From: a bacterium 1XD21-70
GTDB lineage: Bacteria; Bacillota; Clostridia; Lachnospirales; Lachnospiraceae
Reading direction: 5' to 3'
Assembly (NCBI GenBank): GCA_003669055.1
Contig: RAYB01000006.1
Span: 62,001 to 126,000 of the forward strand
Length of the DNA: 64,000 nucleotides
Shown in pieces: positions 1 through 64,000 of the stretch (position 1 is the stretch's first letter; the number at the start of each line of letters is the position of its first letter). The translations under genes and the position numbers were made by a program. The notes below the pieces were generated by a model that saw nothing but the letters and a program-made list of their open reading frames with translations, was not told the origin of the DNA and made no database searches.

Positions 1-378
1 TGCCGTCCCCGGACGGTATTCGCACTGGAAGGCATAAGGGTCGGCCTTGAAAAGTACTTTACCGGCAGGGGTAGTGATGGCATATTTGTATAATTCACCA
101 ATTCCCAGTCCGGGGACAAAACACTCGTAGATACCAGAGGTTTCCAGCATTTCCATGGGGGTGGCCTCCGGATCCCAGTGGTTAAAGTCGCCGACAACGC
201 TGACGGCAGCGGCATGGGGTGCCCAAACAGCGAAATAAATACCATTTTTCCCCTTATATGCCATGGGGTGGGCTCCCAGCTTCTCATAAATCTCATAATG
301 TGTGCCGTTGCCGAACAGATAGCGGTCCATCTCGCTGATAATGCCGGTTCCTACCGGCTTTTTGCTTTTGCCAGCCAT
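1..378 (-). CDS. glgB: 1,4-alpha-glucan branching enzyme, N-terminal part (cut by window edge)
   Basis: Only the first 126 codons are inside the window. The translation opens MAGKSKKPVGTG and shows the N-terminal CBM48/E-set layout of branching enzymes: YEKLGAHP, then FAVWAPHA and VVGDFNHWD, and GELYKYAI further on. The family makes alpha-1,6 branches in glycogen in the cytoplasm; the catalytic GH13 barrel would lie to the left of the window. The start ATG is one base beyond the stop codon of the amylase gene that precedes it in the transcript, so the two are probably co-transcribed and translationally coupled. The neighbouring GH13 amylase supports a glycogen or maltodextrin role. The identification is firm for the visible part; whether the rest is intact cannot be seen. 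Confidence 0.88.
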   Translation of the reverse strand, partial: MAGKSKKPVGTGIISEMDRYLFGNGTHYEIYEKLGAHPMAYKGKNGIYFAVWAPHAAAVSVVGDFNHWDPEATPMEMLETSGIYECFVPGLGIGELYKYAITTPAGKVLFKADPYAFQCEYRPGTA

Positions 379-379
379 A

Positions 380-1723
380 TTATTTATCCTCCCTGATCTT
401 TAAGGCAACCCCCTCGTTGCCCGGTAATGTGATAGTAAGCTTGCCGTCTTTTATAGGGATGATGGAACCGTCCATCAGGTTTTCTGCCAGGGATGCCTTG
501 AAAGGAACCGGTATGGCGAGATCCGCGGGCTGGGAGTCATTGTTGGCTGCCGTGATAACCGCAGAGCCGTCCGCATGGCGGGCAAAGGCATACTGGCGGT
601 TGGTCAGCAGCAGTTCCTGGTAACGCCCGCCGGCAAATTCCGGCTGGGTGGTATGGATGTGTGCCAGCCGGGCAATATAGTCTGTCAGGCTGCAGTGCAG
701 CCGTTTGCTGTCTGCTATGGCAATTTGCGGGCGTAACTGGGTGTCGCTGTTGTTGGTGCGCATTCCCTCCACGCCCCATTCCCCGCCGTAGTAGACAGAA
801 GGGATGCCGGGCAAGGTAAACAAGAGCAGATAGGCAAGCGGCAGGTGTGCTTTTTCTTTCAGCTTGCTGGCAATCCGGTTCTCGTCATGGTTGTCAACGA
901 AGGTATATAATTTTGTGCCGATGGCCTCCAAGCGCCGTACATTGTGGGCAATTTCAAAGAAATTGTGGTCATTCAGCCCGGAATACAAGCTTTTATGTAG
1001 CTCGTAATTGGTGACGGAATGGAGCATCCCGGGATTGGCCCAGCGGGAATAGTCGCCGTGGATTACCTCGCCCATCAGCCAGAAATCCTCCTTCATGCCA
1101 GCCGTCTGCTGGCGCAGTTCCGCCATAAACTGGAAATCCAGCACATTGGCACAGTCCAGGCGGATACCGTCAATGTCAAATTCGTCGATCCAGAAGCGGA
1201 TCACATCGAAAAGGTATTCCTTAACCTGCGGGTTCTGGAGGTTGAGGCAGGGAAGTTCATAATGCCCCTGCCAGGCCTCATAGCCAAAAGAGTCTCCCAG
1301 GGGGCTCTGCCAGCCGAAATTGACACCTTTGTACCAGCCGGCATAAGGGGAAGCTTCTCTTTTTTGCTGAATATCCTGAAAGGCAAAAAACTCACGGCCA
1401 GTATGGTTAAATACGCCGTCAACCACCACACGGATATCGGCCTCATGGCACAATTTTACAAATTCGGCAAAGTCTTCATTCGTTCCCAGGCGCCGGTCTG
1501 TCAGCTTGTAGTCACGGGTGTCATAGCCGTGGGAGGACGACTCGAAAAGCGGGCCGATATAAAGGGCATTGCAGCCCAATTCTTCCATATGGGCTACCCA
1601 GAGATCCAATTCTTCAAACCGTTTGGAAGGAACGCTTTCTAAATCCTGGTTTTCTTTGGGCGCGCCGGTCATGCCCAGCGGATACATGTGGTAAAATACA
1701 GCCTTTTCGTACCAAATACTCAT
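380..1723 (-). CDS. GH13 alpha-amylase family glycoside hydrolase
   Basis: This 447-residue enzyme has the four conserved GH13 regions in order: VDGVFNHT (region I), GIRLDCANV with the nucleophile Asp (region II), GEVIHGD with the acid/base Glu (region III) and FVDNHDENR (region IV). There is no signal peptide and the protein opens MSIWYEKAVFYHMYPLG, so it is probably cytoplasmic and acts on maltodextrin or glycogen-derived alpha-1,4-glucans. The length suits a compact maltogenic, cyclomaltodextrinase-like or sucrose-phosphorylase-like GH13 member; exact specificity cannot be read from the sequence. A clear AGGAGG lies upstream of the ATG. It is directly followed by glgB, which points to one glycogen-related operon. 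Confidence 0.9.
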   Translation of the reverse strand: MSIWYEKAVFYHMYPLGMTGAPKENQDLESVPSKRFEELDLWVAHMEELGCNALYIGPLFESSSHGYDTRDYKLTDRRLGTNEDFAEFVKLCHEADIRVVVDGVFNHTGREFFAFQDIQQKREASPYAGWYKGVNFGWQSPLGDSFGYEAWQGHYELPCLNLQNPQVKEYLFDVIRFWIDEFDIDGIRLDCANVLDFQFMAELRQQTAGMKEDFWLMGEVIHGDYSRWANPGMLHSVTNYELHKSLYSGLNDHNFFEIAHNVRRLEAIGTKLYTFVDNHDENRIASKLKEKAHLPLAYLLLFTLPGIPSVYYGGEWGVEGMRTNNSDTQLRPQIAIADSKRLHCSLTDYIARLAHIHTTQPEFAGGRYQELLLTNRQYAFARHADGSAVITAANNDSQPADLAIPVPFKASLAENLMDGSIIPIKDGKLTITLPGNEGVALKIREDK

Positions 1724-1757
1724 TGATGTAAACCTCCTGAAAGATACAAATAATCGG

Positions 1758-1982
1758 TCAGAGCCCCTCTAATAATTTGAAGCGTCTGAGCAGAAACTGA
1801 TACCGGAGCTGTGCCGCCTTCAATTCGTAGATATAACAGTCGATCAGCGTCGGATCCACCACCTGTTCAAAATGGTTCCGGGCAGACTCGATCGTGTTCC
1901 GTGTGCGGTCGATCTCTTCAATCAGTTCCTGGTTTTCTGGCGGCAGGCTCTGCCTGCGTTTTGGTAAAAGCCCTGTTTTCAT
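1758..1982 (-). CDS. DUF2508 (YaaL-like) small protein
   Basis: A 74-residue, charged, probably helical protein with the pattern of the DUF2508/YaaL family: a Leu-Ile-Glu-Glu-Ile run, an Asn-His-Phe-Glu motif, VVDPTLIDCYIYELKAA and a C-terminal FLLRRFKLL. The family is widespread in Firmicutes and its function is unknown. An ORF in the same frame runs further upstream, but the start MKTGLLPKR is preferred because AGGAGA lies 8 bases before it and the upstream extension would overlap the preceding regulator gene. It is followed after 34 bases by the GH13 gene, but there is no obvious functional link. Confidence 0.72.
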   Translation of the reverse strand: MKTGLLPKRRQSLPPENQELIEEIDRTRNTIESARNHFEQVVDPTLIDCYIYELKAAQLRYQFLLRRFKLLEGL

Positions 1983-2039
1983 AATCCTATCTCCTGTCTG
2001 ATAATCTTGATAGGATATAGTATTTTCCGGAAATGGAAA

Positions 2040-2068
2040 GTTATACAGGGATTGTGAAAAAATGTCAC
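2040..2068 (-). promoter_or_regulatory. Probable promoter of the DUF2508 gene
   Basis: On the minus strand GTGACA (-35) is separated by 17 bases from TATAAC (-10), about 55 bases before the DUF2508 start codon. The match to the sigma-A consensus is moderate and this is inference from sequence only. Confidence 0.35.
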
Positions 2069-2079
2069 CCGGAAAGGGA

Positions 2080-2430
2080 TTATTCCGGGGAGAGGACATC
2101 CTCAACCATAAAACCCAGCTTCATCAGGCGCTGGGTGGATTCCTTAAGCGTCAGCCGGTAGTAATTGGAAGTGCCGGACTCTTGGACCTTGACCAGGCCG
2201 GAATCCTTCAAAATCTTTAGATGGTGGGAGATGGCCGGCCGGGATAAGCTGACCTGGCTCGTGATCTCATTGACATTCAGCCCGTTCCGCTTCCCGTTCT
2301 GGGCGGCATGGCTTAGGATCTCAATAATGTTCAGGCGCATCTCGTCACCCAGTGCGATAAACAGTGGCATGCATTCATGGAAATAGGCATCCAGCCGTTT
2401 GGCATCGGTTGGTTTTTGGGAGTCCGCCAT
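2080..2430 (-). CDS. ArsR/SmtB-type winged-helix transcriptional regulator
   Basis: A 116-residue winged helix-turn-helix protein. The segment FIALGDEMRLNIIEIL is the typical first helix of ArsR-family repressors, NEITSQVSLSRPAISHHLKILK is the recognition helix region, and GLVKVQESGTSNYYRLT is the wing. No Cys-rich metal site of the ELCVCDL type is visible, so the inducer is not predictable. A consensus promoter and a 16-bp palindrome lie between the -10 box and the AAGGAGGG ribosome binding site, suggesting autorepression. It is separated by about 300 bp from the divergent Tad operon and runs in the same direction as DUF2508 and the amylase genes. Confidence 0.85.
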   Translation of the reverse strand: MADSQKPTDAKRLDAYFHECMPLFIALGDEMRLNIIEILSHAAQNGKRNGLNVNEITSQVSLSRPAISHHLKILKDSGLVKVQESGTSNYYRLTLKESTQRLMKLGFMVEDVLSPE

Positions 2431-2443
2431 AAAGCCCTCCTTG

Positions 2444-2459
2444 GTTTAAAAATTTAAAC
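2444..2459. promoter_or_regulatory. 16-bp palindromic operator before the ArsR-type gene
   Basis: GTTTAAA-AA-TTTAAAC is a perfect inverted repeat with 7-base arms between the -10 box and the ribosome binding site of the ArsR-type gene. Its position would block transcription when bound, as expected of an autoregulated repressor. Binding is inferred, not shown. Confidence 0.55.
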
Positions 2460-2466
2460 TGAAAAC

Positions 2467-2495
2467 ATTTTACCACTAAAAAAGGGTAACGTCAA
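2467..2495 (-). promoter_or_regulatory. Sigma-A promoter of the ArsR-type gene
   Basis: Minus-strand TTGACG (-35, 2490-2495), exactly 17 bases, TAAAAT (-10, 2467-2472). It reads into the palindrome and then the ArsR-type gene. Confidence 0.7.
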
Positions 2496-2571
2496 CAAAA
2501 AAATACGGATAGGATGGAAAGCTTTGGAGGAAGTGCATAAAACAAAATAATAAAATAAATTAAAAAAAGTA

Positions 2572-2600
2572 TTGACAGAAGCCGGTAGAATGTGCATAAT
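2572..2600 (+). promoter_or_regulatory. Sigma-A promoter of the Tad operon
   Basis: Plus-strand TTGACA (2572-2577), 17 bases, CATAAT (2595-2600). It is the only strong plus-strand promoter before the prepilin peptidase and probably drives the whole 10-kb pilus operon. Confidence 0.7.
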
Positions 2601-2737
2601 GAAATACATCAGCACCAATTCGAGGTGCAGCGTTTCTGGTTTACCTGATTGCCTAAGGGACGGGAGGTCTTTAAGGCAGCCGAAGCATTATCAGCATATT
2701 TTCCGGAAAACAGGGAGAATTTAAGACAGCAAAGGGG
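2601..2737 (+). promoter_or_regulatory. Structured 5' leader of the Tad operon, class not recognised
   Basis: About 130 untranslated bases lie between the predicted transcription start and the first Tad gene. They contain a GCACC/GGTGC hairpin (about 2612-2628), a GCC-TAA/TTA-AGGC pairing around 2650-2680 and a TTTTCCGGAAAA palindrome near 2700. The leader is long enough for a riboswitch or attenuator, but it does not match the riboswitch consensus sequences I can recall, including both cyclic di-GMP classes. The intergenic stretch 2431-2737 holds only this leader, the two divergent promoters and the ArsR-type operator. Confidence 0.35.
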
Positions 2738-3256
2738 GTGAAGCACGTAAAAACAGGGATATTTTGCCTGATCCTGGCAGGGGCGGCCTGGACGGACGCT
2801 ACGGAGGGCAAGATCCGCAATTGGTGGCTGCTTGCCGGGACAGCGGCAGGGATATGGTGCCGGGGGAGAGTTTTTTTCCCTGCCGCCGCAGTGGTTCTGG
2901 CTTTGGCGTTTTTGCTATTCCGGCTGCGGATGATGGGAGCCGGGGACGGGAAGCTGATGGCATTGATCGCCGGGTACCTGGGCATGGAGGCTGGGATGGA
3001 AGCGATCCTCACCGGGATGGCGGTTGGGGCATGTTGGTCGTTGTGCCGCCTGTGGCACAACAAAAGTCTGAAAACACATCTTGTTTATCTTACTGCATAT
3101 TTCATGCGGCTATTTCAGACAAAAAAAGTTGAGGTATATGGAGACGGGGCGCTTAAAGACCCGGAGCGGACAATACCGTTGGCGCCTTGCATGGCAGCAG
3201 GCACTTACCTTTACCTGATGGTATCGGGGGCAGTGTCTGTGTGGATGGGGAGATGA
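2738..3256 (+). CDS. TadV/CpaA-like prepilin peptidase (A24 family)
   Basis: A 172-residue multi-pass membrane protein with the two aspartates of A24 prepilin peptidases: WTDATEGKIRNW near the N-terminus and GAGDGKLMAL (the GxGD motif) near residue 70. The family cleaves the short leader of Flp prepilins on the cytoplasmic face of the membrane. It is the first gene of the Tad operon. The start is GTG; its Shine-Dalgarno-like AAAGGGG run directly abuts the start codon, so the exact start is uncertain. The C-terminal third is longer than in minimal TadV proteins. A second A24-type peptidase occurs further down the same operon. Confidence 0.8.
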   Translation: MKHVKTGIFCLILAGAAWTDATEGKIRNWWLLAGTAAGIWCRGRVFFPAAAVVLALAFLLFRLRMMGAGDGKLMALIAGYLGMEAGMEAILTGMAVGACWSLCRLWHNKSLKTHLVYLTAYFMRLFQTKKVEVYGDGALKDPERTIPLAPCMAAGTYLYLMVSGAVSVWMGR

Positions 3257-3270
3257 AAGAAAGGAGCTTT

Positions 3271-4278
3271 ATGAAAAGGATTATGGGAGTCTATGATGCG
3301 GATCCGTTCTATGCGGACCGCTTTGCAGAATTTGCCAACCAGAAGGAACAGATCCCGTTTACGGTAGTCGCGTTTACAAGCATTGCAAAGCTGGAGGCAT
3401 TTTCCAGGCAGCAGCAGCTGGAACTGCTGCTGGTGGGAGATGAGGTGGACAAGGCTCAGCTTACACAGGTGAAGGTGAAGCAGACGGTACGCTTAGCAGA
3501 AAGTAAGGAGGCAATGGCAGAGGAGAACCCGGTGGTATATAAATACCAGGCATCGGATGCAGTCCTACGGGAGGTGATGGCCTGCTATAAGGTACAGCCA
3601 GAGCAGATCCCACTGATGGCGGCGGGGAAGAAAAGCATGGTCATCGGTGTGTATTCCCCGGTCAGCCGGTGCGGGAAAACAGGGTTTTGCATGACACTGG
3701 GGCAGATCCTTGCTAAGGAATCCCAGGTATTGCTCATAAGCATGGAGGAACACTCCGGACTCTCTAGGCTTACCGGAACCGAGTATGCGACAAGCCTTTC
3801 CGACCTGATCTATGATTACCGGCAGGGGGATTATACACGCATGCGTTTAGGAGCAGTGGTACATAACTGGGGAGGGCTGGACTATATACCGCCTGCGGTT
3901 TATGCGGAGGATCTGGCAGAACTGCGGGGCGAGGAACTGGCCAGGCTGACGGCACAGATAGCAGCCGACGGCATTTATCAAGTGCTTTTGGCAGATATCG
4001 GGCACCTAGGGAGAGGGTTGGAACCGCTTTTGGAGTTATGTGATGTGATCTACACACCCATAAAAGAGGACTGTGTGTCGGCGGCGAAGATAAGTGCCTG
4101 GCAGGATTACCTGGAGTTATGCGGGCGGGCGCATTTGCGGGAACGGGTACAGCTGCTGAAACTGCCGCGTCCGGGGGCAGCCTGGCAGGCAGAAACTTAT
4201 CTGGAACAGCTGCTATGGGGAGAGATGGGGGATTTTGCCCGGAACCTGTTAAAAGGGAGAGGCGGGAATAGCAAATGA
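3271..4278 (+). CDS. TadZ/CpaE-like MinD-family ATPase
   Basis: A 335-residue protein with a receiver-like N-terminal domain and a ParA/MinD-type domain from about residue 125. The nucleotide-binding loop reads SPVSRCGKTGF, keeping GKT but lacking the canonical KGGxGKT lysine, as in many TadZ proteins with atypical Walker A motifs. TadZ acts in the cytoplasm as a positioning factor that places the Tad machine, usually at a pole. The start at 3271 is chosen because AAAGGAG lies 4 bases upstream; an earlier in-frame ATG overlaps the previous stop. The gene ends in an ATGA overlap region with tadA. Confidence 0.75.
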   Translation: MKRIMGVYDADPFYADRFAEFANQKEQIPFTVVAFTSIAKLEAFSRQQQLELLLVGDEVDKAQLTQVKVKQTVRLAESKEAMAEENPVVYKYQASDAVLREVMACYKVQPEQIPLMAAGKKSMVIGVYSPVSRCGKTGFCMTLGQILAKESQVLLISMEEHSGLSRLTGTEYATSLSDLIYDYRQGDYTRMRLGAVVHNWGGLDYIPPAVYAEDLAELRGEELARLTAQIAADGIYQVLLADIGHLGRGLEPLLELCDVIYTPIKEDCVSAAKISAWQDYLELCGRAHLRERVQLLKLPRPGAAWQAETYLEQLLWGEMGDFARNLLKGRGGNSK

Positions 4279-4292
4279 CACAGGAGAGGGGG

Positions 4293-5510
4293 ATGAATGA
4301 GGAAAACAGCATGCTGGAACGGCTCAAGGGTCAGATCCGGAAGGAACTGCAGAACCAGAACCGGATTGAGGAGGAGGAACTGAATGCCTGTATCCAGAGG
4401 AATATAGAGGAGGAAGCCACAGGGCATTATCTTCCGCTGAGGAAACGCCTGGAATTGCGGACAAGGCTATATGATGCCTTCCGGAGGCTGGATATTTTGC
4501 AGGAATTAGTCGATGACCCGCAGGTAACAGAAATCATGGTGAATGGCAAGGATCATATTTTTGTAGAGAAGAAGGGGGCGATCAGCCGCTGGGAGCATGG
4601 ATTTGAGAGGGAAGAGCAGCTGGAGGATATGATCCAGCAGATTGTCAGCCGGATCAACCGCACGGTCAATGTCTCACATCCGATTGCAGATGCCCGCCTG
4701 GAAAACGGCGCCCGTGTCCATGTAGTACTGCCGCCGGTAGCGCTGGACGGCCCGGTAGTCACGATAAGAAAATTCCCGGAACCGATTACGGCAGAAAAGC
4801 TGATTGCCATGAATTCCCTGACCAAGGAAGCGGCAGGTTTTTTGGAGATGTTGGTTAAATCCGGGTACAACCTCTTTATCAGCGGGGGGACGGGGTCGGG
4901 GAAAACGACATTTTTAAACGCAATGTCCGGCTTTATCCCGGCGGCAGAGAGGATTATCACCATCGAGGATTCTGCGGAACTTCAGATCCGGCAGATTCCT
5001 AACCTGGTACGGTTAGAGACCCGCAATGCCAATGCAGAAGGGGATGGGGCGATTGAGATCAGTGATTTGATCCGGGCGTCGCTGCGGATGAGGCCGGATA
5101 GGATTGTGGTCGGTGAGGTGCGCGGGAAGGAGTGCCTGGATATGCTGCAGGCATTGAACACCGGGCACGCGGGCAGCCTTTCCACCGGCCATGGCAACAG
5201 CCCGCGGGATATGCTGTCGCGGTTGGAGACCATGGCATTGATGGGGGCGGATCTGCCGCTTCCTGCGGTACGCAGCCAGATTGCATCGGCCATTGATATC
5301 CTGGTGCATTTAGGGAGGCTGCGGGATCGCACGAGGAAGGTGCTGGAGATTGTGGAGGTGGGAAATTATGAGGAAGGGGAAATACGGCTCAATCCCCTGT
5401 TCCGGTTCGAGGAAGAACCAGGAGGAACGAGAAACGTTTGCGGCCGACTCAAAAAGGTCGGTACACTCCAGGCAGTCGGAAAACTTAAAGCAGCAGGCTA
5501 CCAATTATAA
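4293..5510 (+). CDS. tadA: TadA/CpaF secretion ATPase for Flp pilus assembly
   Basis: A 405-residue type II/IV secretion system ATPase. Visible motifs are ILQELVDDPQVTEIMVNG (CpaF N-terminal domain), SGGTGSGKTTFL (Walker A), TIEDSAELQI (Asp box), VGEVRGKECLDMLQALNTG (Walker B) and GHAGSLSTGH (His box). It forms a cytoplasmic hexamer that powers Flp pilin extrusion through TadB and TadC. The start at 4293 has AGGAGAGGGGG just upstream; an ATG at 4275 overlaps the tadZ stop. The last 143 bases overlap the start of tadB in another frame. Confidence 0.92.
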   Translation: MNEENSMLERLKGQIRKELQNQNRIEEEELNACIQRNIEEEATGHYLPLRKRLELRTRLYDAFRRLDILQELVDDPQVTEIMVNGKDHIFVEKKGAISRWEHGFEREEQLEDMIQQIVSRINRTVNVSHPIADARLENGARVHVVLPPVALDGPVVTIRKFPEPITAEKLIAMNSLTKEAAGFLEMLVKSGYNLFISGGTGSGKTTFLNAMSGFIPAAERIITIEDSAELQIRQIPNLVRLETRNANAEGDGAIEISDLIRASLRMRPDRIVVGEVRGKECLDMLQALNTGHAGSLSTGHGNSPRDMLSRLETMALMGADLPLPAVRSQIASAIDILVHLGRLRDRTRKVLEIVEVGNYEEGEIRLNPLFRFEEEPGGTRNVCGRLKKVGTLQAVGKLKAAGYQL

Positions 5511-6237
5511 TTGCTACCGGCTGAAGGCATGGGAATTTGCTGCCGGGCTGGGGAAAGGCGTGGCGGCATGCGGGCTTTTATCCTTTACCTTTTACCGGAG
5601 CATGAGGATTTTCTTGTGGATGCTCCCCTGTGCCTTGGCCGGGCCGGTATTGGAGAAGAGGAGGCGGCTGGAGGGACGCAAAAAAGAACTGGCAGGGCAG
5701 TTTAAGGAGAGCATGATGGTGCTGGCTTCGTCTCTGAGTGCAGGCTATTCAATTGAGAATGCACTGGCGGCAAGCGTGGAGGAACTGGCCATGCTGTTCG
5801 GGAACGAAGGGATGATTGTCCGGGAATTTGCATTTATGGTGCAGCAGATCCGCACGAACCGTTCCGTAGAGCGGGTATTGGAGGATTTTGCAAAGAGAAG
5901 CGGGTTGGAGGATGTGCAGAATTTTGCGGAGGTTTTTTCGGTGGCAAAGCGCAGCAGCGGGGATTTGGGCGGCATTATGCGCCACACTGCGGAGATTATC
6001 CGGGACAAGATGCAGGTGAGGGAGGAGATCCTTACCATGACGGCATCCCGGCAGTTTGAGCAGAAAGTCATGAATATGATTCCGTTTTTTATTGTGTTTT
6101 ATGTGGAAAGCGCTTCTCCCGGATTTTTTGGGCAGATGTACGGAAGCGGCTTAGGAAGGGTGCTGATGAGCATTTGCCTGGCCATGTACTTGGTTTCTTA
6201 TATATTGGCAAAGAAGATACTGGAGATTGAGGTGTGA
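5368..6237 (+). CDS. tadB: TadB-like inner-membrane platform protein
   Basis: A 289-residue protein with the T2SSF domain: two hydrophobic segments near residues 50-85, the cytoplasmic helical bundle containing SLSAGYSIENAL and FAKRSGLEDVQNFAEVF, and C-terminal membrane helices. It anchors the TadA ATPase to the membrane. The chosen ATG is preceded by GGAGGTG at a good distance and lies inside the 3' end of tadA, giving an unusually long 143-base overlap. The first 40 or so residues are basic and of low complexity. Later starts beyond the overlap are possible but have no better ribosome binding site. Confidence 0.8.
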   Translation: MRKGKYGSIPCSGSRKNQEERETFAADSKRSVHSRQSENLKQQATNYNCYRLKAWEFAAGLGKGVAACGLLSFTFYRSMRIFLWMLPCALAGPVLEKRRRLEGRKKELAGQFKESMMVLASSLSAGYSIENALAASVEELAMLFGNEGMIVREFAFMVQQIRTNRSVERVLEDFAKRSGLEDVQNFAEVFSVAKRSSGDLGGIMRHTAEIIRDKMQVREEILTMTASRQFEQKVMNMIPFFIVFYVESASPGFFGQMYGSGLGRVLMSICLAMYLVSYILAKKILEIEV

Positions 6238-6240
6238 AAA

Positions 6241-7503
6241 ATGAGGAGGGGAGAAAGGACAAAAGCAGAGGGCAAAAACGATAAAAAATGCAGGAAAAAA
6301 CCATGGCTGGCGCCTGCGGCCTGTATCCTGGGAAGCATGGTTTTGTACGGGAGCCTTACTTTAGGGGCAGAGGGACAGGATGTGGTGTCAGAGGAAGGGC
6401 ATATCCTGAGAGACGGCTATGGAGGGGAGGAGCAGGAATACCGGCTGTGGGTGGAGGGCTTGTGCGAGGAGGCGGTGGCAGTGGATGTCCAGGTAAAGCC
6501 CCAGAGATATAAGGAAGAGGAGGCGCTGGATGCCTTTGAGGAGGTCATGGGCAAGATGGAGGCACGGATCCGGGGTGAGAATCCTTCCCTGATGGAAGTG
6601 AGGAGTGACCTGCGCTTGCCCTCACGGGTGGAGGAAGGGGTGAGGCTGCGCTGGTATTCCCCGGAACCGGAGATATTAGATGCCTCGGGAAAATTGGGAG
6701 AGGAGGTGGAGACAGCATGGCAGGTGGTTCTGTCTGTGGAACTTTCAGCCGGAGAATACCGCCAGAATTATGAAATCCCGGTGCGGATCCTCCCGCCCAT
6801 ACGTAGCCGGGAGGAACAAAGGGTTGCGGAATTCCAAAAGGAACTGCAGCAGAAGGAGGAGGCATGCCAGGAGGAAGCCTGGCTGGCGCTGCCGGACAGC
6901 TTCCAGGGGAAAAGCCTGCAATACCAGGCAAAGGAACAGGAAGGCTATGGGACGATTATCCTGGTCGGGGTGATCCTGGCAGTGCTTTTGGCGGTGCGGG
7001 GGCAGAGTGAGGAGAAGCAGCAGAGACAGAAAAGGGAGAGGGAACTATTGCTGGATTATTCCGATGTGCTTTCCAAGCTGATGGTATTGATCGGAGCCGG
7101 GCTGACAGTGCGCAATGCCTGGGGGCGGATTGTCCTGGATTATGAGTCGGCACAGGGGCAAGGAAAGCAAAAGGCACGGGCGGCCTATGAGGAAATGAGG
7201 AGGACTTACTATCAGATGCAGAGCGGTATGGCGGAGGGGGAAGCATATCAGGAGTTTGGAAGAAGGTGCCGCCTGCAGCCATACTTAAAGCTGAGTGGGC
7301 TGTTGGAGCAAAACCGCCGTTCAGGGACAAAAAACATGCGGGCGATCTTGCAGACAGAGATGGCGGATGCCCTGGAGCAGCGGAAAAATCTGGCACGCCG
7401 TTTAGGAGAAGAAGCGGGTACGAAACTATTGATGCCGTTATTCCTCATGCTGGGGATTATCATGGTAATGATTATGGTGCCGGCAATGATGACAATGGGA
7501 TAA
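6241..7503 (+). CDS. tadC: TadC-like membrane protein with N-terminal exported domain
   Basis: A 420-residue protein. A basic N-terminus is followed by a hydrophobic helix (about residues 22-42), a soluble acidic domain of about 190 residues that would face outward, a second helix (TIILVGVILAVLLAV) and a C-terminal T2SSF-like domain with SKLMVLIGAGLTVRNAW and LARRLGEEAGTKLLMPLF. The C-terminal half matches TadC, the partner of TadB in the platform. The large exported N-terminal domain is an addition to the minimal TadC plan and I do not recognise its fold. It starts 3 bases after tadB. Confidence 0.75.
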   Translation: MRRGERTKAEGKNDKKCRKKPWLAPAACILGSMVLYGSLTLGAEGQDVVSEEGHILRDGYGGEEQEYRLWVEGLCEEAVAVDVQVKPQRYKEEEALDAFEEVMGKMEARIRGENPSLMEVRSDLRLPSRVEEGVRLRWYSPEPEILDASGKLGEEVETAWQVVLSVELSAGEYRQNYEIPVRILPPIRSREEQRVAEFQKELQQKEEACQEEAWLALPDSFQGKSLQYQAKEQEGYGTIILVGVILAVLLAVRGQSEEKQQRQKRERELLLDYSDVLSKLMVLIGAGLTVRNAWGRIVLDYESAQGQGKQKARAAYEEMRRTYYQMQSGMAEGEAYQEFGRRCRLQPYLKLSGLLEQNRRSGTKNMRAILQTEMADALEQRKNLARRLGEEAGTKLLMPLFLMLGIIMVMIMVPAMMTMG

Positions 7504-7528
7504 TAAATATAGCCAAGGAGGTTCAAAT

Positions 7529-7717
7529 ATGAAATTACAGAATATCGCACAGGAAATACGGGCTTTTATGCTAGAAGAAGATGGTGTCGGCGTGATCGAG
7601 GTAGTCTTGATCTTGGTGGTTCTGATCGGCCTGGTTATTGTATTCAAGGGACAGATTAACAAGCTGCTGCAGGATATTTTTAAGGAAATAAACAGCCAGT
7701 CTAAGGAAGTCTATTAA
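7529..7717 (+). CDS. Flp-type major pilin (Flp1-like)
   Basis: A 62-residue prepilin: a 20-residue cytoplasmic leader ending in EEDGVG, then the hydrophobic VIEVVLILVVLIGLVIVFKG core with Glu at the position expected for pilin assembly, and a short polar tail. The processing site would be after the Gly of the GVG. AAGGAGG lies 7 bases before the ATG. It is the probable main subunit of the pilus made by this operon and is processed by one of the two A24 peptidases encoded nearby. Confidence 0.85.
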   Translation: MKLQNIAQEIRAFMLEEDGVGVIEVVLILVVLIGLVIVFKGQINKLLQDIFKEINSQSKEVY

Positions 7718-7749
7718 TAAAGAAAAGCCGGAAAGGAGGCAGCGCGGAT

Positions 7750-9714
7750 ATGAGGGAGGCAAGGGGGCAGGTTACGATTTTTATCAGTATGGTTATGATG
7801 TGCGTATTCGCGCTGTTTTGCGGGCTGTTGGAGTCTTCAAGGACGGCCGGGGCCAGGTGGTATCTGCAGACGGCAGCAGCCTCGGCGATGGACTCCGTGT
7901 TCAGCCAGTACCACCGCCGGCTATGGGACAGTTACCGCCTGCTGTTTGCGGAATACGAGCAGGAGGAAGAACTGGAGGCGGATTTTTCTCTTTTTTTGCA
8001 GTCTTACCTGGATACAAAAAACTGGTATCCGATCGAATTGCAGTCAGCTAAGGTTGAAGAATGGAAAAGGGCGACAGACCAAAACGGGGCATACCTGGAG
8101 GAAGAGATCTTAGACTATATGAAATACGGTATCTGGGATATGGATTTTAACGAGGACACGGTTGACGGGCTGTGGGCAGACGGCGAAGAGGCAGAGGCGG
8201 TAAAGGCGGTGGCAGAGACTTACAGAGGCCATGCAGATGATGCCCTGAAACTAGAAAAATCGTTGGAAGCAATCAGTGAAAGCCAGGCAAAGCAGACGGA
8301 GAAAAAGCGGGAAGGCCTGGCCAGGCTGAGAAGCTATGACGGTGCAGGTTTCCGCCAGGTGGCGGCATCCTTAATTAAGGAAGTAAAAAGAATGCCGGGG
8401 CTTGTGAAGAATTACCGGAGGCAGGCGGATGCCTTGGCGGCAAAACTGCAGGACAGCCGGGAGATGTTTGAGGGGGAGGGCGGCCGGTGCAGCAGCCAGG
8501 TGGAGAGCCAGCTGGACCGGGAGATCCGGGAGTTTGAAGCGTATGTAGACCAGGACGGAGAACGGCGGCAGGAGGTGGAAGCGCTAGAAAGCCAGTCACA
8601 TGAGCAGGTTGCCCTTATAGAAGCGGTGATCCGGGAATCTGAGGAAGTCGAGCGGATCATTGAAGAATGGGAAAGCGAGGATGATGAGGATGATGAAGGG
8701 CCTGATTTGGAGGCGTTGTGGTCACCAGTAGCCCGGCATTTTGAACAGCTGGCAATTCATCCGCTCTCTTTTTCCCATGGGGTGAAGGATAAGGAAAAAG
8801 AGGGATGGCTGAAACAGGTGGAGAAGCTATACCGCAGCGGAATATTGGAACTTGTGCTTCCAAACGGTGCCAAGGTTTCCACAGGCGTTTTGGGAACGCC
8901 GGAACTGCCTTCCGAAAGCGGAATGCCGATAAATGGGGCAAGGGGTATTTCCCTTTTTGACCATCTTCTGGTAAATGAATACTGCGGAAAGTTCTTCCGC
9001 TATTTTCCGGCAGGGGGCGAGAGGGAGAAAGACAAAAACGGGCAGGAGGTAGGGGTAGACGGCACCGGCGGATTGGCTTATGAGGTAGAATACCTGGTTG
9101 GCGGGAAAAAGCTGGATGAAGAAAATCTTGTCTTTGTGGTAAACCGCCTCTTGGCAATCCGGGAAGGCCTAAACCTGATGCACATTATGTCGGACAGCCA
9201 GAAAAGGCAGGAAGCCCAGAAGCTGGCGATGATGATTACCGGGGTGGCAGGCCTTTCGCCGCTGGTACTCCTTACGACATTTTTTGTAATGTCGATCTGG
9301 GCTTTGGGGGAATCCCTGATGGACATCCGCGGGCTGCTGGCAGGAAAAAAGGTAATGATTTTTAAGACATCCACAGATTGGACACTGAATCTGGAAAATC
9401 TGCTGGTTATGGGGCAGAGGGGAGAAATCGGCACAGGTGGGGGAGAACGGGGATTGGGGTATCTGTCCTGGCTAAAGATTTTGCTGTTTTTAGACGAAAT
9501 CGTATGCCAGGAGTACCGGATGATGGATATGATCCAGATGAATATCTGCCGGAAGCAGGGCAGCTTCCGCATGCGGCGCGGCGTCTGCCAGGCAAGGCTA
9601 AAAGGGGCGCTAAGGGGGAAGCATGTGTTCTTTTCTCTTGGCTTTATGGAACATGCCATAGGAGGCGGGGATCATAGCTATCCTATGGAAGTGGCAGCAG
9701 AACGAAAATATTAA
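7750..9714 (+). CDS. DUF5702 TadG-like large pseudopilin/membrane protein
   Basis: A 654-residue protein opening with a TadE/TadG-type N-terminus: GQVTIFISMVMMCVFALFCG, a single membrane helix beginning a few residues after a basic leader, followed by a long, acidic, largely helical extracellular region with Glu/Lys-rich coiled-coil stretches (about residues 170-330). A second hydrophobic helix lies near residues 500-520 (GLSPLVLLTTFFVMSIWALG). The plan matches the DUF5702 family found in Firmicute Tad operons; the role is probably minor pilin or tip/assembly factor, by position only. AAAGGAGG precedes the ATG. Confidence 0.72.
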   Translation: MREARGQVTIFISMVMMCVFALFCGLLESSRTAGARWYLQTAAASAMDSVFSQYHRRLWDSYRLLFAEYEQEEELEADFSLFLQSYLDTKNWYPIELQSAKVEEWKRATDQNGAYLEEEILDYMKYGIWDMDFNEDTVDGLWADGEEAEAVKAVAETYRGHADDALKLEKSLEAISESQAKQTEKKREGLARLRSYDGAGFRQVAASLIKEVKRMPGLVKNYRRQADALAAKLQDSREMFEGEGGRCSSQVESQLDREIREFEAYVDQDGERRQEVEALESQSHEQVALIEAVIRESEEVERIIEEWESEDDEDDEGPDLEALWSPVARHFEQLAIHPLSFSHGVKDKEKEGWLKQVEKLYRSGILELVLPNGAKVSTGVLGTPELPSESGMPINGARGISLFDHLLVNEYCGKFFRYFPAGGEREKDKNGQEVGVDGTGGLAYEVEYLVGGKKLDEENLVFVVNRLLAIREGLNLMHIMSDSQKRQEAQKLAMMITGVAGLSPLVLLTTFFVMSIWALGESLMDIRGLLAGKKVMIFKTSTDWTLNLENLLVMGQRGEIGTGGGERGLGYLSWLKILLFLDEIVCQEYRMMDMIQMNICRKQGSFRMRRGVCQARLKGALRGKHVFFSLGFMEHAIGGGDHSYPMEVAAERKY

Positions 9715-9734
9715 AGAAAGGGGGGCGGACAGGA

Positions 9735-10667
9735 ATGCTCTTTTCTCGGGCAGAAAAATTTAGAAAAAACAAAAAAATCGTGACTCTCCAAGTACGAATC
9801 CTGAAAAAACAAAAAACAGGCAATACCCCAGACGGCCGCGGGAAAAGGGCATTCCTATCCGCCCCTGCGGCATTGACCCTGGAAGCAGCGATGTGCCTGA
9901 CACTGTTTATCTTTGCATCCGTCTGCCTGATCCTTCCTATGAAAATCATGAATACAGAACGTATGGTGCAGGCATCTTTAGAAGAACTAGGTGAGGATTT
10001 CAGCAAGTATGCCTATGTGGAAAATGCACTGGAGAACAACAAAATTTTTGCTGTTTCCGGTGCCGGGGATTTTGCGAAGGAATTCTGCCGCCATCTCGTG
10101 TCCGGCGCTGCCCGGGTATATGCCCAGGCACAGGTTATGGAACGTATAGATACGGATGCGGTGAGAAAGGTGAACCTACTGCGGGCGCAGGTATTGGAGG
10201 ATGGGGAAACCATAGACCTGATATTGGATTATGAGATCCGTCTTCCTTTTCCGGTTCTTGGGCTCCCGGCCTTGCAGAGGACGGCTAGATGCTGCCGCCG
10301 GGCATGGATTGGGAAACCGGGAAAGGATTATAGCGGGAATGGAGGGCAAGCAGGAAAAGAGGAGGATCCCGTCGTCTATGTCGGAAAGAACAGTACCCGT
10401 TACCATAAAAGCCGAAGCTGCCATTATCTTGCAAATAACCTGAAAGCAGTATCAAAAGCACAGGCGGCTGAATTGCGCAATGGGAGTGGCGGGAAATATC
10501 ATCCTTGTGCCGTTTGCGGGGGGAGTGCGGGAGACACGGTATATATCATGCCAAATGGAAGCAGTTACCATTCGGGAAAATATTGTTCGGCGATTGTGGC
10601 CTATGCACGGGCAGTGAGGATGTCGGAGGCGGAGCACTTAGGAGCATGCTCTTATTGTGGGAAATAA
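9735..10667 (+). CDS. TadE-like pseudopilin with Cys-rich C-terminal modules
   Basis: A 310-residue protein. A basic N-terminus leads to SAPAALTLEAAMCLTLFIFA, the TadE-type helix with the processing-site-proximal Glu. The middle is a soluble pilin-like domain. The C-terminal 100 residues hold two related modules: VYVGKNSTRYHKSRSCHYL with a later CAVCGG, and VYIMPNGSSYHSGKYCSAI with a later CSYCG. These His/Cys patterns resemble metal-binding modules seen at the ends of some Firmicute secreted proteins. The fusion of a pseudopilin helix to such modules suggests an exposed, possibly metal-binding or disulfide-bonded tip; that is inference. Confidence 0.68.
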   Translation: MLFSRAEKFRKNKKIVTLQVRILKKQKTGNTPDGRGKRAFLSAPAALTLEAAMCLTLFIFASVCLILPMKIMNTERMVQASLEELGEDFSKYAYVENALENNKIFAVSGAGDFAKEFCRHLVSGAARVYAQAQVMERIDTDAVRKVNLLRAQVLEDGETIDLILDYEIRLPFPVLGLPALQRTARCCRRAWIGKPGKDYSGNGGQAGKEEDPVVYVGKNSTRYHKSRSCHYLANNLKAVSKAQAAELRNGSGGKYHPCAVCGGSAGDTVYIMPNGSSYHSGKYCSAIVAYARAVRMSEAEHLGACSYCGK

Positions 10668-10682
10668 CAGGGAGGGGAAAAG

Positions 10683-11141
10683 ATGAGGACAGGAATCTTT
10701 TTGGGTTTTTTGCTGACAGCTGCCGGCCAGGATCTGTGCAAAAAAAGAGTAAAGGTATGGGTGTTTGTATTGTTTGCGGCAATGGCTTTGGCAGCAGATA
10801 TGTATTTGTGGAGCCAGGCAGACGGGGGATTTTTATGGCAGGAGCATCTGCTAAGCTGTGGGGTAGGGGCAGGCTTGCTGCTGTTAGGGAAGGCTTGCGG
10901 AGGAGGCATTGGGGAAGGGGACGGGATATTTTTCCTGGTGAGCGGCCTGATGCTGGAATTTTGGGAGAACATTGCGGTTCTTTGCATTGGGGTGGTGCTA
11001 TGCGGATTCTATAGTTTATGCCTGTTTGTATGGTGCCGGGGATGGGCAGGCAGGAATACAGGTAAGAGGACAGTGCCTTTTTTACCCTTTGTTGTGCTCC
11101 CCGGGGTATGGGTAGCAGTGGGAAACGGTTTATTGAGGTAG
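10683..11141 (+). CDS. Second A24-type prepilin peptidase-like membrane protein
   Basis: A 152-residue membrane protein with about four hydrophobic helices and the motif GGGIGEGDGIFF near residue 75, which matches the GxGD aspartate motif of A24 peptidases. The first catalytic Asp is probably the one in AAGQDLCKKRV near residue 17. It is shorter than the peptidase at the operon start. Two peptidases could split the work between Flp pilin and TadE-type pseudopilins. GGGAGGGG lies upstream of the ATG. Confidence 0.65.
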   Translation: MRTGIFLGFLLTAAGQDLCKKRVKVWVFVLFAAMALAADMYLWSQADGGFLWQEHLLSCGVGAGLLLLGKACGGGIGEGDGIFFLVSGLMLEFWENIAVLCIGVVLCGFYSLCLFVWCRGWAGRNTGKRTVPFLPFVVLPGVWVAVGNGLLR

Positions 11142-11147
11142 ATAACA

Positions 11148-11462
11148 ATGATAGGGAGAACATGGGCCGCAGAGGCGGTGTCAAAAGAATTAAGGGGCAG
11201 TTATACGGTAGAGGCAGCAGGGGTGATGGCAGCGGTGCTTTTTACCGTCATGGTTTTATTGAACCAAGCGTTCCATGTCCATGCAGAGACAGTGGGGAAA
11301 TTTGCCGTGCATGAAGAGGCGGAACGGGAACGCCATGAGATTGATTCCCGGGACAAGGGGGAAATAACAAAATATGCCCATGGAATGCGGTGGGGATTAG
11401 AATTGACGGTGCCCGTATTCTGCCCAGAGGAGTCTTTGCGGATGTGGAGCCTGGTGGAATAA
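11148..11462 (+). CDS. Small TadE-like pseudopilin
   Basis: A 104-residue protein with a short basic leader, then RGSYTVEAAGVMAAVLFTVM, the classic TadE/pseudopilin helix with Glu soon after the presumed cleavage site, and a short soluble tail containing many charged residues. It lies 6 bases after the second prepilin peptidase and 13 bases before the FHA gene, so it belongs to the Tad operon. Probable minor pilin; the exact role is unknown. Confidence 0.65.
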   Translation: MIGRTWAAEAVSKELRGSYTVEAAGVMAAVLFTVMVLLNQAFHVHAETVGKFAVHEEAERERHEIDSRDKGEITKYAHGMRWGLELTVPVFCPEESLRMWSLVE

Positions 11463-11475
11463 GGGGGTATGGATA

Positions 11476-12714
11476 ATGAAAATCAGTTACCGCAGGGAAT
11501 TCAAACATAATTACCTGATTGTTGATCCGGAAGAATTGTGCTGGCAGGGGTATGAAAGCCAGATGCTTTCGAGAAATCCGGTAGAGGGGACATTACGGTT
11601 CCAAATCCGGCAGATGGATGACGGAGTGAGGTTTTATTATGAAATCACTTCAAAGCAGCCATTGTCAAGGATCCTGGGAAACCGCAGTATCCGGGCAGAG
11701 GAGATCCGGAAATTGGTGACAGGGATTTTTGGTGTCTTGGAACGGATGGAGGTATATCTGCTGAGGGAGGAAATCATTTTACTGGATCCCCAATATGTGT
11801 ATGTGGACCCGGATTCTTTCCGCATCTGGCTCTGTTTGGTGCCGGGGCTCGGCCAGGCATTCCCGGAGGGTTTTGGAAAACTTTTGGAATATCTGTTGGG
11901 CAGTGTTGACCATCAGGATAAGGAAAGCGTCGTATTGGCATATGGGCTATACCAGGAGACAAGGAAAGAAAATTATGGCCTGGAAGATTTAGGGCGCCTT
12001 CTATATAGAGGAAATGGTGAGGACAGGGAAGAGACAAGAAGCTGGGATAAGCCCAGGCAGGAGGAGGCAAAAGATTATGAGGGGAAAATTGATGAAGGAA
12101 AAGAGGGAGAGGGGGCAAGCCTTTTGGCTTTAAGAAACGGGGAGGACAGATCGGAATGCCGCCAAAAAAGCAGAAATGCCGGTAAGATGGAAAACTCGGA
12201 AAAAGGGAGCAAAAAGGAGGGAAGATGGAAAGCAAGGTGGAACCAATGGAAGGGAAAGTTTGTTCCAGAACCGGACAAAGAAGAGGAATCCATACCAGTA
12301 CGGGTTCCGTGGGAGATGATGTTCCGCCCGGAGGAGGGGGAAAATGGCAGTCCGAAGGCAGTGGCAGAGACAGCCTGTGCAGGCCAGGGAACTGCCTTGC
12401 TGGCAGACTTCACAGAAAATAATGAACAAAGGATGCTTCGGGCACTGGATCCGGATGGGACGGATATCCACTTGTCCTATTATCCGTTTATAATCGGAAA
12501 ACAGGAAAACCTGGTGGATTTTATACTGGATAGGGATACCGTCAGCCGCCTGCATTTAAGAATCGACCGGGACGGGGACAAATACCAGATAAAAGACCTG
12601 AATTCAACCAATGGCACATTACTTTGCGGGCGCTTGCTGGAAAATAATGAGCAGGCAGAATTAAATACAGGCGATGAAGTCTGTATTGCTCGCTATCGGT
12701 ACCGTTTTGAGTGA
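11476..12714 (+). CDS. DUF6382 protein with C-terminal FHA domain
   Basis: A 412-residue protein. The N-terminal 170 residues (opening MKISYRREFKHNYLIVD) match the DUF6382 pattern seen at the ends of Firmicute Tad operons. A low-complexity charged linker follows (about residues 180-310), then a forkhead-associated domain from about residue 335: YPFIIGKQENLVDFIL, DTVSRLHLRI and DLNSTNGTLLCG, which keep the Arg/Ser/His/Asn positions that bind phosphothreonine. It probably ties pilus function to Ser/Thr kinase signalling in the cytoplasm. AAGGGGG lies 8 bases before the ATG. It is the last gene of the operon. Confidence 0.78.
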   Translation: MKISYRREFKHNYLIVDPEELCWQGYESQMLSRNPVEGTLRFQIRQMDDGVRFYYEITSKQPLSRILGNRSIRAEEIRKLVTGIFGVLERMEVYLLREEIILLDPQYVYVDPDSFRIWLCLVPGLGQAFPEGFGKLLEYLLGSVDHQDKESVVLAYGLYQETRKENYGLEDLGRLLYRGNGEDREETRSWDKPRQEEAKDYEGKIDEGKEGEGASLLALRNGEDRSECRQKSRNAGKMENSEKGSKKEGRWKARWNQWKGKFVPEPDKEEESIPVRVPWEMMFRPEEGENGSPKAVAETACAGQGTALLADFTENNEQRMLRALDPDGTDIHLSYYPFIIGKQENLVDFILDRDTVSRLHLRIDRDGDKYQIKDLNSTNGTLLCGRLLENNEQAELNTGDEVCIARYRYRFE

Positions 12715-12751
12715 AAGATGTGTGAAAACCTTATCCATAGATGGAGGATTG

Positions 12752-12780
12752 TTGACTTTTAACAAGTTATCAGGTATTAT
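12752..12780 (+). promoter_or_regulatory. Sigma-A promoter before the rhomboid gene
   Basis: TTGACT (12752-12757), 17 bases, TATTAT (12775-12780). It starts a new transcription unit after the Tad operon. The other bases between 12715 and 12917 are AT-rich and show no gene. Confidence 0.6.
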
Positions 12781-12917
12781 TGTTAATAAAGAAGTGAAAA
12801 TTATGCAATGTCTAAAAACAGGATGAAGAAATGCCAGATTAGTTTAGTAAAATATGATAAAATTAGCGATGAAGTTCGACAATAAAGTGGTTAAAGGACT
12901 ATCATCGGAATTCGGAG

Positions 12918-13553
12918 ATGATAGGATTGGATTGGCGTAACAGAAAACGGGCTTGGGTTAATAGTACTCTGATTGTTCTGAATATAATGTATTTTCTATA
13001 CCTGGAAATAGCAGGATCTAGTGAAGATACCATTTTTATGTTGCATCATGGGGCGATGTATGCCCCATGGGTATTGGAGGGACATGAGTATTATCGGCTG
13101 TTGACATCCATTTTTATGCATTTTGGAATTCACCATATTACCAATAATATGATCCTTTTGTTTGTATTAGGGGATAATATGGAACGTGCACTGGGAAGTG
13201 TAAAATATCTGATCTTTTATCTGTTATGTGGGATCGGTGCGAATGTAATATCCTTGCTGGCTGAATGGAACCAATCGATACAGGCAGTGGGAGCCGGGGC
13301 ATCGGGAGCAATTTTTGGGGTAATTGGCGGCCTCTTTTATGTGGTAACGATAAATTGGGGGCAACTGGAGGATCTAAATACCATGCAATTGGTATTTGTG
13401 ATTATATTATCTCTTTATCATGGATTTACCAGTACTGGGGTGGATAATGTGGCTCACGTGGGAGGTTTGGCATTAGGGATACTTCTGGCAGCGCTTTTAT
13501 ACCGGAAGCCAAAGCCGGTGCCAAAACAGGAATACTGGTGGGAAAAAAGGTAA
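12918..13553 (+). CDS. Rhomboid-family intramembrane serine protease
   Basis: A 211-residue, six-helix membrane protein. The catalytic Ser lies in GAGASGAIFG (helix 4) and the catalytic His in NVAHVGGLALG (helix 6), and HHITNNMILL matches the helix-2 His/Asn motif. Rhomboids cleave transmembrane substrates within the bilayer; the substrate is unknown. The start ATG has only a weak ribosome binding site, so a TTG nine bases on is possible. The gene is followed 17 bases later by a HIT-family gene. Confidence 0.88.
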   Translation: MIGLDWRNRKRAWVNSTLIVLNIMYFLYLEIAGSSEDTIFMLHHGAMYAPWVLEGHEYYRLLTSIFMHFGIHHITNNMILLFVLGDNMERALGSVKYLIFYLLCGIGANVISLLAEWNQSIQAVGAGASGAIFGVIGGLFYVVTINWGQLEDLNTMQLVFVIILSLYHGFTSTGVDNVAHVGGLALGILLAALLYRKPKPVPKQEYWWEKR

Positions 13554-13570
13554 AAGGAGGAGGCATAAGA

Positions 13571-13987
13571 ATGAAGGATGGGAACTGTATTTTCTGCAAA
13601 ATTGCAAATGGGGAAATTCCATCTGCAACGCTTTTTGAGGATGAGGATTTCCGTGTGATTTTGGATTTGGGACCGGCATCAAAAGGCCATGCGCTGATTC
13701 TGCCTAAACATCATTTTAAGGATCTCTGTGAAGCAGACCCTATGGCAACATCAAAAATCCTTCCTTTGGCAGGGAAGATTGGCCAGGCTATGAAAAAGGA
13801 ATTGGGGGCGAGCGGCTTTAATGTAGTACAGAATAACGGCGCCAGTGCCGGACAGACGGTATTCCATCTTCATGTGCATGTGATTCCGCGGTATGATGAC
13901 GGACCGGTTATGGTCAGCTGGGTTCCGGGAGGGGCGACGGCTGAAGAGTTGGCAGAGACAGCGGAGACAATCAGAAGGGGTATCTAG
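13571..13987 (+). CDS. HIT-family nucleotide-binding hydrolase
   Basis: A 138-residue protein. CIFCKIANGEIPS at the N-terminus and HLHVHVIPR near residue 100 are the signatures of the HIT/HINT branch of histidine-triad proteins, which hydrolyse purine nucleoside phosphoramidates and related adducts in the cytoplasm. The start at 13571 is chosen because AAAGGAGGAGG lies just upstream and conserved residues begin directly after it; an earlier ATG at 13538 overlaps the rhomboid gene. Length is typical of the family. Confidence 0.9.
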   Translation: MKDGNCIFCKIANGEIPSATLFEDEDFRVILDLGPASKGHALILPKHHFKDLCEADPMATSKILPLAGKIGQAMKKELGASGFNVVQNNGASAGQTVFHLHVHVIPRYDDGPVMVSWVPGGATAEELAETAETIRRGI

Positions 13988-14022
13988 AGATTGCAGATTA
14001 TGCATGGGAGAAGTGGGGAATC

Positions 14023-14634
14023 ATGAATTCAAAGGAAGAACAATTTCTTGCCATTTATGAAGCCTATATGCCATTGCTGCGGGTTATCGCGAGGAAGAAA
14101 CTAATTCCTCCGGATGAAATTGATGATCTGATACAGGAAAGCTTTGCGGCCTATTATAGCCATTATCCTGTAGATTGGCCGGATTACAAGATAAAATCTA
14201 CTTTGGCAAAGATCATCACGAACCGGTGTACAGATTATTTCCGGCGGCAGGGAACCAATCCAGTCACATATTATGATCCTGTGGTCATCCAGGAAGTCGC
14301 TTTTTCTGATAGCCGGAAATGTGCGAGGGACAGCTTGAGCATCTTTTTGGAACAACAGGAATATGAGGCAGTGATAACGGCAATTAAGGGCATGAAAGAA
14401 GAATGGGAACAGGTATTTGTATTGCATGTAATTGAAGGGCGTCCAATGGCGGAAGTCAGCCAGATATTGGGAATCAGTTCGGAAGCATGCAGGGCTAGGC
14501 TGTCTAGGGGAAGAAAGTATCTGAGAAAGTGTCTATGCCCGGAAGATCCGGAGAAGTACCGCCCCACAGCAAGGAGCAAGTCTTCTCCATTGGTCGAACT
14601 AACAGAAGCGAAGAAGATTCCGGAAGGAACATAA
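14023..14634 (+). CDS. Sigma-70 family RNA polymerase sigma factor
   Basis: A 203-residue protein with region 2 (DEIDDLIQESFAAYYSHY, and IITNRCTDYFRRQG) and region 4 (FVLHVIEGRPMAEVSQILG then SSEACRARLSRGRKYLRK). The architecture is that of ECF-like sigma factors with no region 3. No anti-sigma gene is next to it. The C-terminal 35 residues are basic and probably disordered. It follows the HIT gene by 35 bases. Target promoters cannot be predicted. Confidence 0.82.
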   Translation: MNSKEEQFLAIYEAYMPLLRVIARKKLIPPDEIDDLIQESFAAYYSHYPVDWPDYKIKSTLAKIITNRCTDYFRRQGTNPVTYYDPVVIQEVAFSDSRKCARDSLSIFLEQQEYEAVITAIKGMKEEWEQVFVLHVIEGRPMAEVSQILGISSEACRARLSRGRKYLRKCLCPEDPEKYRPTARSKSSPLVELTEAKKIPEGT

Positions 14635-14652
14635 CCTTTGGCGGGGTTATGT
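14629..14652. terminator. Hairpin between converging sigma-factor and murG genes
   Basis: ACATAACC and GGTTATGT form an 8-base stem with an 8-base loop. It overlaps both stop codons of the convergent genes. There is no strong T-run on either side, so termination activity is uncertain. Confidence 0.35.
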
Positions 14653-15714
14653 CTCTGCAAAGGACGAGATCAGATCCATAATGGAGGAGACTGCATCGTT
14701 TAGGGTGCTTTGCTCCATGGCCATTATATATTGATGGCGGTTTTGGAAGAGTTCTTGGATAGCAGACAGAAGCGAGCCATCGCTTATTTGCTCTTCTTCC
14801 AAAACTTTAGAGAAGCCCTGTTTTTCAAAAGAACGGGCATTCAGGATCTGGTCTCCGCGGCTGGCAGAAGCCGAGAGGGGAATCAATAGGTTAGGCTTGC
14901 GCAGTGCCAGGATTTCGCAGATGGAATTGGCTCCGGCACGCGATATAACCAGGTCAGCAGCAGCAAAAAGGTGGCGGAGAGGTGCATCCACATATTCATA
15001 CTGTACATATCCGCTGCGGCCAATCAGGCTTTCATCCAGATTGCCCTTACCACAGATATGTATTATCTGGTAGGTGCCCAAAAGTGTTGGAAGAAGTTTC
15101 CGGACAGCATTGTTGACGGTAACGGAGCCTAGGCTTCCCCCGATCACAAGAAGGATGGGGCGGCTGGCGGAAAGCCCGGAATAATTCAGCCCGGTAAGCC
15201 GGTCGCCTTCTAGCAGTTCTTTACGGATGGGAGAACCGGTCAGAACAGCTTTTTGCGGCGGAAGATATGCCATGGTCTCAGGGAAATTGCAGCAAACCTT
15301 TGCAGCAGAAGGGATGCAGATTTTGTTGGCAAGCCCGGGGGTCATATCGGATTCGTGGATAATGGCAGGGATTTTGTAGTGTTTGGCAGCTAAGACAACC
15401 GGTACGGCGACAAAACCACCTTTGGAAAATACTACATCCGGGCGGAATTTTTTAATCAGTTTGCGTGCTTCTGCGTATCCCTTCAGCACGCGGAAAGGAT
15501 CAGAGAAATTTTTTAAGTCAAAATAACGGCGCAGCTTGCCGGAGGAAATGCCGCTGTATTCTATACCGGCTCCTTCAATCAATTTCCGTTCAATGCCGTT
15601 GTATGAGCCGATGTAGCGGATCTCGTAACCGCGTTCTTTTAAGGATGGAAGAAGCGCTAAATTTGGGGTGACGTGCCCGGCAGTTCCACCGCCGGTCAGT
15701 ATGATCTTTTTCAT
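14647..15714 (-). CDS. murG: UDP-GlcNAc:lipid I GlcNAc transferase (MurG)
   Basis: A 355-residue GT28 glycosyltransferase. It has the glycine-rich N-terminal loop [44 protein letters not shown], the central VIGGSLGS loop and the C-terminal donor-binding region [17 protein letters not shown]. MurG adds GlcNAc to lipid I on the inner face of the membrane to make lipid II. The gene stands alone here, away from a dcw cluster, so it could be a second copy; that cannot be judged from one window. GGAGG lies 8 bases before the ATG. Confidence 0.9.
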
Positions 15715-15780
15715 AATAAGGCCTCCGTGAGATATCGCCGAGGGCGAATTTGTTTGGGATTGTGTGATCCTATATTATTA

Positions 15781-15809
15781 TATAGTAACGGGAACTGGGG
15801 AAAAGTCAA
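15781..15809 (-). promoter_or_regulatory. Possible murG promoter
   Basis: Minus-strand TTGACT (15804-15809) with ACTATA at 17-base spacing; a better TATAAT lies 21 bases away. The spacing conflict makes this a tentative call. Confidence 0.35.
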
Positions 15810-15863
15810 CCCCTGAATTTTGGGGGAGTTGGGCAGCGTTTAGTTGGCAGGGGTACGCCTTGG

Positions 15864-16110
15864 AGAAAGCGGCGGACAGAAGGTGCTTAGGGACGCACAG
15901 GGTATGCGGGTTTTGCAGTTTTGGGATTAAGGAGTTTTAAAACTTTTGGATTTTGCAAAAAGCGAAACAAAAATGCATAAACTGTTGCGTTCAGACAGGA
16001 TGCATTTTTGTTTCCATGTAAAATCTGAAAGTTTAAGTACGTCTGAAATGCCTGCACATGCAAAACATGCATACCCTGTGCATCGCTAAGTGCTTTTTGC
16101 CTGCCGCTTT
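15864..16110. repeat. 247-bp imperfect palindrome (MITE-like or long hairpin)
   Basis: Two arms of about 115 bases pair along their length. The outer arms share AAAGCGGC and GCACAGGGTATGC (15895-15907 against 16067-16079), the inner arms share a perfect 13-base stem AACAAAAATGCAT / ATGCATTTTTGTT, and a 21-base loop sits at about 15979-15999. It fills the intergenic region between murG and the next gene and carries no ORF of note. A non-autonomous palindromic element or a structured transcript would both fit. Confidence 0.65.
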
Positions 16111-16225
16111 TTTCATGGCTGGTTGATTTTGGCTTGAGTAAATGGTATTATGGTGTGGGTTATGGTATTTTGTTGTTTTTTGTTTGTGTTGTGTTTCATG
16201 GGCTGTGAACTTGGAGAGGGGTATT

Positions 16226-17038
16226 TTGAAGAAATCATACGGTGATAATTTGGATCAATGGGAATCCTGGCTCCAAGAAGCGGCTGGTATGGATGATGAG
16301 AGTCTGCTTAGGGAAATGGAGGAGGCTCAACGGGAGTGGGAGTTGGAAAAGGCTCTGCACCCGGAAGAGGTTCAAAGGGTAAAACAGGAGGCGCGCCTGA
16401 GAGCGAATCTTATTATGGCTCAGGCGAAAGCGGCGGATAGGAAAAAATATTGTAAAAAGCGGCAAAGCGTTGGAACGAAACAACTTGTTCAGGCGGCAGT
16501 GCTGACGGTAGTAATAGGGGGAGCTCTGCTAGGGGGGATTAGTTCTATAGCAAAGAGTGAATATCAGTATCAGAGGTTTCCAGGGCAAAAGAAAGGGAGT
16601 GTTTTGCTTAGGAATAATGTGCCGGCAGAATTTATAGATGATAGGCTGGATGAAGCTTATAAATTGGTTTACCAAGAGTTAGATATCCCTGTAGTTGTGC
16701 TAGATTATGTCCCAGATGGGATGCAGTTTAAAGAAATAGAAGTACAAAAAGAACATGTAGTACTTAAATTTATATATAAAAATCAGTATATTTATTTAAA
16801 AGAAGAAAAAGACAAATCAGAGAATGTGATATCCGTATTGGATTCTGATAGAGATTCTTATTCAGGTATATATAATGGGTGGATCGATAAAATTATACCA
16901 TTGGAAGAAAATAAATTAAATAATAGAGAGATTGAATATAGTGTAAGCATAGAAGGTGAAAAAGCTTTTTATTATTTTTCGGGGGTTATGGATAAAGAGG
17001 AATTTATTGATGTAGCTAGCAATTTGAGATATCAGTAA
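16226..17038 (+). CDS. Single-span membrane protein, DUF4367-like C-terminus
   Basis: A 270-residue protein. The N-terminal 90 residues are charged and helical and would be cytoplasmic. A hydrophobic helix (LVQAAVLTVVIGGALLGGIS) follows near residue 90, then an exported domain of about 150 residues. The C-terminal region (VPDGMQFKEIEV, and YYFSGVMDKEEFIDVASNL) resembles DUF4367-type domains found on anti-sigma-like membrane proteins, but there is no adjacent sigma gene. A TTG start at 16226 is preferred because GGAGAGGGG lies just before it; an ATG at 16142 has no ribosome binding site. Confidence 0.6.
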   Translation: MKKSYGDNLDQWESWLQEAAGMDDESLLREMEEAQREWELEKALHPEEVQRVKQEARLRANLIMAQAKAADRKKYCKKRQSVGTKQLVQAAVLTVVIGGALLGGISSIAKSEYQYQRFPGQKKGSVLLRNNVPAEFIDDRLDEAYKLVYQELDIPVVVLDYVPDGMQFKEIEVQKEHVVLKFIYKNQYIYLKEEKDKSENVISVLDSDRDSYSGIYNGWIDKIIPLEENKLNNREIEYSVSIEGEKAFYYFSGVMDKEEFIDVASNLRYQ

Positions 17039-17065
17039 TCAGAAAGGGTTTAATTTAGGAGGAGC

Positions 17066-17566
17066 ATGAAAAATTATTTAATGAAAAAAGTAGTTATAGG
17101 TTTGTCTATCATGTTAATGGTGATACCGACAATTACTGCCTATGCACAGAATAAGAATGTATCAACAGATGCAATAACAAGGATGTATGAGGGCGAAGAT
17201 TTTGTTCGTGCTGAAGTGTCACCACGGGGACAACTAATCTCTTCTGTTCAGTTGGAGTTGTCAGAGGAAGGATATCATAGATTAGGGATCTATTCTGAGG
17301 TTTTGTGCCATGTTGATATGAAAAAGATTAAAATGACGGTTACCTTACAGAAATATGTAAACGGTAGCTGGACAAACGTTCACCGCAAGGAAGAGGAATG
17401 GCTGGCGGAGGATTATCCAGAATTATCCATGGCAATGATTTCTTATGACCTTACCGGAATGTCAGCAGGAAAATACCGCTTAAAAGGCGGGTATTCTGTT
17501 TTTGAGTTGAATGGCAGTCTGCAGGAGTTCAAAACAGTGACAACAGCATCATTGACAATTAACTAA
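17066..17566 (+). CDS. Small exported protein of unknown function
   Basis: A 166-residue protein with a signal peptide (MKKVVIGLSIMLMVIPTI then AYAQ), so it is probably secreted or surface-released. The mature part is beta-rich (VTLQKYVNGSWTNVHRKEE, then GKYRLKGGYSVFELNG) and resembles short exported proteins common in Lachnospiraceae. AGGAGGAGC precedes the ATG. It lies 27 bases after the single-span membrane protein gene and may be co-transcribed with it. No function is claimed. Confidence 0.6.
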   Translation: MKNYLMKKVVIGLSIMLMVIPTITAYAQNKNVSTDAITRMYEGEDFVRAEVSPRGQLISSVQLELSEEGYHRLGIYSEVLCHVDMKKIKMTVTLQKYVNGSWTNVHRKEEEWLAEDYPELSMAMISYDLTGMSAGKYRLKGGYSVFELNGSLQEFKTVTTASLTIN

Positions 17567-17681
17567 GCAGAACTTCACTCTGCTTCATAATCCCGGGAAT
17601 GTTGCGTTTTTGATAATGCTTACATTATATACTGAATCTTTTACTGCGGGATATGGATTCAGCAGTGGGGATTTGGGGCTT

Positions 17682-17707
17682 ATGGATGGGGTGCAGACCC
17701 CATCCAT
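17682..17707. terminator. Hairpin between converging genes
   Basis: ATGGATGGGG and CCCCATCCAT form a perfect 10-base stem with loop TGCAGA between the exported-protein gene and the convergent PepSY gene. T-runs are weak, so it is a probable but not certain bidirectional terminator. Confidence 0.45.
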
Positions 17708-17727
17708 GAGTTTATTTCTTTTAAACC

Positions 17728-18579
17728 TTAATCATAAATACTCTCAACGTCCCAGTCTAAGATGGTTCCGGAGACTGCGTCGATCTCGAATTCATATTCT
17801 AGCATATTGTAGAAAAATTCACCATTATAGATCAGCCGTCCATCATCATATTCTTTATAAATCCGTCCCCAGGTGACCTGGTCTTCTTTTAGGCCGGCTT
17901 TTTTCAGGGCGGCGGTTTTGGCGTCATTTAGGCTGATTTTGGCCGGATTTTCTTCGCTGGCCTGGCGGTTTTGGCTGCCTGATTTGCTGGCTGAGGCTTG
18001 GGAGGAGCCTTTGTGGTGGAATTCGGCGTGCTGGTGGGCATAGTTACTGTCTGAGTCATAGTCCCAGGCAATGATCTCTCCGCTTTTTGCATCTACCTCA
18101 TATTCATATTTCTGGTAGCTGCCGGTATAAAATTCAAATTCGTAGATCAGGCGGCCATCGTCGAGATCGGCATCTTTCTTTAGGAAAGTAACGGCGTCCG
18201 ATGCCTTTCCGGCATGCTTTAGCGCAATTTCTTCTGCCTGTGCCAAGGAGATGTTTTTGCCGGAATCACCGGCGGCTGGCAGGGCAGCTTTCTTGTAATC
18301 GGTTCCTAAGATCTCTCCGTTTTCTGCCAGGATTTCATAATCGTACTCTTCATTGGCATTTGTTATAAATTCGACGTTGAATATTGTCTTGCCATCTTCC
18401 AGATCCAGTTCTGAGCGGATAAAGGCTACATCTTCTGTTTTTACACCAGCATTTTCCAGGGCGATTGATTTGGCTTTTTCTTCCGTGATCTGGGCTGCAA
18501 ATACAGTAGTGGCAAGCGCCGCCGTAAGGAGCCCTGCTGCAATAATAGCCGGCAGAACCTTAGTTTTTTGTTTTACCAT
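17728..18579 (-). CDS. Exported protein with three PepSY domains
   Basis: A 283-residue protein with a signal peptide (KVLPAIIAAGLLTAALATTVFA) and three PepSY repeats. Each has the pattern xxxAxxxALxxAG, then DGRxxYxxEF, then YEYEVDAxSGxIxxWD; they begin near residues 30, 108 and 212. A His/Ser-rich linker (HQHAEFHHKGSSQAS) lies between repeats 2 and 3. PepSY proteins act outside the membrane, often as protease-regulating or binding modules; the target here is unknown. A consensus promoter lies 60 bases upstream. Confidence 0.82.
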   Translation of the reverse strand: MVKQKTKVLPAIIAAGLLTAALATTVFAAQITEEKAKSIALENAGVKTEDVAFIRSELDLEDGKTIFNVEFITNANEEYDYEILAENGEILGTDYKKAALPAAGDSGKNISLAQAEEIALKHAGKASDAVTFLKKDADLDDGRLIYEFEFYTGSYQKYEYEVDAKSGEIIAWDYDSDSNYAHQHAEFHHKGSSQASASKSGSQNRQASEENPAKISLNDAKTAALKKAGLKEDQVTWGRIYKEYDDGRLIYNGEFFYNMLEYEFEIDAVSGTILDWDVESIYD

Positions 18580-18638
18580 AATGATAACCTCCTTGCTTAA
18601 AGATGATAAACTGCATTGTTTGGGCAGTTCATATGGAT

Positions 18639-18667
18639 ATTATAATAGAATGCAAATGAAAAGTCAA
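18639..18667 (-). promoter_or_regulatory. Sigma-A promoter of the PepSY gene
   Basis: Minus-strand TTGACT (18662-18667), 17 bases, TATAAT (18639-18644), about 60 bases before the start codon. Confidence 0.72.
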
Positions 18668-18743
18668 AGGAAGACCATGGTTTGTTTGGCTGATTGGTTA
18701 GGAGATCAAAGTATTTCCAGGGGTGGTAATGGATGGGCTTGAT

Positions 18744-18779
18744 AAAAATAAGCGGCACATCCGTGAAGAAGTGCCGCTT
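18744..18779 (-). terminator. Intrinsic terminator after oppA
   Basis: On the minus strand AAGCGGCAC and GTGCCGCTT form a 9-base stem with a 12-base loop, followed by ATTTTTAT. It lies about 30 bases after the oppA stop codon. Confidence 0.75.
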
Positions 18780-18806
18780 GGAAATATAATTTGCCGACGA
18801 TTTTTA

Positions 18807-20369
18807 TTACTCTTCTGTTACAACGGCATTCTGATACTCATGGGCGCCGATCTGGCTTAATGCCAGGCCGCTCAATTTGGAAGTTGCGGCGATCACCTTG
18901 GTTTCGCTATATAGGCCGATGATAGGGGTATCGGTTACCATGTCATCGTAGAGCTGCTTTAATAGCGTTTCCCGCTCCTCGCCTTCGCCGGTGGAGGCAT
19001 ACTTCACATAGGTATCATCAAACTCTGAATTGTAATACCGGGAAAAGTTGTTTACGGAGGAGGACAGCAGCATGCCGTTAAATACGTAATCTGCATGGCC
19101 GGAGTTCGTCTGCCAGAAGTCCAGCATCAAATCAAAATCCTCGCCTGCCTCAATCAGGGAGAAGGAGGTATTGTCATCCTGAGTGACAATATTCAAGGTG
19201 ATTCCGACTTCTGCCAGCTGGCTCTGCATGACCTGGGCGATCTCTGTGTTGGTCTGGTTGGAGTTCGTCCACAGTGTCAGTTCAAAGCCATCGCCATAGC
19301 CCGCCTGCTGGAGGAGGGACTTGGCTCGTTCAGGGTCGTAGCTGTTGGATTCATATTCACGGTAATCCTCGGCAGCCTGCGGAACGATGTTGTCAGAGAC
19401 AGTGCCGAAGCCATATAGCAGGGAATCTACGATAGTCTGCTTGTTAATGGCACATTCAACGGCCTTACGCACGTCCGCATTACCCACAGGGCCATCGGAA
19501 TCACAGTTTAGTTCCATAAGGATGATCTTCATGGACGGGCAGGTAAGGATCTGGAGATCCTTGTTGTCCTGGACTCTGGAAATATCATTGTTCGGAATAT
19601 CATATGCCACATCCACTTCCCCTGTCTCCAGCATCATGGTGCGCTGGGAAGCTTCCGGAACGATTTTCATGGTCAAGAACTGTGTTTTGGCCGGTTCGCC
19701 CCAGTAGCCGTCAAAACGTTCTACGGTATAATAATCACCCTCAACGGCTTCTTTCAGCTTATAGGGGCCGGTGCCGATGGGGTTTTCGCCGAAGGAGGCC
19801 TCATCATATTCAGCAGGAACCACAGCCGCCTGTGGAAGGGTCAAAATGCTTAAAAAAGCGGGATTAGGATCTTTCAGCTTTACGGTGACATGATAATCAT
19901 CATCGATAGTACAGCTTTCATAATTGCCTACAAACAGGGCGCCCCTTTTGTCGATCAGATCCAATGTGAACTTCACATCCTCTGCGTTCATGTCAGAACC
20001 GTCGTGGAATTTTACCCCTTCACGGAGGGTCAGTTTTAGTGTGGTATCGTCAGCCCACTCATATTCCGTGGCCAGGCATGGCTGCGTTTTCATGTCGGAA
20101 TCATGGGTGAAGAGCGGATCGAACATATTGTTGGAAATGGAATATGCCCGTTCCTGCTGTCCGATCGTGGCATCTAAGGTGGTCAGGTCGTTGCCCTGGC
20201 AAAAGATGATCTCGTCTTTGATATTGCCGCTCCCGGCGGCATCTGCGGACTCGCTGCCGGAGGGGGCGTTGCCTGCGGCTCCCCCGGCATTGCTGTTTGT
20301 CTCGCCTTTGCCGCCGCAGCCCGTCATGAACAGACAGGCCGCAAGACATATCACTAGTGCTTTTTTCAT
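18807..20369 (-). CDS. oppA: Oligopeptide ABC transporter substrate-binding lipoprotein (OppA-like)
   Basis: A 520-residue SBP_bac_5 family lipoprotein. The signal sequence ends in LFMTGC with the lipobox Cys at residue 18, followed by a Gly/Ser/Asn-rich linker. Family features include LTLREGVKFHDGSDMNAEDVKF (first part of the motif in short: LREGVKFHDG), NPIGTGPYKL, and KAVECAINKQ. It would sit on the outer membrane face and hand peptides to the Opp permease. AGGAGG lies upstream of the ATG, 32 bases after oppF. Because oppF is cut by the prophage, expression and function of this gene in the lysogen are doubtful. Confidence 0.87.
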   Translation of the reverse strand: MKKALVICLAACLFMTGCGGKGETNSNAGGAAGNAPSGSESADAAGSGNIKDEIIFCQGNDLTTLDATIGQQERAYSISNNMFDPLFTHDSDMKTQPCLATEYEWADDTTLKLTLREGVKFHDGSDMNAEDVKFTLDLIDKRGALFVGNYESCTIDDDYHVTVKLKDPNPAFLSILTLPQAAVVPAEYDEASFGENPIGTGPYKLKEAVEGDYYTVERFDGYWGEPAKTQFLTMKIVPEASQRTMMLETGEVDVAYDIPNNDISRVQDNKDLQILTCPSMKIILMELNCDSDGPVGNADVRKAVECAINKQTIVDSLLYGFGTVSDNIVPQAAEDYREYESNSYDPERAKSLLQQAGYGDGFELTLWTNSNQTNTEIAQVMQSQLAEVGITLNIVTQDDNTSFSLIEAGEDFDLMLDFWQTNSGHADYVFNGMLLSSSVNNFSRYYNSEFDDTYVKYASTGEGEERETLLKQLYDDMVTDTPIIGLYSETKVIAATSKLSGLALSQIGAHEYQNAVVTEE

Positions 20370-21240
20370 GGATTATTTCCTCCTCGTTTTAATGAATATA
20401 TTCAACTCTTTGCTTTTTGTTCTGCGCAAAGGAGATGACAGGATACATAGTGCCCCAAAGAAGCTTCTGTTTCTTGTATCGGACGGGCGCATTCTGGCTT
20501 GGCATGGGGGCAGCGTTTGGCAAACCGGCAGCCTTCGCCCATATTGATAGGGGAACTGAGTTCGCCCCGCAGGATCTCACGTTCCATCTTAATGTCAGGG
20601 TCCGGTATGGGGATTGCGGATAGCAGAGCCTGAGTATAGGGGTGGAGCGGATGCTCAAAAAGTTCCTGGGGCTTTGCCCGCTCAACCAGCTGCCCTAGGT
20701 ACATGACAACAATATCATCGGACAGATGTTTGACGACGGACAGGTCATGGGTGATAAAAAGGTATGTCAGCCCCATCTGCTCCTGGAGATCCTGCATCAG
20801 GTTCAAGACCTGTGCCTGAATGGACACATCCAAAGCGGATACCGGTTCGTCACAGACGACAAATTCCGGATTCAATGCCAACGCCCTGGCGATTCCGATC
20901 CTTTGCCTGCGGCCCCCGTCCAGTTCGTGGGGATATGAATTTGCAAAGCGTCTGGCCAAGCCGACCAGATCCATCATCTCCCCGACTTTCTTTTGCAGGC
21001 CTTGCTTGTCGTTTTTGCGGTAGACCCCTTGTAACACCAGGGGAGCTTCGATTGCCTGGCTTACGGTCATACGCGGGTTCAGGGAGGAATACGGATCCTG
21101 GAAAATGATCTGCATTTTGGAACGCAGGGCTTTTACCTGCTTTTTGTCATAGTTTACAATGTTTTCGCCGTTGAACCAGATTTCCCCAGAGGTTGGCTCC
21201 TGGAGACGGAGGATCGTGCGCCCCAATGTGGATTTGCCGC

Positions 21241-21262
21241 ATCCGGATTCCCGTCTATGTGA
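21241..21262. other. Left prophage-host junction (putative attL)
   Basis: Similarity to OppF stops abruptly here, inside the codons for the Walker A glycine-rich loop. Host sequence (GAATCCGGATGCGGC on the minus strand) gives way to phage sequence at about 21251-21253. The exact core cannot be defined without the right junction, which is outside the window. Confidence 0.6.
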
Positions 21263-21267
21263 GTAAC

Positions 21268-21303
21268 TAGGAAAAAGAAAAGCCGCATTTTCAGCGGTTT
21301 TCC
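21268..21303 (-). terminator. Probable terminator after the phage xre gene
   Basis: On the minus strand AAAACCGC and GCGG-C-TTTT pair around TGAAAAT and are followed by CTTTTT. It lies 10 bases after the xre stop and inside the first codons of the hybrid oppF frame, so it would cut off transcription entering opp from the prophage. Confidence 0.5.
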
Positions 21304-21312
21304 TGTCTTTAT

Positions 21313-21537
21313 TCATCCAACTTCTTCCCCGGTTTCTTTGTCTATGAATGAAATTTTCAATTCACATCCAACCGATTCAGCGATCGCCCTCAATTCTGAT
21401 TCTTTGAAATCGCCGCGCTTTAGCTTGTTAGAAAAATTCTGCCGTGTCTGGCCCGTTTCTTCTGCCACATTGTACATTGTTTTTCCGGATCTGGTTACGG
21501 CGATTCTTATTTTTTCGGCCGTGTTCAGGTTCGACAT
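21313..21537 (-). CDS. Small XRE-type helix-turn-helix regulator
   Basis: A 74-residue protein made almost entirely of one Cro/C1-type helix-turn-helix: MYNVAEETGQTRQNFSNKLK is the DNA-binding unit and SELRAIAESVGCELKISF the closing helix and strand. There is no separate dimerisation or peptidase domain. It is the first phage gene and is divergent from the small-gene array; its promoter and the four array promoters share one operator motif, so it is the natural candidate repressor of all five. It could also be a Cro-like antagonist with the main repressor elsewhere. Confidence 0.72.
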   Translation of the reverse strand: MSNLNTAEKIRIAVTRSGKTMYNVAEETGQTRQNFSNKLKRGDFKESELRAIAESVGCELKISFIDKETGEEVG

Positions 21538-21568
21538 AATATCACCTTCTTTCTGTGGTTATGCATTT

Positions 21569-21597
21569 ATTTTAAAATATACACTCTAAAATGTCAA
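21569..21597 (-). promoter_or_regulatory. xre promoter with operator in the spacer
   Basis: Minus-strand TTGACA (21592-21597), 17 bases, TAAAAT (21569-21574). The plus-strand reading of 21579-21596, ATACACTCTAAAATGTCA, matches the operator found in the array promoters (ATACACTAGAGAATGTAT in the same orientation) at 13 of 18 positions. Confidence 0.65.
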
Positions 21598-21644
21598 TAG
21601 GAAATTATATATTTATTTTTTATCAATTTTCTTTACATTTTTAC

Positions 21645-21673
21645 TTGACAAAATACATTCTCTAGTGTATAAT
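21645..21673 (+). promoter_or_regulatory. Array promoter P1 with palindromic operator
   Basis: TTGACA, 17 bases, TATAAT: a perfect consensus promoter. The spacer and -10 contain the operator ATACATTCTCTAGTGTAT (21653-21670), an imperfect palindrome with ATACA/TGTAT arms. The leader that follows, ending AGAGAGGAAATAAAA-ATG, is shared with the other three array promoters. Confidence 0.8.
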
Positions 21674-21711
21674 GTAAATATGAAGTGAAGCAAGAAAGAG
21701 AGGAAATAAAA

Positions 21712-21936
21712 ATGAAAAAATTTGAAGTAGGAACATATAAAACATACGCCGGAACATTTGAAACAACATATTGCATTGAAAAGGTAACTGAAAAAACCGT
21801 AACCGTAACAATACACAAGGGCGGCCGGTATGAAAAAACAAAACGCTGTAAAATAGTTGATTGTGGAAAAAATCAGTATTGTGAAGCGTTCGGATTGTTC
21901 TTGGAATCCGACGATGAAAAAATCGAAATAGCATAA
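21712..21936 (+). CDS. Small array protein 1, unknown function
   Basis: A 74-residue, probably beta-rich protein opening MKKFEVGTYKTYAGTF, with Thr/Val-rich strands (EKTVTVTIHKGG) and three Cys. Its first seven residues equal those of the next gene product, and the two share the pattern of a C-x-x-x tract followed by KxCxI, so they look like diverged paralogs. The start is set by AGAGAGGAAATAAAA directly before the ATG. No family is recognised. It is the first gene driven by P1. Confidence 0.6.
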   Translation: MKKFEVGTYKTYAGTFETTYCIEKVTEKTVTVTIHKGGRYEKTKRCKIVDCGKNQYCEAFGLFLESDDEKIEIA

Positions 21937-21942
21937 ATCATC

Positions 21943-21962
21943 AGGCCCCGGAATCCGGGGCC
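21943..21962 (+). terminator. GC hairpin after array gene 1
   Basis: GGCCCCGG-AAT-CCGGGGCC is a perfect 8-base stem with a 3-base loop just after the stop codon. It has no T-run, so it may only slow transcription or stabilise the RNA. Confidence 0.35.
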
Positions 21963-21991
21963 GCCCATAAAAAGAAAGTGAGGAAAAGGAA

Positions 21992-22216
21992 ATGAAAAAA
22001 TTTGAAGTAGGGAAACAATATAGCATGTCAAGTATTTGTGATCATAACTGTATCTGGACATATACCGTTACCACACGGACGGCACAAACAATTACAATTA
22101 CAGACGGAACCGAAGTAAAGAAATGCCGGATCAATAAAAAGATTTCTGAATATAGCAACGCGGAAACGGTTTACCCGTTGGGCCGGTACTCGATGGCTCC
22201 CAGCTTGACAGCATAA
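21992..22216 (+). CDS. Small array protein 2, paralog of protein 1
   Basis: A 74-residue protein opening MKKFEVGKQYSMSSICDHNC. The core TARTAQTITITDG-like stretch (TVTTRTAQTITITDGTEV), the basic KKCRINKK and the C-terminal PLGRYSMAPSLTA suggest a small beta-barrel fold. Proteins with this tail are common as unannotated genes on Clostridial mobile elements; function is unknown. A GAGGAAAAGG lies before the ATG. It has no promoter of its own and probably shares P1 with gene 1. Confidence 0.6.
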   Translation: MKKFEVGKQYSMSSICDHNCIWTYTVTTRTAQTITITDGTEVKKCRINKKISEYSNAETVYPLGRYSMAPSLTA

Positions 22217-22230
22217 ATAATTCTCTGCAC

Positions 22231-22255
22231 AGGGCTGCCAGGCCCTTTTTATTTT
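22231..22255 (+). terminator. Intrinsic terminator after array gene 2
   Basis: AGGGC-TGCCAG-GCCCT followed by TTTTATTTTG. The stem, T-run and the next 60 or more bases are nearly repeated after the gene at 23372. Confidence 0.7.
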
Positions 22256-22321
22256 GTTCATTCGTGCGTGTATTTTGGAAAAGATTTCTTGAAAAAAGTT
22301 TAAATATTTTTACATTTTATC

Positions 22322-22350
22322 TTGACAAAATACATTCTCTAGTGTATAAT
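22322..22350 (+). promoter_or_regulatory. Array promoter P2 with palindromic operator
   Basis: TTGACA, 17 bases, TATAAT, with the same operator ATACATTCTCTAGTGTAT at 22330-22347 and the same leader ending AGAGAGGAAACAAAA before the ATG. Confidence 0.8.
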
Positions 22351-22389
22351 GTAAACATAAGATAAAACAAAGAAAGAGAGGAAACAAAA

Positions 22390-22746
22390 ATGAAAAAAGC
22401 TGAATTAGTTATCAATAAAGAATATAGCCAGGAAGTTAAAACAATGTATTATCGTATGGAGTCCGTCGCAAATTGTAACTGGCTTCAGGAATCTGTCGAA
22501 GAACTCAATAAAGCAATATTGACGGATTTCTATGCAGCTGTTGAATGGCTGTTAAAGCGCGGATATGATGAATACCACGAAGAATATAGTAATACTATAA
22601 ATCCGGCGCAACAAAACGCATTTGCCGCGCTTCGTTCTTATAGGGTATTGCGTAATGGTCATTATAAATCCGTAAAAATATTTCAGGCAGCTTTCGGCGG
22701 CTGCTATATAACCGAATGTAATTTGCAGAACGAATGGCAATCATAG
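22390..22746 (+). CDS. Small array protein 3, unknown function
   Basis: A 118-residue protein, mostly helical in its first 60 residues (NWLQESVEELNKAILTDFY) and aromatic-rich toward the end (FQAAFGGCYITECNLQNEW). No signal peptide or membrane segment. Driven alone by P2, followed by a hairpin. No family is recognised. Size, isolation on its own promoter and phage location are compatible with a host-takeover or anti-defence protein, but nothing in the sequence proves that. Confidence 0.6.
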   Translation: MKKAELVINKEYSQEVKTMYYRMESVANCNWLQESVEELNKAILTDFYAAVEWLLKRGYDEYHEEYSNTINPAQQNAFAALRSYRVLRNGHYKSVKIFQAAFGGCYITECNLQNEWQS

Positions 22747-22751
22747 GCGCC

Positions 22752-22769
22752 AGGGGCGGAAACGCCCCT
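22752..22769 (+). terminator. Hairpin after array gene 3
   Basis: AGGGGCG-GAAA-CGCCCCT, a 7-base stem with a GAAA tetraloop, followed by TGTATATTT. A weak-to-moderate intrinsic terminator. Confidence 0.5.
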
Positions 22770-22836
22770 TGTATATTTCATAATGTACAATGTAAAAATA
22801 TATTTTAAAAAATACAGAATTTATTTACATTTTCTC

Positions 22837-22865
22837 TTGACAAAATACATTCTCTAGTGTATAAT
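22837..22865 (+). promoter_or_regulatory. Array promoter P3 with palindromic operator
   Basis: TTGACA, 17 bases, TATAAT; operator at 22845-22862 identical to those of P1 and P2. Confidence 0.8.
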
Positions 22866-22904
22866 GTAAACATAAGATAAAACAAAGAAAGAGAGGAAAT
22901 AAAA

Positions 22905-23321
22905 ATGAGAATAACATATAACAAAGAGCAAAAGGCATATATCGAAGCAAAAAAGGCCCTGGACATTCTGGAATCCCAGGAAGCAAAAATGGAAGCTGAA
23001 TTTGTGGCAAGTCTTGGAATCACAAACGACGACGGAACCGCGCCGGAAAAAACCTGGATGATCGACAATGACGAAATAGCAGAAAAAGCTATTGATGACT
23101 TCGGAAAAATTGAAGAGGAATCCGGATTGTGGGGAAAAATTCTTTCTGCAAAAGAAGCCCTGAAAACAGCTGAAGAAAATCTTATCCAGTACGCGCTTTC
23201 AATCATCCCATTTCAGAAAGAACGCGCCACGTTGACGAAGGCAGCCAGGGAAAATTATAAAATCCGTATGCAGATTTTAGAAAGCGTCCTGAAGCTGGAC
23301 GCAAGAACCGTAAAAAGATAA
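22905..23321 (+). CDS. Small array protein 4, helical, unknown function
   Basis: A 138-residue, highly charged, almost wholly helical protein: an N-terminal coiled-coil-like run (KEQKAYIEAKKALDILESQ), an acidic loop (TNDDGTAPEKTWMIDNDE), and a C-terminal helix bundle ending in KLDARTVKR. No membrane segment, no recognisable domain. Transcribed from P3 together with the next gene. Confidence 0.6.
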   Translation: MRITYNKEQKAYIEAKKALDILESQEAKMEAEFVASLGITNDDGTAPEKTWMIDNDEIAEKAIDDFGKIEEESGLWGKILSAKEALKTAEENLIQYALSIIPFQKERATLTKAARENYKIRMQILESVLKLDARTVKR

Positions 23322-23371
23322 ATTTTGATAGGCTGGCGGCGGCTCCGCCGCTGGCCGGGAAGGGGATCGCT

Positions 23372-23563
23372 ATGTGGGAATGGCACAACAAAGAGGAAAG
23401 CCGGGCCTTTTCTGCCGTATATAGTGAGTGCTGCAAACATAAATGGACTGTTGAGGAATGGAGAAACAACGGTTCCGGATGGAAGAAAACCGGATTTTAT
23501 ATCAGATTTGACACATTCGAAGAAGCAAGGGATTTCGCCAGGGGAAAATTGTTCCCAGCATAG
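23372..23563 (+). CDS. Small array protein 5, unknown function
   Basis: A 63-residue protein rich in Trp, Phe and charged residues (MWEWHNKEESRAFSAVYSE, then FYIRFDTFEEARDFARGKL). AAGGGGATCGCT precedes the ATG. It lies 50 bases after gene 4 with no promoter between, so the two form one unit. It ends at a strong terminator. No family is recognised. Confidence 0.55.
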   Translation: MWEWHNKEESRAFSAVYSECCKHKWTVEEWRNNGSGWKKTGFYIRFDTFEEARDFARGKLFPA

Positions 23564-23585
23564 GGCCGCCAGGCCCTTTTTATTT
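23562..23585 (+). terminator. Intrinsic terminator after array gene 5
   Basis: AGGGCC-GCCA-GGCCCT followed by TTTTATTTTG. Closely similar to the terminator at 22231. Confidence 0.75.
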
Positions 23586-23652
23586 TGTTCATTCTTGCGT
23601 GTATTTTGGAAATGTTTTCTTGAAAAAAGTTTAAATATTTTTACATTTTCTC

Positions 23653-23681
23653 TTGACAAAATACATTCTCTAGTGTATAAT
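23653..23681 (+). promoter_or_regulatory. Array promoter P4 with palindromic operator
   Basis: TTGACA, 17 bases, TATAAT; operator at 23661-23678 identical to the other array operators. Confidence 0.8.
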
Positions 23682-23720
23682 GTAAACATAAGATAAAGCA
23701 AGGAAAGAGAGGAAATAAAA

Positions 23721-24179
23721 ATGTTAGATAAAAACGGTATCGAAATTAAAACAGGCGACGTTGTAGAAATCACGGGTGCATATTTCAAGAATGACAACGG
23801 ATTCTATTATGTGGAACATTCTGCCGGGGATCCTGGATGGTCAGGGCGCGATCACTCCCTTAGAAAGATTTCTAAACGCGGCAAAATCAGCAAGGCAAAA
23901 CATAATATTTGCTTCTGGCCTATCAGCATATCAACAAACAGCTTTGAAATAAGGGTAACGGCTAAAGCCTGGAATAAAGAACACGCCGCGATCGAAGTCA
24001 AGACTGATATTGACCGGTCAGAAATAGCCGAATATTTCCAGGAAAAAGCGGAAGGCATGGATGAACAAATTAAATACTATACCTGGAATTTTGGTGAAAC
24101 ATCCGAAACAACGCTTGAAAGTAAAAGGATAAAGGCACATTTTGAAAAAGTGGCTAACATGATTTTAGCTGAAGCATAA
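23721..24179 (+). CDS. Small array protein 6, unknown function
   Basis: A 152-residue protein. The N-terminus (KNGIEIKTGDVVEITGAYF, then NDNGFYYVEHSAGD) looks like a small SH3/KOW-like barrel; the rest is a mixed region with NSFEIRVTAKAWNKEHAA and a C-terminal helix. First gene of the P4 unit, followed 37 bases later by a zinc-finger-like gene. No function is assigned. Confidence 0.6.
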   Translation: MLDKNGIEIKTGDVVEITGAYFKNDNGFYYVEHSAGDPGWSGRDHSLRKISKRGKISKAKHNICFWPISISTNSFEIRVTAKAWNKEHAAIEVKTDIDRSEIAEYFQEKAEGMDEQIKYYTWNFGETSETTLESKRIKAHFEKVANMILAEA

Positions 24180-24216
24180 AACAGGCGGCGGCCGCCAGGA
24201 AGGAAGGCGATCGAAA

Positions 24217-24528
24217 ATGTCAGAAATAGTTATGTGTGGAAAGTGTAACGGCTCCGGAAAATATATTTACCGTTCCGGCGCCGTCGGCCCCTGTTATTCA
24301 TGCAGCGGAAGCGGAAAGCTGAAAAGGACGGAACACAAGCTATATAAAATCACCATAAACGACGAAGCCGGGAATCCTTTTCAATGGCTGAATGTAAAAG
24401 CCAGAAGCCAGGCGGAAGCGGAACGCAAGGCCCGCAAGATAGGTGAAAATGGATGTTTCAAGAATCGGCTCGATACTATAACCGCCACCGAAAACGGAAC
24501 GGAATACACATATAAGCCAGCAAAATAA
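24217..24528 (+). CDS. Small array protein 7 with DnaJ-like zinc-binding motif
   Basis: A 103-residue protein. CGKCNGSGKYIYRSG and CYSCSGSGKLKR form two CxxCxGxG motifs, as in the DnaJ zinc-finger centre, and probably bind one zinc ion. The remainder (YKITINDEAGNPFQWLNVKA then AEAERKARKIGENG) is a small alpha/beta region. GGAAGGAAGG lies before the ATG. Last gene of the plus-strand array. Confidence 0.6.
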   Translation: MSEIVMCGKCNGSGKYIYRSGAVGPCYSCSGSGKLKRTEHKLYKITINDEAGNPFQWLNVKARSQAEAERKARKIGENGCFKNRLDTITATENGTEYTYKPAK

Positions 24529-24595
24529 AAAATCCCTATGCAGAAAGCCCATATTTGCCCCGTATCGGCATTTTAGGAATCTGCATAGGGATTTT
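24529..24595. terminator. Long-loop hairpin closing the small-gene array
   Basis: AAAATCCCTATGCAG (24529-24543) pairs perfectly with CTGCATAGGGATTTT (24581-24595), a 15-base stem ending in a T-run in both directions. The 37-base loop contains the first GCCCCGTA element of the adjoining repeat block. Confidence 0.6.
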
Positions 24596-24960
24596 ATTGT
24601 GTAAGTAAATAAAACGGCTTTACGGGGCGCCTGGCGCGTTCTGGACGGCATTTCCGGAACCGTCCAGGCAGACGGCCCCAGCATATGACGCCGTGCAAGC
24701 GCGTTATTTGCCCCGTGGACGGCTTTTTCTGCCCCATGTGGATATTTTATCATGTAGAGAATAAAAACGGCTTTACGGGGCGCCTGGCGCGTTCTGAATG
24801 GTATTCAGGAAACAAGCTGGACGGTCGCCGCCGCATATCTGCCCGCGCGGGCGCTCTATTTGCCCCATAGCGGCATTTTACGGACGCAAGCGGGGATTTT
24901 ATCCAGGAAACGAAAAAGGCGGCTATATGGGCGCCTGGCGCGTTCTGAAATGCCGTTTTC
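24555..24960. repeat. Three-unit, 150-bp non-coding repeat block
   Basis: A 33-base sequence with core ACGGCTTTACGGGGCGCC then TGGCGCGTTCTG is identical at 24611-24643 and 24764-24796 and recurs in altered form at about 24914-24947, giving periods of about 153 and 150 bases. Each copy is preceded by ATTTGCCCC with a nearby CGGC (24554, 24704 and 24859), and GCCCCGTA pairs with TACGGGGC. The region 24529-25086 between the plus-strand array and the convergent lysis genes holds no credible gene. Confidence 0.65.
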
Positions 24961-25086
24961 CCGTACCCCCCCCTTTTTATAACCCCCTCTGGCCGCCATT
25001 GTATCACACTTTATAGAAAACTGTCAAGTGTATTTTGTAATTATTCTATTTACTTTATAATCATTTTAAATTACATTATACACGAA

Positions 25087-26382
25087 TTATATTTTCTTTG
25101 CGTAGTCCAGCGCGATCCAGCCCTCCTTGCTTTTCAGCTGGCCCCATTTTGAAGCGCCGGGGCCGTCCGATTCTGCAATGATAGTATAGACGCCAGGCGG
25201 ACAATAACGGACAATAGAAGTATTTGTTCCGGGGCCTTTGCGGATCCGAAGGTCTGTCGCCGTCACTTTTACCAGATACGGCGTAAATGCTGCCGTGGCT
25301 GCTGCTGCTTTCTTTGCGTACTTGTCATAGTATTTCTGGCCGTATTCAGCCCGTTTTTTCTGTACGGCTGCACTTTGATCCGCGGGCTTTTCAAAACCCG
25401 TTAGAATGGCGTTTGACGCCGCCAGGACGGAAGCCGCCGTTTTTAGTGTGTTCATTACGGCCGTATATCCAGACAATTCTTTCCACAAGAAAGAAAGCTG
25501 CATATTCAGATCCCCGATGGAAGCCCCCTGTTTCCTGGCGTGGTCAAGAAGCCCCTGTTTCCGGCTCCAATATGTCCATTGCGCCAGGCCATAGCCCGCG
25601 GAATCCCTCACAAAATTGTTATAGGTTCCGTTATCTACTGCGGCCGTGTATTTATCATCTGTCATATTCAGCTTTTTTTCGTAACTGTTCTGAAGGTTGT
25701 GCGGATTCAGGGCGCTTTCTGCAAACAGATTCCCCATGATACCGGCCACGGCGAAATCATTCAGCCCTTTTCCGGAAAGAAAATTCCAGATTGTTTTTTC
25801 TGCTGCGGTTCCGCTGGTCTGCTGCGGTTTTGCAGCTGGCGCGGCGGCTCCGGATGATACCCCCAGCCGTTTATTGACTTCCGCGGCGATCTGCCCGTGT
25901 AAATTGTAAAGATAATCCCCAGGACACGCTTTATTCGCAAACCACCGGTGAACGGTCATGTTCTGCTTGTCTACCTGGCCGATCAGGGCCTTGTTTGCTT
26001 GCCATTTCAGGGATTTAATGCCGTTACGCTGGCAAATATCCACTAACAGATTGATCAGGGCCTTGTATACCTTATCATTCACGGCATACGGCGAAGTGGT
26101 ATCGCTGGCACATTCGATCGTGATTGCGCGGTTGTCGTTTGCGCTGCTGGATGTACACCACGAACGATCTTTTTCCTCGACATACATACCGATCCGGCCG
26201 TCTGCACCGATTCCATAGTTAGCGCTGCACCCGGCCGACGAAGGCGCAAATACATTCCCGATTGTTTCAACGGATAACTGCCCCACGACACAATGAATTG
26301 AAATTGTATCTATTGCATGATTGCGGGGGCTGTTTTTGTTTGGTGAAATCCGTGTGTAGTTTACTAATGCACTATTAGACAT
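25087..26382 (-). CDS. Endolysin: amidase_2 plus phage-tail lysozyme plus SH3-like domain
   Basis: A 431-residue modular lysin. Residues 1-160 form an N-acetylmuramoyl-L-alanine amidase with zinc ligand positions at ISIHCVVG, TVHRWFANKACPGDYL and the WCTSSSANDNRAITIE core. Residues 195-330 match the phage-tail lysozyme domain (NFLSGKGLNDFAVAGIMGNL, GYGLAQWTYWSRK). The last 75 residues form a bacterial SH3-like wall-binding domain (DLRIRKGPGTNTSIVRYCPPG). It releases virions by cutting the wall. The start at 26382 has AAAGGATC before it. The two catalytic domains are arranged amidase first. Confidence 0.85.
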   Translation of the reverse strand: MSNSALVNYTRISPNKNSPRNHAIDTISIHCVVGQLSVETIGNVFAPSSAGCSANYGIGADGRIGMYVEEKDRSWCTSSSANDNRAITIECASDTTSPYAVNDKVYKALINLLVDICQRNGIKSLKWQANKALIGQVDKQNMTVHRWFANKACPGDYLYNLHGQIAAEVNKRLGVSSGAAAPAAKPQQTSGTAAEKTIWNFLSGKGLNDFAVAGIMGNLFAESALNPHNLQNSYEKKLNMTDDKYTAAVDNGTYNNFVRDSAGYGLAQWTYWSRKQGLLDHARKQGASIGDLNMQLSFLWKELSGYTAVMNTLKTAASVLAASNAILTGFEKPADQSAAVQKKRAEYGQKYYDKYAKKAAAATAAFTPYLVKVTATDLRIRKGPGTNTSIVRYCPPGVYTIIAESDGPGASKWGQLKSKEGWIALDYAKKI

Positions 26383-26441
26383 AAAATCAGATCCTTTCAT
26401 AGAGAAAAGCGACCGCACATCATCCGCGCGGCCGCCCTCAA

Positions 26442-26825
26442 TTATTTTAATTCAAAAAAATTCTTGTTTTCATTGTTCGCCTTGCAAGCTGCTTCGATTT
26501 TGGAAATGATCCACGATTCCGCGCCGTTAAATTCCTTTTCCAATAATTCAATCGTGCGATCGTTCATCCTTTCCAGCGCCGCCTTCACCGACATTTCCAG
26601 GGCTTTCTTCTGGTTTTCTTTTGTGAAATCGCCGCTTTCCCGCAATTTGTCCGCGAAGGTCTGGTTCGTTTGATCAACTGCGTCAAGAACGATTTGCCCC
26701 GCCTGTTCAATCCTGGTTCCCTGGATTTTCAGGCGCATGTAATCAACGGCCGCTTTGGTAAGCGTGGGAATAACCACGATAACCAGGACATTGATCAGTG
26801 TTTGTGTTGTGGCGTTTACATCCAT
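26442..26825 (-). CDS. Phage holin, LL-H type
   Basis: A 127-residue protein with one N-terminal hydrophobic helix (QTLINVLVIVVIPTLTKAAVDYM) and a long charged helical tail, the plan of LLH-family holins. It lies just before the endolysin in the transcript, the usual place. The family is thought to make membrane lesions that release or activate the endolysin. GGAGGAACAAAG lies before the ATG. Confidence 0.75.
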   Translation of the reverse strand: MDVNATTQTLINVLVIVVIPTLTKAAVDYMRLKIQGTRIEQAGQIVLDAVDQTNQTFADKLRESGDFTKENQKKALEMSVKAALERMNDRTIELLEKEFNGAESWIISKIEAACKANNENKNFFELK

Positions 26826-26840
26826 TTTCTTTGTTCCTCC

Positions 26841-27161
26841 TTAATATTCCGAACGTATTTCTTCTTCAAGTGCTGATTCAAACTGCCGATCTGCCGGTTC
26901 CGGATCAAGCCCGGCCTTTTTGTACGCCGCGCGAAGTTTGATCGCGTTCTCTGATTTTGCCTTGTTGTAGTAAAAGGCCCGCGCTATTGCATATCCGCCC
27001 CAGCTTACCGGGATCACATATGCGAAGAATGATGTATCATAGCCCTTTGCCGTAAAAAGTAGGCCGAAGGCTGTAATGATCCAACACTCCCATTTTGCGG
27101 TTGTCAGAATTTGCTTTGAAAACTCCGGCTTTTTCTTTCTGCTGCGCTTCCGCGTTCTCAT
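26841..27161 (-). CDS. Small membrane protein in the lysis cassette
   Basis: A 106-residue protein with a very basic N-terminus (MRTRKRSRKKKPEFSK) and two hydrophobic helices (WECWIITAFGLLFTAKG and FFAYVIPVSWGGYAIARAF), then a charged tail. It overlaps the XhlA stop by ATGA, which fixes the start. Position between XhlA-like protein and holin suggests a second holin or antiholin; there is no recognised family to prove it. Confidence 0.55.
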   Translation of the reverse strand: MRTRKRSRKKKPEFSKQILTTAKWECWIITAFGLLFTAKGYDTSFFAYVIPVSWGGYAIARAFYYNKAKSENAIKLRAAYKKAGLDPEPADRQFESALEEEIRSEY

Positions 27162-27424
27162 AGGCCGATCCCCGCCTGGACTAATGCAAACACAATAGCA
27201 ACCAAACTTCCGATCACGGCTCCGGCCGTTGTCCGGTGAAGCCATTTGTTAGAATCTTCCAGCTTGATAATGCGATCGCTCTGATTCTTGACTTCATCCT
27301 TCAGGCGGATAATGTCGTTTTCGTTGTCATATGTTTTTTTCTTTGCGGCGTCAAAACTATCCAGCTTCGTTTCAATTTTTGTCAGGCGGTCTAACACTTC
27401 CCGTTCAAACGATGATTCCGACAT
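27158..27424 (-). CDS. XhlA-like hemolysin/holin accessory protein
   Basis: An 88-residue protein: a coiled-coil N-terminus (EREVLDRLTKIETKLDSFD) with a long charged helix and a single C-terminal membrane helix (AGAVIGSLVAIVFALVQAGI). This is the plan of XhlA, which helps holin and endolysin cause lysis in Bacillus prophage PBSX. AAAGGGGG lies before the ATG. It begins the lysis module, directly downstream of the DGR reverse transcriptase. Confidence 0.75.
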   Translation of the reverse strand: MSESSFEREVLDRLTKIETKLDSFDAAKKKTYDNENDIIRLKDEVKNQSDRIIKLEDSNKWLHRTTAGAVIGSLVAIVFALVQAGIGL

Positions 27425-27471
27425 AGAAAAGCCCCCTTTCTTTCAGAATTAAACAATTTAAAACCGGGCTT

Positions 27472-28608
27472 TTACCTGGTTGAATTGTCATGCTTAATAA
27501 TGCGAAACGAAAATTCATCAATGACTTTCCGCAAAAGGTTTCTGGCCGTAAAGGTTCCAATCAGGCCGAAATAGCTTTGCATGGTATTATTTACTTTTTC
27601 AAACGTGATCCGCCCGATTTCAAACAGCCCGCGTATATATTTCATTCTGCGGAACATGCGCTTCCTTGTGCTTTTCCTCATGCGGATCGATTTTGGCGTA
27701 ATCTGTGCGCCTACGAACGTGACAGGCAGCCAGGCCGGGCGAATACATGTTTTCTTGTTTAATTCTAAATGCAACTTTTCATCCAGGAATCTTTCGATCT
27801 CTGCCTGAATTTGGTGTAATTCCTCTTTGTTTGGCCATAGGATGATAATATCATCCATATAGCGGATATAATACCGGATATGTAAATCGTGCTTGCAGAA
27901 TTGATCCAACTCATTCAGATAGATATTTGCAAACATTTGGCTTGTCAGGTTCCCGATCGGCATACCACGGTTATAAAGCCATTCTTCCCGATCGCATAAT
28001 TCAGGCTGGACGCCAGCCGGAAGCCCGAAGGCTGTATCCTCGCAATTTATCAGGTTATACAGATCCCGAAGGATCAGCGGATCCCTGATATGCTTAGATA
28101 GAATTTTCATCAGGATTTCATGATCGACGCGGTAAAAATACTTTGCAATATCCAGCTTTAGCACATACCACTTTTTAGCGCTCCTGGACGCCATGCGAAG
28201 CCAGTATTGCAGCTGCGCCCGCGCTCTTGTGGTTCCCTTGCCTACTCTGCACCCGTAACTATGCTCTATGTACTGTTTATCAAACAACGGATTCAATTTT
28301 TGATAATAGGCCCACTGTACAACGCGATCGCGGTATTGCAGCGCCATAATGATCCGTGGTTTCGGCTCATAGATTTTCTTTCGCCGGTATCTTCCGACGT
28401 GGTATGCAGATTCCAGCGGATTCCCTGGAATCCCGTCTTTCGGAAAATAGGTCAATTCATTGTGTAGTTTTATAAGTTCATCGCTTTTATGTGCTGAAAA
28501 TGCAAGGTTTTCATCGCGGTAATGTTTCCCTTGCGAAGCGTTTTTATCCGCTTGTAACAGATTTTCAAAATCTATTATTTCTTCATGTGTTACTTTAAAG
28601 GTTTTCAA
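27472..28608 (-). CDS. DGR reverse transcriptase
   Basis: A 378-residue reverse transcriptase. Core motifs: VLKLDIAKYFYRVDH (domain 3), GMPIGNLTSQMFANIYL (domain 4, with the (I/L)GxxxSQ form typical of diversity-generating retroelements instead of the QG of group II introns), and IRYMDDIIIL with the catalytic YMDD near residue 250. There is no maturase or endonuclease domain. A template repeat lies 270 bases upstream on the same strand, with an Avd gene and a variable repeat beyond it, so the family call rests on the whole cassette. The TTG start is preferred (AAAGGG 8 bases before, conserved region follows); a GTG at 28713 would add 35 residues across a hairpin. Confidence 0.93.
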   Translation of the reverse strand: MKTFKVTHEEIIDFENLLQADKNASQGKHYRDENLAFSAHKSDELIKLHNELTYFPKDGIPGNPLESAYHVGRYRRKKIYEPKPRIIMALQYRDRVVQWAYYQKLNPLFDKQYIEHSYGCRVGKGTTRARAQLQYWLRMASRSAKKWYVLKLDIAKYFYRVDHEILMKILSKHIRDPLILRDLYNLINCEDTAFGLPAGVQPELCDREEWLYNRGMPIGNLTSQMFANIYLNELDQFCKHDLHIRYYIRYMDDIIILWPNKEELHQIQAEIERFLDEKLHLELNKKTCIRPAWLPVTFVGAQITPKSIRMRKSTRKRMFRRMKYIRGLFEIGRITFEKVNNTMQSYFGLIGTFTARNLLRKVIDEFSFRIIKHDNSTR

Positions 28609-28633
28609 TAGCCTTTCCCTTTCTATAAAGATT

Positions 28634-28666
28634 CCCCCGCTTTGCTGGCTTGTGCTTTTGCGGGGG
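28634..28666 (-). other. GC hairpin between the DGR template and the RT
   Basis: CCCCCGC and GCGGGGG form a 7-base stem in the transcript 25 to 58 bases before the preferred RT start. It may structure the template RNA 3' part, attenuate RT translation, or both. Confidence 0.45.
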
Positions 28667-28875
28667 CTTGCGTTTATAGCTTTCGGCCATAGGCGCGGCG
28701 CTGTTCGTTGCACCCTTCAGGCCCTCCCATGCAGCCCATAAGCCAGCCGCATGATCGGTACTAACTGCATTAACAGCAACGTCAATTTATCCGGCCAGGC
28801 GGCCGGAACGGGAATAGATCCCTTTCCTTTTCTTGCACTGTGAAAATGTCCGTAAACATTCCCCTTCTGGCTAAA

Positions 28876-28997
28876 AAGGTAAGCGGAAAAGAAGCCGATG
28901 TTCGTGTTCACGTTAGAACGCGGGTTGTTCAAATTCAGCGCCGAAGGCCCGGAATTTGAAGTGTTGTTGTAACTCGCACCCACGATCGGCAAGCGTT
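28876..28997 (-). repeat. DGR template repeat (TR)
   Basis: This 122-base repeat matches 29541-29662 with 14 mismatches. On the coding strand 13 of them fall at TR adenines (13 of 28 TR adenines changed) and one at a guanine (28973). The TR is rich in AAC codons in the frame that corresponds to the target gene, which is the usual DGR design because AAC can mutate to many residues but not to stop. It lies in a non-coding stretch (28714-29021) between Avd and the RT and would be transcribed as part of the template RNA. An open frame across it is a by-product of its origin. Confidence 0.95.
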
Positions 28998-29021
28998 TAA
29001 TGACCTATCCCCACCGGAAAT

Positions 29022-29450
29022 TTATTTCGCGGTTGTTTTGCTGGTTTCTTTCTGCGAATTTATCCAGCCGCCGAGTAGCCTTCCAATTTCGCATAACCTT
29101 TCAGAAATCAGCTTGTAACGCTTTTCATCAATAAAACGCATGTCATAGGAAAGCTGATTGAAAAGCCGTAACAATTCCAGCTGCACATCTGCGTCCTGAA
29201 GCGTGGTTTTCTTGAAATACTTTTTCTGCGCCGTGATAATGTATATCAGGAATTGAAAAAGACATTGTTTATAGTCCGCCACGAAGCCAGGCTTTTCACT
29301 CCGCGGATATTTTACCCATGAAGTATAAAGATACTGCATAAGGTCTTTCGATTTCTGCAATATGATCAATCCGCTTTTCTGCTCTTTTCCTTCGTCTGTT
29401 TCCGGATTCCCGCGCGGCTGATTGTCATATCGCCTTTGATAACCGCCCAT
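29022..29450 (-). CDS. avd: DGR accessory variability determinant (Avd-like)
   Basis: A 142-residue, four-helix-bundle-like protein. Its helices contain ILQKSKDLMQYLYTSWVKYP, FVADYKQCLFQFLIYIITA, LQLELLRLFNQL-type and RLCEIGRLLGGWINSQ segments, the pattern of bAvd/S23-like proteins that bind the DGR reverse transcriptase and RNA template. The W-x-x-x-P after helix 1 is typical. It sits between the target gene and the TR, the same order as in Bordetella phage BPP-1 (target, avd, TR, RT). GGAAGGAAAA lies before the ATG. Confidence 0.82.
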   Translation of the reverse strand: MGGYQRRYDNQPRGNPETDEGKEQKSGLIILQKSKDLMQYLYTSWVKYPRSEKPGFVADYKQCLFQFLIYIITAQKKYFKKTTLQDADVQLELLRLFNQLSYDMRFIDEKRYKLISERLCEIGRLLGGWINSQKETSKTTAK

Positions 29451-29483
29451 TTCTTTATTTTCCTTCCATCATGCCAAAACATA

Positions 29484-29503
29484 GGGGCCGCTATCGCGGC
29501 CCC
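29484..29503 (-). promoter_or_regulatory. Post-VR hairpin/cruciform of the DGR
   Basis: GGGGCCGC-GATA-GCGGCCCC on the coding strand: a perfect 8-base GC stem with a 4-base loop. It begins 16 bases after the target stop codon and 37 bases after the end of the variable repeat. Hairpins with 7-10-base GC stems and GRNA-type loops downstream of the VR are needed for efficient homing in the BPP-1 DGR. There is no T-run after it, so it is not a simple terminator. Confidence 0.75.
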
Positions 29504-29519
29504 AAACAGATTACAGTTT

Positions 29520-30578
29520 TCAGATTACAGATTCCAACTCAAGGAAAGCGGAAAAGAAGCCGATGCCCGCGCCCACGTCAGAACGCGGGTGGGACAAATT
29601 CAGCGCCGAAGGCCCGGAATTCGAAGTGCTGTTGTAAGCCGCACCCACGATCGGCAAGCGTTCGCCCTCGTTGTTGATCCAGAATCCGCCGTTATGCGTT
29701 ACGCCGGTTTTCGGCGCAAGGTGCAATTCATAAAGGATTTCAGGGATCGTTACGCCGGTATCTGCTACCAGGTTGCCGAAGTTCGGCGTGTATGTACTGC
29801 CAACGGCGCCCGTTGCGGTTGCAATCTTGAAATCCTTTGTATATTTCAGCGTTCCGGCCGTTCCAGGATTTACCAGGGCGCCAGTAGGAAGGATCGCTTT
29901 CCAGTATGTGCTTTCAGGGGCCGCGCTTACCTGTCGCGCCGCCAGGTTGCCGACAAAGATCTGAATTTCTCCGTTGACTACACGCATACCGGAAGCCCAT
30001 TTCCAGACATTTCCAACCCAATCCGCGATCCCGTTCCTGGTTCCGTCGTGGAACCATGTTGCGGGGCCGGATCCGGCCGCTGTCCTGGTTGTTCTTCTGC
30101 CGCCGCTGCCGTCGCTTTCATCCGCGGTCTGTTCTCCGGCTTCGTATGTGTGCGTGTGGCTGTGTCCATACTGTGTATTGCCGCGCGGAACAAAACCGGA
30201 CTTGTAAATCAAGTGATCAATGACGGCTCTTTCCGGTATGCTCATTAAATGCCATCCGTTCCCCTTTGCGTTACATGCTGCCATTGAATCATCATAGTTA
30301 ATAACCGCTTTCGGATCCATCAGCGGCCAGGAATACGCGCGGCCATTGATCACGCAATTCAGGAATTTGCTGATAAAAAAGCGTTTATACTCCACATCAT
30401 CCACCATAAAGGCGGAATGTGTTTTCTGTGATCCGCCCTCAAAAAGCTGTGCATTTGTCCGCTGATTGATCGCAATCATGAAAGACGGAAGCCCTACATC
30501 ATCCTGGATCACGGTACACGCGCCGCCAGAAAGCCCTTCCGTTGCAAATTTCAAGCTGTCAAAATCATATGTTTTCAT
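29520..30578 (-). CDS. DGR-diversified tail-tip protein with C-type-lectin/FGE-like fold
   Basis: A 352-residue protein. The central and C-terminal parts match the formylglycine-generating-enzyme/C-type-lectin fold used by DGR targets: GNGWHLMSIPERAVIDHLI, GIADWVGNVWKWASG, and the terminal LPIVGAAYNSTSNSG to GIGFFSAFLE. The last 41 residues (about 306-346) are encoded by the variable repeat. It stands at the promoter-distal end of the tail genes, so it is probably the adhesin at the fibre tip that binds the host receptor. Its ATG is one base after the stop of the preceding gene. The final ELESVI differs from the TR and is not diversified. Confidence 0.87.
   Translation of the reverse strand: MKTYDFDSLKFATEGLSGGACTVIQDDVGLPSFMIAINQRTNAQLFEGGSQKTHSAFMVDDVEYKRFFISKFLNCVINGRAYSWPLMDPKAVINYDDSMAACNAKGNGWHLMSIPERAVIDHLIYKSGFVPRGNTQYGHSHTHTYEAGEQTADESDGSGGRRTTRTAAGSGPATWFHDGTRNGIADWVGNVWKWASGMRVVNGEIQIFVGNLAARQVSAAPESTYWKAILPTGALVNPGTAGTLKYTKDFKIATATGAVGSTYTPNFGNLVADTGVTIPEILYELHLAPKTGVTHNGGFWINNEGERLPIVGAAYNSTSNSGPSALNLSHPRSDVGAGIGFFSAFLELESVI
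29541..29662 (-). repeat. DGR variable repeat (VR)
   Basis: The 122 bases at the 3' end of the target gene correspond to the template repeat. Changed codons, template to variable: AGT to GCT, AAC to AGC, AAC AAC to TCC CAC, AAC to GAC, AAC to GGC, ACG to GCG, AAC to GGC, TAC to TTC, and one silent TCA to TCG. Unchanged GC-rich blocks between them code for the lectin-fold scaffold. The 3' end (GGCTTCTTTTCCGCTT) is identical in both and is the likely start point of mutagenic homing. Confidence 0.95.
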
Positions 30579-30579
30579 T

Positions 30580-30963
30580 CTATAACACCCCTTCCTTCAA
30601 TGCGTAAAGCGTCAATGTTACGTTGTCCATAGAGAACGGAACCGGATCTTTTTTTGTGATTGTCTGGTTTACATGCCCTCCGGAAAATTCATCCGCTTCT
30701 TCACCCTCTCCCGGCTCCACATAATCCGGATTTTCAATTTCCGTTTCCTCATACTGGCGGGCCGGTATGGTAAGCTGTGCCACATAGTAAACGCCTTCCC
30801 CGGTCTGCAATCTGCCGAAGGCGTCTGCTGTAATGTCAACGTGTACATCGTGATCCGCTTCCATCCTTTTCAGGTTCAAGCTGATCTGATCATCGAAATT
30901 CAGCCAGCTTCCGTTTTCCTCATACTCAACCTTGCGCCCTTCGTTCGCTTCAATAACTTTCAT
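30580..30963 (-). CDS. Tail-fibre-region protein, unknown function
   Basis: A 127-residue acidic protein with beta-rich character (GEGVYYVAQLTIPARQYEE, then PFSMDNVTLTLYALKEGVL). It lies directly before the DGR target, one base away, and overlaps the small gene upstream by ATGA. Position suggests a fibre subunit or a chaperone/adaptor for the diversified tip. No family is recognised. Confidence 0.65.
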   Translation of the reverse strand: MKVIEANEGRKVEYEENGSWLNFDDQISLNLKRMEADHDVHVDITADAFGRLQTGEGVYYVAQLTIPARQYEETEIENPDYVEPGEGEEADEFSGGHVNQTITKKDPVPFSMDNVTLTLYALKEGVL

Positions 30964-31127
30964 CTGATCCCAACCTCCTTTTTCATTTCATTTACACGCG
31001 CGTTGATTTCCTCCGCGTACTCTCTGTTTTCCCGGCTTGAATTTTTCAGGGAACCGCCGCCAAACTGCCGCAACATTGCGGCTTCCTGTGCGCGGCGTTC
31101 GTCTGATTTGATGATAACATTCGCCAT
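30960..31127 (-). CDS. Very small protein of the tail-fibre operon
   Basis: A 55-residue charged protein (MANVIIKSDERRAQEAAML, then FGGGSLKNSSRENREYAEE). The gene is too short for usual length cut-offs but is tightly coupled: its ATG overlaps the previous stop (TGATG) and its stop overlaps the next start (ATGA), and it fills an otherwise empty gap in the tail operon. Probably helical. Function unknown; a fibre-assembly chaperone is one possibility. Confidence 0.6.
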   Translation of the reverse strand: MANVIIKSDERRAQEAAMLRQFGGGSLKNSSRENREYAEEINARVNEMKKEVGIR

Positions 31128-31618
31128 CAGTACAACCCCCCTGTTACATGCAGCTTTACGGTTACATTTTTAGCGCTGCCGGAATAGCAAACTTTAAAGG
31201 CGTTCAGGGCCTTTCCGTAAACCTCCACGCGCTCCACTGGCCCGTCAGCTGATACCACTTCCGCGAAAACATCATAATCAACTTTGTTGACCGTCTGCGG
31301 AAGCGTGATCGTCTTTTCTGCATTTGTGGCCGGAAATTTCAGCGTGTTTTTAAGGTCTACGCTTATAACCTGGCCGCGCATATCGTCAACGAATTCTTGC
31401 GCCAGGCGGATATTGATTGCAGAATAGGCCGACATCAGCGCATTTTCCAATGTTCCGAAATCCATGTTCCCGAAATTGGTTGAACTCTGCTGCGTTCCTC
31501 TCTCTAAAATCTCACCCGGCGCCGGTGTCCATTCAAAAAGCCCGTTTCCCAGGCTTACCGATGAAACACGGCGCGGAAATTCCACGATCCGATCTTTCCA
31601 AAATACCGGAATATACAT
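31127..31618 (-). CDS. Tail-fibre-region structural protein
   Basis: A 163-residue, beta-rich protein opening MYIPVFWKDRIVEFPRRVS, with FNEWTPAPGEILERGT-like and VDYDVFAEVVSADGPVERVE segments. It lies between the gpI-like baseplate gene and the DGR target. It probably belongs to the distal fibre, but no family is recognised. Confidence 0.6.
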   Translation of the reverse strand: MYIPVFWKDRIVEFPRRVSSVSLGNGLFEWTPAPGEILERGTQQSSTNFGNMDFGTLENALMSAYSAINIRLAQEFVDDMRGQVISVDLKNTLKFPATNAEKTITLPQTVNKVDYDVFAEVVSADGPVERVEVYGKALNAFKVCYSGSAKNVTVKLHVTGGLY

Positions 31619-31634
31619 CCTTTTTCACTCCTTT

Positions 31635-31967
31635 CTAACTTTTGCCCGACGACTGGACTATTTTCAGCGTGTAGCGGTATAAAATGCCCTCTTCAAACTC
31701 TACTTTGTTTAGGTTTTCATTTCCGCCAGCCCACAAAAAGCCGTTTTTATGATAAAAACGGATCCCGGTGATTTCGTCCGGCGCGTCATGGTCAAAAAGT
31801 ACAAATATAGCAACGCGCCCATCAATCAGCGTTTCCACCTTGTAAATAGGGATTCTTTCCCACTTATCCCCGGCGCGGTATTCCGCATGTGAAACACAAC
31901 GCTTGATATATTCTTTGAGATCGTCAAGCGCTTCTTCCGTAAGTGGGATATAGCTTGCTTCTGCCAT
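31635..31967 (-). CDS. Tail-fibre-region protein, unknown function
   Basis: A 110-residue protein with a helical start (YIPLTEEALDDLKEYIKR) and a beta-rich remainder (VETLIDGRVAIFVLFDHDAP, then ILYRYTLKIVQSSG). GGAGCC-type ribosome binding signal before the ATG. It follows the gpI-like gene by 16 bases. Probably structural by position; no family is recognised. Confidence 0.6.
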   Translation of the reverse strand: MAEASYIPLTEEALDDLKEYIKRCVSHAEYRAGDKWERIPIYKVETLIDGRVAIFVLFDHDAPDEITGIRFYHKNGFLWAGGNENLNKVEFEEGILYRYTLKIVQSSGKS

Positions 31968-31983
31968 GTTTTAGGCTCCTTTC

Positions 31984-33525
31984 TTATTCGTCGGCGGCAT
32001 ACTTGCCCGCGTCAGTGTTATAATATAAGTCAACGCCTACGCTATCCGGCGCGGCGGAAACGCCGCTTTCCGCCCCAGCAAAACCGATCGACGGATCCGG
32101 AATGGAACCGCTTTCCGTGCTGCCGTCTGCGGGATAAACAACTTCATTCCCCGCGGAATCACTTTCAAGCGTGGCCTGTACTTCGGTAATCTGTGCGCCG
32201 ACTGAAATATCCGGCGCCGTGCCGCTTTGGTCATATGCGGCCGTGTGGCTCTCTGTGGCGGCCGTCAGGCCCATTTCTGCACCGCCGCCCTGGAATCCTG
32301 TTGAAATGTCCGGAATCGTGCCGCTTTGGTCATATGCGGCGCTTCCGCTGTCTGCTGCTGCCCCCAGGCCAACTTCTGCCGCGGCTCCCTGGAATCCGGT
32401 TGATATATCCGGAATTGTGCCGCTTTCCGCGCTGCTGTCTGTCTGGTACTGGAAAATATTTTCCCCTGAAGCGCCCTGTGCTTCAATCTGTCCCCCGGAA
32501 AAGGCAGCGCCGACCGAAATATCCGGCGCGGTTCCTGTTTCGTCGTATGACACGCGCCCGCTGTCGGTTCCCGTGTCCACGGTGATCCCGCCTTCGGTTC
32601 CCTGGAATCCGGTTGAAATCCCCGGATATGTGCCGCTTTCCGCGCTGGAATCCATAGGATAGACAATATTCGTTTCCCTGGAATCCGGTTCAATTTCAAG
32701 CTGCATGTCGGCCGGACGGAATCCGACTGAAATATCCGGTTCCGTTCCTGATTCCCGATCGCTGTCCGCCGAATACTGTAAATGGTTTTCTTCAGAAGCG
32801 CCCTGAACGTCAACGCGGTTTTCAGTAAGCGCGGCGCCGACCGAAATATCCGGCGCGGTTCCGGCTTCCGTGTATGCGGTATTTCCGGAATCTGCGGCCC
32901 CTTCAAGCGTGATTGTAACCTCTGCGGGCTGGAATCCCACTTCCGTATATGGATATGTGCCGCATATGTGATCGCCGCAAAAGGTATATAAAAAATTCTG
33001 GTATTCTGATAACTGATATATGGTCAATGTGATCCCGTTCTGGAATACCATATAATCAAAACGGGATCTTGCATTTTTCACCTGTTTCAGATAACGCAAA
33101 AAATCCTTTATGGAAGTTTGTGTTACCTCCGTTCCTACTGCGATCCGGAAGTGGAACGGCTCCCCGGCGTATGTATACCATTCTTCGACGGATGTATTTT
33201 CATTCCCGAAAACGGTATCAATCATTTCTTCCATTGCCTGTCTGGTTCCTAGTTTCATGTACCAGTATATAGAATTTCTGATCAGGCTCCGCTTTACATC
33301 AGGCGCCAGGGCCGTATTGTAGAATAAGACGCGGTTTTCTACTGCCAGGAAGTCAAGTTTCCCATCGTCAACCCGATCCAGATCTGCCCATATATAAACC
33401 CGTTTCATGCGGTCTATAAATTTCTTTTTCTGTCTGTCATAGGCGTAAGCCAGGGCGATCCGTTCAGGCGTCCGCATTTCTGCCGGAAACGCTTTCCATG
33501 TTTGAAAATCAACTAATTTAATCAT
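31984..33525 (-). CDS. Phage tail protein I with a C-terminal repeat array
   Basis: A 513-residue protein. Residues 1-200 match phage tail protein I (P2 gpI), which joins baseplate J to the fibres: LYALPDIS-type N-terminus is absent, but ALAYAYDRQKKKFIDRMK, LIRNSIYWYMKLGTRQAMEE and VEEWYTYAGEPFHFRI are typical. Residues 200-495 are nine tandem repeats of 33-39 residues with the motif GTxPDIS(V/T)G(F/A), alternating two flavours. A gpI of normal size is about 200 residues, so the array is an addition, probably an exposed beta-structured spacer or shaft. It overlaps gene J by 8 bases. Confidence 0.8.
   Translation of the reverse strand: MIKLVDFQTWKAFPAEMRTPERIALAYAYDRQKKKFIDRMKRVYIWADLDRVDDGKLDFLAVENRVLFYNTALAPDVKRSLIRNSIYWYMKLGTRQAMEEMIDTVFGNENTSVEEWYTYAGEPFHFRIAVGTEVTQTSIKDFLRYLKQVKNARSRFDYMVFQNGITLTIYQLSEYQNFLYTFCGDHICGTYPYTEVGFQPAEVTITLEGAADSGNTAYTEAGTAPDISVGAALTENRVDVQGASEENHLQYSADSDRESGTEPDISVGFRPADMQLEIEPDSRETNIVYPMDSSAESGTYPGISTGFQGTEGGITVDTGTDSGRVSYDETGTAPDISVGAAFSGGQIEAQGASGENIFQYQTDSSAESGTIPDISTGFQGAAAEVGLGAAADSGSAAYDQSGTIPDISTGFQGGGAEMGLTAATESHTAAYDQSGTAPDISVGAQITEVQATLESDSAGNEVVYPADGSTESGSIPDPSIGFAGAESGVSAAPDSVGVDLYYNTDAGKYAADE
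32040..32950 (-). repeat. Nine in-frame coding repeats in the gpI-like protein
   Basis: The DNA shows nine copies of a roughly 100-115-base unit with a conserved GGNACNNNNCCNGANATNTC core coding for GTxPDIS. Copies alternate between a short form (33 residues) and a long form (38 residues). Such arrays can expand or shrink by recombination. Confidence 0.75.
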
Positions 33526-34675
33526 CTTCTACCCCGCCATAGACAAATTTTACACTGTTTTCTATTGCGATCGACGTTTCCGGAATCACGGTAAACACGG
33601 GGGATTCTATCACAACGCGCTTTCCGCCAGCCGCCCGGACAAATTCCGTCAGCGCGTCCGGATTTATGTCACGCCCGATCTTTGTTTTCTGCCAGCTTAA
33701 ATATGTATCTTTTGCCGCTTCAATGGACGCCTGGATCGTCGCTATATTGTTTATGTCGCTTCGTGAAATGTAATATGTTGCTTTCAGGTCATAGGGCGCC
33801 ACATCCGGCGCCGATACATAAACATTATCAGTAAGCGGAATGATCGGATTTTCCTTCAGGTATTCCAGGCAGCCGCCGCAAAACGATTCACTAGGAAGCG
33901 CCCCGCCGCGAAGCAAAATCCGAATATCCACAACCGCTTCTAACGGCTCATGTATTTTTACATCCTCAATCGCTGCGGAATTATACTGCTTTACCCAATA
34001 TTCGTAAGCGTCAGACGGCCCGGCCACGGAATAAGACGACGGCGCCAGGAAGATCCGCTCCCGGAAACTTTCTTCCGATTCCTCACCCGTTCCGCCCTCT
34101 GATTTCGTGACATTTTCAACGGATTCCACATAGGGAACCGGATCAACCAGCGTTCCGATCTGCCCGACAATGTAATCATTCCCCACGGTTCCGATAACCT
34201 CACACGTGCAATTTATATCCGCGTATGATTCCCCAGCTTTCACTTCCGCGTAATCATCCGTCGCAAAATAAACGCCGTCGCCAGCTGTTACCCGCGTTCC
34301 CTGTGGAATATAAATAACGTCTTTCCTGATTTCGGAAAGATTAAAGCGCATTTTCACGATCGCCGGTTTCGGCTCCTGGATGAATGTCTTTTTAAACGCC
34401 CCTAAATGCTTCAGGAAATCGCCACGCGAATATTTTAAAAGATTCATTTTTGCGGCATTATCTAACATTTGATACATTTGAAAATACTGCCCGGCTTCAA
34501 TCCTTAAATGAATATGATCCTTGTCGCCTGGCCGCAAAACAATTTTCTGTTTCGTTTGTTCCTCATACTTTTTTTCATAATCCCCGATCATTTCATTTAG
34601 AATCTGCTCATAGGAAATATCTTCTATAAATGAAATATCAGGAAGCGCATATAATTTTTGAATATCAATCGCCAT
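33518..34675 (-). CDS. Baseplate assembly protein J
   Basis: A 385-residue protein of the baseplate J/gp47 family. Visible are DISFIEDISYEQILNEMIGDY near the start, GDFLKHLGAFK, VYIPQGTRVTAGDGVYFAT and GTEESEESFRERI-like blocks, with the C-terminal KRVVIESPVFTVIPETSIA region. It forms the wedge of the contractile-tail baseplate. It overlaps the W-like gene upstream by 11 bases and the gpI gene downstream by 8, a typical compact baseplate operon. Confidence 0.88.
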   Translation of the reverse strand: MAIDIQKLYALPDISFIEDISYEQILNEMIGDYEKKYEEQTKQKIVLRPGDKDHIHLRIEAGQYFQMYQMLDNAAKMNLLKYSRGDFLKHLGAFKKTFIQEPKPAIVKMRFNLSEIRKDVIYIPQGTRVTAGDGVYFATDDYAEVKAGESYADINCTCEVIGTVGNDYIVGQIGTLVDPVPYVESVENVTKSEGGTGEESEESFRERIFLAPSSYSVAGPSDAYEYWVKQYNSAAIEDVKIHEPLEAVVDIRILLRGGALPSESFCGGCLEYLKENPIIPLTDNVYVSAPDVAPYDLKATYYISRSDINNIATIQASIEAAKDTYLSWQKTKIGRDINPDALTEFVRAAGGKRVVIESPVFTVIPETSIAIENSVKFVYGGVEDD

Positions 34676-34979
34676 TGTATGTTACCACCACCTTCGGAAT
34701 CATTTTTCCAGTTTGTTCGTATACTTCAAAACTGATTTCATCGACTGTTACGCGCGTTTCAAATTTTTCTATCAACTCCATAGCGCTAACCGTGTACCGG
34801 TTTTGCGCTTCATACATAGGCAGATCCACAATTTCCGATTCCAGCCCGATTTCCCGATTCATGGGAATGGTTCCCTTTATCAGTGTTAAAAGAAACATGA
34901 TTTTATTAAAAATATCCTCACGAAGTTTCTTTTCATACACGCTATTGATTATGATCTGCACTCCGTCTATAACTATCAT
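34665..34979 (-). CDS. Baseplate wedge protein W (gp25-like)
   Basis: A 104-residue protein in the gpW/gp25 position between gpU/gpV and gpJ. Features: REDIFNKIMFLLTLIKGTIP, MNREIGLESEIVDLP and the C-terminal beta hairpin VDEISFEVYEQTGKMIPKVV. gp25-like proteins start sheath polymerisation at the baseplate. Confidence 0.75.
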   Translation of the reverse strand: MIVIDGVQIIINSVYEKKLREDIFNKIMFLLTLIKGTIPMNREIGLESEIVDLPMYEAQNRYTVSAMELIEKFETRVTVDEISFEVYEQTGKMIPKVVVTYNGD

Positions 34980-34991
34980 CCGATCACCGCC

Positions 34992-35381
34992 TTAATGGTA
35001 TTCTGTGGCCGTCACATTCACGGCGACGGAAACAAGTTCCCCGTGATTCCACACTTCCCTATAATCCGCGTCAACATTATCTAATGTCCAGCGGCCCCCG
35101 CCTACCTTGTGGCCGCCCAGGACAAACGTGCATACCGTTCCATTTTCACATAGTTTTATAATCTTATTCAGCATAGCAAGCGGCTTCACTCCATGCCCGG
35201 CGACAAACTTCATTTCAAACGTGACGGATTGATTTTCCGGCCCCTCAAATTCCCGCTGTGATTTCTTTGTGTACCGTTTATGTTCGGAATAGCTGCCGGA
35301 AATCGATCTTTTTAAATTGTTGAAAGTGCATATTCTTTTATCAGACGTTTTGAAGGTTACACTCCCAAAAAATCCAATCAT
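34992..35381 (-). CDS. Phage tail protein U
   Basis: A 129-residue protein with the gpU features: EFEGPENQSVTFEMKFVAGHG followed by KPLAMLNKIIKLCENG and LGGHKVGGGRWTLDNVDADY. In P2 gpU is a tail protein acting near tail completion. The gene order U/V/W around it supports the call. Confidence 0.75.
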   Translation of the reverse strand: MIGFFGSVTFKTSDKRICTFNNLKRSISGSYSEHKRYTKKSQREFEGPENQSVTFEMKFVAGHGVKPLAMLNKIIKLCENGTVCTFVLGGHKVGGGRWTLDNVDADYREVWNHGELVSVAVNVTATEYH

Positions 35382-35392
35382 AAAAGCGCCCC

Positions 35393-35824
35393 CTATTCCT
35401 TTATTGTTATGCCGTGTAAATACAGATTTCCACCGATATGAATATCGCTTTCCACCCGCATTTCGCCATCAACATGCAGATCCCCGGAAACGGTCAATTT
35501 GTCGCATACAATGTCCAGCTGCTTTGTTTTCTTGTCATATCGCAAATAGCTTCCGTCACCGAAATCTTTTCGCCAGATTCCTTCTATGCCCTCTGGCGGC
35601 CGGTTCCGTTCCGTATACGGCGGAATGATGATCATTCCCCTTGTGCCGCCGTTCTGAAGGTGTATGACGTAAACCATCGTGTCAATCTCTGGCGGGAAAA
35701 ATTCATTTGACCATAGCGGCATAAACGGGGATAAAGAATTGTCGCGGTCTTTATATATAACCTGTGCCGTTCCGTCTTTATAATTCACGGATGATATATA
35801 GCCTACTCTGATAACCTCTGCCAT
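35393..35824 (-). CDS. Baseplate spike protein V
   Basis: A 143-residue protein with an OB-fold N-terminus (IRVGYISSVNYKDGTAQVIY, then MPLWSNEFFPPEIDTMVYVI) and a C-terminal beta-helix of short repeats (LTVSGDLHVDGEMRVESDI then HIGGNLYLHGITIKE). This is the plan of gpV/gp45-like membrane-piercing spikes at the tail tip. No His-x-His iron site is obvious at the C-terminus. Confidence 0.85.
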   Translation of the reverse strand: MAEVIRVGYISSVNYKDGTAQVIYKDRDNSLSPFMPLWSNEFFPPEIDTMVYVIHLQNGGTRGMIIIPPYTERNRPPEGIEGIWRKDFGDGSYLRYDKKTKQLDIVCDKLTVSGDLHVDGEMRVESDIHIGGNLYLHGITIKE

Positions 35825-35836
35825 ATTTTTACCCCC

Positions 35837-37102
35837 TTATCCCGGAATCGTTAGCGTGGTTCCTGGATAGATCCAGTGTCCATTGCTTGACGATGTTTTC
35901 CCGTGTGATTTTGCGGCGCCCTCTATGGTTCCGGAATTTGCATTGTATATCTGCATGTATTTAGCGCCGGATCCTAAAAACTGTGTGCTGATTTTCCATA
36001 AGGTATCACCGGAAACGATCGTGTAAGTCTTTGATTTTGCGCTTGATTCCGAAGCCTTTTTTGTCGTGTCGCCTGAATCTACCTTTGCGACGGTTACGCC
36101 CTTAACAATGATAACGGCGTGCATTTCCAGCGTGCAATAATAGCCGGAACCGGCGTTTTTTTCGTGCGTGACGGTATCAATATAATATTTGCCGTCCAGC
36201 TTCCCGAAGCCGGACACATTCGCGCATTTGCTGGCGATGTATTTTGTATCGCCCATCAATTTAACGCTCATTGTCTGGCATTGCCTGTTATGCTCTAGCA
36301 ATTTTGCCTTTGCCTTGATTTCCGCGTCCTGAAGGCTTTCCGCTGTTTCATTTAGCTTTAGGATTCTGCTTCCGTCCTTCAGCATAAATTTATAGCTTAA
36401 TGTCTGATTCTTTTTAGAATCTGTATAACTGATCGATACGCCGTCATAGGCCCTCGTCATTTTCTTTCCGATATTCCAGCTTTCAAGCTGTGTTTTATTT
36501 ATATTTAAACTTGCTTTTTTCCCTTCATATTCTGTCTGATCAAAAACAACCATTCTGCGGTTATACAATTTCATAGCAAGATTATAGGAATTGCATAATT
36601 CAAACGCGAATGATTGATTTGTTTTGTTCGACTGTTCTAATTCGTCAATAGGGTAATCCTGGCCGGAAAAATAAAGAGTGATCCCGGCGTCGCTTGAAAT
36701 CTTTTGAAGGATTCCCTTTACTGTCGTTTTTTTCCATGTTTTTGATTTTTCCGTAACATTGAAATCCGTCCGGATCGGCGTTGCAATTCCGCCGACCGAA
36801 GCCACGGAAGGCGGCCCTGAATAAGAAAGATCGTCTATCAGGAAATAGCCGCAATTATACTTTCTGTTGTCGCCCTCCGCTGTCCAGTTCGTTAATTTTA
36901 TGATTGATTCGACGAAATCCCCTTCCACCGGGATCCAGCCAGCCGACCACTTCCCGCTTCGGTTGTTTAACTTTAGCGTTACCGTGTCGGCCGTTCCGCT
37001 GGCATTGTCAACATACTGGAATCCCTCTATGTAGTCAGTAATCGTCTTTGTAATATCTTTCCCGTTATATTTCACAATAACGGATGACTGCCGCGCTTTC
37101 AT
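35837..37102 (-). CDS. Phage late control D-like tail protein with LysM domain
   Basis: A 421-residue protein. The first 340 residues resemble the gpD/gp44-like hub family (VIVKYNGKDITKTITDYI, GYFLIDDLSYSGPP, KTWKKTTVKGILQKISSDAG). Residues 355-421 form a LysM domain (YTIVSGDTLWKISTQFLG). It forms the tail hub on which the V spike sits. LysM may help bind peptidoglycan during infection. Confidence 0.82.
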   Translation of the reverse strand: MKARQSSVIVKYNGKDITKTITDYIEGFQYVDNASGTADTVTLKLNNRSGKWSAGWIPVEGDFVESIIKLTNWTAEGDNRKYNCGYFLIDDLSYSGPPSVASVGGIATPIRTDFNVTEKSKTWKKTTVKGILQKISSDAGITLYFSGQDYPIDELEQSNKTNQSFAFELCNSYNLAMKLYNRRMVVFDQTEYEGKKASLNINKTQLESWNIGKKMTRAYDGVSISYTDSKKNQTLSYKFMLKDGSRILKLNETAESLQDAEIKAKAKLLEHNRQCQTMSVKLMGDTKYIASKCANVSGFGKLDGKYYIDTVTHEKNAGSGYYCTLEMHAVIIVKGVTVAKVDSGDTTKKASESSAKSKTYTIVSGDTLWKISTQFLGSGAKYMQIYNANSGTIEGAAKSHGKTSSSNGHWIYPGTTLTIPG

Positions 37103-37105
37103 AGC

Positions 37106-37315
37106 TTATCTTCTCCATTCTGGTATATCTTCGTCGTATTCCTCCGGAACCTCCGGAATAAAAACCTTTGTTCCGGCTGAAAAAACATATGTTTCCAGAA
37201 GGTCAAGATTATTTTGCAACAAAAGGCCGATGTATTTCACATCGCCATAAAAATGATAGGCTATTGAATCCCACATATCCCCTTGTACGGTTGTGTATAT
37301 TCTGTTTTCGTCCAT
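37106..37315 (-). CDS. Tail protein X (LysM-like)
   Basis: A 69-residue protein of the gpX family: YTTVQGDMWDSIAYHFYGD and GTKVFIPEVPEE are LysM-like. It lies between the tape measure and the D-like hub gene, the normal position for P2 X. AAAGGGGG precedes the ATG. Confidence 0.8.
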   Translation of the reverse strand: MDENRIYTTVQGDMWDSIAYHFYGDVKYIGLLLQNNLDLLETYVFSAGTKVFIPEVPEEYDEDIPEWRR

Positions 37316-37330
37316 ACATCGGCCCCCTTT

Positions 37331-40300
37331 TTACGTGGCGAAGGCTGTTCTGCCCTTCTGCCGTTCATGCTCTGCGTACATCCTTTCAAATTCCGCCTGT
37401 GACATTTGAAGCGCGGAATTTACATCTTCCTTGCTTGCGTTGCCCTGAATCGTAATTTGCGGCGAAAATACAACCTTTGAAGAATTGTCGGAATTGTCCG
37501 CTTTGCTTGTTTTGTTTACTGTGCTGTTATTGTTGACTGTGTTATAAAGTTCTTTTGTAACAGAACCCCCGACGCCCTCCGCCTGGCCGCCGTTTACCAG
37601 CTGATTGATCCGGTCAAACATTCCCGCGCCGCCGTCTGCTGCCGTCTGCTGCGGTACTGCGGAACCGACAACGCCAGCAACCACCGATCGCATATTTGAC
37701 CACAATTCCGATAACGGAAGGACTGCTTCGCGCCCGGCTTCACCGCCGCCCAGCAACGAACCATTGTTCGCGCCGAATATTGTAGGCCCTGTTAAAATTC
37801 CGCCTTCCTTGTACCATTCAACGCCGATTTTCGGAATTGACGGCGGGGAAAGCGAAAAGGATCCGCTGATTGAAAAATGCGGAAGTTTAATGTCAGGCAG
37901 CTTCAGGGATAAACCGGAAAAGAACCCTTTGATCGCGTTCAGCCCGTTTGAAACAACGGATTTCGCCGCTTCAATTTTTGACTGAAAAGCATTTCGGACT
38001 TCATCCAGCTTTCCGCCTGTGATTGTGTTGATTGCCGACATTACATTGCTTACTGTATTTTGTATGCCTTGCATAGAAGCGGCCATAATGCCCTTGATTC
38101 CGCCGCCAGCGGATGTATACGCCGCTTTCATGCTTTCCAGGTTTGATCTTGCGTTTGCCGCTGCCTGTGACATCATGCTTCCGACCGTGCTAGTCACGTT
38201 TGAGAACGCTTCCGACACGGTTTGTTTTACGGATGATAATTTTTCCGTGAATTTTGCTTTCACTTCATCCAGCTTTCCGCCTGTCAGGTTGTTTATAAAG
38301 GTATAACCGGCCGTATAATAGCCTTTTACGCCCTCCATAGCTGCCGCCGCTACGCCCTGGATTCCGCCGCCGTGTGAATCATAGGCGGCTTTAATGTTTG
38401 AAAGTTTTTCCGTTATGGTATCTTTCGCGGCTGTCAGCACGTTTCCGGCCGTTTCTTTGACGGCGTTCCAGGTTTCGGAAGCCTTTTGCTTGATCGCGGT
38501 CAGCTTTCCCCCTGTCGCAACGTCTATCGCATTAAAAGCGCCCGTTACAACGCCCTTTAGTGCGTTTAATGGCGCCATGGCAAGGGAAGAAAGCGCCTTG
38601 AAAGCGCCAGAAAAGATATTTTTCAGCCCGTCAAGTGCCTTTTGCCAATCTCCGGTAAAAACACCGGTAAAAAACTGTATAATTCCCTGAAATACCTGTT
38701 TCACGCCGGATATAACATTTCCTACGGTCTGGCGCCAGCTTTCAAATACGGATGAAATAAAGGCAAACGCGGCCGGGAATTTATCCGCGAACGCCTGAAC
38801 CGCCTTTGAAATATTCTCCTTTAATTCGTTGAATTTGCCAGTTACCCAGTCTTTCAGCTGCCCGGCCTTTTCTTTGACTGTATCCCAGTTTTTGTATAGC
38901 AATACCCCGATTGCAATAACCGCGGCGATCGCCAGTACAACAAGCCCGATCGGACTTGTCAGGAATGTAAAAGCTGCGCCTAATGCCGTTGTTACTGCCG
39001 TTCCCACTGTACATATTGCGTTCCATGCTGTCATTGCTGCGGTCTGCGCCCACGTTGCCGCTGTGCTGGCTCCTTTTACAATGGCGTCCTTTGCGTATAA
39101 GGCATGAAGGTATAATGTTTCCGCCTTATCCTTTATTTTTAGCGCAAGATTCGCCAGCATAGCCTGTTTCTCTGCCGCAAATACAGTAACCAGCGCTTTT
39201 ACTGCTTTTACCGTGTTCAGTGTGTCCTTTGCGAAATTCACCATCTTAACCGCCGCAATAGCACCAGCGATCCCTATGATGATAGGCTTCAACGCGCCCC
39301 ATTCGTTTAATTTTTGGTATACCGTGGCTGCGGCTCCGACTAACTTCATAGCTGCCGCCACCACTTGCGGAAGCGCCTGTGTAGCAATAAAAGAAATTGC
39401 CGGTTTTGCCTTTTCAAACGCTTCAAAAAGTTTGTCTTTCAGATCCAGCACCACCGCGATAACCTTATCAATGGCGGGCCGGTTTTCCTCAATAGCCGTT
39501 TTGACGTTCTGAAGGGCCGTCTTTCCTGTTTCTGCCAGGAATTTAAAAGCTGCCGCCCCCTTCGCGCCTATATCTTCCAACACGGGCCGGACTTTGTTAA
39601 ACAGTGCAACCGCCCGATCCTTGAATGACGAAATCGCCGGAACCGCTTTCCCTGATAAAGTCTGAATAAATCCCGTTACTTTTTCGGTAATGCGCGGTAT
39701 GTGGTCAGCGACGGCGAAAATGGCGTCCTTTGCCATCGGCGCGAATATCTTACATAACCGGATTTTCGCGTCGTCAACTGCGGAACCGAAAACGGCCATA
39801 GCGCCCGGAAGCGTGTCTGTGACTTTTCCGGCCATGTCCATCATAGCGCCTTCCGCGTCGTGCAATTCATCATTCAGGGCTTGCCATTCTGTCCGCCCGT
39901 CCTCTGTCGTGGTATTCAGGCCAGCCAGAAGATCGTTTAATGTGTCAATCTGCGTTTTGCCGCCGATTGCCGCAAGTGCGGCGTTTCTTTCTTCCTCCGT
40001 CAGCCCGGCCGTTGCTTTGTTCACCTGTTCCAGTGTAGCTTGCAAGCCTATAAACTTTCCTTCGGAATCAAACGCCGAAATACCTAACTTTTTCATCATT
40101 TCCCCGGCCTGGCCGGTTCCGGATGTTAGGTTTATTAAAACTGTGCTTAATTTGTTCCCGGCTTCGGATCCTTTGATACCCCTGTTTGCCAGAACGCCAA
40201 GCGCCGTGGCGCTATCCTCCACTTCGACGCCTAAATTATTCAAGACGCCGCCACAACCGATATATGCTTCCATCAGCTGTTGCGCCGTCTGATTGCTTTT

Positions 40301-40654
40301 ATTGTTGGCCTTGCACGCCACATCCAGATAGCCGGATAGTTCATCGACGCCAAGGCCCAATGCACTCATTGAATCTGTTACTAAATCGGAACATGTAGCA
40401 AGATCCATCGAAGTAGCTTCAGACAACCGAAGAACCGGCTCCAATGCGGATATAGACGTGTTTACATCCCATCCGGCAAGCGCCATATAGCCCAGGGCCT
40501 CACTTGCTTCTGTCGCCGTTTTGGTTGTCTTTTTCCCCATTTCCAGGGCTGCCGCTTCTAATTTCTGGTAATCTTCGGCGCTGGCTCCGGCCGTCGCTGC
40601 CGTGTTTGCCATTGCCTGATCGAAGTCTGCATATGTAGAAACTGCGTCTTTCAT
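37331..40654 (-). CDS. Tape measure protein
   Basis: A long protein of 1,107 residues from the first in-frame ATG. It carries the TP901-like minor tail domain (FDQAMANTAATAGASAEDYQ, ALGYMALAGWDV, LADRGIKGSEAGNKLST-type), hydrophobic stretches near residues 470-570 and a helical repeat region. It sets tail length and passes into the host. The reading frame stays open to about 40828 and encodes a plausible N-terminus (ANKTTYELALEIGGKIQSS) behind AAAGGAGG, but the codon where ATG is expected is TCG; the true start is therefore uncertain. Confidence 0.87.
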   Translation of the reverse strand: MKDAVSTYADFDQAMANTAATAGASAEDYQKLEAAALEMGKKTTKTATEASEALGYMALAGWDVNTSISALEPVLRLSEATSMDLATCSDLVTDSMSALGLGVDELSGYLDVACKANNKSNQTAQQLMEAYIGCGGVLNNLGVEVEDSATALGVLANRGIKGSEAGNKLSTVLINLTSGTGQAGEMMKKLGISAFDSEGKFIGLQATLEQVNKATAGLTEEERNAALAAIGGKTQIDTLNDLLAGLNTTTEDGRTEWQALNDELHDAEGAMMDMAGKVTDTLPGAMAVFGSAVDDAKIRLCKIFAPMAKDAIFAVADHIPRITEKVTGFIQTLSGKAVPAISSFKDRAVALFNKVRPVLEDIGAKGAAAFKFLAETGKTALQNVKTAIEENRPAIDKVIAVVLDLKDKLFEAFEKAKPAISFIATQALPQVVAAAMKLVGAAATVYQKLNEWGALKPIIIGIAGAIAAVKMVNFAKDTLNTVKAVKALVTVFAAEKQAMLANLALKIKDKAETLYLHALYAKDAIVKGASTAATWAQTAAMTAWNAICTVGTAVTTALGAAFTFLTSPIGLVVLAIAAVIAIGVLLYKNWDTVKEKAGQLKDWVTGKFNELKENISKAVQAFADKFPAAFAFISSVFESWRQTVGNVISGVKQVFQGIIQFFTGVFTGDWQKALDGLKNIFSGAFKALSSLAMAPLNALKGVVTGAFNAIDVATGGKLTAIKQKASETWNAVKETAGNVLTAAKDTITEKLSNIKAAYDSHGGGIQGVAAAAMEGVKGYYTAGYTFINNLTGGKLDEVKAKFTEKLSSVKQTVSEAFSNVTSTVGSMMSQAAANARSNLESMKAAYTSAGGGIKGIMAASMQGIQNTVSNVMSAINTITGGKLDEVRNAFQSKIEAAKSVVSNGLNAIKGFFSGLSLKLPDIKLPHFSISGSFSLSPPSIPKIGVEWYKEGGILTGPTIFGANNGSLLGGGEAGREAVLPLSELWSNMRSVVAGVVGSAVPQQTAADGGAGMFDRINQLVNGGQAEGVGGSVTKELYNTVNNNSTVNKTSKADNSDNSSKVVFSPQITIQGNASKEDVNSALQMSQAEFERMYAEHERQKGRTAFAT

Positions 40655-40781
40655 GAAATCGCCAATCTTTACGGCGGCGAAGGCCGCCGTTGCGATCTTT
40701 GCAGCTGTCTTTGCAGCTTTCCCGATAGAATCCAGCTTTTTATTTACTCCGCCTACTGATTTTTCAAGTGAGCTTTGTATT

Positions 40782-40910
40782 TTACCTCCGATTTCTAGTG
40801 CTAGTTCGTATGTTGTTTTGTTTGCCGATTTCCGCCACCTCCTTTGCTACGTCCAGGAAATCTTCCAGCGGAAGGCCCGTAAAGAAATCTATCCCGGTAT
40901 TAGTTGCCAT
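40782..40910 (-). CDS. Small tail chaperone partner (E'-like)
   Basis: A 42-residue protein (MATNTGIDFFTGLPLEDFL, then VAKEVAEIGKQNNIR) between the chaperone gene and the tape measure, the place of the second small chaperone ORF in many Mu/P2-like phages. Its 3' half overlaps the predicted 5' end of the tape-measure frame. It is shorter than usual gene-length cut-offs but has a good match of position and composition. Classical phages reach this ORF by frameshift; here it has its own ATG. Confidence 0.55.
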   Translation of the reverse strand: MATNTGIDFFTGLPLEDFLDVAKEVAEIGKQNNIRTSTRNRR

Positions 40911-40957
40911 AGACAAGTGAACGGCCGTTTTTTGTATGTCTTTTCCTGAATTGTGCC

Positions 40958-41401
40958 TTATTCGTCTTTGTAGAAAAAACCCACAACCGCATTTTTGATT
41001 TTCTCAATCTCACCGACCGGAAGATCTTCGAAAAATTCAGCCGGAAGGCCCGTTACCTTTGTAGCAACGATTTTCGCGTATGTCGTGGTTGATTCCGGAA
41101 CGAATGAAGAAACGCCCGTTTTGTTGAACGCCTTTTCAATCGCCGTCAGATCGCGGCCGCGTAAATCTTCCAAGCCGTGAAGGTCAAGTTCCCGGAATGT
41201 TTCCCCCTCAAAATCAAAAGGTTTCCGGAATGTGATGATCAATTCATCCTCCTGGCCCTCTTTTTTTGGAAGAAGCGACGTTTTCCCCTCCTGTGGCGGC
41301 TGCGCCACCGGGATTTCAGGGATCACTTTTTCCAGTGCGTTTTCTGCTGCATTTTCTCCGGTGTACTCTTCCCGGCTTGTTTCTGTATAGCTGTTATCCA
41401 T
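40958..41401 (-). CDS. Tail assembly chaperone (gp41/E-like)
   Basis: A 147-residue acidic protein. The C-terminal 90 residues follow the tail assembly pattern: DELIITFRKPFDFEGETFRE, LEDLRGRDLTAIEKAFNK, and FEDLPVGEIEKIKNAVVGFF. The N-terminal 50 residues are low-complexity. Such chaperones coat the tape measure during tail assembly. Confidence 0.72.
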   Translation of the reverse strand: MDNSYTETSREEYTGENAAENALEKVIPEIPVAQPPQEGKTSLLPKKEGQEDELIITFRKPFDFEGETFRELDLHGLEDLRGRDLTAIEKAFNKTGVSSFVPESTTTYAKIVATKVTGLPAEFFEDLPVGEIEKIKNAVVGFFYKDE

Positions 41402-41428
41402 GCTTATTTCCTCTCTTTCATATTATTT

Positions 41429-41938
41429 TTATATCTGGCTGCGGACTTTTTGCAGACGGTCAACGCCGTTTAATTTCCAGATCATGTTGTATTTATCCAG
41501 TTCCAGGACATTGTTTCCGCCGATCGTGATCTTGCAATAAGTCAACTCACGAACGACTTTCGGCTCCCCTTTTCCGCCCTTTTTCAGCGTTCCCAGGTCA
41601 AACGATTTTACTTTCCCCTTTGTCGTTACGACAATTCCCTGAAAATCATTCGTCTGTGTAGCCGTGTCGGTCATTTGCATGGAACCGCGGTAAATGACAA
41701 GCCCTGTCTGTGTAATGTAATCAAAATATTCCTGGCCGATATTCTGGAATGTGGTTTCTGTTTCCAGGGAACCGAAGGCGCCTTCGATCGCTTCCTCAAT
41801 CTCTCCGCCGATTCCGGCCCCGTCGATTGTTTCCGTCAGGTATTCAAAATTAGGCAGCGTCACTTCTGCGGAAACGCCTAAATACCTGTGTGCGTTCCCG
41901 TAAGTATTAAAGTTGTTTAACACTGTGGGTATTTTCAT
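41429..41938 (-). CDS. Phage major tail tube protein (FII)
   Basis: A 169-residue tube protein of the P2 FII family: NNFNTYGNAHRYLGVSAEVT, EETFQNIG-type middle, DTATQTNDFQGIVVTTKGKV and YCKITIGGNNVLELDKYN. It stacks in rings to form the inner tube of the contractile tail. It follows the sheath gene directly, sharing one base. Confidence 0.88.
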   Translation of the reverse strand: MKIPTVLNNFNTYGNAHRYLGVSAEVTLPNFEYLTETIDGAGIGGEIEEAIEGAFGSLETETTFQNIGQEYFDYITQTGLVIYRGSMQMTDTATQTNDFQGIVVTTKGKVKSFDLGTLKKGGKGEPKVVRELTYCKITIGGNNVLELDKYNMIWKLNGVDRLQKVRSQI

Positions 41939-43413
41939 TATTCAGCACCCCCTTCCAGCGCGGCTTCCGTAATTGTCGGATCAAATTCAAACACATTTTC
42001 TATATCCTCTGCCGGTGCATAGCCGCCGATCCTGGTATGGAATAAAATGTGTCCGTTCAAGATTTCATTGATCGGATTTTCGTCATGGTCAAAAACGATT
42101 TCCCCGCCCGCTATATCATCCGATCCCTGAAGGCTGTTCAGCTGCATATTGAATCCGGAAACAATTTCATCAATCAGGCGGTAATTTGTCAGATCGTCAA
42201 CCTTCTGGAAAAAGGTCAGTTTGAAATTGTTCTCGATGTAATCAAAAATAGTTACAATGTTGATCCACCTGTCGATCGGATCCGACGACGAAGGATAAGC
42301 CGCCGTATTATTTCCCCAGCATTTCCAGCCGTTTGAATTGATCGCCGTCACAATTCCGCAAGCGTTCGCGTAATCGTTGGCTTCATCCATTTCCAGCGTG
42401 ACTTCCTCACCGTCTGCCGTATAAAGCCCGGTAATTTTCAGATCCTTGTTTGACGGGGAAGCGGACGGAACGCCGCCATTATTCGCCGCCAGCCATTCCA
42501 GGTGTGCGGCCAGCTGTGCGCTGTAATAATATTTATAATCACCGACGCCGACCAGCGGCCACGCAACGATCATATTTCTGTCGGAATACGCGCTTTTATC
42601 CTTGTATTCCTTGATTTCCTCCATAGAATCCGCTTTTCCTTCTGCCGTGTCCAGGTCAGAAACAACTTTCGCCGTGAAAAGGCTGGAAATCAGCTGCGCC
42701 TTTGCATTAAGCGCCAGATTTACGGCCGGAATATGCGACCATCCAGGCGCCAGCAAAAGGGAAGGAACAATTCCGTACTTCGGATAAACCCGCCCGATCA
42801 ACTCCATTCCGGTTTTCTTTTTGGTTTTCACATTGTAGGAACCGATCACATCCTCATATGTGACAAGCGACGGATCCAGCTGTGCAAACGTGGCTTTCAG
42901 GCTCGTTTCGTTCTTTGCCGCGCCCGTGCTGATAATTGCAACCGTTACTGTGCCGTCGCTGTTGAATGTGGCGATATAGTCCTCTTCATCCTTGTAAACG
43001 GTTTCCGCTTCCCCCGTGGATGAAATGGAAAGTTTATCCAGAAGGATCCCTGTTTCGTTAATCTGGATTTTCCCGCCCACAACGCCATATTCTTTTGAAA
43101 GCTGCGCTTTTACATGCTTTTCAGGATCCAGCACATTGATCATTACAATAGGCGCAACCCCGAAAACATCAAAACTCGCATACATGGACTGGCACAACGT
43201 ATAATTTTTAAAGTCTGTGCAATATCCAAGATCATTGATTGCGGCCGACTTGTTATGAAAAACAAACGGCTTGTTTACGGTATCATACGGATCTTCCGCC
43301 ATATTGACGGGCGCCGTTCCGATCACGCATTGAATACACCCATCCGATTTGATCGGAATGGATAATTGCGTCGGAATCCGCCGTGTCCGTATACCATGCT
43401 TATAATTAGACAT
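41938..43413 (-). CDS. Phage tail sheath protein
   Basis: A 491-residue sheath protein. Typical are IKSDGCIQCVIGTAPVNMAE near the start, KYGIVPSLLLAPGWSHIPAV and DRWINIVTIFDYIENNFKL in the C-terminal domain. It defines the phage as a myovirus. AAGGAGAATAAAGC precedes the ATG. Confidence 0.92.
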   Translation of the reverse strand: MSNYKHGIRTRRIPTQLSIPIKSDGCIQCVIGTAPVNMAEDPYDTVNKPFVFHNKSAAINDLGYCTDFKNYTLCQSMYASFDVFGVAPIVMINVLDPEKHVKAQLSKEYGVVGGKIQINETGILLDKLSISSTGEAETVYKDEEDYIATFNSDGTVTVAIISTGAAKNETSLKATFAQLDPSLVTYEDVIGSYNVKTKKKTGMELIGRVYPKYGIVPSLLLAPGWSHIPAVNLALNAKAQLISSLFTAKVVSDLDTAEGKADSMEEIKEYKDKSAYSDRNMIVAWPLVGVGDYKYYYSAQLAAHLEWLAANNGGVPSASPSNKDLKITGLYTADGEEVTLEMDEANDYANACGIVTAINSNGWKCWGNNTAAYPSSSDPIDRWINIVTIFDYIENNFKLTFFQKVDDLTNYRLIDEIVSGFNMQLNSLQGSDDIAGGEIVFDHDENPINEILNGHILFHTRIGGYAPAEDIENVFEFDPTITEAALEGGAE

Positions 43414-43416
43414 GCT

Positions 43417-43680
43417 TTATTCTCCTTCCGTAAGTTTTCTAATATCTGCTTCAGAAAGCGCCGAAATCCGGTCATAGGCGACTGCTGCCACGGTTCCTTC
43501 TGTGTCAACATCCTTTTTCGCCTGAACGATCCCGGAAATCGGTACAATCAGATTTTTAATAATCGGCTTTTTTGCCGCCAGCTTTTCCAGCTTTTTAGGA
43601 ATCCCGCCACTGAAAACGGCGCCGCTTTTTGCGACGCCGCGAAGTGTAGGCCCTATATACATAACCTGTTCATTAGTCAT
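43417..43680 (-). CDS. Small protein before the tail sheath
   Basis: An 87-residue protein (MTNEQVMYIGPTLRGVAKS, then GGIPKKLEKLAAKKPIIKNL) in the usual place between head-tail joining genes and the sheath in related phages. It overlaps the tail-completion gene by 8 bases. Likely a structural or assembly protein; function unknown. Confidence 0.65.
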   Translation of the reverse strand: MTNEQVMYIGPTLRGVAKSGAVFSGGIPKKLEKLAAKKPIIKNLIVPISGIVQAKKDVDTEGTVAAVAYDRISALSEADIRKLTEGE

Positions 43681-44143
43681 ATTCTGTCACCTCAATTTCT
43701 GGCGCTTCCACCGTCCATAATGTAGACATACCGCCGATAAATTTCGGCCAGGTATTTTCTTCCTGGAATTTTTTGGTAAGCGGAAAAGTTATCCGGTATC
43801 TGCTATCTATCAGCCGTTTTGACAGAAAACGCTTTTCTAGCTTATTCAGCACGTTTGCAACGTCAAAATGGCCCTGATTGTTAGGATTTTTGTCTACAAT
43901 CCCAACCAGGAAATAGATCGAACATATATTGTTGCTTTCCTCTCCGTTTATTTCCTCTTCATCCAGGCATACCAGGACATACGGGAAGTGTTCGTCGTCG
44001 TTTTTGCTCTTTTTGGCGGGCAAATTCTGCGGATATACGTTAAAATCCAGGTATTCACCCGCATTATTGATTGATGTATAGCCCTTTAATTCCTCTTTTA
44101 CCTCATTGACAAGCGCCTTCTGAAGCAAAACATCCGTCTGCAT
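43673..44143 (-). CDS. Probable tail completion/terminator protein
   Basis: A 156-residue protein with YPQNLPAKKSKNDDEHFPYV and VLVCLDEEEINGEESNNIC-like segments, in the position of a tail terminator (P2 R/Mu gp37-like) before the sheath. Identification rests mainly on gene order and size. Confidence 0.55.
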   Translation of the reverse strand: MQTDVLLQKALVNEVKEELKGYTSINNAGEYLDFNVYPQNLPAKKSKNDDEHFPYVLVCLDEEEINGEESNNICSIYFLVGIVDKNPNNQGHFDVANVLNKLEKRFLSKRLIDSRYRITFPLTKKFQEENTWPKFIGGMSTLWTVEAPEIEVTEYD

Positions 44144-44152
44144 ACCCTAGAA

Positions 44153-44740
44153 TCACCCCTTCCGCAATATATTATTTACCTCTGCATTGATACGCTTTTC
44201 CAGCGTTTCCCCAGCTTCTTTGTTGATTTTTTCCATGATTTCTTCGTTTTTCGCCATCTGTGGAACCGAAGGCCCGTATAGCTGCTTGATCGGAAGGCGC
44301 TTGCTTGATACGCGATTCCATACGCCGGTATGCCCGCTTTTCATATCAGCAATAAAGGCTTTCGGATCTCCGGAAAGCGGCTTCAGCCCTCCGGATTTTT
44401 CCACGCCCGCCGAATATACGCCAGGGGAAAAACCTTTTTTCGTGCGCTTTACTCCCCTTTTGGGGCTTACCTTGAATTTTGACAGCGCGATCGGGCTTCC
44501 GCTGGAAACAACCGCCCCGGAAAGACTGCTTTTTGAAGCGTTCACCGTCCGGATCGTTCCGCGTACTGTGCCACTTGAAACATAATAGCGCTGCGGAACC
44601 TCTTTCCCCATGTTTTTACGGATATTCGACACGGCCCGATTGATCGCCCTGGAAACTACAAGCGGCGCCTTGCTTTTGAAGGCTCCAAGCCGCTGTTCTA
44701 TTTCCTCAACGCCTGAAACTTCAATTTTTTGTATGATCAT
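44153..44740 (-). CDS. Minor tail protein Z-like (GPZ)
   Basis: A 195-residue, basic protein resembling the GPZ family: a helical N-terminus with VSRAINRAVSNIRKNMGKEV and RYYVSSGTVRGTIRTVNAS, and a Gly/Lys-rich middle (KGFSPGVYSAGVEKSGGL). It is placed between the head-tail joining gene and the tail completion gene, as expected. Confidence 0.68.
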   Translation of the reverse strand: MIIQKIEVSGVEEIEQRLGAFKSKAPLVVSRAINRAVSNIRKNMGKEVPQRYYVSSGTVRGTIRTVNASKSSLSGAVVSSGSPIALSKFKVSPKRGVKRTKKGFSPGVYSAGVEKSGGLKPLSGDPKAFIADMKSGHTGVWNRVSSKRLPIKQLYGPSVPQMAKNEEIMEKINKEAGETLEKRINAEVNNILRKG

Positions 44741-45066
44741 TAGCCAGCATTTCCCTTCAAAATGATTGTATAGCCGCCGAAATCCTCCAACACGTTCCCC
44801 ACCTGGTATGATTCGCCGTCAAATTCCATGATCTGATCAATGACCGGCTGATCCGGCATATGCTCTTTTTGAACGAAAAACAGCTTGCTATCTTCAAAAA
44901 TGCCGTCAGAATCGGCCGTTTTCCCCAGGTTTAGCTGTAAAAGTGTTTCGTTATCCACAACAACGGGGATTTCTGCCCCGTCAATATTGTGGATTTCCGC
45001 AAACTCATTCAGGTTGAAAAACGTATCTTTGAAATCCTTTTGCAGCTGATCTTTAAATGAACGCAT
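44740..45066 (-). CDS. Head-tail joining protein
   Basis: A 108-residue protein (QLQKDFKDTFFNLNEFAEIH, ending EDFGGYTIILKGNAG) in the head-tail connector position. The pattern fits the small capsid-connector families near gpFII of lambdoid and Mu-like phages. The start at 45066 has GGAGTG 8 bases before it; an in-frame TTG lies just upstream. Confidence 0.62.
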   Translation of the reverse strand: MRSFKDQLQKDFKDTFFNLNEFAEIHNIDGAEIPVVVDNETLLQLNLGKTADSDGIFEDSKLFFVQKEHMPDQPVIDQIMEFDGESYQVGNVLEDFGGYTIILKGNAG

Positions 45067-45072
45067 TTTCAA

Positions 45073-45480
45073 TCACTCCTCTTCGGCGTCGGCTCCGGTT
45101 TCCTCCTCCAGCTTTTCTTCCTGGAAATTGATCACGGTTTCCTGTAATTCTTTCAGGGATTTTTCTTCGTAATTTTCGCCCAGGTCAAGCCCAACGGACG
45201 CCGCATAACTGAAAATATCTTTCTTTGTGCGAATTTTCCGGATTTCCTCCGGGCTTTTAAGCGCGTCCGGAACCTTTTCATTGAATCCGCTGAAATCTCC
45301 GCCTTCATCCTCCGGATCGTCTGCTTCATCCGCAAAAACGGGCGCCACGTCTGCCGGTTCCACGAATTTTTTACTTTTCAGGAACGCAAGATCGGCGCCG
45401 GAAATGTCGGCCGGAAGAATTGTTCCCGGATTGTATGCTTTCCCGCCTGTTACGACCGTTACTTTTGTTTTGTACCTCAT
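45073..45480 (-). CDS. Head protein, acidic (possible head-completion role)
   Basis: A 135-residue protein with a beta-rich start (YKTKVTVVTGGKAYNPGTIL) and a long acidic C-terminus (a Glu/Asp-rich tail after residue 60). It overlaps the capsid stop by one base (TAATG). Related phages have a small protein with this layout downstream of capsid E; its function is not established. Confidence 0.6.
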   Translation of the reverse strand: MRYKTKVTVVTGGKAYNPGTILPADISGADLAFLKSKKFVEPADVAPVFADEADDPEDEGGDFSGFNEKVPDALKSPEEIRKIRTKKDIFSYAASVGLDLGENYEEKSLKELQETVINFQEEKLEEETGADAEEE

Positions 45481-46520
45481 TATGCACCAGCCTCCTTCTT
45501 TGCATAGATAACCGCCCAAGAATCCACATCAAACGGACGCGGAAGCGGTCTTGAAGTCAATCTTACTTTCTTTGCCTCGCTGTTTTCATCAGCCCATACT
45601 TTAGGAACCAGCTTTCCTTCGTATGATCTGAATTTTTTATCTTCCATCTGCGTAACAAGCCCATATTCAATCTGGCCTTCACCGTCAGAATGGCCCAGAA
45701 GGACGGTTCCGGGCGGGATAATGGATTCATCCTCCCCTTCATCGTTCAAAAACCATTCATCATATGTATAAAGGTCAAGATCCAACTCCGCTATACGCCC
45801 GTAAAAGGTCAGCGCCGGATCTACAACACGCGGTTCAATCACGACATTTTTCATGTTCAAAACGTCCATAGCCTTGATCACGAATGTATTCATGATGAAA
45901 TCTTCGATTACATCAGACGAAAAGATCGCAATGTCAGGCGCCCGGCCGGTATCTTTGATAATCTTCTTTCGCAAGCTGCGGAAAAGCGGAAGCGGATTGA
46001 CCGTTGCAAGCGTCCATTGTTCATCATTTCCCAGGACAACAATATTTGTAAATCCGAAATCAATCTGGAAATCCAGCCCTTCCTCTTCGTCAACCACATC
46101 CAGCTTGCCCTCGAAAAGAATCTGTCTGCACATCCATTCTTTTCTTCTGTCGATAGACTCTTCCAGATCGGTCAGGTCTTTTGCAAGAAGTTCGTCCTCT
46201 CTTTCCTCCGGCGTCCTCTGCGAATAGATGTTTTCACCGATCGCGCGGCTGGAAATGTCGTCAACGGTCAGCGGTCTTTCAGGCGCGATTTTCGGCGTTG
46301 AAAACTGATTCGTTTTCCATCCCTGGCGCGAAATGACTTTCCCGCCCTTGCGCGGGCTTACAAACGGCGCCATGATACGTTTTCCCTTGCGTACATCAAA
46401 TTCAACCTTTTCTGTTACGTGCGTCTGTTCATGCGGGAAAAAGGTTTTCTGTAAAAAGGATCTAACGGGCGGCGTCTGATCATACGCTTCCATCATTTCC
46501 CGTGTGGTATATTCTGCCAT
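45480..46520 (-). CDS. Major capsid protein E
   Basis: A 346-residue capsid protein of the lambda gpE type: RSFLQKTFFPHEQTHVTEKV, KKIIKDTGRAPDIAIFSSDV and AILFEGKLDVV-like segments. It builds the icosahedral shell together with the decoration protein D that precedes it. AAGGGGGTATGAAAG lies before the ATG. The order protease, decoration, capsid is the lambda order. Confidence 0.9.
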   Translation of the reverse strand: MAEYTTREMMEAYDQTPPVRSFLQKTFFPHEQTHVTEKVEFDVRKGKRIMAPFVSPRKGGKVISRQGWKTNQFSTPKIAPERPLTVDDISSRAIGENIYSQRTPEEREDELLAKDLTDLEESIDRRKEWMCRQILFEGKLDVVDEEEGLDFQIDFGFTNIVVLGNDEQWTLATVNPLPLFRSLRKKIIKDTGRAPDIAIFSSDVIEDFIMNTFVIKAMDVLNMKNVVIEPRVVDPALTFYGRIAELDLDLYTYDEWFLNDEGEDESIIPPGTVLLGHSDGEGQIEYGLVTQMEDKKFRSYEGKLVPKVWADENSEAKKVRLTSRPLPRPFDVDSWAVIYAKKEAGA

Positions 46521-46534
46521 TCTTTCATACCCCC

Positions 46535-46960
46535 TTATTCATATTTCTGTACATTCCGAAGGTAGATCCCCACCTTTTTCATGTCATTTTCATAGGTTTC
46601 AACCGTTGCGCCCTCTCCGGTAACAATAACGGCGGCGCGGTTCATTTCTCCGGTCTGGTAACATACGGCCGGGATATTGTCCGCGGAAGCGTCGGTTCCT
46701 GTGTCGGTATCGTCTGCCAGGATTCCGAAAACATTCATTTCCGCGTTTTCCGTTTTGGCGCTTTCTCCCTCTCCGGTTGTTACTGTTACTACGGTTCCGG
46801 CAATATAACCGGCCCCGTCAGCACATTTCATAATCAGGGAACCGCGTTTCAAAACGCCCTGGCCAGCTTTCAGCCCGATCCCCTCTTTCATGATAGGAAA
46901 TTTATTTCCGGCAATCAGGGAATCCGGTTTAAATTCTCCGGTCTGTTCAAATAACTTCAT
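46535..46960 (-). CDS. Head decoration protein D
   Basis: A 141-residue protein: EFKPDSLIAGNKFPIMKEGI, AGYIAGTVVTVTTGEGESAK and NMNVFGILADDTDTGTDAS-like segments follow the lambda gpD-type pattern. It caps the threefold sites of the expanded shell. It starts 5 bases after the protease/scaffold gene. Confidence 0.82.
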   Translation of the reverse strand: MKLFEQTGEFKPDSLIAGNKFPIMKEGIGLKAGQGVLKRGSLIMKCADGAGYIAGTVVTVTTGEGESAKTENAEMNVFGILADDTDTGTDASADNIPAVCYQTGEMNRAAVIVTGEGATVETYENDMKKVGIYLRNVQKYE

Positions 46961-46965
46961 GCCTT

Positions 46966-48177
46966 TTACCTCCTTCTGCTGTCGTTTTTCAGCTTTGCAG
47001 CGAAGCCGCTTACTTTCTGCGCGTTTTCGGCCTGTTTCTGGCCCTCCGGATCATATCCCGTGTTAGGCTCCGATCCGACTGCTGCCGCGCCGGAATCCTG
47101 TAAATCATCAACCATCTGATCCAGGAATTTTTTTCCGGCTGCATTGTTGGCCTTCATCTGCGTCAGCGCCAGAGCAGCGGCCGACATTGGTTCATCATAT
47201 TTCGCCTTCGCCAGCAATTCTTCCGGGATTCCGTTTGAAATTTCGTCAATGGCTTTCAGGCGTTCCCGTTCTGCGGAAACGGCTTCGGCTGCGATTGCAG
47301 CGCACAACTGCGGATATGCTGCTTTCAGTGCTGCGGCGTCAGTAATAACCGGCGCTGTCTTGTCTTTTTCATCCATTGTTGATTTTCCTTTCTGAATTGT
47401 ATTTGTTGTATCAAAAAAAGCCCCGGTTTCTTTCTGCGGCGTTTTAGAAAGATCCTGAACCTTTTTCCGTATGTTATCCGGAACGAAATTTTCAATATAG
47501 TTATTAAAGCTATACGGAACCCCGTTCACTATGAAATTGTTAGAAACGGCGTTATTCTGGAAATCGGATTCAATCACACAATCACAAAATCCAGCGTCAA
47601 CCGCTTCTTGACCGACATACCAGCTTTCTTCATCCATAAGCCGGTTTATTTCTTCTTCCGTTTTGTCCAGCCGTTCCATGTACGCGGAAACAATGCTTTT
47701 CTTCACCTGGTTTGTAACCTCTGCCAGCTTTAAAAGTTCTTCGGTTTCATAAGAACCCCATAGGCTGATCGTCGGATTATGTGCCATCAGGATCGCATTT
47801 TTGGCGATCTTGCGCTCTTCGCACGCCATCAGGATAATTGTTGCAGCACTGGCGCATATCCCTATAATTGTACCCGTGATCTTTGCCTTATTCAGAATAA
47901 GCGCGTTATATATCGCGTTTGCAGCGAACACATCCCCGCCGCCAGACTGGATCACCACATTTATAACTTTCTTATCCCCCAGCGCGTTTAATTCATTGAT
48001 AAAATTCCGGTATGTGATACAATCATCATCCCACCAGCTTTCTTCCGACTGGATTGTTCCGAAAAGCTGTAATTCCGCCGTATCTCCATTATCCAGGAAA
48101 TTCCAGAATTTAGCCGTTTTCGGCTTCTGATTCCCCGCCGCTGTCGGCTGATTTGTTATCATCGGTTTTCGTTTCAT
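46966..48177 (-). CDS. Head maturation protease (ClpP/S14-like) with scaffold tail
   Basis: A 403-residue protein. The N-terminal domain is a ClpP-type serine protease: VIQSGGGDVFAANAIYNAL, the nucleophile Ser in GICASAATIILMA, and the His in AILMAHNPTISLWG. The C-terminal 150 residues are a charged, Ala-rich scaffold-like region (AAYPQLCAAIAAEAVSAER). It processes and shapes the procapsid. It overlaps the 3' end of the portal gene by 68 bases; GAGGAAG precedes the ATG used. Confidence 0.87.
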   Translation of the reverse strand: MKRKPMITNQPTAAGNQKPKTAKFWNFLDNGDTAELQLFGTIQSEESWWDDDCITYRNFINELNALGDKKVINVVIQSGGGDVFAANAIYNALILNKAKITGTIIGICASAATIILMACEERKIAKNAILMAHNPTISLWGSYETEELLKLAEVTNQVKKSIVSAYMERLDKTEEEINRLMDEESWYVGQEAVDAGFCDCVIESDFQNNAVSNNFIVNGVPYSFNNYIENFVPDNIRKKVQDLSKTPQKETGAFFDTTNTIQKGKSTMDEKDKTAPVITDAAALKAAYPQLCAAIAAEAVSAERERLKAIDEISNGIPEELLAKAKYDEPMSAAALALTQMKANNAAGKKFLDQMVDDLQDSGAAAVGSEPNTGYDPEGQKQAENAQKVSGFAAKLKNDSRRR

Positions 48178-49804
48178 CGGTTTCTTCCTCGCTTTCTTTT
48201 TCGATTTCCTCCGGATTTTTGCTTTCCGGCTGTTTTTCCACCCCTGAAGAAGCGATTCCGGCCGCTTCCATCAGCTGTTTTTCACGCGCCAGCTGTGCGA
48301 CGTTGCTATCAAAATCACCGCCAGTCATTTCTATGGTTTCCCGCTGCCGCGTGGATAAGCCAATATTGATCCGCTTTTCTGCCGCGTTTACCTCTTTCAC
48401 CGGATCAATCATACCTTGCGCTGGCCCGTTCCACTGTGCGCCGCAATATGCAGCGCGGATTAAGGGATCCAAAAAGAATCCCGGCGCCTTCAGGCGGCCG
48501 CTTGCGATCGCTTCCGTCAGGAATATTTCATACACTGGCTGGCAAAAGTCAGCCGCCATCCACGATCTTTTCATCCGGAACGCTTTCCAGGCTTCCAGCA
48601 ATGCAGCGCGGGAAGCGGAATAACTTGACGAAAAATTTTTTACAAGAAGTTCAACCGGTATTTCCAGGGCGGCGCCGACGTATTTTGCAAGCGACGTTGT
48701 AAAGGCGTCGAAATTGCTTGACGGCCTTTTCGCGTCTGCAATCTCCACGCCCTCACCCGGCCCCAGCATATTGACCATGCCGGGGCCTATCTCGTAATTT
48801 ACATCATCATCGGAAACTCGATCTTCTTCATCCACAATGCCAGTAAAGCCCGTTTCCGACGTTCCTTTTTCGGACGTTATGAACACGGTAAAAAATCCGT
48901 TGATAACGGCCGCCATCATTTCCGCTTCGCTGTATCTTGTCAGCTGCTTTAATGATTCAATGACGGGCGCCAGGTATGGAACGCCCCTATATTGTTCTGC
49001 CCTCTCTGTTTCGTATATCATCAGGACATTAGGCGTTCCGGTTTTATTCCCAAACGCCTTAACCCTTTTCCACTCTTTCCGTGTATAAAGGTTGCTGTTT
49101 GGATATGTAGAACAAATATGATAGGCAACAACCCGGTTATTGCTGTCTACTTCAACGCCGTTGAAAATCCGGTTTTTCGTGTCCGGATCCGTGGCGTATA
49201 AATAGACATTATTCCCGGTACTGTGCGGCGTGGAAACGCGATCCGATTCTATTAAATGCACCCGCAACCCATACGGAAGCGCCCTTGTGGGCTTTTCGTA
49301 TTCCAGAAGCACGCAAGCGTCGCCATTCATCAGCCAGGACATACACGCCACCTGTTGAATCTCATAAAAATTATTTACTCGTGTAGAATCACAAAACTTT
49401 GACTTCGCCCACAATTCAAATTCGCGTTCCGCGGCCCGCTGCCAGGCGGCGGCTTCATCCATAGACAAGCCAAGAAGATCCGCGTCAATCGTGCTTTTCA
49501 GGCGCAACCCTTCCCCGACTATATTTGTCCGGTTCGTTTTTATGGCTGATACTGCCAGGGGCGCCGACATAAACAGGCTTCGCGATCTCTGCCGCAATAC
49601 CAGGATATTTTTATCAATATCTTCCTGTGGCGTTTTGCTGGACGCCAGCCAGCCACGCATTGAATTTTTATTCCGTGCCGCCCCTGATTCATCATACCCG
49701 GAATTTTGAAAAGCCCTCATTGTTTGCAGCTTCCAGCGGGCCGATTCCCGCCGTAATGCCGCCTGTGGGCTTATCTTTTCTATGGCTTTATCAATAATAT
49801 TCAT
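48110..49804 (-). CDS. Phage portal protein (lambda B-type)
   Basis: A 564-residue portal of the lambda gpB family: ALRRESARWKLQTMRAFQ, VSAIKTNRTNIVGEGLRLKS, MLQGPGEGVE-like and AALLEAWKAFRMKRSWMA segments. It forms the dodecameric ring through which DNA is packed. The last 50 residues are acidic and extend over the protease gene start. Confidence 0.9.
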   Translation of the reverse strand: MNIIDKAIEKISPQAALRRESARWKLQTMRAFQNSGYDESGAARNKNSMRGWLASSKTPQEDIDKNILVLRQRSRSLFMSAPLAVSAIKTNRTNIVGEGLRLKSTIDADLLGLSMDEAAAWQRAAEREFELWAKSKFCDSTRVNNFYEIQQVACMSWLMNGDACVLLEYEKPTRALPYGLRVHLIESDRVSTPHSTGNNVYLYATDPDTKNRIFNGVEVDSNNRVVAYHICSTYPNSNLYTRKEWKRVKAFGNKTGTPNVLMIYETERAEQYRGVPYLAPVIESLKQLTRYSEAEMMAAVINGFFTVFITSEKGTSETGFTGIVDEEDRVSDDDVNYEIGPGMVNMLGPGEGVEIADAKRPSSNFDAFTTSLAKYVGAALEIPVELLVKNFSSSYSASRAALLEAWKAFRMKRSWMAADFCQPVYEIFLTEAIASGRLKAPGFFLDPLIRAAYCGAQWNGPAQGMIDPVKEVNAAEKRINIGLSTRQRETIEMTGGDFDSNVAQLAREKQLMEAAGIASSGVEKQPESKNPEEIEKESEEETDETKTDDNKSADSGGESEAENG

Positions 49805-49815
49805 GTTTCACCGCC

Positions 49816-50055
49816 TTAAATGTCACGCGGAAGAAAACGGAAAGCCTTATTTTTCCCGCCGTTCGCTTCCAGCGATTCAATTTGTTTTTCCAGGTCTTTA
49901 ATTGCTGCCCGTATGGTAGAAAGATCGGCCCGTTTCAGGCTCTTTGTGCCGATCGTGTATTCCTGATTCAGCAACACGGCTTCTTCTGCTTCGTAGTACA
50001 TAGAAAGCCGCTTTTTGTACCGTTCCAGACGTTCCTTCTGTAATCTTGTCAACAT
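49816..50055 (-). CDS. Small head-joining protein (gpW-like/DUF6148)
   Basis: A 79-residue helical protein (LERYKKRLSMYYEAEEAVLL, then IKDLEKQIESLEANGG) between the large terminase and portal, the place of lambda W. It probably helps join head and tail. The family name is given tentatively. Confidence 0.7.
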   Translation of the reverse strand: MLTRLQKERLERYKKRLSMYYEAEEAVLLNQEYTIGTKSLKRADLSTIRAAIKDLEKQIESLEANGGKNKAFRFLPRDI

Positions 50056-50067
50056 GTTTCCGCCTTT

Positions 50068-51996
50068 CTATAATTCAACGCCCCGGCTTACTGTGCCGGT
50101 TCGCCGTTTTTTCTTTGCTTTTGCTGGCGCCTTTTTCATGTAATTTATTCCAGCTTTTACTTTCTTTTCCAGAATATCCCAATCCGGGCGCAAGATTTCA
50201 ACTGCTGCCGTATTGTAGACACGAAGATCCAGCGGTTCATTCCGTGTTCCGGATTTCTTTTTCCACTTTACAACCGCGCGGCCGTCCTTGATTTCTGTTA
50301 CCCTCTGTTCGCTGTTCAGGCCCTTTATAACGGTTTCGCTATATCCACGGTCAGAATTGATCGGAAAGTGGCAATACCCCGGCCCTTCGTCAACCGTGGA
50401 AAGCCTGGAAACAACAATTTCTTTTCCGCTATCCACTCCAAGAATGAACACTTTCACTTTATATTCATTGTTTGTTGATAGCTTATGTATTAGCGGGATT
50501 CCCTGGCTTTCCCGGCCGAAGCCTTTAATTCCATAGATACGCTTTCCCTTTTTTTCCATCCGTTTCAGGAATTTATAACATTCCGTCGTTTTGTGTCCGC
50601 CCGTATCTATGCAAGTTAGCGCAATCAAAAGAGAAGATCCGGACGCGAAATAGAATTCCCGGTCAAGCCATGCTTCCAGGCGATCCCAGGTTTCTTCTTT
50701 GTCCAGATCCCCGTATAACTTTTCATATTTTACGCCCCAGGATTCAAACCCGCGGCCCCAGCCGCAAACCTCAATTTCAAAACGATCGTCCTGAACATCA
50801 ACGGAAGCCGTCAAAAGAAGAACGCCCTCCGGAATCTCTGCTTCGTACCGTTCCCGGCGGGAAAGAAGGGAATCATCATCCGCGCCCTTTCCGCGCGGCT
50901 CCCAGGTTTCCCCCAGCACGGTATTGATAAAGGTTTTCAGCTTGTTTATGTCGCCGTTTTCCTTATACTCTTTTTGTGCTTCTCTCCATTCCGCGATAAT
51001 GGAATCCCAATGTGTCCACGGCGAAGCTAATTCGTTTAAGTGAAACGACCGTTTCCGGCGCCGTTCCGGATGTGCTGCAATCCATTTTCCTTCGCCCTGT
51101 TTCCAGTCAAATTCCGAAATGTGTTCGCCGCAATATTTACACTCCATTGTTACATCCGAAAAATGGATCCGCCCCCATTCGTAGGGCTGATATTTTCCGC
51201 AACATGGACACGGAACACACCATTCTTCCATTGTGCCGGATTGATATTCCTTTTCTATCTGGCTTGATCCCTTTATTGTAGGCGTGGAAACTTTGATTTT
51301 CTTTTTGTTCCAGAAGGCCGTTGTTCGTTTCTCTGCCAGCTTGATCGGATTTCCTTCAGTTCCGGCGCTGGCCGGATAACGATCCGTTTCATCCATCAGG
51401 ACGATACGAACCGGACGCGAAGCCAGGCTTGAAGCTGAATTTGCACCCGCGATCGTTACGTGTCCGCCAGGGAATGTTTTGTGTAAAATCGTATTCCCGG
51501 AAGCCCTGGATTTTACATCATGCACCTTCCCGGCCAGCGTCGGCGTGTCGCGGATCATCGGCGCCAGCCTATCCTTTGAAAAATCTTCCGCCATTGGTTT
51601 AAGTGTCGGCTGTACTATCAGCATAGGCGCCGGATCGTAGTCTATGTAATATCCGACAATATTCAAAATCAATTCTGTTTTTCCGACTTGTGCGCTGCTC
51701 ATGATCACGATATGTTCCACAAGCGGATCATTTACAGAATCCATTATTTCCCGCTGATACGGCGCCCGGTCTGTGTTCCACTGTCCAGGTTCCGCCGCGC
51801 TTTCCGGCGATAATCTCCGGTAACGATCCGCCCACTGGCTAACCGTCAGGACGGGCGGCGGGCTTACTGCCTTTGCAAGATCCCGGAATAGCTTCAGCGT
51901 CTTAAATTCAACCCCGCGATCCTTGTGACGTGTTTTTATGATAACCGTGTCAGGCTCCACAAGCGGCGACTGTTCAATTTTTACTTTCTTCCTCAT
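50068..51996 (-). CDS. Terminase large subunit (GpA type)
   Basis: A 642-residue GpA-type terminase. The ATPase region contains VIMSSAQVGKTELILNIVGYY (Walker A region) and the Walker B-type LMDETDRYP; PCPCCGKYQPYEWG and CKYCGEHI make a zinc-ribbon. The nuclease half contains LTCIDTGGHKTTECYKFL. It cuts and pumps DNA into the head. The start at 51996 follows GAAGG and overlaps the small subunit gene by 23 bases; the next upstream ATG lies within it as well. Confidence 0.92.
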   Translation of the reverse strand: MRKKVKIEQSPLVEPDTVIIKTRHKDRGVEFKTLKLFRDLAKAVSPPPVLTVSQWADRYRRLSPESAAEPGQWNTDRAPYQREIMDSVNDPLVEHIVIMSSAQVGKTELILNIVGYYIDYDPAPMLIVQPTLKPMAEDFSKDRLAPMIRDTPTLAGKVHDVKSRASGNTILHKTFPGGHVTIAGANSASSLASRPVRIVLMDETDRYPASAGTEGNPIKLAEKRTTAFWNKKKIKVSTPTIKGSSQIEKEYQSGTMEEWCVPCPCCGKYQPYEWGRIHFSDVTMECKYCGEHISEFDWKQGEGKWIAAHPERRRKRSFHLNELASPWTHWDSIIAEWREAQKEYKENGDINKLKTFINTVLGETWEPRGKGADDDSLLSRRERYEAEIPEGVLLLTASVDVQDDRFEIEVCGWGRGFESWGVKYEKLYGDLDKEETWDRLEAWLDREFYFASGSSLLIALTCIDTGGHKTTECYKFLKRMEKKGKRIYGIKGFGRESQGIPLIHKLSTNNEYKVKVFILGVDSGKEIVVSRLSTVDEGPGYCHFPINSDRGYSETVIKGLNSEQRVTEIKDGRAVVKWKKKSGTRNEPLDLRVYNTAAVEILRPDWDILEKKVKAGINYMKKAPAKAKKKRRTGTVSRGVEL

Positions 51997-52549
51997 ACTC
52001 GCCTTCGCTTTCCTCCACATATTCATCACTATAAAACGCTTTCGGATCGTAATCTTTCAATTCATTCAGCGCTTCTATGACCTCTTTTGTCAGACGGTCT
52101 TTGATAAAAGCGGCGTCGCGGTTTTCCAGGATCGGCGCCACCTTTGAAGGAATCCCCATAATTTTTGTTTTAAAGGCGACTAACATATCCATCATAACGA
52201 TTTCTACATCCTCCGCCTTGTGCAATTCCCCTTTCATGATCTGCAATTTCAATTCTGAAATATGGCGCTTGATTCGCTCATGCAGCGCCTTTTCTTCCTC
52301 GAAATTGATTTCACCGTCTGCCAGTTCCACGCCGACACCCTCCGCCGCCAGCTTTAGTGTAAGCAAATAATTCTTTACGGATTCCACCAGCTTATAGCGG
52401 CCCTTTGCAGCCCTGGCGACAATCCCTTCTTCCGCCATCTGCCGGATCCGTCTGTCGGTCACTCCGAAAAGATCGCCCAGCACGGCCGCCGATACGGTTA
52501 TACTGTCGATACTTGTCACCTTCGCGGAATCCGTTTCAGCCTTTGCCAT
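51974..52549 (-). CDS. Terminase small subunit (Nu1-like)
   Basis: A 191-residue protein with a MerR/Nu1-type helix-turn-helix: SAAVLGDLFGVTDRRIRQMA followed by GIVARAAKGRYKLVESVKNY, and a central coiled coil (ALHERIKRHISELKLQIMKG). It recognises the packaging site and loads the large subunit. The 348 bases upstream probably include the packaging site. Confidence 0.85.
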   Translation of the reverse strand: MAKAETDSAKVTSIDSITVSAAVLGDLFGVTDRRIRQMAEEGIVARAAKGRYKLVESVKNYLLTLKLAAEGVGVELADGEINFEEEKALHERIKRHISELKLQIMKGELHKAEDVEIVMMDMLVAFKTKIMGIPSKVAPILENRDAAFIKDRLTKEVIEALNELKDYDPKAFYSDEYVEESEGEYEEESKN

Positions 52550-52897
52550 GCCCTCACCCCCTTTCTGGCCCCAAAACCGGAAACGGCAACTTCTATTTTT
52601 GTTTTCTGAAATCTAGCCAAGTTTTGGGCTTCGCAGACCCGCAACGATTTTTTGCCCGCCAGAAGAACCTATTTTGTCCTGGCGATTTTTTCCGGCGCCC
52701 GGCCCGTCGTCGTCACCCCTCCACTTACTTGACATATCTTGTTATTCTGTCAAGTGCTTCATGTGTTGTATTCTTTCATTAAAGTGCGAACAAAAGTTGT
52801 ATGCACCATTTGTCACGCGCTCAATGTGTCAACTGTTGGGCATAAAGCACTAAGGGCTTCCCATTATCAGCCTGATATTAAGGCATAATAAAAAGGC
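52550..52897. other. Non-coding stretch upstream of the terminase genes
   Basis: About 350 bases between the recombinase and the small terminase gene. They hold a perfect inverted repeat, ACTTGACA (52727-52734) and TGTCAAGT (52748-52755), and a TATCAG/CTGATA hairpin near 52865-52877. A cos or pac site is expected near the small terminase gene but cannot be proved from sequence. A 40-codon open frame exists here but lacks a ribosome binding site. Confidence 0.4.
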
Positions 52898-53461
52898 TTA
52901 TCTGTGGCCCCTCTTCTTGAATGACAGCCCCTTGATAGCCTTGTCTTTATTGTCCTGGTTGATACCTATATACCGTAATGTCACGGATATATCAGCATGG
53001 TTTAATATCTCCTTGATAGTTACGGCGTCATGTGTCTGTTGGTACATATGATAGCCGAATGTTTTTCGTAGTGTATGCGTGCCTATGCTGCTGATACCAA
53101 ACGCCGCCCCAGCGTCAGCCAGAATATTATATGCCTGTTGGCGGCTTATTGCCTTATTGGGAAAATGCGGGCTTTTAAACAGATATTCAAAATCCTTTTT
53201 CCCGTGTATATAATTTTCTATAATTGGTTTCAGTTCCGCATTTATGGGGAATCGTTTTTCCTTGCCTGTTTTTTTCTCCCGTATATATACGGCGTCTTTG
53301 TCTTTTACGTCGCGGACGCGGAATTTTAAAATGTCAGAAATCCGAAGCCCCGTATAAATCCCGAACATGAAAAGAACATAGTCACGCTCATTCCTGGCCT
53401 TCAGATAATCGGCCACATCAAGAACGACATCCATATCCCGGATCGGCTCCACCGTATTCAA
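52898..53461 (-). CDS. Phage tyrosine recombinase
   Basis: A 187-residue catalytic-domain-only tyrosine recombinase. It has the first Arg in GIYTGLRISDILKFRV, the HxLR pair in GTHTLRKTFGYH, and the C-terminal Tyr in ISVTLRYIGI. It lacks the N-terminal SAM-like and AP2 domains of most phage integrases. Proteins of this size sit near the terminase genes of many Clostridial phages, where they may resolve multimers rather than integrate the phage. A TTG start at 53461 with AAGGGGG upstream is preferred over longer in-frame starts of low quality. Confidence 0.8.
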   Translation of the reverse strand: MNTVEPIRDMDVVLDVADYLKARNERDYVLFMFGIYTGLRISDILKFRVRDVKDKDAVYIREKKTGKEKRFPINAELKPIIENYIHGKKDFEYLFKSPHFPNKAISRQQAYNILADAGAAFGISSIGTHTLRKTFGYHMYQQTHDAVTIKEILNHADISVTLRYIGINQDNKDKAIKGLSFKKRGHR

Positions 53462-53545
53462 GAAAACGCACCCCCTTTTTACGGCATGAAAAAAGCGCCG
53501 CCTTCTGGCCGCGCCCTGTCTTTTGATATAATTTTGACTATACAT

Positions 53546-53575
53546 AGTATAACACACCTGAAGGCGACATTTCAA
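53546..53575 (-). promoter_or_regulatory. Promoter of the recombinase gene
   Basis: Minus-strand TTGAAA (53570-53575), 18 bases, TATACT (53546-53551). The -35 region lies within a set of GGCGACAT iterons. Confidence 0.55.
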
Positions 53576-53605
53576 CGACATAAAAGGCGACATAAAAGGC
53601 GACAT
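53561..53605. repeat. GGCGACAT iterons before the recombinase promoter
   Basis: AAGGCGACAT occurs at 53561-53570, 53584-53593 and 53596-53605, with a degenerate copy (AACGACAT) at 53574. The period is about 12 bases. They flank and overlap the -35 box and may be binding sites for the phage late activator or for the recombinase. Confidence 0.5.
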
Positions 53606-53649
53606 TTGTTAATTCCAAAAATCCAGCAAATTCAATGCTTTCCCGGATT

Positions 53650-53697
53650 TTGTTCACAAAAAGTTCACAAAAAATTCACACAAAAAATTCACCTTTT
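53650..53697. repeat. TTCACAAAAA direct repeats
   Basis: Four close copies of TTCACAAAAA-like sequence (GTTCACAAAAA, GTTCACAAAAA, ATTCACACAAAAA, ATTCACC) end just before the sigma-like gene stop codon at 53698. On the minus strand the TTTTTTGTG runs follow that stop and could act in transcript end formation. Confidence 0.45.
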
Positions 53698-54150
53698 TTA
53701 GATCAGCCCTTGATCCCTCATGCCAGCTTCGATCCGCTGAAAATGACGTTTGGAAAATCCCATTTCGTCAGCTGCTTCTTCCTGTGTCAATTTGCGGATA
53801 ACACGCAAGTAAAAAACCCGTTCTTCGTTCCCGTCCAGGCTTTCATATATCTTTTTTATCCGTTTTTTGCTCTGGCGAAGTTCCGATCGCTCTTTTTTTA
53901 GCAGATTGATCCGGGCCGTGTCCTGTTCAATCATCCGCAAGCCCTCCGCAAACGATATATGAACACTGTTTCCCGGCTCCCTGGAATAATCAATCCCATT
54001 CACGCCGGACGGCCCTTGCCATCCGGACATTTTCTTCGCCTTTTCGATTGATCGTTGGTGATTTTTGATCTGCTCGTTTATCAGCATGATCTTTAATTCA
54101 ATTTCGTTGAAAATATCCCTTTCTTTGCTTATTTTACCCGGTTTTGCCAT
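53698..54150 (-). CDS. Sigma-70 region-4-like late regulator (RinA/ArpU type)
   Basis: A 150-residue protein. The first 100 residues are coiled-coil and basic; the C-terminus is a sigma region 4 type helix-turn-helix (VFYLRVIRKLTQEEAADEMG then FSKRHFQRIEAGM). Proteins with this plan just upstream of terminase control late transcription in many Firmicute phages. The start at 54150 is the second of two close ATG/initiator choices. It has its own promoter region, part of a palindrome with a divergent plus-strand promoter. Confidence 0.75.
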   Translation of the reverse strand: MAKPGKISKERDIFNEIELKIMLINEQIKNHQRSIEKAKKMSGWQGPSGVNGIDYSREPGNSVHISFAEGLRMIEQDTARINLLKKERSELRQSKKRIKKIYESLDGNEERVFYLRVIRKLTQEEAADEMGFSKRHFQRIEAGMRDQGLI

Positions 54151-54165
54151 ATTTCCAGCTTTCCC

Positions 54166-54199
54166 TTGCAATTATACCGGCTTTGCGGTATAATTATTA
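54166..54199. promoter_or_regulatory. Divergent palindromic promoters
   Basis: Plus strand: TTGCAA (54166-54171), 17 bases, TATAAT (54189-54194). Minus strand: TATAAT (54171-54176) with TTAATA at 17-base spacing. The region AATTATACCG-GCTTTG-CGGTATAATT is a perfect inverted repeat with 10-base arms, so each arm carries a -10 box and one protein could repress both. Confidence 0.6.
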
Positions 54200-54200
54200 A

Positions 54201-54250
54201 AGGTTGTGCGTGGGGCGCTGGAAACGGCGCTTCATGCTTTTTATTTTACC
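54201..54250 (+). ncRNA. Short plus-strand RNA ending in an intrinsic terminator
   Basis: Downstream of the plus-strand promoter there is no gene; transcription would stop at GCGTGGGGCGC-TGGAAACG-GCGCTTCATGC (11 base pairs including G-U pairs) followed by TTTTTATTTT. The transcript would be only about 45-50 bases. It lies in a minus-strand operon, antisense to nothing annotated. Confidence 0.5.
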
Positions 54251-54251
54251 A

Positions 54252-54563
54252 TTATTTTTTTGTCAAATCAACCACCGTTTCAATACTCAAAACATAGTAT
54301 TCCTTTCCAGGCTCCGCGCCCCACTCCGGGCGCCCCGTCTTAATGTCAAGCGTGCATTTTGCTTCTATGGCCGGGGAAGTTGCAGAATATCCGTTCCGGA
54401 ACGCGATCCAGGCGTGGGAAATCGTCGGAAGCCCGTATCTGTCAACCAGCCCGGCCGTGTAGAACCGGCTTTTATAATATGGCTTTATCTCTCTGTATTC
54501 CTCCTTCTTTTCTCCGGAAAGAATCATATCAAACCACTTTTTCTTGATCGGCAAGGTCAGCAT
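54252..54563 (-). CDS. ASCH-domain protein
   Basis: A 103-residue protein: LPIKKKWFDMILSGEKKEEY and REIKPYYKSRFYTAGLVDRYG are typical of ASCH domains, which have an OB-like PUA fold and bind RNA or modified nucleotides. ASCH genes are common in phage early regions. Its role here is unknown. It lies next to the divergent plus-strand transcript. Confidence 0.7.
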   Translation of the reverse strand: MLTLPIKKKWFDMILSGEKKEEYREIKPYYKSRFYTAGLVDRYGLPTISHAWIAFRNGYSATSPAIEAKCTLDIKTGRPEWGAEPGKEYYVLSIETVVDLTKK

Positions 54564-54599
54564 ATATTTTCCCCATTTCTTCCAGCGCTTAACCGGATT

Positions 54600-54914
54600 T
54601 CAAAAACAATCATCATGATATTTCAAAAAATCCGCTGCGCTTTCCCGGATTTCCTGGAATACATCTTCCAGCGCGTGCCCCCATCTTGTATCATTTCCAT
54701 TGTCCGGCGATTCATCCATCAGCATTGTAACGACTTCTTCCGCAAATTCCTGATTTCGGCCCCTTTTCACGCGGCAAAATTCGTGTTCGCCATCGTCGGC
54801 CACATTATCCGGCGAATTTCTGAAAAGCCACGCCAGATCAGACAATTTTATTTCCATTTTCAGCTTGTCATTTGTAATTTTAAACTTCATCAGCTGATCC
54901 TTAAATTCTTTCAT
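54600..54914 (-). CDS. Early phage protein, unknown function
   Basis: A 104-residue acidic protein (MKFKITNDKLKMEIKLSDLA, then FAEEVVTMLMDESPDNGND). No membrane segment. It overlaps the next gene upstream by ATGA (54911-54914), so the two are coupled. No family is recognised. Confidence 0.55.
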   Translation of the reverse strand: MKEFKDQLMKFKITNDKLKMEIKLSDLAWLFRNSPDNVADDGEHEFCRVKRGRNQEFAEEVVTMLMDESPDNGNDTRWGHALEDVFQEIRESAADFLKYHDDCF

Positions 54915-55132
54915 TCTCCATTTGCCCCCATTTCTTCCAATTCGTCTATTTTATCAAATAGATCCATTTCAGGATGATCTTTCTTTGGGTATTGCTGATA
55001 TATTGCTTCACACTGGCGGCCGTTCACATACTCCATAAAATATTTTATTGCCAATCTATACGGAATATCTTTATGTTTTCCCGTCAGTGTTAGCTTGCTT
55101 TTGTCGTCGTATGTAATTTTTATTTTCCACAT
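54911..55132 (-). CDS. Early phage protein, unknown function
   Basis: A 73-residue protein: a beta-rich start (MWKIKITYDDKSKLTLTGKH) and an acidic, helical end (DLFDKIDELEEMGANGE). GGAGCGATCGTGA precedes the ATG. Translationally coupled to the following gene. No family is recognised. Confidence 0.55.
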   Translation of the reverse strand: MWKIKITYDDKSKLTLTGKHKDIPYRLAIKYFMEYVNGRQCEAIYQQYPKKDHPEMDLFDKIDELEEMGANGE

Positions 55133-55154
55133 TCACGATCGCTCCCTTGCAGCT

Positions 55155-55361
55155 TTATTTTTTAATATTCAGCATTTCCAGAACATCCGCGTCCTTCGTT
55201 GTAGTTGCTTTTGCTATATCATACATTTTCTGAAGCATTTCCGCCTTTGTCTGCCTGTTCTGCGTGCGCCTTACTGCACACATTACAGAACCTTTGCCGA
55301 TCTCCGTTCCGCACCCTGAAAAGCTGGCGCAAGCTAAACATTCATAGTCTATGATATTCAT
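55155..55361 (-). CDS. Small Cys-containing early phage protein
   Basis: A 68-residue protein with CLACASFSGCGTEIGKGSV and a later MCAVRR, four or five Cys in the first 30 residues, which suggests a metal site. The rest is helical. Overlaps the DUF5131 gene stop (ATGA). Unknown function. Confidence 0.55.
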   Translation of the reverse strand: MNIIDYECLACASFSGCGTEIGKGSVMCAVRRTQNRQTKAEMLQKMYDIAKATTTKDADVLEMLNIKK

Positions 55362-56119
55362 TCCGCTTTATCCTCCTTCCGCAATTCCTCCGGATATTCA
55401 CATATTAGGCTATGCGGCCATATGTCGGCCAGGCTGTCCTTCATGAATACCGGAATTTTATATTTTCTGCACTGATTCACAATACTTTCAATCCATTCCG
55501 GCGCCGGAACCACTTTCCCGGCCCGGCGTCCGGTTTCCGCCCCTATGATGATCCATTCCGGCTTCAGGGCTGTTTCGCTCATTTCTCCCAGGTTTTCAAG
55601 TAAAGGCTCCACGGATAAAAACCAGTGATATTTTTCATCAAACCAGGAATATTCATCATGCGGCCCCGTTACACTTGATCCGTACCAGAAATTATTGTAC
55701 TGCGGCAATTTCCCCGCTTTTGCCAGCTGGATATAACGCGCCGGATTTTTGGTAAGAAAAATATAATTGTGCTGCGGGGCTGCCAGACATTCATCAAATA
55801 CTTCTTGAATCCAGCAATCAGGAACCCACGCACCGAAAAGATCCGCCATCGAACACACAAAAATATTCCGGCCTTTGCTTTCCCGATATTCTTTTAATCT
55901 GTATCTATGAAATGTCGGCTTGAATCCATACGGATAAGCGGCCCTTTTTCCGTCAATAATCACCGGATCATTTAAAACCGCCCTCGCGCCATATTTCAGC
56001 ACACCGCCGCCCGAAAATCGCCTTGCTATATTCCTGGCGTAACAATACGGGCATTTATGACAACATCCAGTAACCGGATTCCATGTGCTGTCTGTCCATT
56101 CAATTTTTGTTTTCTCCAT
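55358..56119 (-). CDS. DUF5131 (phage Gp37/Gp68-like) protein
   Basis: A 253-residue protein with KIEWTDSTWNPVTGCCHKCP and CYARNIARRF at the start, a cluster of four Cys resembling the radical-SAM CxxxCxxC arrangement (GCCHKCPYCYA), then NIFVCSMADLFGAWVPD and IIIGAETGRRAGKVVPAPEW. The DUF5131/Gp37 family occurs in many phages; its reaction is unknown but iron-sulfur chemistry is likely. The start follows the previous stop with a 20-base overlap. Confidence 0.8.
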   Translation of the reverse strand: MEKTKIEWTDSTWNPVTGCCHKCPYCYARNIARRFSGGGVLKYGARAVLNDPVIIDGKRAAYPYGFKPTFHRYRLKEYRESKGRNIFVCSMADLFGAWVPDCWIQEVFDECLAAPQHNYIFLTKNPARYIQLAKAGKLPQYNNFWYGSSVTGPHDEYSWFDEKYHWFLSVEPLLENLGEMSETALKPEWIIIGAETGRRAGKVVPAPEWIESIVNQCRKYKIPVFMKDSLADIWPHSLICEYPEELRKEDKAE

Positions 56120-56429
56120 CCTCTTTGTTCCTTTCCTGTTCTTCCAGGTCAACGCCTAATTCAACTATGCGTTTATTGTTTTTGATTGACATTGTTTCAA
56201 CCTGTTTCCGGAATAATGCGCCGTATACCTGATAATCTTTTTTCAGCGTCAGAAAATAGCGCTTGTGTGGATCCTTCATGTGCATTTTAATTAAATTATT
56301 CATCAGGTGATCCGTTACTCCGGAATCAATGACGGATATTTCAATCCTGGCGGCCGCCCGGTTAAATTCCCGGCATATAACCACATATTCCGGGCGCTTG
56401 TTTTTCTTTTTGCCTTTAATCTTTCCCAC
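56100..56429 (-). CDS. Early phage protein, unknown function
   Basis: A 109-residue basic protein (KIKGKKKNKRPEYVVICREF, then MHMKDPHKRYFLTLKKDYQ). A GTG start follows GGGG by 9 bases and overlaps the end of the methyltransferase frame. It may be a DNA- or RNA-binding factor by charge; no family is recognised. Confidence 0.5.
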   Translation of the reverse strand: MGKIKGKKKNKRPEYVVICREFNRAAARIEISVIDSGVTDHLMNNLIKMHMKDPHKRYFLTLKKDYQVYGALFRKQVETMSIKNNKRIVELGVDLEEQERNKEDGENKN

Positions 56430-56869
56430 TTTTTACACCCCGTTTCTGTCTGTATATGATAACCATTGAGGGGAACGGGGCGCCGCTTTTGCTGCCGCCG
56501 AATTTTATACGGCCCTTTACAAAGCGGATTTCTGCCTTGTGATATATAAAATCATGGAACCATTTTGTATCTGTCCGCGCCGGTAGAAGCATAACCACAA
56601 GATCCCCGTGTTCCTCATTTGTCCTATACGCTTTTTCAACCCACTTCCCGATCTCCCGTCCATACGGGGGATTGCAAAATACAGAAAATCCCCCCCCAGC
56701 TTTGCAAAAGTCCATTTTCTTTTACCGTAAAATATTTATCACATTTATGGTTGTTTTCGTCAGCTGCCGGATCAAGGTCAAAATGAAATTCGCGGTTCAG
56801 TTCGTCAAAAAATTCTTGTGGCGTGGCCCAATCATCCGTTTTACTGGAAAACATAACATCCGTATTCAC
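56416..56869 (-). pseudogene. DNA N-6-adenine methyltransferase split at a G8 tract
   Basis: Two frames make one phage Dam-type methyltransferase (the phage N6A-MTase family). The first part is SSKTDDWATPQEFFDELNRE to ENGLLQSWGG; the second is FCNPPYGREIGKWVEKAYRT to SGAPFPSMVIIYRQ, with the catalytic NPPY. The break is a run of eight G on the coding strand (56690-56697). Seven G would give SWGGFSVFCNPPYG in one frame, which matches the expected protein. It could be a true phase-variable gene, a mutation or a sequencing error. Confidence 0.78.
56690..56697 (-). repeat. G8 homopolymer in the methyltransferase gene
   Basis: Eight consecutive G on the coding strand at the point where the frame changes. 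Slipped-strand loss of one G restores the gene. Confidence 0.85.
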
Positions 56870-56887
56870 TTTCTTTCACTCCTATTC

Positions 56888-57109
56888 TCATTTTTCAACA
56901 TTGGAACGATCGAACGTAACGATCGAAGTCTGGCCGTTCTCCACTTTTACTTCGGTTCCGACCGTTATTTCAAGTTCGATCGGCGCGTTGGTCTGCGTGT
57001 CAAACAGCACTAAATTTTTTCCGGCTTCAACCGCGTATGTAATGCCGGTTTTCATCAGCGCTTCTTGCATAAGTCTTGTATACTCTGCTATTCTCTCATT
57101 CTGGCTCAT
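56888..57109 (-). CDS. Early phage protein, unknown function
   Basis: A 73-residue protein: a helical start (NERIAEYTRLMQEALMKTG) and a beta-rich end (ITVGTEVKVENGQTSIVTFD). It overlaps the zinc-binding-type gene upstream by 14 bases. No family is recognised. Confidence 0.5.
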   Translation of the reverse strand: MSQNERIAEYTRLMQEALMKTGITYAVEAGKNLVLFDTQTNAPIELEITVGTEVKVENGQTSIVTFDRSNVEK

Positions 57110-57344
57110 TCTCTGCCGCCTCCTTTTCAGATTCTTTTTTCGATTTCATGAAATCCTTAATTTCTGCCACGCACTCCGGGCAATAGTCACGCGGCGTTTT
57201 AGGGAACGCTTGCGCCACGGCTTCAACAATTTTTGATTGTATTGTTTTTTCCGGCGATAAAGTGTATTCAAAAGAAATCCTTTGCGCCAGCTTTGCTTCA
57301 AACTGTTTCTTGCAGCGATCGCATATGCAAACCATTTTTAACAT
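57096..57344 (-). CDS. Small zinc-ribbon-like phage protein
   Basis: An 82-residue protein with CICDRCKKQFEAKLAQR and later YCPECVAEIKDFMKSKK, two CxxC pairs that probably bind zinc. The tail is Glu/Lys-rich. It may bind DNA or regulate early genes; no proof. Confidence 0.55.
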   Translation of the reverse strand: MLKMVCICDRCKKQFEAKLAQRISFEYTLSPEKTIQSKIVEAVAQAFPKTPRDYCPECVAEIKDFMKSKKESEKEAAENEPE

Positions 57345-57354
57345 GTTTCATTCC

Positions 57355-57552
57355 TCACTTATAAATAATTTTTGTCTTTTTATCCTGAAAAGCAATCCGG
57401 CCTTCCACTTCGTAACCATAGGCGCCAGCTATTTTTTTGATAATGTCCACAAGTTCAGAAATTTCATGCGGCGCCCGGTCTGCTTTTCTGATTGCCTTTT
57501 CCGCCACTATATCCCGATACCCTGAAGCATTATATTTCAATTCATTTTCCAT
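57355..57552 (-). CDS. Small early phage protein, unknown function
   Basis: A 65-residue protein (YNASGYRDIVAEKAIRKADR, then YGYEVEGRIAFQDKKTKIIY), alpha/beta, no membrane segment. Follows SSB closely and is probably part of the same transcript. No family is recognised. Confidence 0.5.
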   Translation of the reverse strand: MENELKYNASGYRDIVAEKAIRKADRAPHEISELVDIIKKIAGAYGYEVEGRIAFQDKKTKIIYK

Positions 57553-57562
57553 GCTGCACCCC

Positions 57563-57997
57563 CTAATTGAACGGAAGTTCGTCGTCTATTCCTTCCGGAA
57601 TCTCCATAAAACCATAATCAGGCGGCGCCGGTTCCGGCTCCTGGCCCCGGCGTTCCCTCTCCTGGCGTTCTTCCTCTTCCGCTTTTGTTTCCGCGAAGCT
57701 GATTTCCTCTGCATATACTGTCTTTGTGTATATTTTCCGGCCCTCTTTGTCTGTATAATGTCCAGATTGCAGCGGCCCGCAAACTTCAACTTTCTTTCCC
57801 TTGTAAAGATACTTTTCTACAATCCTGGCATTATGTCCGGTACAAATACAGTCTATGAAATCGACCGGCTGATCGCCCTCTTTAATTCTGCGGTTGCGTT
57901 TCACCATGATAGTAAATGCGATAAACGAAGCCTTATCTCCATCGTACTTAATAATCGGATCCCCTGATACTTTCCCGCTGCCTATCCATTTATTCAC
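57563..57997 (-). CDS. ssb: Single-stranded DNA-binding protein
   Basis: A 144-residue SSB: OB-fold strands KWIGSGKVSGDPIIKYDGDK and FIAFTIMVKRNRRIKEGDQP, the motif VDFIDCICTGHNARIVEKYL, then a disordered Pro/Glu-rich linker and the acidic C-terminus EGIDDELPFN, which recruits replication proteins. It covers single-stranded DNA during phage replication. Confidence 0.9.
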   Translation of the reverse strand: MNKWIGSGKVSGDPIIKYDGDKASFIAFTIMVKRNRRIKEGDQPVDFIDCICTGHNARIVEKYLYKGKKVEVCGPLQSGHYTDKEGRKIYTKTVYAEEISFAETKAEEEERQERERRGQEPEPAPPDYGFMEIPEGIDDELPFN

Positions 57998-58484
57998 GCT
58001 TTTTCTTCCCCCTCCCTTTTCGGCGCATGGGAAAACTGTGCATTTTCAGCCAGTTATTTGATACCCGTTTCGGATTCTTTTTCATTTCGCTGTATGCTTC
58101 CGTTAGTGTTGTAAGCGCTTCGGCCGCGTCCTGGATTGTAATTCCGGCTTGCGCCGTGGCCGCCGATAATTCCCCCAGGACGGCCGCCACTTCATGAATT
58201 GAAATTCCGCATTTTCTAAACGGGATCGCAATCGGTTCAAAATCCTTAAATTCTATCAGGAATGACAAATAATCATTCAGTGTATAGGGAAGCTGCTGCA
58301 CCCGCTTTTTGATCTTTTCCGCCATTTCCTCCGGTATGTAGAAAACTATTGTTCCGAAGTTTTCCGTCAGTGCCACAATATAAAGCTGTCGGCCCTCTCT
58401 GCCTATCTCATAGCAGAACATCAGCCCAGCTTCGCCCACTTTGTAACTTTTCCCGCCGAAATAGAAATCCAATGATTCCAGCAT
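57990..58484 (-). CDS. Early phage protein, unknown function
   Basis: A 164-residue protein: MLESLDFYFGGKSYKVGEAG, MFCYEIGREGRQLYIVALTE, a helical middle (ISIHEVAAVLGELSAATAQA) and a basic end (RRKGRGKKKRE). A longer open frame begins 67 codons upstream, but that part overlaps another small gene and looks like out-of-frame translation. GGAGG lies before the chosen ATG at a somewhat long distance. Unknown function. Confidence 0.55.
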   Translation of the reverse strand: MLESLDFYFGGKSYKVGEAGLMFCYEIGREGRQLYIVALTENFGTIVFYIPEEMAEKIKKRVQQLPYTLNDYLSFLIEFKDFEPIAIPFRKCGISIHEVAAVLGELSAATAQAGITIQDAAEALTTLTEAYSEMKKNPKRVSNNWLKMHSFPMRRKGRGKKKRE

Positions 58485-58509
58485 TTTGAAAATCTTTTTA
58501 TCCTCCGAT

Positions 58510-58674
58510 TCAGCTTCTTTCCACCGCCTTAAAAATAAAGATTTTCTTTCCGCCGCTGTATTTCGCCAGCTTTTGCCGTTTTTTCTCTGCTGCCGCCAGG
58601 GATTCCCGGATCGTCGCGCGTTCCTCTCCCTCGACGATGATAAAATATTTCTCTTTACATTTCTGAAATTCCAT
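58510..58674 (-). CDS. Very small early phage protein
   Basis: A 54-residue protein (MEFQKCKEKYFIIVEGEER, then LAAAEKKRQKLAKYSGGKK) in a frame different from the longer open frame that covers this stretch. Its composition (regular hydrophobic pattern, no odd Arg/Ser runs) and its place in the gap between two genes make it the more likely coding frame. Function unknown. Confidence 0.5.
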   Translation of the reverse strand: MEFQKCKEKYFIIVEGEERATIRESLAAAEKKRQKLAKYSGGKKIFIFKAVERS

Positions 58675-58701
58675 CTGTCCATCAACTCACCTTCCTAAAT
58701 G

Positions 58702-59397
58702 CTAACTTTCGATCCTCTCCTTGTCGCCAGCGTTGCGGAATGTCTTTCCGTCTACATATCCGGTTCGCTGTAATAGCGTATGTTCGCGGTTTTGTTTGAA
58801 ATCCTTATACCCGGTTCCCGTTTCTAGCCCTGGAATGGCGTCAACATAATCATTTACCGCTTTCGGCGTAACCAGCGCCAGGGCGAAGGATTGACTTTGT
58901 GCTTTCTGCTCTTCAAAATTCTTTTCCAGACCATGACAGAACCCTAACACATAATTCATTTTTTCATCATTTCCAAACCCCCGGCCAGCGTCCGCATATA
59001 TGGCCCGTAATACCATAAAGCGCTTTCTGATAACCTTAACGGCATAGTTAAAAATGTTTATGCAGATTTCCGCGTCCTCTTCGTAACCATAAAACCGAAT
59101 ACGGAAAGCGCCGCCCGAACCTACACGGCTAACAGCAATGCGACGGCAACGGAAATTTTCAGCAATCACGCCGCTAACCATGTGGATCCATTCATCCCGG
59201 AACGGAACCGAAGAAAAGTTCACAATACGCCTTTCTTCCTGTTCTCCGTCCTTCAGCTGTTCGCGCTTAATCTCATACTTTGCCATTAGTTCCTGTGCTT
59301 TCATCATTGCATCCCTGGCTTCGTTCTCATTGCTGGATGAAGAAAGCGCCAGCAACTTTTCAATTTTATCTATAATTTTGTTCTCTGATTCTTTCAT
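58702..59397 (-). CDS. DUF2786 phage protein
   Basis: A 231-residue protein. The N-terminal 40 residues (IIDKIEKLLALSSSSNENEA then AMMKAQELMAKYEI) are the DUF2786 domain common in phage early regions. The rest includes RIRFYGYEEDAEICINIFNY and YVLGFCHGLEKNFEEQ. Role unknown, possibly DNA replication or modification. Overlaps the HAD-like gene by 32 bases. Confidence 0.75.
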   Translation of the reverse strand: MKESENKIIDKIEKLLALSSSSNENEARDAMMKAQELMAKYEIKREQLKDGEQEERRIVNFSSVPFRDEWIHMVSGVIAENFRCRRIAVSRVGSGGAFRIRFYGYEEDAEICINIFNYAVKVIRKRFMVLRAIYADAGRGFGNDEKMNYVLGFCHGLEKNFEEQKAQSQSFALALVTPKAVNDYVDAIPGLETGTGYKDFKQNREHTLLQRTGYVDGKTFRNAGDKERIES

Positions 59398-59722
59398 CCG
59401 TCGCTTCCTTCCCCTCAAATTTCATACAAACCGCCCTGTCGTCTATGTAATAATTTGCATACACTTTCCGGCAATCTCCGCCGAAATAATCAATAATTTC
59501 CGGTAAATTTTCGTTTACGGTATCAAATTCCAGGCCATACCCGCGGCAAAATTCAACTGCCGTTTGCAGCGCTTCCCCTACTCTGTTAGTCCACAAAATC
59601 AGCTTGTTTCCGCTTTTCCTTAATTCTTTCAGCCAGTCAATAACAGCTGTGTTTGCTTCCCCCACGGAAGGCCAGTGTCCGTTAGGCGTTATAACGCCGT
59701 CAAAATCTACTGCTATAATCAT
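59366..59722 (-). CDS. HAD-superfamily hydrolase
   Basis: A 118-residue protein: VDFDGVITPNGHWP has the nucleophile Asp-x-Asp of HAD hydrolases, LILWTNRVGEAL supplies motif II, and YIDDRAVCM resembles motif IV. It is short, so probably a compact phosphatase; phage homologs act on nucleotides or DNA ends. Overlaps the DnaC-like gene by ATGA. Confidence 0.75.
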   Translation of the reverse strand: MIIAVDFDGVITPNGHWPSVGEANTAVIDWLKELRKSGNKLILWTNRVGEALQTAVEFCRGYGLEFDTVNENLPEIIDYFGGDCRKVYANYYIDDRAVCMKFEGKEATDERIREQNYR

Positions 59723-60606
59723 ACCCCTAGTAAGCGATCCAGAAGATCGCTGTTCTCCTTTCTTGCGATCGCGCTCCTGATCGATTCTGCCGGAAACTCA
59801 ATAGGCAGCGCCATTTTTTCAATACGGTTTACAATCCGATCATCAAGCTGCAATTCGCTGATCCGGTAATTGCTTGTAAATATCGTGATTCGTTTTTCGA
59901 TCATCCGGCCATTTAAGATATTATAAAAGCGCTCATTTACCCAATCTTTAGGACGTTCGACGCCTATATCATCAATAACCAGGACGGGAACGGATATAAT
60001 ATCATCAATCAATCTTCGCTCGCTTACCGGTTCGCCCTCGCCGCGTTCTTTCGGTTTTTCTCCCCAGGTACTTTTGATCTGGTCAAGTATCTGGATTGTG
60101 GTTGCAAATTTCGCGCCTATCATGTATCGCGTGATTATGTCATTTGCGATAGACACGGCAAGCCGCGTTTTCCCGGAACCCTTAACGCCAGAATGAAAAT
60201 AAAATCCTTTTCCGGTTTCCCTGATTTCCTGGAATTGTTCTACATACCGGCTTGCAAGCTGTTTCGCCAGCTTTGCAAGTTCCCGGCTCTGCGGCGTGGA
60301 ATAACAATCCGTCAGAAAATTATCAACCGTCTGGCCCTCAAATTCCTTCGGAATTGTGGCAAATTTTAACCGGCCAGCCAGCCGATCCCGCTGCACTTTC
60401 CCGCACTCACATTCATGCGAAAATGTATATCCGTCTTTTTCAATTTCGTAATATCCGGTATCACGGCATTTCTGGCATTTATACTCCGTCTTTGTCGTTG
60501 TTTCTCCGGAATCGTGCAAGTGCTTCATTCGTTGTGCTTTCAATCGTTCCAGAATCGGCCCCGTTATGGTTTCCAGTGTTTCCGTTGCCTGTGCTGCTGC
60601 GGACAT
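59719..60606 (-). CDS. DnaC/DnaI-like helicase loader ATPase
   Basis: A 295-residue AAA+ ATPase: zinc-finger-like CQKCRDTGYYEI and CECGKVQRDRLA near the start, Walker A HSGVKGSGKTRLAVSI, Walker B VLVIDDIGVERPKDW and sensor IFTSNYRISEL. It loads the host replicative helicase at phage origins opened by the neighbouring initiator. The ATG at 60606 has AAGGGGGTG upstream; the gene overlaps the initiator gene by 128 bases. Confidence 0.88.
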   Translation of the reverse strand: MSAAAQATETLETITGPILERLKAQRMKHLHDSGETTTKTEYKCQKCRDTGYYEIEKDGYTFSHECECGKVQRDRLAGRLKFATIPKEFEGQTVDNFLTDCYSTPQSRELAKLAKQLASRYVEQFQEIRETGKGFYFHSGVKGSGKTRLAVSIANDIITRYMIGAKFATTIQILDQIKSTWGEKPKERGEGEPVSERRLIDDIISVPVLVIDDIGVERPKDWVNERFYNILNGRMIEKRITIFTSNYRISELQLDDRIVNRIEKMALPIEFPAESIRSAIARKENSDLLDRLLGV

Positions 60607-61540
60607 TGTTTGCACCCCCTTTATTTGCATACGTGCCTTCCAGCACTTTTAAAGCATTTGTTTTATTTATCAGCCAATCGAATGAACATCCGCCCCAGCG
60701 CCCGTTACGGCCGGAAAGAAAATCGCTGTCCTGTGCCATTTCAAAAAGCCTGTGAAGCCTGTCGTACATCGTCACATCAGGCCATATTTTCAGCTTGTCA
60801 AATTCGTTTAACAGTGTACGGATTTTCTTTTTCCGTGCTTCAGACATAGCGCGGATTGTTGGTAAGTCTATACAAGTATCATGAAAATCTGTCATTATGT
60901 GCTGATAGTCTATCCGGATTCTTCCGGAATCCGGAACCGGATCCGGCGTTTCATCAGCCGGGCCGGACAATATATATTCGTCAGAATATATATTTATATA
61001 TTCTTCTTCTTTCTCTTCTTCTTCTCTCTGTTTCGTGACTTCACGTGACATGTCACGTGACATGCTTGTGATTTCGCTTGTGACATTGTTGTTTTCATCA
61101 ATCCCAGGCTCCGGATCCGCGGCGCTGCCGGAAGGCAATTCTTCCAGCAATAACGCTTTGTTTCGCTCCCTCTGGCGCTGTTTCCTGATCCGGTTTTGTT
61201 CCCTGATTCTTTCCATGCCCTCAATGTTTTGGTGCTTATCAAAATTTGTGATATAGATTCCCTTTGTTGTGCTTTCAATCATCCGGAATTTTTCAAACGT
61301 CGTAAGCGCAAGTTTAACCGTTTGCAGCGGCTTATTGAAAATCACGGAAAGCATTTCATCCGTATACGGAAATTCATCTTCTACCAAAACAAGCCCGTTA
61401 GCATTGCATTTCCCAGCTAAGGCAATCAGGCGGATCCACACTACAAGAAGCGCGTCGCCGTCCGGCATTGATTGAATGATTTTAATTTTTTCATCGTCAA
61501 ACATATCGATCCGAAGTTTGATCCATTGCATTTCTGCCAT
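60479..61540 (-). CDS. Phage replication initiator (replisome organizer)
   Basis: A 353-residue protein. The N-terminal 110 residues (WIKLRIDMFDDEKIKIIQSM, then VIFNKPLQTVKLALTTFEKF) are the winged-helix phage replisome organizer domain. A coiled, Arg/Gln-rich stretch and an acidic linker follow, then a C-terminal domain (IWPDVTMYDRLHRLFEMAQD). It binds the phage origin and recruits the DnaC-like loader encoded downstream. The start at 61540 follows GGGTGG; a second Met three codons later is possible. Confidence 0.8.
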   Translation of the reverse strand: MAEMQWIKLRIDMFDDEKIKIIQSMPDGDALLVVWIRLIALAGKCNANGLVLVEDEFPYTDEMLSVIFNKPLQTVKLALTTFEKFRMIESTTKGIYITNFDKHQNIEGMERIREQNRIRKQRQRERNKALLLEELPSGSAADPEPGIDENNNVTSEITSMSRDMSREVTKQREEEEKEEEYINIYSDEYILSGPADETPDPVPDSGRIRIDYQHIMTDFHDTCIDLPTIRAMSEARKKKIRTLLNEFDKLKIWPDVTMYDRLHRLFEMAQDSDFLSGRNGRWGGCSFDWLINKTNALKVLEGTYANKGGANNVRSSTGNGNTGNHNGADSGTIESTTNEALARFRRNNDKDGV

Positions 61541-61559
61541 ATAACCACCACCCAACAAG

Positions 61560-62591
61560 CTATAAATATTTGCTCATAATATCCCGCTTTGACTGCGGTT
61601 TCTTTCCTCCGTCCTTTTTCTTTGCCGGTTCCATTTCATCCAAAAAGTTGACGCCGCCTTTCAACCCGGTTTCCCGTGTAGCTGCCAGATTCTTTTTAAT
61701 CAAATCTTTGTTTTCAGCGACTTTGTTATATACCACTTCAAGCCGCGTCTGCGGATATGTCAGGCCGGATATGCAGCATATTGTTTCCGTGTCGTTGAAT
61801 GTCTGGAAATTGTCGATCGGCGTTCCAAACGCCTTTTCTAAGTCAGACATTTTTACATCCCCAGCAAGGGAAGCTGTAATATATTTTACGGCCCTGTCAG
61901 GCTCCAACGGCGCCAGGGCGCTTTCTTTTACTGCCTGGATAACGTCGGCGCTTTCCTTGCCTTTGCTGCGGATAACGACGGAAACGCCATGCGCCTTTAA
62001 TGTTTCCATGATTTCCGCTTTGTCAATGTTGCCTTTTATGCTTTTATGTTTTTCCGGAATCTCTAAAAACGCGGTAAAGGAATCCACGAAGGCGGCGTTC
62101 AGTTCCAGCTTATCCCCGTTCCCATTGTCGATGATAAAACAGGAACCGGAACCGGAAATTTCCGTCAACTCCGAAAAACATTCGTAAGAATTGATATGCG
62201 ACTTCACGCTTTCATCAGGCGCCGGAATGATTGTGATCGCCCCTATGGTTTTCCCTTCGTCGATCAGTAAATCAATAAGCATAGGCCCGGCGCCGGAACC
62301 TGTGCCGCCACCGCTGGCGAAAATAACAAAAGTCATTTCGGATCTTGCTTTTGATTCGATTTCCGCCGCGATATTGTCAAAATCATCAATGACAAGCTGC
62401 TTCGCCTTTCTGCGGTCTTTGTTGCAGCCTTCGCCCTGTGGGATATGATACTTAAATTTTGCCTTTTCCAGCGTGTCAAGATCCTCTTGTGATGTATTCA
62501 CATAGATTACAGAAAATCCTTTTTGTTCAAATAACCGGCCAATATTTCCGGCCGCCTGGCCTACTGCCACGAACGAAATTTTCTTTTTCAT
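61560..62591 (-). CDS. TubZ-like phage/plasmid tubulin GTPase
   Basis: A 343-residue FtsZ/tubulin-fold GTPase with the tubulin signature IFASGGGTGSGAGPMLIDL near residue 100, plus VGQAAGNIGRLFEQKGFSVI at the N-terminus. The C-terminal 40 residues are basic (AKKKDGGKKPQSKRDIMSKY), as in TubZ, whose tail binds TubR. It forms moving filaments that pull DNA carrying TubR-bound centromeres. The ATG overlaps the stop of the small winged-helix gene (ATGA), so they form one operon. It is more like plasmid/phage TubZ than host FtsZ. Confidence 0.82.
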   Translation of the reverse strand: MKKKISFVAVGQAAGNIGRLFEQKGFSVIYVNTSQEDLDTLEKAKFKYHIPQGEGCNKDRRKAKQLVIDDFDNIAAEIESKARSEMTFVIFASGGGTGSGAGPMLIDLLIDEGKTIGAITIIPAPDESVKSHINSYECFSELTEISGSGSCFIIDNGNGDKLELNAAFVDSFTAFLEIPEKHKSIKGNIDKAEIMETLKAHGVSVVIRSKGKESADVIQAVKESALAPLEPDRAVKYITASLAGDVKMSDLEKAFGTPIDNFQTFNDTETICCISGLTYPQTRLEVVYNKVAENKDLIKKNLAATRETGLKGGVNFLDEMEPAKKKDGGKKPQSKRDIMSKYL

Positions 62592-62842
62592 TTTTTGCCC
62601 CTTTCTTTTTCCAGACATTCACACCCTTCAGGCGTGATAAAATATGTGTCGGCGCGGCCTTCTTTCAGCCCGCGGCCAATATATCCGGATTTTTCAAAAT
62701 CCTTTATTTTCTTGAATATCGTATTTTCTTTCAATCCGAAATCCTCCGAAGCGGCGATCTCTTTTACTGTCATAGACGATAATCTATTTGTGGCTTCGCC
62801 CGTCCGTAAGATTGAAAGAATAATAAAGCCTAGCCTGTTCAA
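62588..62842 (-). CDS. TubR-like winged-helix partition adaptor
   Basis: An 84-residue winged helix-turn-helix protein: MTVKEIAASEDFGLKENTIF then KKIKDFEKSGYIGRG and YFITPEGCECLEKER. A TTG start is preceded by AAGGA at 9 bases. It lies directly before the TubZ gene and directly after the 10-bp iterons, the order of known tubC-tubR-tubZ cassettes. It should bind the iterons and couple DNA to TubZ filaments. Confidence 0.75.
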   Translation of the reverse strand: MNRLGFIILSILRTGEATNRLSSMTVKEIAASEDFGLKENTIFKKIKDFEKSGYIGRGLKEGRADTYFITPEGCECLEKERGKK

Positions 62843-62875
62843 TCTTTCACCGTCCTTTTTTGTCGCCCCTTGTGA

Positions 62876-62956
62876 ATCCTGATTTACTCTGATTTACTCT
62901 GATATTCTCTGATAAACTCTGATTTATTCTGATTTACTCTGATAAACTCTGATTTT
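62876..62956. repeat. Iteron array, probable tubC centromere
   Basis: Seven full 10-base units in perfect register (GATTTACTCT, three of the seven identical, others such as GATATTCTCT, GATAAACTCT and GATTTATTCT) with partial units at each end. The 10-base period places all sites on one DNA face. It lies between TubR and the small zinc-ribbon gene, whose last codons it overlaps. Confidence 0.8.
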
Positions 62957-63179
62957 TTGGTTTACCACGTTCAGCAATCACTTGATCGTATGGTATCGTT
63001 CCAAGATACCGATCCGCTTCAGAACATCCACAAAAAGGACATATGCTCGTTGCTTCGCACGACATATATACTTTTCCGCATTTCTGGCAAGTGTTCCGCC
63101 AGAATGGATCTGTAATTTTTGTAATGCCGTCTGAATAATATGTATTTATTCGCTGAAAATCGCTCCATATGCTTGACAT
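62934..63179 (-). CDS. Small zinc-ribbon phage protein
   Basis: An 81-residue protein: TCQKCGKVYMSCEATSICPF and CGCSEADRYLGTIPYDQ make two CxxC pairs typical of zinc ribbons. The C-terminus is encoded by the iteron region, so the last residues reflect the repeats. It probably binds DNA or protein; unknown function. Confidence 0.6.
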   Translation of the reverse strand: MSSIWSDFQRINTYYSDGITKITDPFWRNTCQKCGKVYMSCEATSICPFCGCSEADRYLGTIPYDQVIAERGKPKNQSLSE

Positions 63180-63201
63180 TCACGCGCCTAACCTTTACAA
63201 T
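63173..63201 (+). promoter_or_regulatory. Plus-strand consensus promoter
   Basis: TTGACA (63173-63178), 17 bases, TACAAT (63196-63201). It points away from the minus-strand gene that starts at 63179, and no plus-strand gene lies downstream. Confidence 0.7.
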
Positions 63202-63207
63202 TATTAA

Positions 63208-63282
63208 AGGCTGGCGCATGTCGCAAGCTGTGAATGGGGCGCAACGGGAAGGCTGTCAATCTTTGGCGTTGCGCCTTTTTTA
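63208..63282 (+). ncRNA. Plus-strand small RNA of about 75 bases
   Basis: From the predicted start after the promoter, transcription would run to a strong intrinsic terminator: GGCGCAAC (63238-63245) pairs with GTTGCGCC (63268-63275), followed by six T. The transcript carries no ORF and would end at the stop codon of the convergent minus-strand gene. It resembles a regulatory RNA in layout. Confidence 0.6.
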
Positions 63283-63450
63283 TTATGCAGAATCCGCGAT
63301 CGGCGCATTGGTCATAATTCCGATCGTTAATGTGTCAAGCGCTTTCGGAAGTGCTTCGTCAAGGTCTTTCTGTGTCCTGATTCCGAAGCCTTTTAAAATC
63401 TCTTTCAGCCGTTCAGCCTGTGCCTGTTGCTGATTTTCTCTTTTCGCCAT
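63283..63450 (-). CDS. Small early phage protein, unknown function
   Basis: A 55-residue helical protein (MAKRENQQQAQAERLKEIL, then RTQKDLDEALPKALDTLTIG). AAAAAGGGGGC precedes the ATG. Longer in-frame starts upstream overlap the preceding gene and lack a ribosome binding site. Unknown function. Confidence 0.55.
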   Translation of the reverse strand: MAKRENQQQAQAERLKEILKGFGIRTQKDLDEALPKALDTLTIGIMTNAPIADSA

Positions 63451-63467
63451 GATTGCAGCCCCCTTTT

Positions 63468-63974
63468 TTAGTAATACTCTAATTCCTTTGAAACGTGGAA
63501 CCATGTGATCCGGCCGTGCATTTTCCAATCAACCCGAAGAAATTCTTTTTCCGTGGTCTTGTCAATGTCTGCTTCGGTCTTTCCATCGTCCATATACTTC
63601 CTGAATTTTTTCGTTTTTCCGTTCGCTTTCAAGATAATAAATTCCTTCCCGATTTCCCAGCGGAAATTGCGCTGCTCTTCCGGATCCCATTCCTCCGGCC
63701 CGGCATAAGTCAATTCGCGGACATAATGAACCGATTTCGGCCACATTGTAAGCCTGGTATTCATCCCGACATTGTTTAAATGCTGGATAACATAGGCTTC
63801 AAAAATCCGCTTGTTTTCCTCTGTTAAATCCTGATAGCCGGTTGTTTCGGTTATGTCATATCCGTGGATATTCAAAATGTCCTGGACGGTCTGAAGCTGA
63901 TAGTCAGTCCGGCCGTATTCCTTATAAAGCGCCGTTACTTCCGCGTATGATGTGCGGTTCGTTGGTTTTCTCAT
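63468..63974 (-). CDS. Early phage protein, unknown function
   Basis: A 168-residue protein: YAEVTALYKEYGRTDYQLQT, QDLTEENKRIFEAYVIQHLN, then WEIGKEFIILKANGKTKKF. AAAGGTGG lies before the chosen ATG at 63974, close to the window edge. The alpha/beta pattern gives no family match I recognise. Confidence 0.55.
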   Translation of the reverse strand: MRKPTNRTSYAEVTALYKEYGRTDYQLQTVQDILNIHGYDITETTGYQDLTEENKRIFEAYVIQHLNNVGMNTRLTMWPKSVHYVRELTYAGPEEWDPEEQRNFRWEIGKEFIILKANGKTKKFRKYMDDGKTEADIDKTTEKEFLRVDWKMHGRITWFHVSKELEYY

Positions 63975-64000
63975 GGTTCCACCTTTCCGGCCCTCCACGG

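What the first reader, a model, noticed from the sequence alone, without database searches (positions are those of the whole stretch)
27472..30578. Complete diversity-generating retroelement inside a myovirus prophage
All parts are visible in one strand and in the order known from Bordetella phage BPP-1: target gene with VR, Avd, TR, reverse transcriptase. The RT has YMDD and the IGNLTSQ motif. The DGR is directly downstream of the baseplate and fibre genes and upstream of lysis genes, so it diversifies the tail tip. Seen: the motifs, the repeats and the order. Inferred: that it is active and changes host range.
Basis: partly seen in the sequence, partly recalled or inferred. Interest (0 to 1): 0.93.

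Follow-up and report, generated by a model that had tools for sequence, protein, structure and literature searches.

The report
Two-target mutation cassette in gut prophage
A prophage in a gut bacterium carries a complete cassette that rewrites part of its probable tail fibre, and the same cassette also appears to rewrite a related protein of unknown job encoded among the early genes at the far side of the prophage.

Summary
[quoted passage not shown] TR and VR (122 nt) differ at 13 of 28 TR adenines and 1 of 94 other bases. Relatives with near-identical flanks carry VR alleles that differ almost only at TR adenines, so such DGRs have been active. Alone, this is an ordinary member of a known kind.

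This target (T2) is a paralogue of the first (39% identity) but lies among early genes, not tail genes. A distal T2 was found in 20 of 38 relatives searched; in those 20 its VR matches the genome's own TR and differs mainly at adenines. T1 and T2 fall on opposite sides of one fully supported branch, Lagaffevirus and Dulem virus 37 included. Distal second VRs are already published; the early-operon T2 lineage is what I add. T2's function is untested.

The parts
29520..30578 (-). Target 1 (T1), 352 aa, probable tail fibre with C-type-lectin (FGE-type) region. Its counterpart T2 lies outside the window: L111 2041-3000 (-), equal to window 64041-65000, with VR2 core at 64067-64171 and a hairpin at 64010-64025
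   Evidence: ORF; PHROG 2889 and weak 5302; profile match to 5VF4, E 1.9e-116; T2:
29541..29662 (-). VR1
   Evidence: 122-nt repeat of TR, 13 of 28 TR adenines and 1 of 94 other bases differ
29484..29503 (-). Hairpin after VR1, 8-bp stem, GATA loop
   Evidence: feature described in PMC3240598
29022..29450 (-). Avd, 142 aa
   Evidence: NF033474 89.5 bits, Pfam bAvd, PHROG 3206
28876..28997 (-). TR
28609..28875 (-). Spacer from TR to RT, covarying RNA structure
   Evidence: 13 of 38 pairs changed on both sides, shuffle mean 6.0
27472..28608 (-). Reverse transcriptase, 378 aa from TTG
   Evidence: RVT_1, PHROG 1423, IGNLTSQ 218 and YMDD 250
21244..21252 (-). Likely left att core (GGGAATCCG) in split oppF; the right copy is at about 72712-72720 outside the window
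   Evidence: no empty site was compared

Best explanation
This is a diversity-generating retroelement with two targets. The RT with Avd copies TR RNA into cDNA with errors at adenines, and the cDNA replaces VR1 in T1, a probable tail fibre encoded after the baseplate genes. It also replaces VR2 in T2, a paralogue encoded in the early (lysogeny/replication) region, about 34 kb away in the prophage and about 14 kb downstream of the DGR in the circular phage genome. Shown: the anatomy, the adenine-biased pattern at both VRs, hypervariable alleles of both VRs among relatives, hairpins after the VRs, and an old T1/T2 split. Inferred: T1 binds the host surface; T2 is made early, is not an ordinary tail component, and acts in the infected or lysogenic cell as a variable binding protein, most likely in conflict with host defences or competing phages. 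I put about 0.95 on the DGR, 0.9 on T2 being a true second target and 0.4 on the role proposed for T2; the confidence below is for the two-target DGR.
For: DGR parts. Over 68 distinct TR/VR pairs with symmetric scoring, 910 of 1743 TR adenines differ against 33 of 6019 other bases. Allele pairs with identical or nearly identical flanks: L051/L052 17 of 23 A, 0 of 73 other; L061/L062 9 of 25, 0 of 92; L023/L073 16 of 24, 0 of 89; L058/L059, the nearest to the window apart from the identical L002, 12 of 26, 0 of 91. Three TR-like places in the assembly: TR, VR1, VR2. In 20 of 20 distal copies compared, VR2 matches the genome's own TR: 230 of 491 A against 15 of 1748 other bases. VR2 alleles vary too: L124/L125 11 of 22 A, 0 of 82 other, upstream 100% identical. 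T1 (24 rows) and T2 (25 rows) are separated by one branch, 100/100. Early context. Purifying selection on T2 outside the VR, dN/dS 0.08-0.29 in 10 pairs.
Against: No transcription, virion or phenotype data. T2 is not universal: of 38 records, 16 show only a T1-like place and 2 a second place on another contig (many are fragments). Some relatives with diverged flanks share one VR1: L020/L022 0 of 24 adenine differences although Avd is 97.4% and RT 95.9% identical. T2 of L064 is frameshifted at the VR; L121 (L004) and L138 (L079) have 5 non-adenine differences each under symmetric scoring. The RT frame of L062 meets a stop after 292 residues. One VR1 difference in the window (G>C) is not at an adenine. 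3 of 20 VR2 and 13 of 68 VRs lack a hairpin by my criteria. The promoter scan found no more sites than chance (13 against a mean of 15.0). No structure model could be obtained.
Confidence: 0.88

Rival explanations
1. T2 is a second virion protein (alternative or additional receptor binder), so the DGR simply diversifies two fibres.
For: T2 is a paralogue of T1 with the same TaqVP-like region. PMC11792537 (discussion read) finds it tempting that two Mtd-like targets of Lagaffe_CP double the efficiency of host-range broadening.
Against: T2 lies with integrase, repressor, methyltransferase and replication genes, not tail genes; it forms its own lineage and in the window's clade lacks the first ~20 residues of T1.
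Confidence: 0.25
2. T2 is a functionless duplicate that is rewritten only because it keeps VR homology and a hairpin.
For: Absent from part of the records; T2 of L064 is frameshifted; T2 has a higher dN than T1 in 7 of 10 pairs.
Against: dN/dS 0.08-0.29 outside the VR, one old lineage, hairpin kept after VR2 in 17 of 20.
Confidence: 0.12
3. The DGR of this particular prophage is intact in sequence but silent or defective, and its VRs are old.
For: The only identical record, L002, shows the same VRs and is probably the same strain; no read data here.
Against: RT, Avd, TR, both hairpins and both VRs look intact; nearest relatives differ at both VRs.
Confidence: 0.15
4. The repeat is an ordinary duplication and the RT a group II intron or retron remnant.
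For: NCBIfam's best RT hit is the group II intron RT model, far below its cut-off (119.9 bits, cut-off 300).
Against: Adenine bias, Avd over cut-off, IGNLTSQ motif.
Confidence: 0.01

Closest known systems
Bordetella phage BPP-1 DGR (mtd-avd-TR-brt)
   Same: Order of parts (BPP-1 order recalled), Avd, RT, adenine mutagenesis, hairpin with GRNA loop after VR as described in PMC3240598 (passages read)
   Different: BPP-1 has one target (recalled); here a second, distal, paralogous target; T1 matches TaqVP, and Mtd was not among the profile hits listed
Faecalibacterium phage Lagaffe (Lagaffevirus), MG711461
   Same: Contractile-tailed prophage; RT 45% identical; T1-Avd-TR-RT after the baseplate genes and a second VR in an early-region FGE-type gene. 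A second VR is published in PMC11792537 (passages and discussion read)
   Different: IS30-type integrase (PMC5883640, passages); VR2 internal in a longer T2; published suggestion is doubled host-range efficiency
Inducible gut prophages with a second distal VR (PMC12629997; passages read)
   Different: Sequences not compared here; orthology to T2 untested
Quimbyviridae DGRs (PMC8008677; passages read)
   Same: One target in the structural module, one in a defence-related island
   Different: Bacteroidetes phages; no Quimby record by name in the organism tally of the 47 phage records that match T2; whether the collection holds one was not checked
Clostridium clostridioforme LM41 prophage phi3 (PMC11318856; passages read)
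   Same: Its table lists two PHROG 2889 genes (ORF 13, ORF 71), Avd (ORF 73) and RT (ORF 76), like T2 and T1-Avd-RT here
   Different: There both PHROG 2889 genes are given as host metabolism; in the passages I saw they are not called DGR targets; sequence not examined
Thermus aquaticus TaqVP (PDB 5VF4; PMC6328139, passages read)
   Same: Crystal structure of a prophage DGR variable protein with FGE-type C-type-lectin fold; matches the T1 profile from residue 5 and the T2 profile from residue 27 of the chain
   Different: Thermophile prophage; a second target there was not looked for

Membership tests
Diversity-generating retroelement | RT with DGR-type motif and catalytic YxDD | tested here: met
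   IGNLTSQ at residue 218, YMDD at 250; that this motif marks DGR RTs is recalled
Diversity-generating retroelement | TR/VR pair differing almost only at TR adenines | tested here: met
   13 of 28 A against 1 of 94 other bases; 68 distinct pairs pooled 910 of 1743 against 33 of 6019
Diversity-generating retroelement | Avd accessory protein | tested here: met
   NF033474 89.5 bits, cut-off 80
Diversity-generating retroelement | VR at the 3' end of a C-type-lectin-fold target | tested here: met
   Profile match to TaqVP, E 1.9e-116, by sequence only; VR ends 21 nt before the ORF end
Diversity-generating retroelement | Hairpin with GRNA loop after VR (phage DGRs, PMC3240598) | tested here: met
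   8-bp stem, GATA loop at 29484-29503
Diversity-generating retroelement | RT-dependent retrohoming in vivo | not testable with these tools
   Only natural alleles
Second target of the same DGR (T2) | VR2 matches this genome's TR except at adenines | tested here: met
   18 of 24 A, 0 of 81 other bases over the core
Second target of the same DGR (T2) | VR2 alleles vary at adenines among relatives with constant flanks | tested here: met
   L124/L125 11 of 22 A, 0 of 82; L131/L134 17 of 24, 0 of 88; L119/L120 9 of 23, 0 of 82
Early, non-virion protein (T2) | Gene position among early genes | tested here: met
Early, non-virion protein (T2) | Early transcription and absence from the virion | not testable with these tools
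   none
Myovirus (contractile tail) | Tail sheath gene | tested here: met
   PHROG 23, E 5e-59
Prophage | Integrase and integration site | tested here: met
   Serine integrase PHROG 95; oppF split with a shared 9-nt core; empty site not compared
Tail-tip receptor-binding protein (T1) | Assigned to a tail-fibre family or shown in virions | tested here: inconclusive
   Weak PHROG 5302 tail hit, E 2e-6, and gene position

The most novel reading that the evidence does not exclude
T2 is an old family of early-expressed, non-virion phage proteins kept hypervariable in trans by the tail-fibre DGR. The phage would run one mutation machine for two arms of its conflict with bacteria: outside the cell (T1, receptor binding) and inside it (T2, binding of variable host defence or competitor proteins).
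Probability: 0.35. Interest if true: 0.85.

Novelty: new member of a known kind. Interest (0 to 1): 0.5.

Why it matters
A survey of more than 30,000 DGRs says that its short contigs would not show remote targets (PMC8144416, abstract and passage read). Here relatives show that an early-region second target is not a one-off: it forms its own lineage, keeps its surroundings in the window's clade, and has about as many TR adenines changed as the tail target (227 of 484 against 247 of 484 in 20 genomes). That gives a defined gene family on which to test why some phages hypermutate a second protein. It also suggests that some FGE-type genes of prophages filed under host metabolism may be DGR targets.

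Tried and rejected
A further VR inside the window: none found on either strand with my criterion. A TR that fits the odd VR2 of L004 better: none among the 72 TRs held, best 5 non-adenine differences. Rfam families at gathering score and tRNAs in the window: none. Structure models of T1 and T2: never obtained, the machine was busy, so no fold search was made. A gene partner of T2 shared by all phages: none among 30 loci, only the early character of the neighbourhood.

Counting. The first pooled counts (958 of 1841 A, 11 of 6304 other) came from a scoring that penalised non-adenine mismatches; I replaced them by symmetric scoring. Rows dropped: L046 was left out of the TR/VR search; 17 of 89 loci gave no pair, many of them cut near the RT; 4 of 72 pairs were duplicates. 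The tree used 24 of the T1 rows held (those with a T2 partner) and 25 T2 rows. Of the 80 loci listed (156 relatives were found, the best 80 kept), 60 were classified: 34 T2, 21 T1, 5 unclear; 4 of the 34 (L168, L169, L178, L190) were left out. RT motifs were sought in 80 of 89 loci; 9 gave frames under 330 aa, L027 and others at a contig end. One row of alignment A1 (L130) was read from slightly wrong coordinates; A1 served only as query.
Full report
WHAT WAS CHECKED. The finding places a complete DGR at 27472-30578. One search lists the ORFs, one search finds one long direct repeat (122 nt, 89%), and one search aligns its copies in the sense of the genes. TR is 28997-28876, VR 29662-29541, both on the minus strand. 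Of 14 differences 13 fall on the 28 TR adenines (9 A>G, 2 A>T, 2 A>C) and one (G>C) on the other 94 bases. Seven of the ten changed codons are AAC or TAC in TR. Protein families: Avd over its NCBIfam cut-off, Pfam bAvd and RVT_1, PHROGs Avd 3206, RT 1423 and target 2889.

ONE CORRECTION. In one search the A>T at TR index 117 is present in all 16 VR rows that were in register (L010, L011 and L065 were not), while the TRs keep A. It is better read as a fixed difference between the 3' ends of the repeats than as mutagenesis, which leaves 12 adenine changes.

THE PROPHAGE. Sheath, tape measure, baseplate J, gpI-like, portal, protease, major head protein and terminase genes and holin-like plus amidase/lysozyme genes make a myovirus-type prophage. 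It sits in a 147-kb contig of a 4.3-Mb assembly. It splits an oppF gene: the frame ends after GVVGES on one side and resumes at ESGCGKST on the other, with a shared 9-nt core. I did not compare an empty site. On this reading the prophage runs from about 21,250 to about 72,720 in window coordinates, so its last 8.7 kb lie outside the window. A serine integrase and a repressor-like gene lie at that end.

IS IT ACTIVE? RT relatives: 56 loci in viral contigs and 33 in genome contigs. TR/VR pairs were found in 72 of 89 loci examined, the window included; 68 are distinct. With symmetric scoring 910 of 1743 TR adenines and 33 of 6019 other bases differ. The adenine changes are A>G 494, A>T 260, A>C 164 (other scoring). 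The sharper test compares VRs between relatives with almost the same flanks: L051/L052 (Avd, RT and upstream 100% identical) 17 of 23 adenine sites and 0 of 73 others; L023/L073 (likewise 100%) 16 of 24 and 0 of 89; L061/L062 9 of 25 and 0 of 92; L058/L059, the window's nearest relatives apart from L002, 12 of 26 and 0 of 91. Against: L020/L022 share the same VR (0 of 24) although Avd is 97.4% and RT 95.9% identical, and L017/L018/L019, L055/L057 and L002/window are identical throughout and tell nothing.

OTHER DGR FEATURES. A hairpin of 8 bp with a GATA loop follows VR1. By the same criteria hairpins follow 55 of 68 VRs, 50 of them with GRNA loops, against 158 of 1360 random stretches with any hairpin. 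PMC3240598 (passages read) describes this element, with 7-10-bp GC-rich stems and GRNA loops, as needed for efficient retrohoming in BPP-1. The spacer between TR and RT folds consistently in 15 relatives: 13 of 38 pairs change on both sides (shuffle mean 6.0, 0 of 500 as high) against 1 to 3 in slid controls. The structure was derived from these sequences, which favours it over the slid versions.

A SECOND TARGET. Reading past the window end showed an ORF of 319 aa (L111 2041-3000, minus; window 65000-64041) that ends like T1. TR matches its 3' part with 18 of 24 adenines changed and 0 of 81 other bases over the core (Fisher p = 2e-15); over the whole 122 nt of TR there are 11 non-adenine differences, all at the ends. 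The TR core pattern with up to three mismatches has exactly three places in the assembly: TR, VR1, VR2. The protein is 39% identical to T1 over 301 aa, belongs to the same PHROG, and the T2 profile matches TaqVP (5VF4) with E 1.1e-64. A 6-bp GATA hairpin follows VR2.

IS IT A ONE-OFF? No. Of 38 genomes or records searched all have a match to the query, but T1 counts as one; 20 have a distal copy on the same contig, 2 a second place on another contig, 16 only one. In 20 of 20 distal copies compared, one per record, the VR matches the genome's own TR: non-adenine differences 0 in 17, 1 in two, 5 of 82 in L121 (scoring that penalises them); with symmetric scoring 230 of 491 adenines against 15 of 1748 others. 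VR2 alleles vary with constant flanks: L124/L125 11 of 22 and 0 of 82 with 100% identical upstream sequence, L131/L134 17 of 24 and 0 of 88 (100%), L119/L120 9 of 23 and 0 of 82 (99.9%). Hairpins follow VR2 in 17 of 20 (16 GRNA), against 15 of 400 controls (1 GRNA). Lagaffe and Dulem virus 37 have the same plan: TR-matching VRs in a post-baseplate gene and in a distant early-region gene (Dulem's VR2 has 4 non-adenine differences in 85).

AGE AND PLACE OF T2. A tree of the part before the VR (49 rows, 46 different) puts 24 T1 and 25 T2 on opposite sides of one branch, 100/100, in all 200 bootstrap trees, 0 of 500 shuffles as low. The program warns of long branches, Lagaffe's T2 among them. In 10 of 16 T2 loci examined, those of the window's clade, T2 is followed by TubZ, DnaD-like and DnaC-like genes. 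In 30 further T2 loci from viral contigs the recurring neighbours are serine-integrase-like (13 of 30), repressor-like (12), DnaD-like or replication-initiation (12), Rep-like (10) and DnaC-like genes (9) (single-linkage BLAST groups, the integrase and repressor labels by likeness to the window prophage). In the window prophage two DNA methyltransferases lie upstream in the same direction. Promoter-like sites on both strands beside the repressor match 11 of 12 consensus bases, but the scan as a whole found no excess. In the window's clade T2 lacks the first ~20 residues of T1; elsewhere T2 N termini vary. Outside the VR, dN/dS of T2 is 0.08-0.29 in 10 pairs.

HOW IT PROBABLY WORKS. The DGR mechanism is established knowledge from BPP-1 (recalled in outline; hairpin and IMH read in PMC3240598). 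What is added is that one TR serves two distant sites. T1 by position is the host-binding fibre. For T2 I favour an early, intracellular, variable binding protein in the conflict with host defences or rival phages. The grounds are its place beside methyltransferase and replication genes, its separate lineage and its different N terminus. This is an inference at about 0.4. A virion role (0.25) and a functionless duplicate (0.12) are not excluded.

WHAT IS KNOWN. Second VRs are in print: two targets in one cassette in phages nd4 and nd12 (PMC10743442, passages), Lagaffe_CP, Lelie and CP11, with mention of Roseburia phage Shimadzu (PMC11792537, passages and discussion), Quimbyviridae with one structural and one defence-island target (PMC8008677, passages), and four inducible gut prophage species with a second VR distal from the RT near DNA methyltransferase genes (PMC12629997, passages). 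PMC11318856 lists in LM41 phi3 two PHROG 2889 genes with Avd and RT and files the two as host metabolism (passages). My searches listed no paper that I recognised as treating the early-region target as an orthologous family with its own lineage; but the library holds only openly licensed papers, the listings were capped, and I read passages, not whole texts. Hence 'new member of a known kind', with the T2 lineage as the interesting part.

Noticed in passing
window 61560-62618 (-): Phage tubulin/TubZ-like protein (Pfam Tubulin and TubZ_C_3, PHROG PhuZ) in the replication region of a temperate myovirus; present after T2 in 10 of 16 T2 loci.
   Followed up: partly
window 21244-21252 and L111 10712-10720: The prophage interrupts oppF of an oligopeptide transporter operon at its Walker A codons, with a 9-nt shared core.
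   Followed up: partly
L020 against L021, L071, L072: Avd 100%, RT 99-100% and TR 99-100% identical, but the T1 body upstream of VR only 75-77%: targets seem to be swapped under a constant cassette.
   Followed up: no
L004 against the window: Avd 99.6% and TR 99.2% identical but RT only 82%: a mosaic DGR. Its VR2 fits none of the TRs held with fewer than 5 non-adenine differences, as if written from a TR since replaced.
   Followed up: partly
G165 (L059, L060 and G165:C208): One isolate carries three related DGR prophages, each with a T1-like and a distal T2-like gene on the same contig.
   Followed up: partly
L054, L088, L089: More distant RT relatives with two VRs close to the RT, in L089 one on either side of it.
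   Followed up: no
window 31984-33525 (-): The gpI-like baseplate protein has a long C-terminal part made of repeated PDISxG(F/A)-like units, seen by eye.
   Followed up: no
L064 (L122) and L062: T2 of L064 is frameshifted at the start of VR2; the RT frame of L062 ends after 292 residues.
   Followed up: no
window 28609-28875 (-): The TR-to-RT spacer is a covarying structured RNA with no Rfam match at gathering score.
   Followed up: partly
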